IMG/VR virus record: IMGVR_UViG_3300025438_000122
Coordinates: 1-25,880 of that record
Direction: 5' to 3' (one strand)
Source: a virus
Length of the DNA stretch: 25,880 bases
The translations under genes were made by a program, and so were the position numbers. Below the pieces are notes generated by a model that worked only from the letters and a program-made list of their open reading frames with translations, had not been told where the DNA came from and did no database searches. Positions 1 to 25,880 of the stretch are shown here, piece after piece (the stretch's first letter is position 1; each line of letters begins with the position of its first letter).

Positions 1-1224
1 TGCAAGGCTCCAGTAGTCACTTTCAAAAACCCAATTACTGGTTAAGCTCCAATTTCTAGTTTCATAATTTTGCGAATCTGTTAGCCCTCTTTCCTGTGTG
101 TTGTACTGAAATTTCTGGTTATCTCCAGTTGTACCCTCACCATCTGTTTCAGCATAGTTTCCCCTTACCTTTCTATATTGCTTTTTTGATACATTTACTT
201 GGGTGCTGCTCCTCATGTTAAAATCGAAATAGTCATAACCCCCTCGAGTGTTTAACCACATTATAGTAGCAGTTTCAAACTTTCCACTATAAACACCACC
301 ACAGCATTGGAAATCCCAAACAAAGTGATATTCAACAGACCTCTGTAACCCACCCGAATCTGTAAGGTAAATCTTGTAATAATCTAAGAGGCTCCCTAAA
401 GTATTTGGTTGGTCTGCTGGTGTGATGTGGTTGTCTAAAAACTCAATATTTGCTGGGCCGCATGGTATTACATTAATCTTTTTTTCTGGAGTATTAAAAC
501 CACTTGTTTGAGTAACTGGAAAAGTATGTGTTAAAACAGTTCCATCTTTTTTTACAGCTTCATAGACTATATTTTCCCAGTCATTACCATTCAAAGTTCC
601 GTTATCATTCGTAACCTCCAAAGTCCTCCAGCTCTTGGAATTTACTCTTTCGATAATTCTATTGAAGGGTGATAGGTTGGAGAAGGGTGCGCAATCTGCC
701 ACCTTATTTCTCACTCTATCACTTAGCATAGCATCGGCTAAACTAGCGTTGTGGAATAAACCCGTTGTATCGTCTGCGTAGTTTTGGTATGGAGGTAAAG
801 AGGCCAGCCAAAGAAACCCCTTTCTGCTGGCTAAGTCTGGATAAATTACTGGAGCCTCTGTAGCTGAGGGTGCATAACTTTCACCTATTTTTATCTCATA
901 ATTAATTTGTGCTTTCCCTGTGCTTATTTGTTCAAAGTTTGTTGGTGAATCTTCTCCAGGCTGAAAACCATAAGCTACATTGTCACCATTCACACAGAAA
1001 ATCTCAGGGCTTAATTGATCTTGGCAAAGCTCCCTAAAGTTAAAAACTCCAGCTTCCGCATTATTCTGAGAAATTAAAACCCTCCCTTTCAAAACAGAAT
1101 TAACGTAAACGTCAAAAACATACTTAAATTTAGGCTCGGTGGTGTTATTACTACTCACCACTATTATCAAATCCCTACCTATTGGCTCAAATTGGGAGGG
1201 CTGCTGTTCTATGGTTATCGCCAT
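1..1224 (-). CDS. Tail-associated structural protein, 3' end cut by the window
   Basis: An ATG at 1222-1224 (MAITIEQQPSQFEP) opens a frame with no stop down to base 1, so at least 408 residues are coded and the C-terminus lies outside. The visible part is beta-rich, with many aromatic, Asn and Gly residues, and has no signal peptide or membrane segment. A CC pair sits in the stretch FQCCGGVY. It begins 2 bases after the stop of the gp10-like gene and ends a run of tail genes, so a late tail or tail-tip role is likely. I do not recognise a family. The role is inferred from position and composition only. Confidence 0.7.
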   Translation of the reverse strand, partial: MAITIEQQPSQFEPIGRDLIIVVSSNNTTEPKFKYVFDVYVNSVLKGRVLISQNNAEAGVFNFRELCQDQLSPEIFCVNGDNVAYGFQPGEDSPTNFEQISTGKAQINYEIKIGESYAPSATEAPVIYPDLASRKGFLWLASLPPYQNYADDTTGLFHNASLADAMLSDRVRNKVADCAPFSNLSPFNRIIERVNSKSWRTLEVTNDNGTLNGNDWENIVYEAVKKDGTVLTHTFPVTQTSGFNTPEKKINVIPCGPANIEFLDNHITPADQPNTLGSLLDYYKIYLTDSGGLQRSVEYHFVWDFQCCGGVYSGKFETATIMWLNTRGGYDYFDFNMRSSTQVNVSKKQYRKVRGNYAETDGEGTTGDNQKFQYNTQERGLTDSQNYETRNWSLTSNWVFESDYWSLA

Positions 1225-1226
1225 TT

Positions 1227-1790
1227 TTAACTAAGTTTTATATTGTCTAATTTATCAAATGTAAAGTCCACATTAAACTCCACATCTTTAAGCCATTCAT
1301 TCTGCAAATCCTCTCCTAACTTATTATACTCCTCAATAAAAGCCTCAGTATAGAAGTGGGTGGCCTCTGTTCCATACTTACCAATCTTTCTAGCTATTAC
1401 ATAAGCCATGCTTTTAAGCCTTGCATCTGTCCTCTTTAACAGTTGTCCGTTTTTAAGGTTTCTGGGGTTTAGAGGTTTAATCCGTACCCACTTTAAAATG
1501 GCAGAAATAGGTGGCTGCTTTCCTGGTGGCCGCCCCTCTTCTACATACTCTAAATAATTACCTCCCACTCCTCCAGCTCCAAAGTCTAATGTAATTTTAT
1601 CACCTCTTTGGTTAAGGTCATAAAGTAGAGATTTGGAAAGCCTACCACTTGAATTAATCTTGGTCGAATAGCTGGCTCCTCTTGGACTTTTACGCCTCCT
1701 TTTTACAGCCAATAACTGTTTCGCTTTCTCCACTACTTTCTCAGAAAACTGCTCCAGCTCGGCAAAGGTGTTATTTGTTTCTGCGCTCAT
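1227..1790 (-). CDS. HK97 gp10-like neck/tail completion protein
   Basis: 187 residues. The N-terminal half has a helical stretch, a basic patch (KRRRKSPRG, about residues 30-38) and the signature SSGRLSKSLLYDL (about 47-59), which resembles the tGrLr.S motif of HK97 gp10 family proteins. Next comes a Gly-rich beta region and YLEYVEEGRPPGKQPP, also typical of that family (a Y.eyGt..... segment). Members sit between head connector and tail tube and help complete the neck or tail. The start codon overlaps the previous gene's stop as TAATG, implying translational coupling. The family call rests on motif and position, not on a search. Confidence 0.65.
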   Translation of the reverse strand: MSAETNNTFAELEQFSEKVVEKAKQLLAVKRRRKSPRGASYSTKINSSGRLSKSLLYDLNQRGDKITLDFGAGGVGGNYLEYVEEGRPPGKQPPISAILKWVRIKPLNPRNLKNGQLLKRTDARLKSMAYVIARKIGKYGTEATHFYTEAFIEEYNKLGEDLQNEWLKDVEFNVDFTFDKLDNIKLS

Positions 1791-2278
1791 TATCCACTTA
1801 CCAAATTAGTATCAATAGGAACCTTTTTTGGCTGGTCGCATGCATTAGACGAATAAGGAACCGTAATACTAAAAGAGGCTGTATAGCCACAAAGCACATT
1901 TTTATACTCCTCAATAAATGGCTGGAATTGTAAAGGGTAACTCACTTCAAATAGTTCATCTCTTTTAAAAACTGTCAGTCCATGCCTTATCTCTGCATCC
2001 AAGTCTGTGAGGTTTCTAAGAGTGTCACTTAATAACTCCAATATCCTTTCCTCCTTATTCTCTTTCTGAAATAACAAGTCTGCACATACCACCTCTAGGT
2101 TGTAAGTTATTTGCCCCACCTCCACAGAAGCAAGACCAGGAATCACATGGACCAAAGGAAATAGAGTTTCCTTCTTTAAGTCCATCAAATCTATCTGGCC
2201 ATAATTAAAAGACTTCACGAAGTAGTGATCTGTATAGTACTCTTTGAGTAATTCGATAAGGTTTAAAAGTGTAATCAT
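1790..2278 (-). CDS. Probable tail terminator / tail completion protein
   Basis: 162 residues with a helix-strand layout: an N-terminal helix (LLNLIELLKEYYTDH), then alternating strands, with ITYNLEVVCADLL and ASFSITVPYSS as the most evident ones. This size and fold, placed next to a gp10-like gene, fit the tail terminator proteins that cap the tube (lambda gpU-like, gp37-like). The start codon overlaps the stop of the -1 frame of the tail chaperone as TAATG, and its own stop overlaps the next start the same way. The coupling across the -1 frame stop is itself evidence that this frame is translated. No diagnostic motif is visible, so the role is inferred. Confidence 0.55.
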   Translation of the reverse strand: MITLLNLIELLKEYYTDHYFVKSFNYGQIDLMDLKKETLFPLVHVIPGLASVEVGQITYNLEVVCADLLFQKENKEERILELLSDTLRNLTDLDAEIRHGLTVFKRDELFEVSYPLQFQPFIEEYKNVLCGYTASFSITVPYSSNACDQPKKVPIDTNLVSG

Positions 2279-2547
2279 TAGCCTCTATTTCTTTGGGTTC
2301 GTACTGCTTCTGCGTTCTTATCCTTTAGCCAGGATAAGTATGTTAGGCTTTCATAAATTGGTTTTTTGGTTATCTCCTCAATATCCAAAAACCTATCATT
2401 GCTCATTACTCCGAGGGTGTTATACCACCCATATTTTTCAGCTACCGAGTTGTGTAAGGTTTCGCCTTCTCTTTCGTTTTCCTCCTCCTCTCCTTTTCCT
2501 CCACTGTAAAGGTTTTCAAAGTCATTAATAAGTCCGTCCCTAAACGA
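2278..2547 (-). CDS. -1 frame extension of the tail assembly chaperone (T part of G/GT)
   Basis: Reading one base back at the T10 run (2547-2556) opens a frame of 89 codons ending in TAA at 2278-2280 without a break. Its protein runs SFRDGLINDFENLYSGG, an acidic linker of Glu residues, then VAEKYGWYNTLGVMSND and FLDIEEITKKPIYESL, and looks like folded protein. The 0-frame tail here is a monotonous Lys/Arg/Glu string. Joined to the first 175 residues it gives a 264-residue fusion. In lambda the equivalent GT extension recruits the tape measure and tube protein. An internal ATG at 2404-2406 could give a free 42-residue form. The alternative is a homopolymer sequencing error merging both frames; either way this stretch is coding. 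Confidence 0.75.
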   Translation of the reverse strand, partial: SFRDGLINDFENLYSGGKGEEEENEREGETLHNSVAEKYGWYNTLGVMSNDRFLDIEEITKKPIYESLTYLSWLKDKNAEAVRTQRNRG

Positions 2548-3071
2548 AAAAAAAAAGACTGAGCACCGATAACCTTATCCATTGGTAAATCTAAAAACCC
2601 CTCTGCATTTTCTTTAATGTGCTGGTCATTATATTCCTCTATGCTGTAAAGCTCCTTCTTTTGTTTCTCTATTGGCCTGAATAGAATACTCATTATTTTA
2701 TGGGCGTTCTGCCAATATCCTCCTTGCTTCATTAGCTCCTCATAATCTACCCACTCACCAGTGGATAGCTTACTAAGGTTAGGCACAAAGCCAAAATCTT
2801 TACCCTTGAAAGTGAACGTCTGCTGGAATTTAATCTCTGCGTTGTTGTCCTCTAATATCTTGACTACATCGGAATAAATACTGTTGAGATCCTTTAAGTT
2901 TAAGCTCCTCACGTCTTTGGTGGTCATACCACAGAACATTTCCACTACTACCATTTTTTCCTCCAGAGGCGAAGCATTACGACTTCTAGCTTTATGTAAG
3001 GTATAGGCTCTGAATTGCCCTAGAGTAATCTCACTCCACTTTGTTGGTATAGTTATCTCCTTTGTGTTCAT
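2442..3071 (-). CDS. Tail assembly chaperone, unshifted form (lambda G-like)
   Basis: 209 residues in the unshifted frame. The N-terminal part (ITIPTKWSEITLGQFRAY) matches a layout common in Bacteroidota phage chaperones: a short strand, W.eiTl.qf, then helices counting MFCGMTTKDVRSL. The body (residues 1-175) is well formed. After the FFF encoded by the T10 run, the last 34 residues become a charged low-complexity tail (EEKERRRKTKEKAK), which is what the losing frame of a programmed frameshift usually looks like. It sits between large terminase and tail terminator, whereas the tape measure is about 20 kb away, an unusual separation. The role is inferred from architecture and from the overlapping -1 frame. 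Confidence 0.7.
   Translation of the reverse strand: MNTKEITIPTKWSEITLGQFRAYTLHKARSRNASPLEEKMVVVEMFCGMTTKDVRSLNLKDLNSIYSDVVKILEDNNAEIKFQQTFTFKGKDFGFVPNLSKLSTGEWVDYEELMKQGGYWQNAHKIMSILFRPIEKQKKELYSIEEYNDQHIKENAEGFLDLPMDKVIGAQSFFFRLGTDLLMTLKTFTVEEKERRRKTKEKAKPYTTR
2547..2556 (-). promoter_or_regulatory. T10 slippery run for -1 frameshifting
   Basis: Ten consecutive T on the coding strand (ten A on the plus strand) read TCT TTT TTT TTT CGT in frame 0. Any U UUU UUU heptamer in it allows a tandem -1 slip. The -1 frame is open from here to 2278 and the 0 frame closes at 2442. Polymerase slippage on the same run would also give the fusion. I saw no obvious strong downstream hairpin, but a GA-rich, Shine-Dalgarno-like stretch lies about 60 bases downstream. 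Confidence 0.6.
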
Positions 3072-3112
3072 GTCTTATTAATTAGTATCAGTTAGTTTCT
3101 TTTTGTTCCTTA

Positions 3113-4273
3113 TTACATCACCTCATACTGTCCACTAAAAGGCTGCTGCAGCTTCATAATTAAACCGTAACGAATGGCATCTATACTATGGTTAAATTTA
3201 TCCAGTGGCTCGTTAAGTATCTTTTGGTTTTTGTCCTCCTTGTATTTGTAGTTCCTGAACTCCTTAATAATATCTGTACTGGAGGAAGTAACAAATAGCT
3301 TATAAGTTCTCATTAAATCAATCCCTATTCTTATACTATCTGGACCTTTTTTAGTGGGCTTAATATTAAAACCAGTTCGGTGTATTTCCTCTATGCTTTT
3401 AGGCTCTGCGCTGTCTGCAAATATCTCAGCAGCTCTTGTTATCTCTAATATTTTTAGTTCGGTGCTAATATCTTGGTTGGTCAATCCTGTGGTATAAATA
3501 AGCTGGTCAAAGTATAATTCCTCTCCTCTCCTATAAATCCTTACTAAACAAGTTGGGTCATTTGAATATCCAAAATCTAAGCCCATGCAGAGCTCTTTGG
3601 CGTTCTCTGGCACTTCATCTACTTGGCCCACATTATCAAAAACTAAGCTCCTAGATTTACCCCTCTCACCCAATCCATAAATGGCCCAGTAGTTACTATC
3701 TGTTTCCTTTAATCTTTCAATCTCTTGAACTACTGACTTAGGGAGGAATGGATTATCTAAGTATGTCGTTTTATAAAATGTGGCATCATCTCTGGTCATT
3801 ACCTTTTCATAAATCCAGTGGAACTCGTCTGAGGGGTTGTAGTCAATTATAATCTTACTCCTTGTTCTAAGTGATAACTGCACCCAACTTTCCAGATCTA
3901 TCTCATTGCACTCGTTTATAAATAGTATATCCCTTTTACGCCCTCTTACCTTTTGGGGTTGGTCTAGGCTTATAAACTCAACAAGGTTTCCGAATAAGAG
4001 ATAAGTTCCATCACTTTTGTTGTGGTGCTTCTCGGTGTAGTAGTTTTCCTTTTGTATTATCTCAAAGAAATCTCTCATGGCCGAGGCTTTCAAAGCTGGC
4101 AAAGTCCTTCTGCATATTGTGATAATGTGATTATTTCCTTTATTCTCCCAGCAGTAATCTATTAACACCTTAATAATTGAATAAGTCTTACCCGACCTTG
4201 TGCCTCCCTGGTTTATGGAAATCCTAGTTTGACAGTTTGAAACGTCATAATATGTTTTTGGTTGGCTAATCAA
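3113..4273 (-). CDS. terL: Terminase large subunit
   Basis: 386 residues, complete two-domain packaging motor. The ATPase part has Walker A GGTRSGKT (23-30), CRRT in the next strand (about 54-57), and Walker B ILFINE (116-121) with catalytic Glu121. The nuclease part has GLDFGYSND (231-239, Asp233), ADSAEPKSIEE (286-296, Asp287) and HSIDAIRYG (362-370, Asp365), the usual three acidic metal ligands of PBSX/Terminase_3-type proteins. It cuts concatemers and drives DNA into the prohead. The start is probably TTG at 4271-4273: no in-frame ATG precedes Walker A, and this TTG overlaps the stop of the VRR-NUC gene, so it would be coupled to it. Confidence 0.95.
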   Translation of the reverse strand: MISQPKTYYDVSNCQTRISINQGGTRSGKTYSIIKVLIDYCWENKGNNHIITICRRTLPALKASAMRDFFEIIQKENYYTEKHHNKSDGTYLLFGNLVEFISLDQPQKVRGRKRDILFINECNEIDLESWVQLSLRTRSKIIIDYNPSDEFHWIYEKVMTRDDATFYKTTYLDNPFLPKSVVQEIERLKETDSNYWAIYGLGERGKSRSLVFDNVGQVDEVPENAKELCMGLDFGYSNDPTCLVRIYRRGEELYFDQLIYTTGLTNQDISTELKILEITRAAEIFADSAEPKSIEEIHRTGFNIKPTKKGPDSIRIGIDLMRTYKLFVTSSSTDIIKEFRNYKYKEDKNQKILNEPLDKFNHSIDAIRYGLIMKLQQPFSGQYEVM

Positions 4274-4607
4274 AGTACTTGTCGATTGTTTCTTTGGCTT
4301 GGTCGAAACCAGTACACACCTCAGCTTTGTAACCTCTCTCTCTTAATTTAGAGATAACCTCTTTCTGGTGAATGGAGGCATAGTTTCCTTTTACTTTTAG
4401 CTCTATGGCCAATCCATGATATTCTCCTCTAGGCTCTAGGATTAGAAGATCGGGCCACCCCTTTTTATATCCAGCAGCTTTCATCTTTCTGGCTTGTGTT
4501 ATGCTTGTCCTTATCCCTCCAGGACTTCCATTAAATAGAATGTCCTTTACTTTCATTCGGAGGTAACCCACCACCGCCACTTGTAAACCTTGCTCGCTTT
4601 GTTTCAT
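4266..4607 (-). CDS. VRR-NUC domain nuclease
   Basis: 113 residues, a single stand-alone VRR-NUC domain (PD-(D/E)XK superfamily). Visible signatures are an N-terminal helix EQGLQVAVVGYLR, the substrate loop NGSPGGIRTS (about 26-35), GYKKGWPDLLIL (46-57) with the metal ligand Asp53, and GLAIELKVKG (65-74) with Glu69 and Lys71 as catalytic residues. Gln81 (ASIHQKEV) fits the conserved Q of the family. Small phage VRR-NUC proteins are thought to cut branched DNA before or during packaging, which fits its place directly upstream of large terminase and overlapping its start. It starts 1 base downstream of the ParB-like gene's stop. Confidence 0.9.
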   Translation of the reverse strand: MKQSEQGLQVAVVGYLRMKVKDILFNGSPGGIRTSITQARKMKAAGYKKGWPDLLILEPRGEYHGLAIELKVKGNYASIHQKEVISKLRERGYKAEVCTGFDQAKETIDKYFD

Positions 4608-5210
4608 TTACTTTGGTGAGTATGTTTTTAAGAGTTTATGTAGGATAGTTCCCACACACATACCTTGCTCCTTCCAGTAATTAATTAAGGTATTGGCCTC
4701 TTCATAATTACTTAATGGAAAGGCTATGGAAATAGTTTTGTGCGTTTCGTTTTCCTCCTCCTCTTCACCCTCAAATCCATCCAGTTCCACCTCCTCAAAA
4801 GGAAAACCTTTTAAGCCATACTCTTGAAGTTGTAAAGCATCCCAGTCGTTAGCTAAAATATCCCAGTCATGTTCTCCAAAGCTGATGTTATCTTTTATGA
4901 TAAACTCCCTACATTGCTCCTCGTAACTTGCTTCTTTAATTCCCTCCTCCCTTCTAGCTTTATTGTTTATCTCAGCGTGTTCTCTTGTAAAAACCTCTAT
5001 AGGAACCTCTTTCTTTTTTAACTCCATACAAGCCTTATACCTCATATTTCCTCCTAGAATCATATTATCTAAATCCACTTTTATTGGATTCATTAACATA
5101 AAAGCTGGAGATACTTTGACGGAATGTAAAAGGAGTTTATACTTCTCATTCTTTATCAATCTTGGATTGTCTGGGTTTGGTGTTATACTTCTTATCTTTA
5201 CTAATTCCAT
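4608..5210 (-). CDS. ParB/sulfiredoxin-like N-terminal domain protein
   Basis: 200 residues. The N-terminal 75 residues carry the ParB/Srx hallmarks: SITPNPDNPRLIKNEK (about 9-24) and ILGGNMRYKACMEL (about 51-64, the GG.mR..A box). The middle has EEQCREFIIKDNISFGEHDWD, often found after ParB-like domains in phage proteins that feed a methylase or terminase. It ends in an acidic stretch (EVELDGFEGEEEEENE, about 143-158) and a small C-terminal fold. No central ParB helix-turn-helix is evident, so this is not a partition protein. Phages often place such proteins beside terminase genes; function here is unknown, possibly DNA binding or nicking. Start and stop are coupled to both neighbours. Confidence 0.8.
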   Translation of the reverse strand: MELVKIRSITPNPDNPRLIKNEKYKLLLHSVKVSPAFMLMNPIKVDLDNMILGGNMRYKACMELKKKEVPIEVFTREHAEINNKARREEGIKEASYEEQCREFIIKDNISFGEHDWDILANDWDALQLQEYGLKGFPFEEVELDGFEGEEEEENETHKTISIAFPLSNYEEANTLINYWKEQGMCVGTILHKLLKTYSPK

Positions 5211-5650
5211 TAATCCTCTTCTTTTGGTTTCTGTTTATTCAATACCCAGCTTGGGGCCAGTAGCTCATTGCCTCCACTTGTTACATCTATCCTTTCAATT
5301 CCATAACCTCTTTCCCTCCCTCTATTATTCAGCTCGTACATGATCAAAGTATTGCTTCCTGGTTCCTTCTTCTGGATCCTACTGAGTAGCTCGTTTTCTA
5401 AGAAGTCTAATCTTAAATTCATTACCTCACTCACCTTCTTTGCAAAGTCTTTGTCCTCCTCTTTCCATCGGTAAAAGATAGTTCTGGAAATACCTACAGC
5501 CTTACAGGAGGTCGTGACTATGCCCATAGTTTTCTCCATAGCTTCGAGTACTGCACCCTTGGCAATTCGTGTTCTGTCTTGCTCCTCTTTTTTAAGGTGT
5601 GTACTATTGACAACTAATTCCTCACTCTTAACCTCTTCTTTGTCCTTCAT
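5210..5650 (-). CDS. terS: Terminase small subunit-like HTH protein
   Basis: 146 residues. After a Lys/Glu-rich N-terminus, residues about 33-65 hold a helix-turn-helix typical of small terminases: VLEAMEKTMGIVTTSCKAV, then GISRTIFYRWKEEDKDFA. A following helical oligomerisation region (MNLRLDFLENELLSRIQ) and a segment NTLIMYELNNRGRERGYG agree with the Terminase_2-like layout. It would bind the pac or cos site and load large terminase, which lies two genes downstream. The start of the ParB-like gene overlaps its stop as TAATG. The family call is strong on layout; the DNA site is not identifiable here. Confidence 0.8.
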   Translation of the reverse strand: MKDKEEVKSEELVVNSTHLKKEEQDRTRIAKGAVLEAMEKTMGIVTTSCKAVGISRTIFYRWKEEDKDFAKKVSEVMNLRLDFLENELLSRIQKKEPGSNTLIMYELNNRGRERGYGIERIDVTSGGNELLAPSWVLNKQKPKEED

Positions 5651-5660
5651 GTTTTACTAA

Positions 5661-6440
5661 TTAATTAAGGTATTGGTAAGGCTCATAGTCACTCACTAGA
5701 TTATCCATGGGCTCATAAAGCTCTAGGTTATCACAGAAAGGAATGTCTAAAGAATCTGGAATGTTTATGGTGGCTACTCCTATATTTGTCCTCTCATAAA
5801 CTTGACCGTTTAGGAATATTTTACAAGTCATTGTTTGAGCTCCATTGCATAAAGGCTGGAAGCTGTCAAACTCATTACACCCTCCATTATTTCCATAGGT
5901 GTACCAATCCATTTTAAGAGGGTTTAAGCTCACTAATGAATCTTGTACATTATAATCTAAGTCTGTATAAAACCATTGTACTGTGATGCCCTCTAAGGGC
6001 AAATAGAGATAAGGGTTACCGTTACACTTTACCCTATGGGTAGCATCCCAATCTAAACCACAGTTTACATCTTGTATTTTGTTATTCCATAAAGGGATTA
6101 CGTCTACAATATACTCAGCACCGAAGTTTATTAATAGCTCGTTAACATCTTCTAGGGTGTATGTGTTTCCATATCCTGAAAGTACTGTCTGAAAATCATT
6201 AACATCTACCTCTCCATTAAAGTCAAAATCAAACCTACAAGGCTGGTTACTGCTTTCTTTTAACAGTCTGGAAACCTCCTCAATGGGGATCTCTTGAATG
6301 TTATTTTTCACCAGTTCTTGGTGGAGGGTTTTGGCTGTTTCTGCATCAGTATTAAAAAGGAGTTTATTACATGATATAGCAATAAGGGCCACTAATGCAA
6401 TTAAAAACCAAATAACCGTAGGGTGGTTGTATTGTTTCAT
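5661..6440 (-). CDS. Putative lipoprotein with a dockerin-like calcium loop
   Basis: 259 residues. Residues 9-23 are a hydrophobic export signal followed by Cys24 (AIS-C), a plausible lipobox, so the mature protein would be membrane-anchored. Residues about 69-90 contain CRFDFDFNGEVDVNDF, which matches a type I dockerin/EF-hand calcium loop (D.D.NG.VD..D). The second half-repeat (YTLEDVNELLINFG) has lost its acidic ligands. The rest is a beta-rich domain with several Cys (CGLDW, RVKCNG, GGCNEF, PLCNGA, MTCKI). It is not a packaging protein although it precedes small terminase; surface alteration or superinfection exclusion is possible. It overlaps the gene upstream by 4 bases (ATGA). Confidence 0.7.
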   Translation of the reverse strand: MKQYNHPTVIWFLIALVALIAISCNKLLFNTDAETAKTLHQELVKNNIQEIPIEEVSRLLKESSNQPCRFDFDFNGEVDVNDFQTVLSGYGNTYTLEDVNELLINFGAEYIVDVIPLWNNKIQDVNCGLDWDATHRVKCNGNPYLYLPLEGITVQWFYTDLDYNVQDSLVSLNPLKMDWYTYGNNGGCNEFDSFQPLCNGAQTMTCKIFLNGQVYERTNIGVATINIPDSLDIPFCDNLELYEPMDNLVSDYEPYQYLN

Positions 6441-6742
6441 TTGTTTGTTTTAAGTTCTAGCTCTGTTCCTGTTATTGCAAAGTAGAAGTTCTGGAGTTGG
6501 TGGACATACTTTAGTTCAATGTCATTTCCATTGCATAAAAACCTATTTATTTCAATAAAAATAACATGGCCATTAATGGTGAAATATCCAGATTTTTTAT
6601 CGTACCCAAACTTCAATAGCCAATCTTCTGTTAGTGGGATGGGTTTATAATTATGTGCCAATCCTATACTAATATAATCAGCCTCAAAATAACCCATACT
6701 ATTAAAGACTAAGTTTCCAACCCTCAATTCTGTAGCTTTCAT
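6437..6742 (-). CDS. Conserved Bacteroidota phage protein of unknown function
   Basis: 101 residues. The N-terminal ELRVGNLVF, central PIPLTEDWLLKFGYD and C-terminal YVHQLQNFYFAITGTELEL match, from memory, a small protein found very often in Bacteroidota phages and prophages, always with the PIPLTEeWL.kFGf and YVHQLQNlYFAlTg.EL segments. No function is established to my knowledge. It has no signal peptide or membrane segment, so is probably cytoplasmic. It overlaps the lipoprotein gene by 4 bases and starts 6 bases after the exported-protein gene, so the three are co-transcribed. Confidence 0.75.
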   Translation of the reverse strand: MKATELRVGNLVFNSMGYFEADYISIGLAHNYKPIPLTEDWLLKFGYDKKSGYFTINGHVIFIEINRFLCNGNDIELKYVHQLQNFYFAITGTELELKTNK

Positions 6743-6748
6743 TTTGTT

Positions 6749-7258
6749 TTAATCTTCTAAGAGAGTGAATAGCTTATTATCTATAGCAGAAATTAACTGG
6801 ATAAAGTATCTAGGGTTTGTAATTTCGCTGGAGGTAATAGAATTGTGGTTATATCCATTGGTAACTCTAATAGTTTTTACTTCTAAGGTGGTGAGCTTTG
6901 TTAGCTGCTGAGGTGTAAGATTAAGATAGGCATTACCTTCACAGTTAAAGTCATTCCATGAGGCTAAATTTATCTTTGTACCGTCCTCAAATAGAATGAT
7001 TATTTTGTTATCCTCTACACAGTTTCCCAGCCCTATTAATTTGGCAGTAAGAAAACCAAACTTATCTCCTGTGAGATGTATGGTTAACTTGGCTCCTTTG
7101 CTCCTATCCTCATTTGCTACCACTAAATCATAAGAGGTCATGTAATAGGTTTTGTCCTCCATCGTGTCCTCCCAGTAATAAACATAGGCACTATCTGTTT
7201 GTGCTTGTACGTTTATAGCTCCTAAAGCTATGGCGATTATTAAAATTGTTTTTTTCAT
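6749..7258 (-). CDS. Exported protein of unknown function
   Basis: 169 residues with a clear signal peptide: MKKTILIIAIALGAINVQA followed by QTDS, with a type I cleavage site near residue 19-20. The mature part starts with a Tyr/Asp-rich beta region and later has VEDNKIIILFEDGTKINLAS, NDFNCEGNAYLNLTPQQL and TTLEVKTIRVTN, a layout I associate with host flavobacterial exported proteins rather than virion proteins. The leader AAAACAAACAAACATG is typical of the phylum. It is probably periplasmic and a cargo (moron) gene acting on the host; the function is unknown. Confidence 0.75.
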   Translation of the reverse strand: MKKTILIIAIALGAINVQAQTDSAYVYYWEDTMEDKTYYMTSYDLVVANEDRSKGAKLTIHLTGDKFGFLTAKLIGLGNCVEDNKIIILFEDGTKINLASWNDFNCEGNAYLNLTPQQLTKLTTLEVKTIRVTNGYNHNSITSSEITNPRYFIQLISAIDNKLFTLLED

Positions 7259-7286
7259 GTTTGTTTGTTTTTATATGATTATTAAT

Positions 7287-7406
7287 TTATGTCTTATTTC
7301 CGTTCGTAAAGAACCAGCCAAAGGATTCATTAAAGAACTCCTCAAAGTTCCTCCATGACCTTCTTATGGGTATTAGGAGGCGTGTTATGTATTGTCTAGT
7401 TCTCAT
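7287..7406 (-). CDS. Possible 39-residue protein
   Basis: A short frame starts at ATG 7404-7406, overlapping the end of the cysteine-rich gene by 11 bases, and stops with TAA at 7287-7289. The protein is Arg- and aromatic-rich (MRTRQYITRLLIPIRRSW, then NFEEFFNESFGWFF), possibly an amphipathic membrane-associated peptide. The overlap resembles the coupling used elsewhere here and it fills an otherwise empty 137-base gap, but nothing else supports it. Confidence 0.45.
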   Translation of the reverse strand: MRTRQYITRLLIPIRRSWRNFEEFFNESFGWFFTNGNKT

Positions 7407-7824
7407 TTATTGTTGCCTCTATTTTCTTAATTACTTTCTTTAAGTCATTTATTATGCAAGGTGGGCAGCTGGTCGGGGTTTTCCTTGTGCCTAAAATATC
7501 ACTGTATAGGAAATAAGCCTTTTGTAAATCTTTTGCGCTCACCCTCTCTAAACTTAGAATGTTTTTTAGAAACTCCTTGTTATCCATTAGCTCCTCCATC
7601 TCCTGTTTAGAGCTGCCCCAAATATCTAGAGGACAACTGCCGAACTTTAACTTTGTTTTGTAATCCATGAAACAACCGCAAAGCCTTTTCTTTTCGCCCT
7701 CATGTACAACCCACTCACCCACTACTGGCTTTCCACAAGTTCTAGTCTTATCCCTAAAATGAACGCAAGAACTACAGAGGCTAATTCTTTTCTGTTGTCT
7801 TTCTTTGCTAACCTTCCAGATCAT
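7396..7824 (-). CDS. Cysteine-rich, probably zinc-binding protein
   Basis: 142 residues. The N-terminal half holds a regular Cys pattern: CSSCVHF (17-20), RTCGKP, RLCGCF and FGSCPLDIW, enough for one or two zinc sites. The C-terminal half is helical (MEELMDNKEFLKNIL, LQKAYFLYSDIL) and ends with CPPC and a Lys/Ile helix. I recognise the Cys layout from Bacteroidota phage hypotheticals but no function. It overlaps the sigma-like gene by 17 bases, so the two are translated together and may act together, for example in transcription. Confidence 0.7.
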   Translation of the reverse strand: MIWKVSKERQQKRISLCSSCVHFRDKTRTCGKPVVGEWVVHEGEKKRLCGCFMDYKTKLKFGSCPLDIWGSSKQEMEELMDNKEFLKNILSLERVSAKDLQKAYFLYSDILGTRKTPTSCPPCIINDLKKVIKKIEATINEN

Positions 7825-8326
7825 TGTAGTGTTCTTTAATGTGGGCCTTTACTTTCTCGATTGTATTGTATAGAATTTTCCTAGATATTCCACTCTGTTC
7901 TGCAAACTTTGTAAAACTCAATCCAGAGCCTCCGAAATACACCTTGAAAACTTCTCTTTCAAAAAATGGCAGCCTTTTAATTATTAGCTCCACCTTTTCC
8001 ATTTCCACCAGGTGCATAAAGTCCAGTTCTGTTTGCTCCTCCTCTAAGTAATCAACTACCTTATTCTCGGATCTGTTCTTATTCCATCTTAATTCACTTT
8101 TGTAAAAGTTTGATCTCTTACTATAGAGCTGGAATTTCATTATTTGAATACAGTATGCCTCGGCTTTGTCCTCTTTGTCTAACCTATCCAATAGTTCCTT
8201 GTCTTTCTTTAGCAAGATCAAAAACAACTCCTGTACTAATTCCTCTCCTACCTCTACACTTTTAGCTAATCCAATAGCTACTGACCTATAAAATTGATAT
8301 TTACCCTCATACCTTTTAAAGCTCAT
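7808..8326 (-). CDS. Sigma-70-like phage transcription regulator
   Basis: 172 residues. Residues about 20-75 resemble sigma region 2 (VEVGEELVQELFLILLKK, then KAEAYCIQIMKFQLYSKRSN), and about 112-165 a region 4 helix-turn-helix: LIIKRLPFFEREVFKVYF, then LSFTKFAEQSGISRKILYNT. An acidic linker (VDYLEEEQTELDF) separates them. Such sigma-like proteins often sit before the late genes of Bacteroidota phages and likely switch on terminase and structural transcription. A TACTTTTG box lies 7 bases upstream of the start, so it may be expressed from its own near-leaderless promoter. It could also be a non-sigma HTH regulator. Confidence 0.7.
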   Translation of the reverse strand: MSFKRYEGKYQFYRSVAIGLAKSVEVGEELVQELFLILLKKDKELLDRLDKEDKAEAYCIQIMKFQLYSKRSNFYKSELRWNKNRSENKVVDYLEEEQTELDFMHLVEMEKVELIIKRLPFFEREVFKVYFGGSGLSFTKFAEQSGISRKILYNTIEKVKAHIKEHYNDLEG

Positions 8327-8332
8327 TATTTA

Positions 8333-8340
8333 CAAAAGTA
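8333..8340 (-). promoter_or_regulatory. Candidate -7 promoter box for the sigma-like gene
   Basis: The minus strand reads TACTTTTG, matching the Bacteroidota -7 consensus TAnnTTTG. No clear TTTG is seen at -33. The transcript would start almost at the ATG at 8326, giving a very short leader. Confidence 0.4.
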
Positions 8341-8352
8341 GAACATTATCTT

Positions 8353-8360
8353 TATATTTG
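8353..8360 (+). promoter_or_regulatory. Candidate plus-strand promoter box
   Basis: TATATTTG on the plus strand matches TAnnTTTG. The only thing downstream before a canonical plus-strand terminator at 8388-8437 is about 25 bases of leader, so it would make a small RNA of roughly 70 nucleotides. No clear -33 box. Confidence 0.3.
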
Positions 8361-8387
8361 CAGAAGTTTGTAATTTTTATTGGTTAG

Positions 8388-8437
8388 GGGTGGGCTGAGC
8401 TTTTTTAGGAATAAATTAAGTTGGCCCACCCTTTTTT
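8388..8437 (+). terminator. Rho-independent terminator hairpin (plus-strand polarity)
   Basis: GGGTGGGC (8388-8395) pairs perfectly with GCCCACCC (8424-8431), followed by TTTTTT (8432-8437). The loop is 28 bases. The T tract is on the plus strand; on the minus strand the hairpin follows the stop of the winged-helix gene but lacks a T tract after it, so it may still slow minus-strand transcription. Confidence 0.6.
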
Positions 8438-8441
8438 CATT

Positions 8442-8831
8442 CTAATAAAGTTCTGTGTATTGTGCCTCCATTGCCTCCATCACTATCGACTGGCTTTTAA
8501 TCCTTTCGTCTAAGCTAATTATACACCTCAGAAACTCCTCCTTTGTTTCGGCTACGAAATAGCCTTGTGAGTTGGCGCATAATCCTTTTATGGATCCAAT
8601 CACTCTAATGGCTCCAATCACTTTCCTAAGCCTTGCCGCTGAAATTATATTTTTGCATCCAGCACCAATACCAGGGTGAAGCAGAAAATTTATATTATCT
8701 AGGATTATGTGGTTTGGTGTGGCCTTTCCTTTGCCTATTTTAGTTTTTAGCATATCCACCACTAAAGGCATTATAACTCGGGTTTCAAAACCGCTAATTT
8801 CTTTTGTAATCTGTTCAAAGTTCGTAATCAT
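8442..8831 (-). CDS. Winged-helix-like regulatory or replication protein
   Basis: 129 residues. An N-terminal segment (about 1-35) precedes ATPNHIILDNINFLLHPGIG, then a likely winged helix: AARLRKVIGAIRVIGSIKGL (about 66-85), CANSQGYFVAETKEEFLRCI (about 86-105) and a closing helix SLDERIKSQSIVMEAM. The pattern LRk.I..IR..G.I..L.as..GYyv....ee....i.SL..R resembles small winged-helix proteins beside replication genes in Bacteroidota phages. DNA binding is therefore likely, with the target unknown. It is the last gene after the palindrome block and is followed by a hairpin at 8388-8437. Confidence 0.65.
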   Translation of the reverse strand: MITNFEQITKEISGFETRVIMPLVVDMLKTKIGKGKATPNHIILDNINFLLHPGIGAGCKNIISAARLRKVIGAIRVIGSIKGLCANSQGYFVAETKEEFLRCIISLDERIKSQSIVMEAMEAQYTELY

Positions 8832-8858
8832 TATTTTGTTTTTAATTGGTTAAAATTT

Positions 8859-8917
8859 TAACGATGTATAAAATAAACCCTAATGGGTCGTTTACACTTA
8901 ATTTTATACAGGTGTTG
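8859..8917 (-). repeat. attC-like palindrome 8
   Basis: Plus strand: TAACG (8859-8863), TGTATAAAATAAA (8865-8877), loop, TTAATTTTATACA (8898-8910), then GTTG (8914-8917). The arms pair at 12 of 13 positions. It is nearly a copy of the palindrome at 11003-11060, including the flank toward the next gene (CGTTAAAATTTTAA on the minus strand). Confidence 0.7.
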
Positions 8918-9031
8918 TAACACAATAAGATTATCCCACCAACTTTTCGGGAGGTGGAACGCTTCACCGTCTGCCATATGATAGACTGTAAGGAGTCGAA
9001 CCCTACTCGCATAATCTTAAAGTGTACAACA
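8913..9031 (-). repeat. Large multi-arm structured element, cloverleaf-like
   Basis: The outer stem pairs TGTTGTA (8913-8919) with TACAACA (9025-9031), CAC (8921-8923) with GTG (9022-9024) and TAAGATTAT (8926-8934) with ATAATCTTA (9011-9019), leaving one bulged A at 8920. Inside are CCACC/GGTGG (8936-8940/8953-8957), GTCT/AGAC (8969-8972/8983-8986) and a 6-bp stem at 8988-9006. On the minus strand that last arm has the 7-base loop TTCGACT, like a tRNA T-loop. It is not a normal tRNA on either strand. It could be an RNA, a tRNA relic or a long attC-like site. Confidence 0.5.
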
Positions 9032-9049
9032 TTATTTAAAAATCATTAA

Positions 9050-9072
9050 AACGCTTTTTACATTTAGCGTTA
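9050..9072 (-). repeat. Small hairpin at the 3' end of the 65-residue gene
   Basis: AACGCT (9050-9055) pairs with AGCGTT (9066-9071). The GTTA at 9069-9072 carries the TAA stop of the adjacent gene on the minus strand, as in the larger attC-like sites. It may be the outer box of a composite site with the element at 8913-9031. Confidence 0.45.
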
Positions 9073-9267
9073 TACACAATTAAGCTCTGTTATCTTAACG
9101 TTAATCCAATAAGGTACATCGTAATCAATATTTTCATCTACACATAAACCTTCTTCGTCCCAATTCCAAAAGGGGTTAGCTATAATACAAGAACCATCAT
9201 TGTTAAGTGTTTCTATATGAGTTTCTTTATTTTCGTAATTTACTTTTTGTCCTTCTTTAAAGTTCAT
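9070..9267 (-). CDS. Cassette gene: 65-residue acidic protein
   Basis: Start chosen at ATG 9265-9267 (MNFKEGQKVNYENKETH) after an A-rich leader; a longer reading would run through the attC-like site. The protein begins like a small beta-barrel (FKEGQKVNYENKETHIETL, then DGSCIIANPFW) and is rich in Asp, Glu and Trp. I do not recognise it. Its TAA stop lies inside the TAACGC box of the following hairpin. Base use is AT-rich, unlike the GAGG/CTC-rich packaging genes, which fits a gene acquired with its palindrome. Confidence 0.65.
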   Translation of the reverse strand: MNFKEGQKVNYENKETHIETLNNDGSCIIANPFWNWDEEGLCVDENIDYDVPYWINVKITELNCV

Positions 9268-9292
9268 TTTATTTAAATTTAAAAGTGTATAA

Positions 9293-9336
9293 TAACGTGT
9301 ATAGCACATTAAAACGATGCCATACACAAACCGTTG
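9293..9336 (-). repeat. attC-like palindrome 6 (short)
   Basis: Plus strand: TAAC (9293-9296), GTGTATAGCA (9297-9306), an 11-base loop, TGCCATACAC (9318-9327), then GTTG (9333-9336). The arms pair 9 of 10, with the exception forming G-T on the minus strand. It separates the 69- and 65-residue genes. Confidence 0.6.
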
Positions 9337-9346
9337 TATGCAATGG

Positions 9347-9556
9347 CTAAATCATTACATTTCTAACATACTTCCCGCAAGAAGGGCAGTTATTTACTCG
9401 GTACATATTTTCATCTGAATGACCTTTTATGTACGGCATACACTTAGTTCCATCTTCAAGTTTCATCCAACCTAAGTTCATTTTTTCTAACACGCCACAG
9501 CATACAACATTATGTATAGTGCATGGCTTTTCTATTGTTTTGTCAGTATTTTCCAT
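9347..9556 (-). CDS. Cassette gene: small zinc-ribbon-like protein
   Basis: 69 residues from ATG 9554-9556 (MENTDKTIEKP); an upstream in-frame TTG at 9562 is less likely. The C-terminus NNCPSCGKYVRNVMI has a CPSCGK knuckle, and the first half offers CTIHNVVCCGV, so a two-knuckle zinc site is plausible. The body (LGWMKLEDGTKCMPYIKG) looks like a short strand pair. The function is unknown. It stands alone between two attC-like palindromes and has the AT-rich composition of its neighbours there. Confidence 0.65.
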   Translation of the reverse strand: MENTDKTIEKPCTIHNVVCCGVLEKMNLGWMKLEDGTKCMPYIKGHSDENMYRVNNCPSCGKYVRNVMI

Positions 9557-9605
9557 AATCAAATTTTTACCAGTTTATTAAATTAGTGGCGTTTATTAGG
9601 TATTC

Positions 9606-9663
9606 TAACGTAGTATAAAGTTAACCTTTCAGGTCGCTAACGCTTAACTTTATACGGTCGTTA
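9606..9663 (-). repeat. attC-like palindrome 5
   Basis: Plus strand: TAACG (9606-9610), GTATAAAGTTAA (9613-9624), loop, TTAACTTTATAC (9644-9655), CGTTA (9659-9663). The inner arms are a perfect 12 bp, the outer boxes a perfect 5 bp, and the spacers (TA against GGT) do not pair: the clearest attC layout in the array. The loop contains GCTAACGC, shared with the site at 11003-11060. Confidence 0.7.
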
Positions 9664-9672
9664 TATGCTATT

Positions 9673-9849
9673 TTAAAGCCGACACTCAACTAAATGACAA
9701 AAATATACACTCACTAATCTGCCATCATACGAAAATGTAGTGTTGGTGCATTCCTGTTTAGGCTTTATTTTACCGCCACATTTTACACATTGGTGTTTTA
9801 ATCTCGGATTGACTATTTTACTCTTAAATACTTTTATATTATCGAACAT
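9673..9849 (-). CDS. Cassette gene: 58-residue CxxC protein
   Basis: ATG at 9847-9849, TAA at 9673-9675. The protein (MFDNIKVFKSKIVNPRLK, then HQCVKCGGKIKPKQECTN and GRLVSVYFCHLVECRL) has CVKCGGKIKPKQEC and a second CHLVEC pair, a compact zinc-ribbon pattern. It is basic in the first half. The start follows an A-rich leader, and the stop lies 10 bases before the next palindrome box. It is not related by eye to the other zinc protein of the array. The function is unknown; it could be nucleic-acid binding. Confidence 0.6.
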   Translation of the reverse strand: MFDNIKVFKSKIVNPRLKHQCVKCGGKIKPKQECTNTTFSYDGRLVSVYFCHLVECRL

Positions 9850-9902
9850 TTTTTATGTTTTTTATTATTAATTAAATCCTACTCCGAAAGAAAAACAGCA
9901 TA

Positions 9903-10028
9903 TAACAGCGTGTATAAAAAATGGCGGGTTCAGTGCTATTTAGAAACATTTGTGCTGATATGAACTGCATTGCTTTCAAGTTGATTTTGTTGTTAAATTC
10001 CGCCACTTCTTATACACGCCACCCGTTA
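9903..10028 (-). repeat. attC-like palindrome 4 (long)
   Basis: Plus strand: TAAC (9903-9906), GCGTGTATAAAAAATGGCGG (9908-9927), a 72-base loop, CCGCCACTTCTTATACACGC (10000-10019), then GTTA (10025-10028). The arms pair 18 of 20, and both exceptions become G-T on the minus strand. The GTTA contains the stop codon of the 51-residue gene. Palindromes with GCGTGTATAA and GGCGG arms are, from memory, frequent between genes in flavobacterial chromosomes. Confidence 0.7.
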
Positions 10029-10181
10029 TGGTACATTTAACTCAACTACACTTATAACATAAAGTGTAGGGTTTCTACCATAAAATATTGTCATTGCGTT
10101 TTCTCTACTTGTTGCTGTTATTTCTTCAATTTCTGGTGAAGATTTTATTGTTCTTGTGAATTTCACTTTAAAACGTACCAT
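10026..10181 (-). CDS. Cassette gene: 51-residue basic protein
   Basis: The ATG (10179-10181) overlaps the GTTATG box of the upstream palindrome on the minus strand, and the TAA (10026-10028) overlaps the TAACG box of the downstream one, so the coding sequence runs exactly box to box. The protein (MVRFKVKFTRTIKSSPEIEE, then ITATSRENAMTIFYGRNPTLYV) looks like a small alpha/beta fold: a basic strand, a helix containing EEITATSRENAMTIF, and a strand LYVISVVELN. Proteins of this shape are common as single small cassettes in Bacteroidota. The function is unknown. Confidence 0.65.
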   Translation of the reverse strand: MVRFKVKFTRTIKSSPEIEEITATSRENAMTIFYGRNPTLYVISVVELNVP

Positions 10182-10267
10182 AACAAAAGCTAAAATTAAT
10201 AGCCTATAAAGGCTGTGATTAAATTGATTAGTTCATTACTTAGGCTACTAATCTTAGCCAAACGTTA
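10181..10267 (-). repeat. attC-like palindrome 3
   Basis: Plus strand: TAAC (10181-10184), GCTAAAATTAATAGCCT (10189-10205), loop, AGGCTACTAATCTTAGC (10242-10258), GTTA (10264-10267) continuing as GTTAGGT, which fits the attC core GTTRRRY fully. The spacers (AAAA and CAAAC) do not pair. Two exceptions in the 17-bp arms become G-T on the minus strand. The stop of the helicase-loader gene lies in the GTTA. Confidence 0.7.
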
Positions 10268-10984
10268 GGTTCTAAAAGATTCTCCTTTAAACTGTACTAT
10301 ATTAAACATTGAGAATATCCTATCATAAACTCGGGGCCCGTACTTGGCAGAGAACTCATATATCCCAGCCTCCAAACTACCCTCCTCCTTTGGATCGTAG
10401 TTACAAGTGAGGTGAGTGAGTGCCTGGTTGCTGTATCTCTTTTCTAAAATATCTTTGAATAAATTAATCTTTCCGTAATTGCTGGCATCTCTTTCCGTTT
10501 TCAAATCGTCAAAGTATTTCGCCTTGGCCTTGAACCCGTTGAAAGTTCCTTTAATATACTTTTTATTAAACACTTCTTTATCTGAGGGACTACTACAGGC
10601 TTCAAACTCATCTACTATACCCATGGCGTGATAACTCATAAAACTCTTATCGCATCCATTTAGGGCCAACTGGAGGGCTGCCATGTAGGAACTCTTACCA
10701 GTTCCATAGGTTCCAATAATTAACAAGCCCTTTTCAAAGCTGGGAGTATTCTTTGAGCTCCAGAGGTTCTCACAATCAAAAAATCTTTTATCTTCTGAGA
10801 AATAGAAAATTAAAGTCTTTAGGTTATTAATGGCCTCTGGGGTTTCCTTAAACTCCTGGAGAGGGTTAAGCTGTTTCCAGAAGTATCTGAACCTCCTCCA
10901 TAACTCTTTATCTGTAAATTGTATTTTAGGATCTTGAAATTTAAGCTCCTCTTTTCTTTTGGTGTTTATTTCTGAAATTTTCAT
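10265..10984 (-). CDS. DnaC/IstB-like AAA+ ATPase, probable helicase loader
   Basis: 239 residues. Walker A is GTYGTGKSS (91-99) and Walker B YFDDLKTERD (157-166), very close to the FIDDLGTE of DnaC. It is followed by YGKINLFKDILEKRYSN (170-186), a sensor THLTCNYDP (190-198), and GPRVYDRIFSMF (217-228), which carries the likely arginine finger. This is the family that loads replicative helicase onto the phage origin. An N-terminal helical part (1-60) may contact the helicase. It is flanked by attC-like sites on both sides and its TAA stop is inside one, yet its CTC/GAGG-rich base use looks like the phage genes rather than the small AT-rich cassettes. Confidence 0.85.
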   Translation of the reverse strand: MKISEINTKRKEELKFQDPKIQFTDKELWRRFRYFWKQLNPLQEFKETPEAINNLKTLIFYFSEDKRFFDCENLWSSKNTPSFEKGLLIIGTYGTGKSSYMAALQLALNGCDKSFMSYHAMGIVDEFEACSSPSDKEVFNKKYIKGTFNGFKAKAKYFDDLKTERDASNYGKINLFKDILEKRYSNQALTHLTCNYDPKEEGSLEAGIYEFSAKYGPRVYDRIFSMFNIVQFKGESFRT

Positions 10985-11002
10985 TGGTTTGGTTTAAAAT
11001 TT

Positions 11003-11060
11003 TAACGAAGTATAAAATTAACACTTCGTGTCGCTAACGCTTAACTTTATACAGGTGTTA
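11003..11060 (-). repeat. attC-like palindrome 2
   Basis: Plus strand: TAACG (11003-11007), GTATAAAATTAA (11010-11021), loop, TTAACTTTATAC (11041-11052), GTTA (11057-11060) continuing as GTTAGGG. The arms pair 11 of 12, the exception being G-T on the minus strand. The core and the loop GCTAACGC are shared with the site at 9606-9663, and the outer flank with the site at 8859-8917. Confidence 0.7.
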
Positions 11061-11069
11061 GGGCAAATA

Positions 11070-11495
11070 CTACGATATTGCATTTTCATAAACATTACCA
11101 CTAACCTTGAATCTAAAGTCTTTTAAATCTTTACCTAAATACCAACCCTCTTTTTTGTTTTGAGAAAAAGTATTGTCTAACTTCCAACAACCTTCTTTTC
11201 CACACCAATAAACTTGCTGTTTAGTATCTTCTAACTTAACATTTTCTTCAAGAGTTACATCTACATCAATTAAAGTATCTCCCTCGTAAACTTCTACACC
11301 ATTACAATCTTTAAAACCTGTAAATTGGCTTAATGTTTTTACATCTATAATAAATTCAGAAACACTTGATAAATCTTCTTTATCTTCTAAACCGATAATT
11401 ATATCTTGATTATTGAAATCGTGATTATTAAAATAGTGTCCGTAAACAAAAATATTATTGCTTTTTGCTCTAAATTTTATTTCTCTATTTTCCAT
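11070..11495 (-). CDS. YopX family protein
   Basis: 141 residues. It begins with REIKFRAKSNNIFVYGHYF, the family start (rEIKFRaw....m..G), has a central QFTGFKDCNGVEVYEGDTL (about 57-75) and ends with FRFKVSGNVYENA (the v.GNiyENp box). YopX proteins are beta-rich phage and prophage proteins of unknown biochemical function, often among early genes. The start codon overlaps the stop of the DUF7220-like gene by 11 bases, so the two form one two-gene unit. The codon use is markedly AT-rich. The family assignment is firm, the function open. Confidence 0.88.
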   Translation of the reverse strand: MENREIKFRAKSNNIFVYGHYFNNHDFNNQDIIIGLEDKEDLSSVSEFIIDVKTLSQFTGFKDCNGVEVYEGDTLIDVDVTLEENVKLEDTKQQVYWCGKEGCWKLDNTFSQNKKEGWYLGKDLKDFRFKVSGNVYENAIS

Positions 11496-11700
11496 TTGTC
11501 TTTTTATTAAAATATCTTCTTAAAATGTAGCTTCTTGCAATGCTAATTAAAGTAAAATATAAAGTGATTATTAAATTCTTACTCGTACTACTTTCTATTC
11601 CTAAAATTGGAAATATTATAAATAAAGAGAGTAACGATATTAGATAGCCAATTGCTACATTAGTTAAACTCTCTAAAAAGGATTGTTTTTTTGTTTGCAT
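11485..11700 (-). CDS. DUF7220-like membrane protein
   Basis: 71 residues from ATG 11698-11700 (MQTKKQSFLESLTNVAIGYL); a longer reading from 11763 would be translated out of the attC-like site and is rejected. Two membrane segments are evident: NVAIGYLISLLSLFIIFPIL and NLIITLYFTLISIARSYILR. The layout (k.s..EsltN..iGy......l...P..g, then tl.ft..SiaRSy.lRR.Fn) matches small DUF7220-type proteins of phages, here from memory. Inner-membrane location is expected; the function is unknown. It shares one cassette with the YopX gene. Confidence 0.75.
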   Translation of the reverse strand: MQTKKQSFLESLTNVAIGYLISLLSLFIIFPILGIESSTSKNLIITLYFTLISIARSYILRRYFNKKTNGK

Positions 11701-11725
11701 ATTCGTTTTTAATTTAACCGTACTT

Positions 11726-11783
11726 GCCCTAACACTATATATAATTAATGGCAAAAAAGCCACTAACCATATACAACACGTTA
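11726..11783 (-). repeat. attC-like palindrome 1 (first in transcription order)
   Basis: Plus strand: CCCTAAC (11727-11733), inner arm 11735-11752, AAAAAA loop, inner arm 11759-11774, CGTTA (11779-11783). At least 15 bp form on the minus strand, including three G-T pairs that would be A-C mismatches on the plus strand. The stop of the DUF6291-like gene (11781-11783) is inside the box. Confidence 0.65.
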
Positions 11784-12422
11784 TCTCATTAAAGGGTTTC
11801 GGGTTGTTTGTTGATTATCGTAATTCCCTTCTATTATCTTGACGAAATTAGAGGAATTAATTACCCAGTCAAAGTTGGCTTTCCAATTACTGTCATTTTC
11901 ACCTTGTAAAAATTCTGAATCTTTTACTTTTTTGAATGCATTACTCAACTCCTCTCTGCCATGTTCTTTTATTCTAATTTTTAGATGCTTTTTCCTTTCG
12001 GTGTTTAGAGCTTTTAACTTTGAAAGTTTCCATGTAAAGGAATTCCACTCTGAGATTATATCTTTATAATCTACATTAACATTAACATTATCATTAACAT
12101 TAACATTAACATTAACAGTTGACGTAGGTTTAACCTTGGTTAACGTAGGTTCAACCTTGTTGCTAGCCCTTGCCTCTGCTGACTTTTTACCCATGTTACT
12201 ATAGCTTTTTAGCTGTTTATCCCACTTTAAGAGGTCAGCTTTAAGCATAGGTTTCATGTGTCCAAAAGCCATTTTAACCAGAAGATTTTTACTCTCTGGG
12301 TTTTCATTATTCACATAGGCCAGAATATGCTTTAAGAGCTCACCAGCATCTTCATTTGGCATCTCCTTAATCATATTACTCCAATCTGAATAAAAAATAA
12401 ATGTTTTCTTTCCTGTGGCCAT
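11781..12422 (-). CDS. DUF6291-like replication protein
   Basis: 213 residues. The N-terminal 90 residues (FIFYSDWSNMIKEMPNEDAG, LLKHILAYVNNENPES, AFGHMKPMLKADLLKWDKQ, MGKKSAEARASNK) follow the DUF6291 pattern of Bacteroidota phage proteins, usually placed with the helicase loader. A linker has a run of VN dipeptides (VNVNVNVNDNVNVNVD), then a helical C-terminal domain (WNSFTWKLSKLKALNTERKK, SNWKANFDWVINSSNFVKI) resembling the C-terminal tail of DnaD-like initiators. It probably starts replication with the loader at 10265. It is coupled to the gene upstream (TAATG). Its stop marks the border where the palindrome array begins. Confidence 0.75.
   Translation of the reverse strand: MATGKKTFIFYSDWSNMIKEMPNEDAGELLKHILAYVNNENPESKNLLVKMAFGHMKPMLKADLLKWDKQLKSYSNMGKKSAEARASNKVEPTLTKVKPTSTVNVNVNVNDNVNVNVDYKDIISEWNSFTWKLSKLKALNTERKKHLKIRIKEHGREELSNAFKKVKDSEFLQGENDSNWKANFDWVINSSNFVKIIEGNYDNQQTTRNPLMR
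12075..12159 (-). repeat. Iteron-like repeats inside the DUF6291-like gene
   Basis: Seven consecutive hexamers lie at 12075-12116 on the plus strand: six ATTAAC and one ATTATC (coding VN, DN). Directly after come two 21-base tandem units at 12118-12138 and 12139-12159 differing at two positions, each with a palindrome AGGTTnAACCT. Both arrays keep the reading frame. Their place inside a putative initiator gene recalls the lambda O origin. Confidence 0.55.
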
Positions 12423-12634
12423 TATACTTCCATTTTATTAATTTCTGTCCTGAGAGTTTTAGCCAGTTTTATGGCTGTGGATTTATCCAGAAATATCCAT
12501 GACGGTGGATATTCCGCAACTTTCATGTCTAACTCAATATAAATTCTATTAACCTTGTCTAGGTAACAAATCAATTCATGTTCCTTTGATACAGTGTCTT
12601 CTTTGCCTAAGAAGGCTATCTTTAGATTTGCCAT
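12422..12634 (-). CDS. Small protein of unknown function
   Basis: 70 residues (MANLKIAFLGKEDTVSKEHE, then CYLDKVNRIYIELDMKVAEY and PPSWIFLDKSTAIKLAKTLR). It looks like a small alpha/beta fold ending in a helix, with PPSWIFLDKSTAIKLAK reminiscent of single-domain regulators seen beside replication genes, but I recognise no family. Its stop overlaps the start of the DUF6291-like gene as TAATG. It starts about 45 bases after the terminator at 12680-12722, so it would be the first gene after that checkpoint. Confidence 0.65.
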   Translation of the reverse strand: MANLKIAFLGKEDTVSKEHELICYLDKVNRIYIELDMKVAEYPPSWIFLDKSTAIKLAKTLRTEINKMEV

Positions 12635-12679
12635 AATAATAAAGGTTTTTAAGATACCAGTAAACTATTAAATAAAAAA

Positions 12680-12722
12680 CCCCTTACTAAGTGGTGCATA
12701 GGACAGACCAAATAGTAAGGGG
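12680..12722 (-). terminator. Rho-independent terminator in the early operon
   Basis: On the minus strand CCCCTTACTA and TAGTAAGGGG form a perfect 10-bp stem followed by TTTTTT (plus-strand A tract 12674-12679). It separates the small early genes upstream from the replication genes downstream. Confidence 0.8.
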
Positions 12723-12753
12723 CTCGAAAAAAGTGTTTTGAAGTGTCCTATGC
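12680..12753 (-). promoter_or_regulatory. Interleaved inverted repeats, possible pseudoknot RNA element
   Basis: Besides the terminator stem, GCATAGGACA (12696-12705) and TGTCCTATGC (12744-12753) form a second perfect 10-bp stem, one strand of which lies in the terminator loop. The order A-B-A'-B' can fold as an H-type pseudoknot with loops of 6, 7 and 21 bases. A third pairing, GGCTC (12721-12725) with GAGCC (12758-12762), would compete with the terminator base. A switchable terminator is possible. Confidence 0.55.
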
Positions 12754-12777
12754 TTCTGAGCCATAAATATACAACTT

Positions 12778-13008
12778 TTAATCGAACTTTCGGTTTAAAT
12801 TGATAACATCTTTTTTTAAAATTACATACTCATATTCTCCAATCTGTGAAACGTCAACGCTATAATCTCTCCAGAGCATCATTCTATTAATATACTTCAT
12901 GATATTAACGTACCTCTTGTTTTTAACTATGAAATTCACCTCTCCATTGTCTGGAAAACTTATTGTGATCAAAGCTAAAGGGATTCTCTTCTGTCTGCTT
13001 TCCTTCAT
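12778..13008 (-). CDS. Small protein of unknown function
   Basis: 76 residues. The protein (MKESRQKRIPLALITISFPD, NGEVNFIVKNKRYVNIMKYI, SVDVSQIGEYEYVILKKDVI) is mostly beta with one central helix and is basic at both ends. No membrane segment or Cys pattern is seen. The start overlaps the upstream HTH gene by 4 bases (ATGA), and the interleaved-hairpin terminator follows its stop. The coupling suggests a joint role with the HTH protein, for instance in early regulation, but this is inference. Confidence 0.6.
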   Translation of the reverse strand: MKESRQKRIPLALITISFPDNGEVNFIVKNKRYVNIMKYINRMMLWRDYSVDVSQIGEYEYVILKKDVINLNRKFD

Positions 13009-13223
13009 GGCTTGTTATTTTCAATTAAAAAAAAGAGTTTAGAGGCTTTCACCTTCATAATTCTTGCAAGAGTTTCTAGGTAAGGGAGAAACCTTCGCTC
13101 CTCCCTCATATTTCTATCCAATGTTGGCCTAGATATTTCAAGTACCTCCATAATTTCAGCTTTAGTTTCAAAGCTCCCTTTCAGAGTTTCTTGAAATTGT
13201 GTTATCGGAATCCAGGTTCTCAT
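13005..13223 (-). CDS. Small helix-turn-helix protein
   Basis: 72 residues. SFETKAEIMEVLEISRPTLD followed by RNMREERRFLPYLETLARIM reads as a compact helix-turn-helix: helix AEIMEVL, turn EIS, recognition helix RPTLDRNM, then a supporting helix ending in VKASKLFFL. It is of the size of small phage regulators and could bind the nearby operator or terminator region, though no operator is proposed. Start and stop overlap both neighbours (TAATG and ATGA), so expression is locked to the early operon. Confidence 0.65.
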   Translation of the reverse strand: MRTWIPITQFQETLKGSFETKAEIMEVLEISRPTLDRNMREERRFLPYLETLARIMKVKASKLFFLIENNKP

Positions 13224-13669
13224 TATTTGTTGAGTTTTACTGCTATAACTTGGCCAGCTTCTATATACGTGGCTGGCTCGATTATCTCACCATGCTCTGT
13301 TACCATTTGATTACCTTTTAAACCCATTTTATAAGCTCCCTTGTGGCTCTCTTTGAGTTCCTTTAACCTTTCCTCTAAGTCGGTTATCTCTGGAAGGTGT
13401 GAAAACGACCACCTACCAGCTCCATTCCTCACCTGGATTTGTGCGCCATGAATTTTTAAATCCTTTGCCTCCACTCCATAGGTTTCTGCTTCTGTAAGGG
13501 CTTGATCTTTTAGCTGTTTGTTAGCCAGCTTGCAAGTTTCCTCCATGTGCTTTATGGCTACAAAGGCTTCTAAGGGATTAGTAAAGCCCTCATTAACTGA
13601 GTTTACTAAATCTTGCGCCATTTTCGTTACTGAATTATGCTCTAATAAGAGCGAATTTTCTTTTTTCAT
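13223..13669 (-). CDS. Coiled-coil early protein of unknown function
   Basis: About 148 residues from ATG 13667-13669 (MKKENSLLLEHNSVTKMAQD), preferred over the ATG at 13699 because it follows the upstream stop by 10 bases and has the A-rich leader AAAAAACAAACATG. The first half is helical (LEAFVAIKHMEETCKLANKQ, LKDQALTEAETYGVEAKDLK), then comes a beta hairpin KIHGAQIQVRNGAGRWSFSH and a second helix LEERLKELKESHKGAYKMG. The layout recalls small phage DNA-metabolism proteins of the Gp157 or host-nuclease-inhibitor kind, but no diagnostic motif is present. Confidence 0.6.
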   Translation of the reverse strand: MKKENSLLLEHNSVTKMAQDLVNSVNEGFTNPLEAFVAIKHMEETCKLANKQLKDQALTEAETYGVEAKDLKIHGAQIQVRNGAGRWSFSHLPEITDLEERLKELKESHKGAYKMGLKGNQMVTEHGEIIEPATYIEAGQVIAVKLNK

Positions 13670-13679
13670 GTTTGTTTTT

Positions 13680-14321
13680 TTAAAAGGGTGCATCTTCACT
13701 ATTATCTAATCCTAGCTTTTCAGCCAGCTTTAATTTATCAGGGCTTAAATCCTCACCTTTCGCTGTGGTAATCTCCTCATACTCTGGTGTCATTTTCATA
13801 TAGTCTTTTATGAAATCTGGGAGGGTTTCAAACTTTTCTAAATCCCAGTTTTCATTATAATCTAAAATGAATATTTCATTAATTCCTTTCTCCGATTTCA
13901 CACCTTTAGGTACTCCTGAAAGTGAACTAATATCGGCATAAGACTTGCCATTTTTGCTTTCCTTATGAATCACACCCAAACTACAGGACACCCCTATTAA
14001 ATTTAAGATGTCGAAATCTCTAGCCTCGGCCTCCGTAAAGGTTTTACCCCTCCAACTTTCCAGATCCTTTCTTAAATTAGCCTTTTCGTGCATACTTAAA
14101 GTGTACTCTTTAGAAATTACCATTGGCTCCATCTCTCCAGGTTTAAACTCTCTCATTTCTGCTGGGATCTCAAAAGCTAATCTAACCTTATCTGTTTCTT
14201 TAACCTCACCTTGGTACTCCCAAGTGACAGTTCCTACATGAATCATTGAGTAGCATCTGGCAATATGTGTTCCAGATGGTACTTTTTCTCTATTGCTCTC
14301 TTTTACTTTTGCTTTAATCAT
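13680..14321 (-). CDS. Probable ssDNA-binding / recombination-associated protein
   Basis: 213 residues. It starts VKESNREKVPSGTHIARCYS, then beta strands (MIHVGTVTWEYQGEVKETDK, VRLAFEIPAEM, VISKEYTLSMHEKANLRKDL). These fit an OB-fold-like protein found in many phage replication modules. After a linker it ends in an acidic tail with SEDAPF, reminiscent of the DDDIPF tip with which SSB proteins recruit partners. No enzyme motif is visible. The start overlaps the upstream 49-residue gene by ATGA. Function is inferred from position among early genes and the tail; it could instead be a generic nucleotide-metabolism accessory protein. Confidence 0.6.
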   Translation of the reverse strand: MIKAKVKESNREKVPSGTHIARCYSMIHVGTVTWEYQGEVKETDKVRLAFEIPAEMREFKPGEMEPMVISKEYTLSMHEKANLRKDLESWRGKTFTEAEARDFDILNLIGVSCSLGVIHKESKNGKSYADISSLSGVPKGVKSEKGINEIFILDYNENWDLEKFETLPDFIKDYMKMTPEYEEITTAKGEDLSPDKLKLAEKLGLDNSEDAPF

Positions 14322-14467
14322 GACTTTAATTTATTGGTTTTAGGGCTTCTTTGAGGCGTTCCCGTATTCCTTTTACCATAGTGGTATGTATCGTCTAAAT
14401 ATTTACTTTGTTCTCTTTCTAGGCTCTGCTCCTGGAGCCTTAAAAACTCTCTGCTACTTTTGCTCAT
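14318..14467 (-). CDS. 49-residue basic protein
   Basis: ATG 14465-14467, TGA 14318-14320, the latter overlapping the next start as ATGA. The upstream gene ends inside it (14-base overlap). The protein (MSKSSREFLRLQEQSLEREQ, then YLDDTYHYGKRNTGTPQRSP) is a charged helix followed by a Lys/Arg-rich, probably unstructured tail. The double coupling makes it a credible gene; the function is unknown. Confidence 0.6.
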   Translation of the reverse strand: MSKSSREFLRLQEQSLEREQSKYLDDTYHYGKRNTGTPQRSPKTNKLKS

Positions 14468-14783
14468 TGTCTATAAGTTTTTGGAGGGCTCTTTTCTTTA
14501 TGAAGATTGCAGCCCCTCTGTGAGTAATTGATAAGCTCATGAAAGTATTTACGTTCATTTTAAAAACACTGGAGTTGTTTTCTTTTACCACCTTCTGGCT
14601 GTTTTTTCCGATCAGTAAAACATGAAATTTGTTGTACTTCTGTGGAAGGTGGGAGTGCAATTCGTCTGTGAGTTTTATCTCTTCATAATCACCTTTTAAT
14701 ATTTCCTTTACGTGTGCAAGTGTTTCAATCTCTTGCTGCTGAATAGCTCCATTAAGGAACCATATTACTGGTGCTGAGTTCAT
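14454..14783 (-). CDS. Early protein of unknown function
   Basis: 109 residues. It reads as an alpha/beta protein: a first strand PVIWFLNGAIQQQ, a helix LAHVKEILKG, a strand KFHVLLIGKNSQKVV, then VFKMNVNTFMSLSITHRGAA and a closing basic helix FIKKRALQKLIDN. No catalytic motif or membrane span can be named. The start overlaps the upstream HTH gene by 4 bases (ATGA) and the end overlaps the 49-residue gene, in the compact style of the early region. Confidence 0.6.
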   Translation of the reverse strand: MNSAPVIWFLNGAIQQQEIETLAHVKEILKGDYEEIKLTDELHSHLPQKYNKFHVLLIGKNSQKVVKENNSSVFKMNVNTFMSLSITHRGAAIFIKKRALQKLIDNEQK

Positions 14784-14947
14784 TTTAATCTGTTTTTAAA
14801 CGCAGACAAAGTGAAATTTTTATTAAATCCCGTTCCCCATACCATGTGTGGCGGTGCTCCTATTTCGTTCTCTATTTCTTTTTTTATCTGGTAAGCCTTA
14901 GATATTGAGATACCTAATTTTAATGCTATTTCTTTAATCGTTTTCAT
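14780..14947 (-). CDS. 55-residue helix-turn-helix protein
   Basis: ATG 14945-14947, TGA 14780-14782 overlapping the next start. MKTIKEIALKLGISISKAYQ is a textbook helix-turn-helix opening (helix IKEIALKL, turn GIS, helix SKAYQIKKEI). The remainder (NEIGAPPHMVWGTGFNKNFT) is a short tail. It resembles the DNA-binding part of MerR or excisionase-like proteins without the rest, and probably regulates early transcription or assists recombination. Which of these cannot be told. Confidence 0.6.
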   Translation of the reverse strand: MKTIKEIALKLGISISKAYQIKKEIENEIGAPPHMVWGTGFNKNFTLSAFKNRLK

Positions 14948-15144
14948 GAGTAATAAATTTCTAAGTGAATTTTTTGGCGTTGTATTTCTACATCTAGGAG
15001 GGTGCAGCCAATATTATCCTCTCCTACTTTCAAAGTGAAATTACTTACCATATTCTCACAGCTTGTAATTTGCTCCTTTGTTATGGAAGTCCAGATAATT
15101 CTCATTATTTGCAAAACCTCCTCTTTATTGGTTAAGCTGCTCAT
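14944..15144 (-). CDS. 66-residue protein of unknown function
   Basis: Start placed at ATG 15142-15144 (MSSLTNKEEVLQIMRIIWTS), because it overlaps the upstream stop as ATGA like most neighbours. A longer reading from GTG 15195 would overlap the upstream gene by 55 bases. The protein is a helix followed by a beta sheet (MVSNFTLKVGEDN, CTLLDVEIQRQKIHLEIYY). No family is recognised. Its stop overlaps the next start by 4 bases. Confidence 0.6.
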   Translation of the reverse strand: MSSLTNKEEVLQIMRIIWTSITKEQITSCENMVSNFTLKVGEDNIGCTLLDVEIQRQKIHLEIYYS

Positions 15145-15311
15145 GAGTTTAAAGTTTTCATTTTTAAATTCGTTAGCTTGCTTTCTGCTAACCACCTATC
15201 ACCTCCTAAAGTGTCATTTAATTGTATGCACTTTTCAGCTCTTTTGATCTGAATATCGAAATCCTCTTTTAGGTATTTTAATTCAAGCTCTATTCTATTT
15301 AAATCTTTCAT
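15141..15311 (-). CDS. 56-residue helical protein
   Basis: ATG 15309-15311, TGA 15141-15143. MKDLNRIELELKYLKEDFDI then QIKRAEKCIQLNDTLGGDRW form a long amphipathic, coiled-coil-like helix, followed by WLAESKLTNLKMKTLNS. It starts 1 base after the upstream stop and ends in an ATGA overlap, which is the main evidence that it is real. The function is unknown; it may be a partner or inhibitor of another small early protein. Confidence 0.55.
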   Translation of the reverse strand: MKDLNRIELELKYLKEDFDIQIKRAEKCIQLNDTLGGDRWLAESKLTNLKMKTLNS

Positions 15312-15312
15312 C

Positions 15313-15525
15313 TTAATAGTTTTTTTCTAAGTAATCCGTCAACATTGACACCCTTTTTATCCTAAATCTATCTCTGGCTATATGTTTATCAATGTACTCA
15401 CAACTTAACCCGAGTTGTATATTTCTAACTCTGTGTTTTAAGTGACGGGTTAAAATTCTTTGATAAGTCTGGATTCTTTCACAGCCTCCAATAATTCCTC
15501 GATGCTTTAAAATTTTATCTTTCAT
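15313..15525 (-). CDS. Basic 70-residue protein, first gene of the early operon
   Basis: 70 residues, strongly basic (MKDKILKHRGIIGGCERIQT, ILTRHLKHRVRNIQLGLSCE, YIDKHIARDRFRIKRVSML). Mostly helical, with many Arg and His; nucleic-acid binding is plausible. It is the first gene after the promoter candidate at 15555 and would therefore be among the earliest expressed. I recognise no family. Confidence 0.6.
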   Translation of the reverse strand: MKDKILKHRGIIGGCERIQTYQRILTRHLKHRVRNIQLGLSCEYIDKHIARDRFRIKRVSMLTDYLEKNY

Positions 15526-15554
15526 TGTATAATTTATTGGTTTGTAATTATATT

Positions 15555-15562
15555 CAAATATA
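15555..15562 (-). promoter_or_regulatory. Promoter -7 box for the early operon
   Basis: The minus strand reads TATATTTG, an exact match to TAnnTTTG, 30 bases upstream of the first early start codon. The 128-base gap (15526-15653) is very AT-rich and holds no gene. A clear TTTG at -33 is not seen. Confidence 0.55.
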
Positions 15563-15653
15563 AAACTTTATTTACATTAGAACACATAAAAAAGCATATT
15601 TATTTTTGTAAATATTCACTATAAGCCATTAATAAGTAGACGGGGTAAGGGTT

Positions 15654-15956
15654 TTACTCCTTTTCAAAAACTGTAAATAATATAGGAATAATAGAAAGGG
15701 CTGCTAAAATAAGGTTGTAATGGTTCACACCGTTTAGCTCAATATCTCCAAAAGCTGCAGCGGCAAGAATACCAGTTACCGTTCTTTTGGAACTTAGCTT
15801 TCCTTTCTTGTCCTTTAACACCCCAAACAGGGCAGTAAGCAAAGAAAGAGATCCTTTTAATATTCCCATATTATTTTTGATACTAAATGCCTTAGAAACG
15901 ATCTGAGGCCGTTTAAATATGTTCTTTATGCTGAACTTCTTTTTAGTGCTTTCCAC
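15654..15956 (-). CDS. Membrane protein of the lysis region, possibly holin-like
   Basis: 100 residues, start GTG 15954-15956 overlapping the upstream gene by 14 bases. An N-terminal basic part (KKKFSIKNIFKRPQIVSK) precedes two hydrophobic segments (GILKGSLSLLTALFGVL and NLILAALSIIPILFTVF) separated by KDKKGKLSSKRTVTGILAAA. The SSKRtvtg segment between membrane spans is one I associate with small Bacteroidota phage membrane proteins beside the endolysin. A holin or holin-regulator role is inferred from size, topology and the adjacent peptidase. A terminator was not found after it. Confidence 0.65.
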   Translation of the reverse strand: MESTKKKFSIKNIFKRPQIVSKAFSIKNNMGILKGSLSLLTALFGVLKDKKGKLSSKRTVTGILAAAAFGDIELNGVNHYNLILAALSIIPILFTVFEKE

Positions 15957-16113
15957 CAGTGTTTTTTCTGTTAGGGATTAGCGTATCTACTATCCTTTTC
16001 ACAAGGTTGTAAATAGAGTTATCCTTTTCGCTGGGTGTTAATCTCACGATCAACTCAAAAATAACAAGGGCCACACTAATAATCTCCCAAAGGTTTTCTG
16101 TAATAATATCCAT
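15943..16113 (-). CDS. 56-residue single-span membrane protein
   Basis: ATG 16111-16113, TAA 15943-15945. MDIITENLWEIISVALVIFE contains a single membrane span up to LIVRL, followed by a cytoplasmic or periplasmic tail TPSEKDNSIYNLVKRIVDTL. A short hydrophobic protein directly downstream of an endolysin is commonly a holin or antiholin. The gene overlaps the next (GTG) start. The role is inferred from position. Confidence 0.6.
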   Translation of the reverse strand: MDIITENLWEIISVALVIFELIVRLTPSEKDNSIYNLVKRIVDTLIPNRKNTGGKH

Positions 16114-16128
16114 AATTCTAATTTTTAA

Positions 16129-16518
16129 TTAATTTTTTGTTGTATTGTTCCACCTTGCTCTGGTTTCCCTAATATCGTAATGTACGAAGGTATTGTAAAT
16201 TCCTATTCCTCCATCTAAAACATAGCCAAACTGAGTGAGCACCTCTAAAGTCCTAAATAAACCCTCTGCGCTCAAATCTGAGGGGTTTAAGTCTGCTGCC
16301 TTACCTAATAGGTGTTGACTGTTTTTAGAGCCTCCTATGAGCTTATTGTGCTTTGTACATCTGTAGGCACTATTTATTGTTATTGACCTCCCTATGAAGT
16401 CACGAATATCTTGTAACTCCTCAGCTAATTTTTTAACCTCTACTAAAACCTCAGCTGGCATTTCACACCCGCACTTACACTGGAACTCTCTGAGTTTAAA
16501 ATTATTTGTTAGCCTCAT
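16129..16518 (-). CDS. Peptidase M15 family endolysin
   Basis: 129 residues from ATG 16516-16518 (MRLTNNFKLREFQCKCGCEM); a longer reading from 16593 would overlap the upstream membrane gene more. It is a Peptidase_M15_3-type D,D- or L,D-peptidase: the zinc site is formed by His69 and Asp76 in SQHLLGKAAD (67-76) and His113 in FVHYDIR (111-117), with SAYRC (50-54) as the usual substrate strand. It would cut peptidoglycan peptides at lysis. No signal peptide is present, so a holin must release it, which fits the membrane proteins on both sides. A CKCGC cluster near the N-terminus is common in this family. Confidence 0.92.
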   Translation of the reverse strand: MRLTNNFKLREFQCKCGCEMPAEVLVEVKKLAEELQDIRDFIGRSITINSAYRCTKHNKLIGGSKNSQHLLGKAADLNPSDLSAEGLFRTLEVLTQFGYVLDGGIGIYNTFVHYDIRETRARWNNTTKN

Positions 16519-16711
16519 TTTCCTGTTTTCTTTTCTTGCACATTTGATATATCTTAATAGCTGTGTAAACAGCGGACAGGGAGAGCACCACAATTTTTAG
16601 CATAGTTTCCACATTTGTTAAAGTGAAACTAACTGCTCCAGTATTTACCAAAAGTATGTGGTCAGATAATAGACTACTTAGTACTTTTTGGCTCATTTCC
16701 TTTCCCAGCAT
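16502..16711 (-). CDS. Single-span membrane protein, possible holin or spanin-like
   Basis: 69 residues from ATG 16709-16711, or 64 from ATG 16694-16696, which is preceded by GGGAAAGGAA. One membrane segment (MLKIVVLSLSAVYTAIKIYQ) is followed by a very basic tail (MCKKRKQENEANK), the topology of many class II/III holins. It overlaps the endolysin start by 17 bases, so both are translated together. The holin role is an inference. Confidence 0.65.
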   Translation of the reverse strand: MLGKEMSQKVLSSLLSDHILLVNTGAVSFTLTNVETMLKIVVLSLSAVYTAIKIYQMCKKRKQENEANK

Positions 16712-16787
16712 TGCTCTCTTTTTTGTTAAGTTTTAAAAATAATCTAAGTTTCTTTTCGTTTTCTATTTTTTGCTCTTTCCTGTTCAT
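16674..16787 (-). CDS. Possible 37-residue Lys-rich protein
   Basis: ATG 16785-16787 overlaps the stop of the connector gene as ATGA, and TAG is at 16674-16676. The protein is nearly all Lys, Glu, Asn and Leu (MNRKEQKIENEKKLRLFLKL). It overlaps the holin-like gene by 38 bases. The coupling is suggestive but composition alone would fit a chance AT-rich frame. Confidence 0.4.
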   Translation of the reverse strand: MNRKEQKIENEKKLRLFLKLNKKESNAGKGNEPKSTK

Positions 16788-17305
16788 CCTATCTCCATCC
16801 CTCCTTCATAGTAAACTGTTCCTTTAATTGGCCACATTTGGTCATTAGACGTTCTCACATTGTACTCAGGAAATAAGCTATTGTTTGCACATAAATAATC
16901 AATTAATCGTTCACTATAAAACTGTGCGTTATTTCGCTGCTCCTCCACTAATCTATCCAGCTCTCCTCTACTTATTGGTGAGCTATCTTCTGAGCTGTAA
17001 GTGCTCAGGCTGCCATTATTAATCTTGTATAGCATAGAAGGCAATATCTCCAATAAGGCCCAGTGTAAAGTGGCCCGCATAACAAAGTCCTCCAGGAGTG
17101 TTTTCTGGTCTGCTGTTAAATTAGCCGCCACAATAGCACCCTGTATTGTCTTGTAAAGGTTAGTTCCCAAAAGTGGCTGGATCCATTTATCTTGTGCTAA
17201 AATCAGTCTAGGCTCCAAAAAAGTAGGATCTACACTTCCATTAATAGTTGAATACCTTTTTATGTATTCTTCATCTATAAATAATACGCTTTGAGGTAGT
17301 GCCAT
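16784..17305 (-). CDS. DUF6712-like head-tail connector protein
   Basis: 173 residues, mostly helical. VLFIDEEYIKRYSTINGSVD, LEPRLILAQDKWIQPLLGTN, LYKTIQGAIVAANLTADQKT, LLEDFVMRATLHWALLEILP follow the pattern seen in Bacteroidota phage connector proteins (adaptor fold: fis...lk....i...vd...l.p.i..aQd..i.p.LGt.Ly). Such adaptors sit below the portal and receive the tail. The gene follows the portal gene by 2 bases, which supports the call. The C-terminus has the YSERLIDYLCANNSLFPEYN part usual for the family. Confidence 0.75.
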   Translation of the reverse strand: MALPQSVLFIDEEYIKRYSTINGSVDPTFLEPRLILAQDKWIQPLLGTNLYKTIQGAIVAANLTADQKTLLEDFVMRATLHWALLEILPSMLYKINNGSLSTYSSEDSSPISRGELDRLVEEQRNNAQFYSERLIDYLCANNSLFPEYNVRTSNDQMWPIKGTVYYEGGMEIG

Positions 17306-17307
17306 TT

Positions 17308-19215
17308 TTAATCGTTTAAAACTTTAGGGTTATAATTCGTAGCCGTTGGGTTGGTAATTGGAAAACTAGGACTTCCAAGTACATCTGTAAAGCCATTAGG
17401 GTTTATCACTTTAAAGTGCTTCATTAAGTCGGCTGGCAAAAATTGCCCTCCTTTGTAATCCTTTCCAGATATATTAATAGTTCTCCCAGCTGGAACACGT
17501 TTAAGGAAATAGGTTAACCTCCTCCACTTGTGCCTACAGTTGTAACTCCCTTTCCATAAAAATATAGAGTAAGTTCCAAAAGGCTTATTGGTAGTGGTGA
17601 AGCTCATTTGGTTAATATCCTCCTTTCGGTAAAGGTTATTCTTGTAAGTGGTAATCATTTCCACACAAAATTTCCTACTCGTGCTAATCGGTGCGCCTCC
17701 TACATACTCATACCTTATCCTATAAAAACCACTATCCATGAAAGAGCTCGCATCTGGATCATTCTGTATTGCAAAACTGTAGTTTTTGGAATAGTGATTG
17801 TCTGCCTGAGGTTCACCATCTACATCTTCTTCATCAATCAATATCCAATCCTCCTCAAACTCTGTTCTATCCTGTCCAATCTTGCTCATTTGCTCCAGAA
17901 CTCCACTCTCCTCTGTAGGGTTTGGGATATATTTACCTTCACTTTCTTGGCCCTTTCCATCTTCGCTGAACTCCATTTTAGATGCACTACAGCACTGGTC
18001 GCTTAAATTCTGTTGTGAAGTTATCTCCTCCTCATCTAATATTGGAGCATCCTTTTTTATTAAGGTGATAGGTTTTAAGCTCTCAAAATACAAATCTAAA
18101 TTTATACCTACCTCATTTAATAATTTGCTCAGTCCTTTCAGAACGATTAATTGATAAGGCTGCACCACAGTAGCCTCAAATAACTCAAATGATGTTCTTA
18201 ATTCGTCTGCATTATTTCCAAAACCAGAACTATCTCTAATACCAAATAACATTGGGCTTGTAACTCTGTGGCCAATCATTATTTTTTGAGTTACTTCGGT
18301 ACTTAAAAACTGGTATTGTTTGTCTGCATCCGAAAGAGGGAAAGGGGTCATGTCTGGTGCTCTGTCCTTTCCATCACTAAAGGTCATAACAAACTTGCCA
18401 GCGTTTCCCGTTCCGCTTAATTCCTTCTTTATCGTTTGCTTTATCTGGTTTCTTTTTTCAATTCCAGGAACTCCATTATTGAAGTTAATTAGGAACGAAG
18501 GAGCCAAACCATTCTTAATATTATTAAGGTGGTAAATAGCAATCTCTTTGTCTAGCTCTATGTAGTTTACTGCTCCTAAATAGTCAGGTTTTGGGTAAGT
18601 CTTATCTCCTACACTATAACCCTTAACACAAAATAATTGGTTTGGATAAAGCTGTTTGTCCTCTGGATTAAATGCCGCTATTTCTAACGGTGTATATTCC
18701 TTTTTTCGGTACTGAGCCCAATCGTCACTATAAAAGTATGTTTCTGGCTCTCCATCCTCATTAGGCTCTCCAGCTCTTACCTTTTGGAATGGCACATGGT
18801 ACATCTCTGTGAAAGTTGTACGGTCTAAACTATAAACTATGTTTAAATAAAACCCGTTAAATACCTTTAAATCTTTAATGCACTTTTTAACCTCGTCCTC
18901 TCCTAAGGTTTCCATGAAGGATTGGAGCCTTAACCATTGGTCTGGCTTTTCATCTCGATCTTTAGCATTTAACCCCTCTCCGTAGATCATATCCGATATT
19001 CCGTTAATCAAAGCAGAATGTACAGCACTATTTCTGGCCAGTCCTATTAAAAAGTCTGGGTATAAATTGTCCTCTCCATAATTTATCCAGCCTCCTCTAC
19101 TTGCGTTCTCTGTAAAATCTTGGTCATAATGAGAACTTAACCCAATGCCATGAACTTCTGAGGAGGTTGGTGATTTAGGTATAGTGCCTTTGTTAATTGT
19201 TCTTTTATTGGCCAT
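17308..19215 (-). CDS. Portal protein with C-terminal extension
   Basis: 635 residues. The first ~430 residues are portal-like: GWINYGEDNLYPDFLIGLAR (about 41-60), IKNGLAPSFLINFNN, TEVTQKIMIGHRVTSPMLFG and a long helix through FGNNADELRTSFELFEATVV, matching Bacteroidota phage portals. An acidic, low-complexity linker follows. The last ~170 residues form a separate domain with SRKFCVEMI, YRKEDINQMSF and SYNCRHKWRRLTYFLKRVP. The spacing of the Cys/His/Trp box resembles the CxH end segments of minor head (MuF-like) proteins, so portal and a head-morphogenesis domain may be fused. The start overlaps the upstream stop by 11 bases. Confidence 0.8.
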   Translation of the reverse strand: MANKRTINKGTIPKSPTSSEVHGIGLSSHYDQDFTENASRGGWINYGEDNLYPDFLIGLARNSAVHSALINGISDMIYGEGLNAKDRDEKPDQWLRLQSFMETLGEDEVKKCIKDLKVFNGFYLNIVYSLDRTTFTEMYHVPFQKVRAGEPNEDGEPETYFYSDDWAQYRKKEYTPLEIAAFNPEDKQLYPNQLFCVKGYSVGDKTYPKPDYLGAVNYIELDKEIAIYHLNNIKNGLAPSFLINFNNGVPGIEKRNQIKQTIKKELSGTGNAGKFVMTFSDGKDRAPDMTPFPLSDADKQYQFLSTEVTQKIMIGHRVTSPMLFGIRDSSGFGNNADELRTSFELFEATVVQPYQLIVLKGLSKLLNEVGINLDLYFESLKPITLIKKDAPILDEEEITSQQNLSDQCCSASKMEFSEDGKGQESEGKYIPNPTEESGVLEQMSKIGQDRTEFEEDWILIDEEDVDGEPQADNHYSKNYSFAIQNDPDASSFMDSGFYRIRYEYVGGAPISTSRKFCVEMITTYKNNLYRKEDINQMSFTTTNKPFGTYSIFLWKGSYNCRHKWRRLTYFLKRVPAGRTINISGKDYKGGQFLPADLMKHFKVINPNGFTDVLGSPSFPITNPTATNYNPKVLND

Positions 19216-19639
19216 TGTAAGCTATTGAGTTGGTTAATGGTTCTGCGTATTCTGTGAAGTAATCTTGTGCCTCTCCTATTAATAACAGACCTCTTTCTAC
19301 AAAGTGAGCTTTCTCTGGGTCAGTCAGGTCAATATCTATATTAATCTCATTTATTGCATAACAAAGGTAGTTATAATACCCACCTATTGAAAGTAATACA
19401 CCTCCATCGGTTACTGTACCATCTCCACTTGTCCTCATTTTATTCATTACCCAGTATCTTTCTCTTTTATCAATATTCTCATTTTGGAATATCACCTTGT
19501 AATCCTTTTGAGTTAACTGGTTAGTAAAAACAAACAGAACGCCCAAAGTAGAGGCTTTCAAATCCCAATCTTTAAGCCTTTCATTTATTGTACAAGTAAT
19601 GGTTTGAAAGGAGGGGTTATTTGGCTGGAGTTGTAACAT
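19205..19639 (-). CDS. Structural-region protein of unknown function
   Basis: 144 residues. Alternating strands (FQTITCTINERLKDWDLKAS, LGVLFVFTNQLTQKDYKVIF), then GGVLLSIGGYYNYLCYAINE and an acidic part with LTDPEKAHFVERGLLL. There is no signal peptide or span. Lying between the capsid operon terminator and the portal, it is probably a head or head-completion protein. The start overlaps the stop of the Lys-rich gene as TAATG and the end overlaps the portal start. Confidence 0.65.
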   Translation of the reverse strand: MLQLQPNNPSFQTITCTINERLKDWDLKASTLGVLFVFTNQLTQKDYKVIFQNENIDKRERYWVMNKMRTSGDGTVTDGGVLLSIGGYYNYLCYAINEINIDIDLTDPEKAHFVERGLLLIGEAQDYFTEYAEPLTNSIAYNGQ

Positions 19640-19833
19640 TATACTTGTGCTTCTTTGTCCTCGTGCTTGGCTTTCTGCTCCTCCTTTACCTTTACCTTTA
19701 CCTTCTTTGTCTTTACCTCCACAACTACATGAGGGGCTAGTTTTTTAATTAACTGGAGGGTCTTCTGAGTAGCGTTTTTTAAATCTACTTTTCTGCTCCC
19801 AATATGTACGTTGTCTTTTAGTGCTTTTAGCAT
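19639..19833 (-). CDS. Small Lys-rich protein
   Basis: 64 residues. MLKALKDNVHIGSRKVDLKN then TQKTLQLIKKLAPHVVVEV leads into a Lys-Val repeat (KTKKVKVKVKEEQKAKHEDK). It is the first gene after the terminator at 19849-19885. The LKNATQKTLQLIKKLAP part looks like a small structured helix; the tail is probably disordered and could bind DNA or the capsid interior. No family is known to me. Confidence 0.6.
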   Translation of the reverse strand: MLKALKDNVHIGSRKVDLKNATQKTLQLIKKLAPHVVVEVKTKKVKVKVKEEQKAKHEDKEAQV

Positions 19834-19848
19834 CTTTTTAAGATTAAA

Positions 19849-19885
19849 AAAAAAGGGGCATCCAATTAATAGAAGCCCCTTTTTT
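19849..19885 (-). terminator. Rho-independent terminator after the capsid operon
   Basis: GGGGC (19855-19859) and GCCCC (19875-19879) pair, and the flanking A and T runs extend the stem to AAAAAAGGGGC/GCCCCTTTTTT. On the minus strand it is followed by nine T; on the plus strand by six T, so it could work both ways. It lies 32 bases after the stop of the tube-like gene. Confidence 0.85.
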
Positions 19886-19916
19886 GAAAGTTATTTTTAT
19901 AAAGCTCTCTTATTAA

Positions 19917-20459
19917 TTAAGCATAAGCGGGAACCAATGTAACTGTTAAGAAGTTATCGAAAGGTAGTGTTTCATAACTCTCTAATCTTCGAGCTGGTAG
20001 TTTTTCGTTAGCTGAGAAAGTTAAGGTGTACCCATTAGCATCTCCTTTAGCTTTACCCGTTGCCGCTGTTCCAGCTGTTAACTCTGCTGAATCATACTGA
20101 CCAATTAACCAGATATTGTCATTATTATCTAAGACAAAAACACACAATCTTGACTGAGCCACATTAAGAAGCTCCTCTCTGTCTGCTGCTGTTAACTGCA
20201 TTAGTGAAATATTTACCACTTGATTCCAGAAAACTGTACCATTCTCTACCGAACTTGTAATAGTTTCAATAAAATCACCCACCGCTTGGCTCAATTCGTA
20301 TCTATAAATTGTAGCACCTGGTAAAACATCTATTTCCTCTCCAGCGTTGGTAGTTATTCCAGTCGTGAAATCAGAATGTAACCCTAAAAAAACCGTTTTA
20401 ATTCCTCCGATCTTATCTTTACACTGGAGTATTCTACCAGTTGTTAATGTACAAGGCAT
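19917..20459 (-). CDS. Structural protein, probable tail tube-like
   Basis: 180 residues, beta-rich. It starts MPCTLTTGRILQCKDKIGGI, and the pattern m.CtlT.Gr.l.CkD.iGGik is one I know from a frequent structural protein of Bacteroidota phages, with ELSQAVGDFIETITSSVENG, TVFWNQVVNISLMQLTAADR and GKAKGDANGYTLTFSANEKL as the usual later segments. It is thought to be the major tail or tube protein, because of its Ig/tube-like strands and copy-number expectation. Position after the major capsid gene and before a strong terminator fits a highly expressed virion protein. A head decoration protein remains possible. Confidence 0.65.
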   Translation of the reverse strand: MPCTLTTGRILQCKDKIGGIKTVFLGLHSDFTTGITTNAGEEIDVLPGATIYRYELSQAVGDFIETITSSVENGTVFWNQVVNISLMQLTAADREELLNVAQSRLCVFVLDNNDNIWLIGQYDSAELTAGTAATGKAKGDANGYTLTFSANEKLPARRLESYETLPFDNFLTVTLVPAYA

Positions 20460-20483
20460 CTATTTAATTTTTAAAGGTTAATA

Positions 20484-21440
20484 TTAAGCTGGTACATAAT
20501 CATAAGTAACTACGTCTGTTCCGATAGCGATCTGAGTACCTCCTGTGAATCTGTAAACAACTCTTACATTATCACTTCCATCCAAGTTACCCATGTCCAA
20601 CACTTTAGCCTCATTTAGATCACCTAATAGGTTAGTTCCAAAGAAGAAATTAGTTTTTAAACTCAACATCATTCTATCCGCTTCCATTCCGTTAGCAATC
20701 TCAATTTGGATACCGTCAAAGTCTAATGGCTTAGTTCCAACATAAGACTGAAATTGATAGTTTCCAGCTCCTAATGCGTTAATGTAAGCACTTGCTATTG
20801 CTGGTGATACATAAAGCCTTAAATCTGGGTGGAATAACAGCTGAGCTGGTATCTGTGCTTTCAACAACTCTAAAGCAGCAATCACCTCTGCGGAAACTGT
20901 TGGATTAGATGTAGATGTTACTTTCTGGTCTGCTGGTACAAATGTTCCAACTTGTGAAACTTCCCAAAGTCCATCGAAAGACTGGTAACCTCCAACCGCT
21001 AAAGTCTTATCACCTTGCCAAATGTTATACTCTACATCTTGACCAATCTTACCGGCTACGTGTAGTAATAGATAAGTTTCAAAGTTTGGTGGTATCTGTG
21101 CATCTATTCTTAAACCTCCTGTTTGCATAGCCTCCCAATCTTCTCTGAATGGCTGCTTACAAAGCTCCAGGTTTACTTGCAAATTGTCTGGAGTTATTAC
21201 TCTTTCAGCTAATGTAACTGCTGCACTCCCTACTGTGAAATCACAAGTTTGGGCCGCAATCAATCCACTAGATGCTAAAGTTTTTAGTACTCCTTTATAT
21301 TTTACATTCTCTTTAATCTCAATAAGATTTTCAGAAAGTGTTTTTCCACTTAAAAGTGCAGCAGCAATGTAGGCCTGTGCTAATTCACCAGCATAAGTAG
21401 TAGTGATAGATGGCTCTGTGAAATTGTATTTTTTAGTCAT
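20484..21440 (-). CDS. Major capsid protein
   Basis: 318 residues. After an N-terminal part (TEPSITTTYAGELAQAYIAA), the order of segments fits an HK97-fold capsid protein of Bacteroidota phages: IEIKENVKYKGVLKTLASSG, VNLELCKQPFREDWEAMQTG, FETYLLLHVAGKIGQDVEYN, a central domain with LLFHPDLRLYVSPAIASAYI and IQIEIANGMEADRMMLSLKT, and a final strand FGTNLLGDLNEAKVLDM. It directly follows an XkdF-like protease and a scaffold-like gene, the standard prohead order. Because the protein keeps its N-terminus in line with the fold, the protease probably removes the separate scaffold. Confidence 0.75.
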   Translation of the reverse strand: MTKKYNFTEPSITTTYAGELAQAYIAAALLSGKTLSENLIEIKENVKYKGVLKTLASSGLIAAQTCDFTVGSAAVTLAERVITPDNLQVNLELCKQPFREDWEAMQTGGLRIDAQIPPNFETYLLLHVAGKIGQDVEYNIWQGDKTLAVGGYQSFDGLWEVSQVGTFVPADQKVTSTSNPTVSAEVIAALELLKAQIPAQLLFHPDLRLYVSPAIASAYINALGAGNYQFQSYVGTKPLDFDGIQIEIANGMEADRMMLSLKTNFFFGTNLLGDLNEAKVLDMGNLDGSDNVRVVYRFTGGTQIAIGTDVVTYDYVPA

Positions 21441-21442
21441 TT

Positions 21443-21976
21443 TTAATTTTTTGAAGATTTAGCAAATATGCTCATCGCTCTCTCTGCTGCGTTCATTTGT
21501 GTAAGTGGCTTCTGTATCTCAACTTTCTGCACTTGGTTTAAATTACTTTTCTTGTGTACTGGAGTGGCCGCTGACAGCTTGCTAAAATTTCCGCTTAACT
21601 CTTTGGCTAAGTTTTCCATTTTAGTATCAAAATCCTTACTCAACTCTTCAAGTACTGCGATCAATTCCTTTTTTGAAACTGAGGCCTCAACTACTTCCTC
21701 CACAACTTCCTCCTCTACAACCTCAGCAGCTATAATTTCGGTTACTGTTCCATCTGCTATCACTATCACCCTTCCATCTTCTAATTGAAAATCTCCAGTC
21801 GGTAATGGCATCTTATCACCCTCCTCTGTTACTACATACCCTAAAACACCAACTGCCCAATCTTCGGCATCTGTGCCTATTACTGTACCGTCTTTTAGTT
21901 TGGCTTCTGCCATTAGTGTAATCTCTTCTTGCATCCCTAAGAGTGCCTTAATTTTTGAAAGTTTGCTTGTTGCCAT
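21443..21976 (-). CDS. Scaffold-like prohead protein
   Basis: 177 residues, acidic and helical. MATSKLSKIKALLGMQEEIT is followed by a small beta region (TEEGDKMPLPTGDFQLEDGR, VIVIADGTVTEI), a Glu/Val-rich low-complexity run (EVVEEEVVEEVVEASV), and a coiled coil (LEELSKDFDTKMENLAKELS), ending in a basic tail. Between protease and major capsid gene, with this composition, a scaffold (internal prohead chaperone) is the best reading. The Glu/Val run is a repeat at DNA level too. The start is 2 bases before the capsid end of the operon unit, so the two are made together. Confidence 0.65.
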   Translation of the reverse strand: MATSKLSKIKALLGMQEEITLMAEAKLKDGTVIGTDAEDWAVGVLGYVVTEEGDKMPLPTGDFQLEDGRVIVIADGTVTEIIAAEVVEEEVVEEVVEASVSKKELIAVLEELSKDFDTKMENLAKELSGNFSKLSAATPVHKKSNLNQVQKVEIQKPLTQMNAAERAMSIFAKSSKN

Positions 21977-22029
21977 TTCTGAATAAGTTAATTAATCGAA
22001 TAATATCGTTGTAATATAGTAGCCCAATA

Positions 22030-22659
22030 TTAGTCTTGTTCCTTTATGATCTTTTTTATCTCCTCACAAAGCATCTCTTCACTCAGGTTTTTAGGAACTT
22101 CGCTAAGTACTTTAGTCTGTCTTTTTACCTGTTCCATCTTATTTACAAAGAAGCCTTCAATGCTAAAGCCTTTTGTTTTCCCAGACTTAATTTGATCTTT
22201 CCAGATGTTTTCATCATTCACTTTGATAGCCACCATCCAAGTACCAATAGGAACCTTAAAACCAAAAGCCTCAGATTTATCCACAGGGCTATCCTTAATC
22301 CAACTCTCCACTACTGTTAATCCTTGCAGCTTTGTTTGGTGTTCTAAAGTGGTGTTATGCTGTTTGTCATTCTGGAGAAATAACTGGCTCGCTAATCTTA
22401 CCGTACCCTTAGAAAACCACACGTAATACTCTTTGCCTGTTTCTTTGTCGTACCTAAATATTTGCTTGTTAGGAATAAGGGCTGCACCGATTAAAATCTT
22501 TCGGTCTGTATCAGAAACCGCAAAAGTGAAATTACTTTTTGTTTGGTCTTTAAATGCAAGAAAGTTTTCTTGTATAGCTGGCTCACCAACTAAAGAAATG
22601 GCATCCACTCCAAACTCACTTTCGTTTTCGTCAATTATTAACTCTACTATTTCAGTCAT
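22030..22659 (-). CDS. XkdF-like prohead protease
   Basis: 209 residues. The family layout is visible: ILIGAALIPNKQIFRYDKET (about 55-74), the histidine region NDKQHNTTLEHQ (97-108, His101 or His107), VVESWIKD (116-123), VPIGTWMVAIKVNDE (136-150) and the nucleophile in KTKGFSIEGFF (161-171, Ser166). These are the features of the phage prohead serine proteases related to XkdF. It would mature the prohead by cutting the scaffold, whose gene is the next one downstream. A basic/acidic C-terminal tail (180-209) may be a self-targeting segment. Confidence 0.82.
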   Translation of the reverse strand: MTEIVELIIDENESEFGVDAISLVGEPAIQENFLAFKDQTKSNFTFAVSDTDRKILIGAALIPNKQIFRYDKETGKEYYVWFSKGTVRLASQLFLQNDKQHNTTLEHQTKLQGLTVVESWIKDSPVDKSEAFGFKVPIGTWMVAIKVNDENIWKDQIKSGKTKGFSIEGFFVNKMEQVKRQTKVLSEVPKNLSEEMLCEEIKKIIKEQD

Positions 22660-22682
22660 TTTATTCTAATTTTAAATTTATG

Positions 22683-24968
22683 TTATAATGTACTTTGGTC
22701 TTGAATTATTTGGCTTGCCTCTTGTGAGCTGCTTACATCACTTTCTAAAACATATGCTTGTACTGGTGCAGCTTGGCCCACTTGGCTTGTATCTCCTTGT
22801 CCTAGAAAACTAAAATCTATATTAGCTCCTTGTTCTGGACTACCTAAGTCTGGGGCTCCACCACCACCTCCACCACCACCAGCATCTCCTCCACCCTCAG
22901 CAGCTCCTCCATCACCAGCATCTCCTCCAGCTTTTAAGCTAGATAATGCTTTCTTTGTGGCTAATACTGAACCAGCTATTCCTAATCCTAATCCAATATT
23001 ATTAGAGGTGACCAAGGCAGCCGCTGCGACCTTCGAAGCACCTCCAGAAGGAATAGCTAAGGCGGCACCCTGTGCTATAATAGCTGTATTAGCTGCTTTT
23101 GTACTTATAATCTGTTTTGCAATACCGACCGCATTTTCGCCAATTATGGCTATAGCCTGGGCAGCTCTGTTTTCTCCAGCCGCCTGAGATAATAATTTAA
23201 AGCCATTTCCTATATTATTAATTCTAGCCGCATCAATAGCATCTTCTGCATCTGCTACAGATTGAGCTATCTCAATATCTGACTTTGCTTTCTCTTCTTT
23301 TAAATCTTTACTTAGGTTGGTGTATTTCTTTTCTATTGCTGATTTTTGAGCCTCAAAATTATCTGCGTCCTCAATCGCCTCTAAATCTCTTTGTTCCTGT
23401 AGTTCTAGCTCTTTTTGAGCTCTTTCATAATCTTCATCTATAGCCATTAAAGCAAGCTCCTCAGTTAACGCCCTGAGCTGTTCGGCTTCTGTTCTTAGCT
23501 TTTCTTTTTTTAATTCAGAAGCTAAATTGTCATACTTTTTATTTATTAATAATTCTTGTTCTGCAAAGTTTTTAGCCCCTTCAATAGCTTCTAAATCTCT
23601 TTCTCTCTGCTGCTCTATTTCTGCCTCTGCTCTTTTGTTTTCATCATTTATACGCACAAGAAACATTTCATCTTCTAACGCTTTTAACTGCTCCGCCTCT
23701 GTAATTAAGTCTGCTGCTGCTTTGTCTTTTGTCTTTTGTGTTTCTCGGTCTGTTATGTCTTGGTTTTTTTTCGATTGAGCATTTTTCTTATCTCTCTTAT
23801 CGGTGGCTATTTTAGCATCAAAAACTGCCAAATCATTCTCTCTATCTTCTTTATCTTTCAGCGCATCTCTATACGCTTGGTTCATTTCATCCTCTGTGGG
23901 TAAACCTAAATCTCCTCTGACCTCATCTTCTGTTTTATCTCCAGCTTTCATGAGCCCTGCAATCTTCTCTTTTAAGCCATCCGCTTCAGGCATAAGTATC
24001 TGTTCACCTATCGCCTTTAAATCAACCTTAGCCTCCATCTCTTTGGCTTCTATTATCTCACGCCTTAGCTTTAAGAGTTCCGATTCTTTTGCTCCCTGTG
24101 CTGTTTTTAGTTTTAATTCTCTTTCTAATTGCGCTATGTGTGATTGAGATGCTCTTGTGGCTTCGCTTTGTGCATCTCTGAGCTTACCTAAAGCGGCTAC
24201 ATAGTCTAAAGTTTTATCTGTCGCATCCTCTGTCGCAAAAGACACACTACCCAACGTATCTATAGTTCCAATACTAACTCCAGGTATCTTGTTTAATGCC
24301 TCTATAACTAAATTAATAGCTTTAATGTAGAGGTTAAAGTACCCAATAACAAAGTTCACTAAGTACTCAGCAAAAACAGTTACCGACTTTTTAACCTTAT
24401 CAAAATTGGCCACCAGTAATCCCACCAGAACAACTATAGCTCCAATTCCTGTACTAACTAAAGCCAGCCTAAATAGCTTTAAGCCTGTGGTGGCTGCTCC
24501 AGTTACAAAAGTACTTACTGCTGTGGCTGCTGCTCTTGCTTGCTCTGCTATGGCTGTGTTGGCTATTGTTTTAGAAAGGTTCGCCTCTGCTATTGACCTA
24601 ATCCCTACAGCTATAGCCACCGCCCCTTGCGCGTTCACCATTAACTTTTCCATCTCCTCGCTCTCCGTACCCATTAAGGCCATTGCTCCTGTGGCTACTG
24701 CAAAACCTCCAGCAATACCCTCACCAAATTTTACAAACTGCTCTGCTTTGGCTGCTGGGTCTAGCGCATCTATTCCTCTTTGAAATCCTCCAAGCTCTCC
24801 CTTAGCTACTCCTAACTCCTCGCTTAATTGCTTAAACTCAGCACTCCCTAAGTCTGCACTTTTTAACTTATTCTCTAAATCACTAACTGCAGTTTCTAAG
24901 CTGTTTATATTTCTAACCGATTCAGTTATTCCGTCTACCTCTAATTTAACTACGTATGTTTTTGCCAT
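22683..24968 (-). CDS. Tail tape measure protein
   Basis: 761 residues, the longest gene here. It has the usual tape measure architecture: an N-terminal coiled-coil (SVRNINSLETAVSDLENKLK, about 17-36), a hydrophobic region with RLALVSTGIGAIVVLVGLLV (about 167-186), a long charged coiled-coil stretch (260-570), a second hydrophobic part (about 600-670), and a Gly/Asp-rich C-terminus (about 680-720). Residues 423-492 and 493-562 are two diverged 70-residue tandem repeats. It sets tail length and takes part in DNA entry; the length suggests a tail of roughly 110 nm by the usual 1.5 angstrom per residue rule. It precedes head genes, an unusual position. Confidence 0.85.
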   Translation of the reverse strand: MAKTYVVKLEVDGITESVRNINSLETAVSDLENKLKSADLGSAEFKQLSEELGVAKGELGGFQRGIDALDPAAKAEQFVKFGEGIAGGFAVATGAMALMGTESEEMEKLMVNAQGAVAIAVGIRSIAEANLSKTIANTAIAEQARAAATAVSTFVTGAATTGLKLFRLALVSTGIGAIVVLVGLLVANFDKVKKSVTVFAEYLVNFVIGYFNLYIKAINLVIEALNKIPGVSIGTIDTLGSVSFATEDATDKTLDYVAALGKLRDAQSEATRASQSHIAQLERELKLKTAQGAKESELLKLRREIIEAKEMEAKVDLKAIGEQILMPEADGLKEKIAGLMKAGDKTEDEVRGDLGLPTEDEMNQAYRDALKDKEDRENDLAVFDAKIATDKRDKKNAQSKKNQDITDRETQKTKDKAAADLITEAEQLKALEDEMFLVRINDENKRAEAEIEQQRERDLEAIEGAKNFAEQELLINKKYDNLASELKKEKLRTEAEQLRALTEELALMAIDEDYERAQKELELQEQRDLEAIEDADNFEAQKSAIEKKYTNLSKDLKEEKAKSDIEIAQSVADAEDAIDAARINNIGNGFKLLSQAAGENRAAQAIAIIGENAVGIAKQIISTKAANTAIIAQGAALAIPSGGASKVAAAALVTSNNIGLGLGIAGSVLATKKALSSLKAGGDAGDGGAAEGGGDAGGGGGGGGAPDLGSPEQGANIDFSFLGQGDTSQVGQAAPVQAYVLESDVSSSQEASQIIQDQSTL
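23283..23702 (-). repeat. Tandem 70-residue repeat in the tape measure gene
   Basis: Two in-frame units of 210 bases (23493-23702 and 23283-23492) code for TEAEQL.AL ... RDLEAIE.A.NF ... KKY.NL ... LK.EK. They are diverged, so this is an old duplication that lengthened the coiled-coil rod. Confidence 0.7.
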
Positions 24969-24978
24969 TGTCTTTTAT

Positions 24979-25880
24979 TTATATAGTTCCCTTAAAAGGT
25001 TTTATTTGTGTGTACGTTTGAGCGCATGAGGCTGTTACAAAACTTCCACCTTTAGCTCCTACCTCAACTAAAAACATCTGAACTCCCGAAGTGTTCACGT
25101 AGTAGTAAATCTTCCAGACGCTCCCCGTATCCCAATCGTTGGTGTTCACAGCCGTTTTAACGTTGTAAAGTGTTGTTTTATCCCTCCACACCATATTGGT
25201 ATCTTGAAACGCCTCTGGATTCATAGCCATAAAAGATCCACTTTCAAAACTTATTACTACATCGTTTCTAATAATCCTCGCAGTATCTTCATCAAATATT
25301 ATTTGAGTTTCTGCATCACCTTGGTAAAGTAATTCAATTCCCCAAAGTTTTATCCCAAACTCGCCTTGTAAGTATCTGGTATCACCCTCGGCCATGTACA
25401 TCTGCACCCCGTGGTTATTCCTCCCAGTCCTTTCATCTGCTAGGCTTCTGCTGCTTAACTTACCTCCACCAATGGCCCACTCTGCTTTCCTTAAAGCCTC
25501 TCCATTTATTCCTCTAACTGAGGCAAAGGATATATCTGTAGCTGTAGGATTATTTAAGGCTAGACTATCCACTTCTGAAATTAGGTTACCTCTTCCAGTT
25601 ATTAACCCATAAGAGGAGCCACTTGACACCTCATGGTCTGGCCCTAAAATTATATTAGCATTTCCTAAAACTTCACCTCTTGACCTTCCAGCCAAAAGCA
25701 TATTCTCACCTAATGGATTAATACTTTTAAGTGCACCTCTGGCAATTAATCGAGGTGGCCTATTTGCGCTTATAGGGCTTGCATAAGTAAAGTCCACCGT
25801 ATTACTAACAGCATTACCACCACTACCACCTCCAGGAGATTGTAAGTATCTGCATTGATAAATCCCAGCCCAAAAGGAAT
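24979..25880 (-). CDS. Tail-associated protein, 5' end cut by the window
   Basis: The frame stays open to the right edge, so the apparent GTG start at 25797 is probably internal. Upstream codons give FWAGIYQCRYLQSP and a Gly/Ser linker before VSNTVDFTYASP. At least 300 residues are coded. Features are GLITGRGNLISEVDSLALNN, NNHGVQMYMAEGDTRYLQGE and TQIIFDEDTARIIRNDVVIS, beta-rich with many Gly and Asn, as in tail fibre or distal tail proteins. It ends 10 bases before the tape measure start, so it belongs to the tail module. The exact role is unknown. Confidence 0.65.
   Translation of the reverse strand, partial: SFWAGIYQCRYLQSPGGGSGGNAVSNTVDFTYASPISANRPPRLIARGALKSINPLGENMLLAGRSRGEVLGNANIILGPDHEVSSGSSYGLITGRGNLISEVDSLALNNPTATDISFASVRGINGEALRKAEWAIGGGKLSSRSLADERTGRNNHGVQMYMAEGDTRYLQGEFGIKLWGIELLYQGDAETQIIFDEDTARIIRNDVVISFESGSFMAMNPEAFQDTNMVWRDKTTLYNVKTAVNTNDWDTGSVWKIYYYVNTSGVQMFLVEVGAKGGSFVTASCAQTYTQIKPFKGTI

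Follow-up and report, generated by a model that had tools for sequence, protein, structure and literature searches.

A probable integron-type cassette array, apparently without an integrase, in the replication module of a flavobacterial phage, and related sites that may recombine halves of small proteins

Hairpins and cassettes of the array region

Between the replication genes of the viral DNA analysed here (the window, 25,880 nucleotides), from a phage of marine Bacteroidota, lies a succession of palindromes and small genes, which raises the question of whether genes enter and leave this locus by a site-specific route. An earlier note had described palindromes, each built of outer boxes and an inner stem separated by unpaired spacers, that alternate with single small genes and one gene pair, and this layout was confirmed. 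The minus strand of the 8859–11783 region, which is the coding strand for all genes of the array region, contains eight hairpins in which unpaired spacers set off the AAC...GTT outer boxes from a longer inner stem; they delimit five gene cassettes, including the pair of DUF7220 and YopX genes, and one unit without an obvious gene. In coding order, the features are:

11781–12422, minus: DUF6291/DnaD-like replication protein, backbone, precedes the array
10985–11780, minus: 796-bp insertion between the DUF6291 and loader genes, comprising A1, cassette C1, A2 and a leader
11731–11782, minus: site A1, attC-like hairpin; R'' ATAAC, stem TTGTATATGGTTAGTGGC/GCCATTAATTATATATAG, R' GTTAGGG
11485–11763, minus: DUF7220 (PF23858) protein, cassette C1; Pfam E 2.8e-28
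11070–11495, minus: YopX-family protein (PF09643), cassette C1; Pfam E 1.1e-12
11004–11059, minus: site A2, attC-like hairpin; its box closes cassette C1 (GTTAGGGCAAGTAC/GTATTTGCCCTAAC)
10265–10984, minus: DnaC-like helicase loader, phage backbone; PHROG_50, E 2.6e-17
10182–10266, minus: site A3, attC-like hairpin
10026–10181, minus: 51-aa ORF, cassette C3; start codon within the GTTATGG box, closing pair GTTATGGTAC/GTACCATAAC
9904–10027, minus: site A4, attC-like hairpin; 20-bp stem, long terminal loop
9673–9849, minus: 58-aa CxxC (zinc-ribbon-like) protein, cassette C4; closing pair GTTATATGCT/AGCATATAAC, PHROG match weak
9607–9662, minus: site A5, attC-like hairpin
9347–9562, minus: ORF, candidate split gene; cassette boundary GTTGTATGC (GTT at 9508) within the frame, between CTIHN and VVCCGV...CPSCGK
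9294–9335, minus: site A6, attC-like hairpin
9070–9267, minus: 65-aa ORF, cassette C6; closing pair with a short indel
9028–9071, minus: site A7, attC-like hairpin, weak
8914–9030, minus: unit C7, complementary ends, without a convincing ORF
8860–8916, minus: site A8, hairpin, fixed end of the array; backbone homology with the related phage L003 starts at its AAC box
8442–8831, minus: PHROG_2113 phage gene, backbone, after the array here and in L003

A scan of the 3.6-kb array region for a simple R-spacer-L grammar gave 9 matches, as compared to 0–5 (mean 2) in 20 dinucleotide-preserving shuffles. All eight sites have the AAC/GTT pair, and the full heptamers RYYYAAC and GTTRRRY are present in part of them only; spacers are unpaired, and the inner L''/L' stem is variable in sequence and conserved in pairing. 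An extra or mismatched base in L'' occurs in A8 and is absent from most window stems; judged by eye, some relatives (L043–L045, L056, L077) have an extra L'' base. The scarcity of canonical extrahelical bases, together with R boxes that do not all conform to GTTRRRY, speaks against an integron-type site. Hairpins A2 and A8 resemble each other, and A2 has counterparts in L003, L032 and Winogradskyella phage Peternella_1.

In all six units tested, the beginning of the cassette showed complementarity to the box located 3' of its own gene. Closing scores of the cassettes were 7.5–12 (non-adjacent pairs: mean 4.3, maximum 8), and among 720 permutations the observed arrangement alone reaches the observed score sum. 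This complementarity, which is a stronger feature than the palindromes and was absent from the earlier note, is as would be expected for excisable circles. No convincing gene, tRNA or Rfam family was found in unit C7; the sequence GGGTTCGACTCC had suggested a tRNA or permuted tRNA, which ARAGORN did not find, even in a circularised copy.

With eight attC-like sites in one orientation (at least two define a CALIN) and no PF00589 match on its record, the window quite probably contains an integrase-less, CALIN-like array of the integron type, which in related phages extends to sites within small genes that shuffle protein halves. The hairpins would serve as attC-like single-strand recombination sites, and cassettes would come and go at the AAC/GTT boxes, with A8 marking the main array's fixed end. 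All support for recombination is comparative sequence evidence.

Sites within reading frames

Sites within a reading frame, which with their in-frame joint are apparently new to the literature, were found in 81 unique small viral ORFs, most of which were gathered via a single junction motif; the two phages closest to the window carry such sites at the locus of its array. In these split genes the hairpin loop holds the protein start, the inner stem and the GTT box are coding, the latter as an in-frame codon, and the closing AAC box lies just past the stop, as if the site had moved into small genes and the ORF start had come to lie in the hairpin loop. Pairing of the stem arms scored 11.8 on average within a locus versus 7.45 (sd 1.75) between loci. 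Coding-hairpin ORFs numbered 47 for GTT/AAC versus 2–5 for four unrelated complementary triplets, and the GTT was in frame in 22 of the 27 that had not been preselected by the junction motif (p 4e-7). Conservation of the junction is at the DNA level, with AGCGAACA present in every genuine member. For the window's single candidate (9347–9562), no convincing L'' partner was found upstream, which counts against the preferred interpretation.

Among pairs of split genes that share modules, 30 have only the front in common, 29 only the back, and four both. In resolved cases homology stops at the AAC and GTT boxes: the front module common to L051 and L082 runs from the AAC to the junction and no further, while the back module common to L082 and L121, a pair of genes on one contig, is confined to the stretch from GTT to AAC. 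The L042/L078 pair shares a whole AAC-to-AAC unit (98.5%) between different flanks; this whole-unit move rules out the GTT box as the sole exchange point, and both boxes are therefore used. The breaks at AAC and GTT therefore delimit front and back modules that can be rejoined in frame, and the system would thus shuffle protein halves as well as genes. On balance, it appears likely that Bacteroidota phages naturally swap protein halves at integron-type sites in small genes, the recombination codon always in frame, and so draw new proteins from a shared viral pool of modules; such mixing may be under selection.

Ordinary phage mosaicism, i.e., homologous or annealing recombination via short conserved stretches (the DNA encoding VVGQSEQ, the hairpins) without a site-specific enzyme, might also swap genes and halves. 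Annealing recombinases are often phage-encoded, the junction is a conserved DNA stretch of 20–24 nt, and in pairs with a common front the homology ends only beyond it; recombination through this junction could explain part of the front/back exchange, which weakens the case for integron-type sites. However, back-module homology begins at the GTT itself in L082/L121, at position –1 relative to it in L036/L044 and at –4 in L058/L076, and the outer limits are the AAC boxes, beyond which there is hardly any identity. The junction families GTTGTAG, GTTAGCC, GTTATAC and GTTAGCG have only GTT in common, yet keep the same frame. Homologous recombination, moreover, needs neither matching stem arms nor complementary cassette ends. 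We regard mosaicism as an unlikely explanation.

It is less probable still that the hairpins are RNA elements, such as terminators or translation control elements, which accompany small genes as they move. In 42 of 42 split genes, G-T pairs (67 versus 15) make the hairpin of the coding strand more stable than that of the complement; in mRNA these would be G-U pairs. Strand asymmetry, however, is also a trait of attC sites. Complementary ends across genes, breakpoints at AAC and GTT, and an Rfam search over the array that gave no match near a gathering score point to a DNA site instead, although the two roles could be compatible.

Gain and exchange of cassettes in related phages

The proposal that integron-like cassettes were inserted between phage replication genes gains support from two related phages, L003 and L004, in which the sought-for clean gain or loss of a gene together with its palindrome was indeed found. 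Their DUF6291 and loader genes are directly adjacent, with only AA between them in L003 and overlapping in L004; the 796 bp which separate these genes in the window are therefore a clean gain. At the main array site, both phages carry cassettes that differ from those of the window, and the shared backbone resumes exactly at an AAC box. L003 also has an N6/N4 DNA methylase cassette.

The earlier note also read the helicase loader as a mobile cassette and, hence, replication genes as exchanged. The loader does sit between hairpins A2 and A3, but its ends are not complementary (closing score 4), and it directly follows DUF6291 at 90% (L003) and 79% (L004) DNA identity; as it belongs to the backbone of all three phages, this reading is very improbable. 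Even less credible are MITE-like transposons inserted beside genes, which the earlier note had named as the refuting outcome: palindromes recur at intergenic places and A2 resembles A8, but the hairpins keep their shape while differing in sequence, cassette ends pair with each other and not with a common terminal inverted repeat, genes move along with the sites, no target duplication is visible at the 796-bp insertion, and gain of a palindrome alone with target duplication was not seen among the relatives.

Candidate recombinases

Neither a tyrosine recombinase (PF00589) nor a complete integron, comprising intI and an adjacent attI, was found on the records of the window, L003 and L004, which are fragments of 24–28 kb; this speaks against an integron-type array. 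We infer that catalysis is of the integron type and that the recombinase probably acts in trans, as an integron integrase of the host or some other tyrosine recombinase. XerA-like enzymes of 263–267 aa, preceded by the shared motif AACACCCAYATAACNCCACC, are encoded after an array end in L078-type phages and in Cellulophaga phage Ingeline_1. Because the L078 enzyme scores below the integron-integrase cut-off and none is present on the window's record, they are a lead only. A long-stem scanner applied beside Bacteroidota integrases did not recognise the chromosomal arrays. In attC sites without extrahelical bases, strand choice is partly lost and the top-strand exchange point is moved to R'' (PMC2727003), which would yield both kinds of breakpoint.

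Comparison with known systems

CALINs in phage genomes are already known (Qi et al. 2023, PMC9892861). From Polaribacter phage P12002L, two attC sites were selected for an IntI1 assay in E. coli, in which attC2 recombined; of six phage attC sites, none of them from the window, five were reported to recombine under an integron integrase, one of the five from P12002L (PMC9892861). On its minus (coding) strand, P12002L has about nine hairpins of window-like shape. It resembles the window as a flavobacterial phage with attC-like hairpins and small-gene or methyltransferase cassettes and no integrase, whereas the main text of PMC9892861 describes neither natural empty sites of the window's kind nor in-frame sites.

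With integron attC sites, the phage sites share the R''-spacer-L''...L'-spacer-R' anatomy, the conserved AAC/GTT, exchange at GTT, complementary cassette ends, and a sequence-poor, structure-rich character. They differ in their longer stems, long terminal loops in which a gene start can lie, scarce extrahelical bases, and breakpoints at both R'' and R'. Synthetic attC sites were reportedly placed in coding sequence by Nivina et al. in 2020; these are engineered, whereas the phage coding sites are natural and occur in many viral contigs. As summarised in a citing paper, attC tolerance of sequence change was used to place recombination sites at will (Nivina et al. 2020, cited in PMC8618304). In fused integron cassettes of Pseudomonas, one ORF may extend into the next cassette; according to PMC4670013, such fusion is a rare by-product of attC loss, whereas phage split genes keep the site, hold the frame constant and exchange halves.

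Products of the split genes

Integrons are known for shuffling whole genes. Should the coding sites operate as we infer, integron chemistry would also build new proteins from halves, like exon shuffling in bacterial viruses. The split genes would then offer a natural repertoire of tiny two-part phage proteins, presumably functional, and a direct test system for the rate at which phages form new accessory proteins; the data also suggest that cassette arrays of flavobacterial phages are larger than published. No Pfam or PHROG family matched the split proteins tested. The predicted structure of the L082 protein, with a mean pLDDT of 55 too low for use, hints at two helices and short strands, with a loose joint at residues 49–65. 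Many of these tiny two-part proteins have a zinc-ribbon-like tail.

An attC-like array in the replication module

Reading of both strands of the array region showed that the minus strand carries every gene, and that eight hairpins are present, each with outer AAC and GTT boxes set off by short unpaired spacers from an inner stem of greater length. A simple site grammar yielded nine matches in 3.6 kb, as compared to 0–5 (mean 2) in shuffled sequences, which bears out the palindrome array described in an earlier note on this DNA.

Hairpins (A) and cassette units (C) of the array
A1, 11731–11782, hairpin with AAC/GTT boxes
A2, 11004–11059, hairpin with AAC/GTT boxes
A3, 10182–10266, hairpin with AAC/GTT boxes
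A4, 9904–10027, hairpin with AAC/GTT boxes
A5, 9607–9662, hairpin with AAC/GTT boxes
A6, 9294–9335, hairpin with AAC/GTT boxes
A7, 9028–9071, weak hairpin with AAC/GTT boxes
A8, 8860–8916, hairpin with AAC/GTT boxes
C1, DUF7220 and YopX genes
C3, 51-aa ORF
C4, 58-aa CxxC protein
C5, second part of ORF 9347–9562
C6, 65-aa ORF
C7, 8914–9030, cassette-like unit with complementary ends, containing the stretch GGGTTCGACTCC

Both ends of an integron cassette derive from one circle, so that its first bases pair with the box 3' of its gene. This complementarity was present in all six units of the window, for example between GTTAGGGCAAGTAC and GTATTTGCCCTAAC, spanning two genes, and between GTTATGGTAC and GTACCATAAC; among 720 permutations, the observed pairing score was attained by the observed arrangement alone. 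A search of C7 for a tRNA, an Rfam family or a convincing ORF found none.

The window shares a phage module with two related contigs, L003 and L004, whose loader proteins are 96% and 88% identical to its own. The loader gene, which the earlier note had described as sitting box to box, lacks complementary ends, and in both relatives it is adjoined or overlapped by the DUF6291 gene; the loader is phage backbone. The same note had proposed checking relatives for gain or loss of a gene together with a palindrome, and L003 indeed has 2 bases at the position of the window's 796 bp between DUF6291 and loader. Cassette content at a second site, located between the loader and the backbone gene that follows it, differs among all three, L003 carrying an N6/N4 DNA methylase gene and small ORFs, and L004 a longer set. 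Homology between window and L003 restarts precisely with the AAC box belonging to A8, which thus marks the fixed array end. The three phages together document a clean gain, and an exchange, of genes along with their sites. Within the DUF6291 gene, an AACATT repeat run (12060–12115) encodes VNVNVN... and differs in length between window and L003.

We infer a flavobacterial host from similarity to phages of Cellulophaga, Olleya, Leeuwenhoekiella and Winogradskyella. Phage CALINs (cassette arrays without an integrase) have been described before, and in Polaribacter phage P12002L one attC site is functional with IntI1 (PMC9892861). On the coding strand of this phage (NC_028924, 31118–40948, minus), we counted approximately nine attC-like hairpins that share the shape of those in the window, as compared to two attC sites chosen for the published assay; the window array is therefore a new member of the phage CALINs. 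In the P12002L hairpin at 32492–32694, the annotated gp41 starts in the loop and continues through the GTT box.

Cassette boundaries within reading frames

ORF 9347–9562 has a cassette boundary within its reading frame, and the same locus in L003 and L004 shows clearer in-frame boundaries, whose junction DNA reads GTTGTAGGGCARAGCGAACA. When viral contigs were searched for exact copies of this junction, 58 stretches were returned. Nearly all are small ORFs in which the junction (VVGQSEQ) separates variable front and back parts, the back frequently containing CxxC pairs; the stop codon is usually followed by a box (TTGCCTACAAC) that can pair with the junction. Four stretches came from 257 Gb of cellular genomes, three with the same layout. 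Since AGCGAACA was invariant in all genuine members, including those added by a degenerate scan, the junction is conserved as DNA. None of seven representative split-gene proteins reached the cut-off of any Pfam or PHROG family, and text searches of open-licence literature turned up no description of attC-like sites that lie within reading frames and exchange protein halves. At locus L048, the VVGQSEQ joint followed by a tail rich in cysteine terminates a 315-aa ORF whose front resembles an RNA ligase by eye; given the size of this ORF, the joint is not restricted to tiny proteins.

An arm located 5' of the start codon pairs with a coding arm that immediately precedes the junction, placing the gene start in the loop of a coding hairpin (mean pairing 11.8 within a locus versus 7.45, sd 1.75, between loci). 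A motif-independent search, over loci mostly fetched with the motif, identified 47 ORFs with a coding hairpin. With unrelated complementary triplets (four in all) the figure was 2–5, and with two control triplets representing these same sites in a shifted register it was 16–17. GTT was an in-frame codon in 42 of the 47, and in 22 of the 27 without the motif (p = 4e-7), across several junction families (GTTGTAG, GTTAGCC, GTTAGCG, GTTATAC and others). The coding strand folded more stably than its complement in 42/42, due to G(L'')-T(L') pairs (67 versus 15), a bias also seen in several window stems. The best split-gene candidate of the window showed no clear L'' arm.

Exchange of front and back modules

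Among 81 unique ORFs, 30 pairs shared the front only, 29 the back only and 4 both, counts which are not fully independent, as some ORFs stem from overlapping loci. Module limits were resolved to the base in two cases. Loci L051 and L082 are unrelated before the AAC box, highly similar in the front module and unrelated past the junction. The genes L082 and L121 lie on one contig; similarity between them begins at GTT, amounts to near-identity over the back module and ceases at the closing AAC, with unrelated sequence on either side. Entire AAC-to-AAC units are mobile as well (L042 versus L078, 98.5%; L034 versus L087, by eye). GTT-bounded modules together with such units indicate that both boxes are exchange points. 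Homologous recombination across the junction might account for some of the exchange between fronts and backs.

In these sequence comparisons, both the anatomy of the sites and their breakpoints agree with recombination of the integron type, acting on folded single strands. The attC exchange point normally lies in R', the GTT-carrying box; in attC sites without extrahelical bases, strand specificity is partly lost and the top-strand point is moved to R'', which carries AAC (PMC2727003). Extrahelical bases are absent from most window stems, which would thus permit exchange at both boxes.

Candidate recombinases

A tyrosine recombinase supplied in trans would act on these sites. None is encoded on the records of the window, L003 and L004; 11 of the 49 records searched encode one, three of the 11 being cellular genomes. 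Integron integrases above the curated cut-off occurred in 84 of 296 sampled genomes from the phylum of G046, a Bacteroidetes MAG with the junction; presence of the type-IX tail family in 48 of 61 of these genomes supports assignment of this phylum to Bacteroidota. In one order, 3 of 119 genomes exceeded the cut-off. Full-length integron integrases in that many apparent Bacteroidota genomes are more than expected. Several Bacteroidetes genomes (L113–L116 and the family of G046) encode integron-integrase relatives of 360–400 aa that lack the enzyme's middle region, and genome G051 several short C-terminal fragments of integron-integrase-like enzymes.

Diverged XerA-like recombinases of 263–267 aa in three kinds of phage (L078, L064, L070, L143, L146–L148) have the 20-nt motif AACACCCAYATAACNCCACC 49–55 nt ahead of their start codon. 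In L078, this motif overlaps the final box of the cassettes, a position that could suit an attI-like site.
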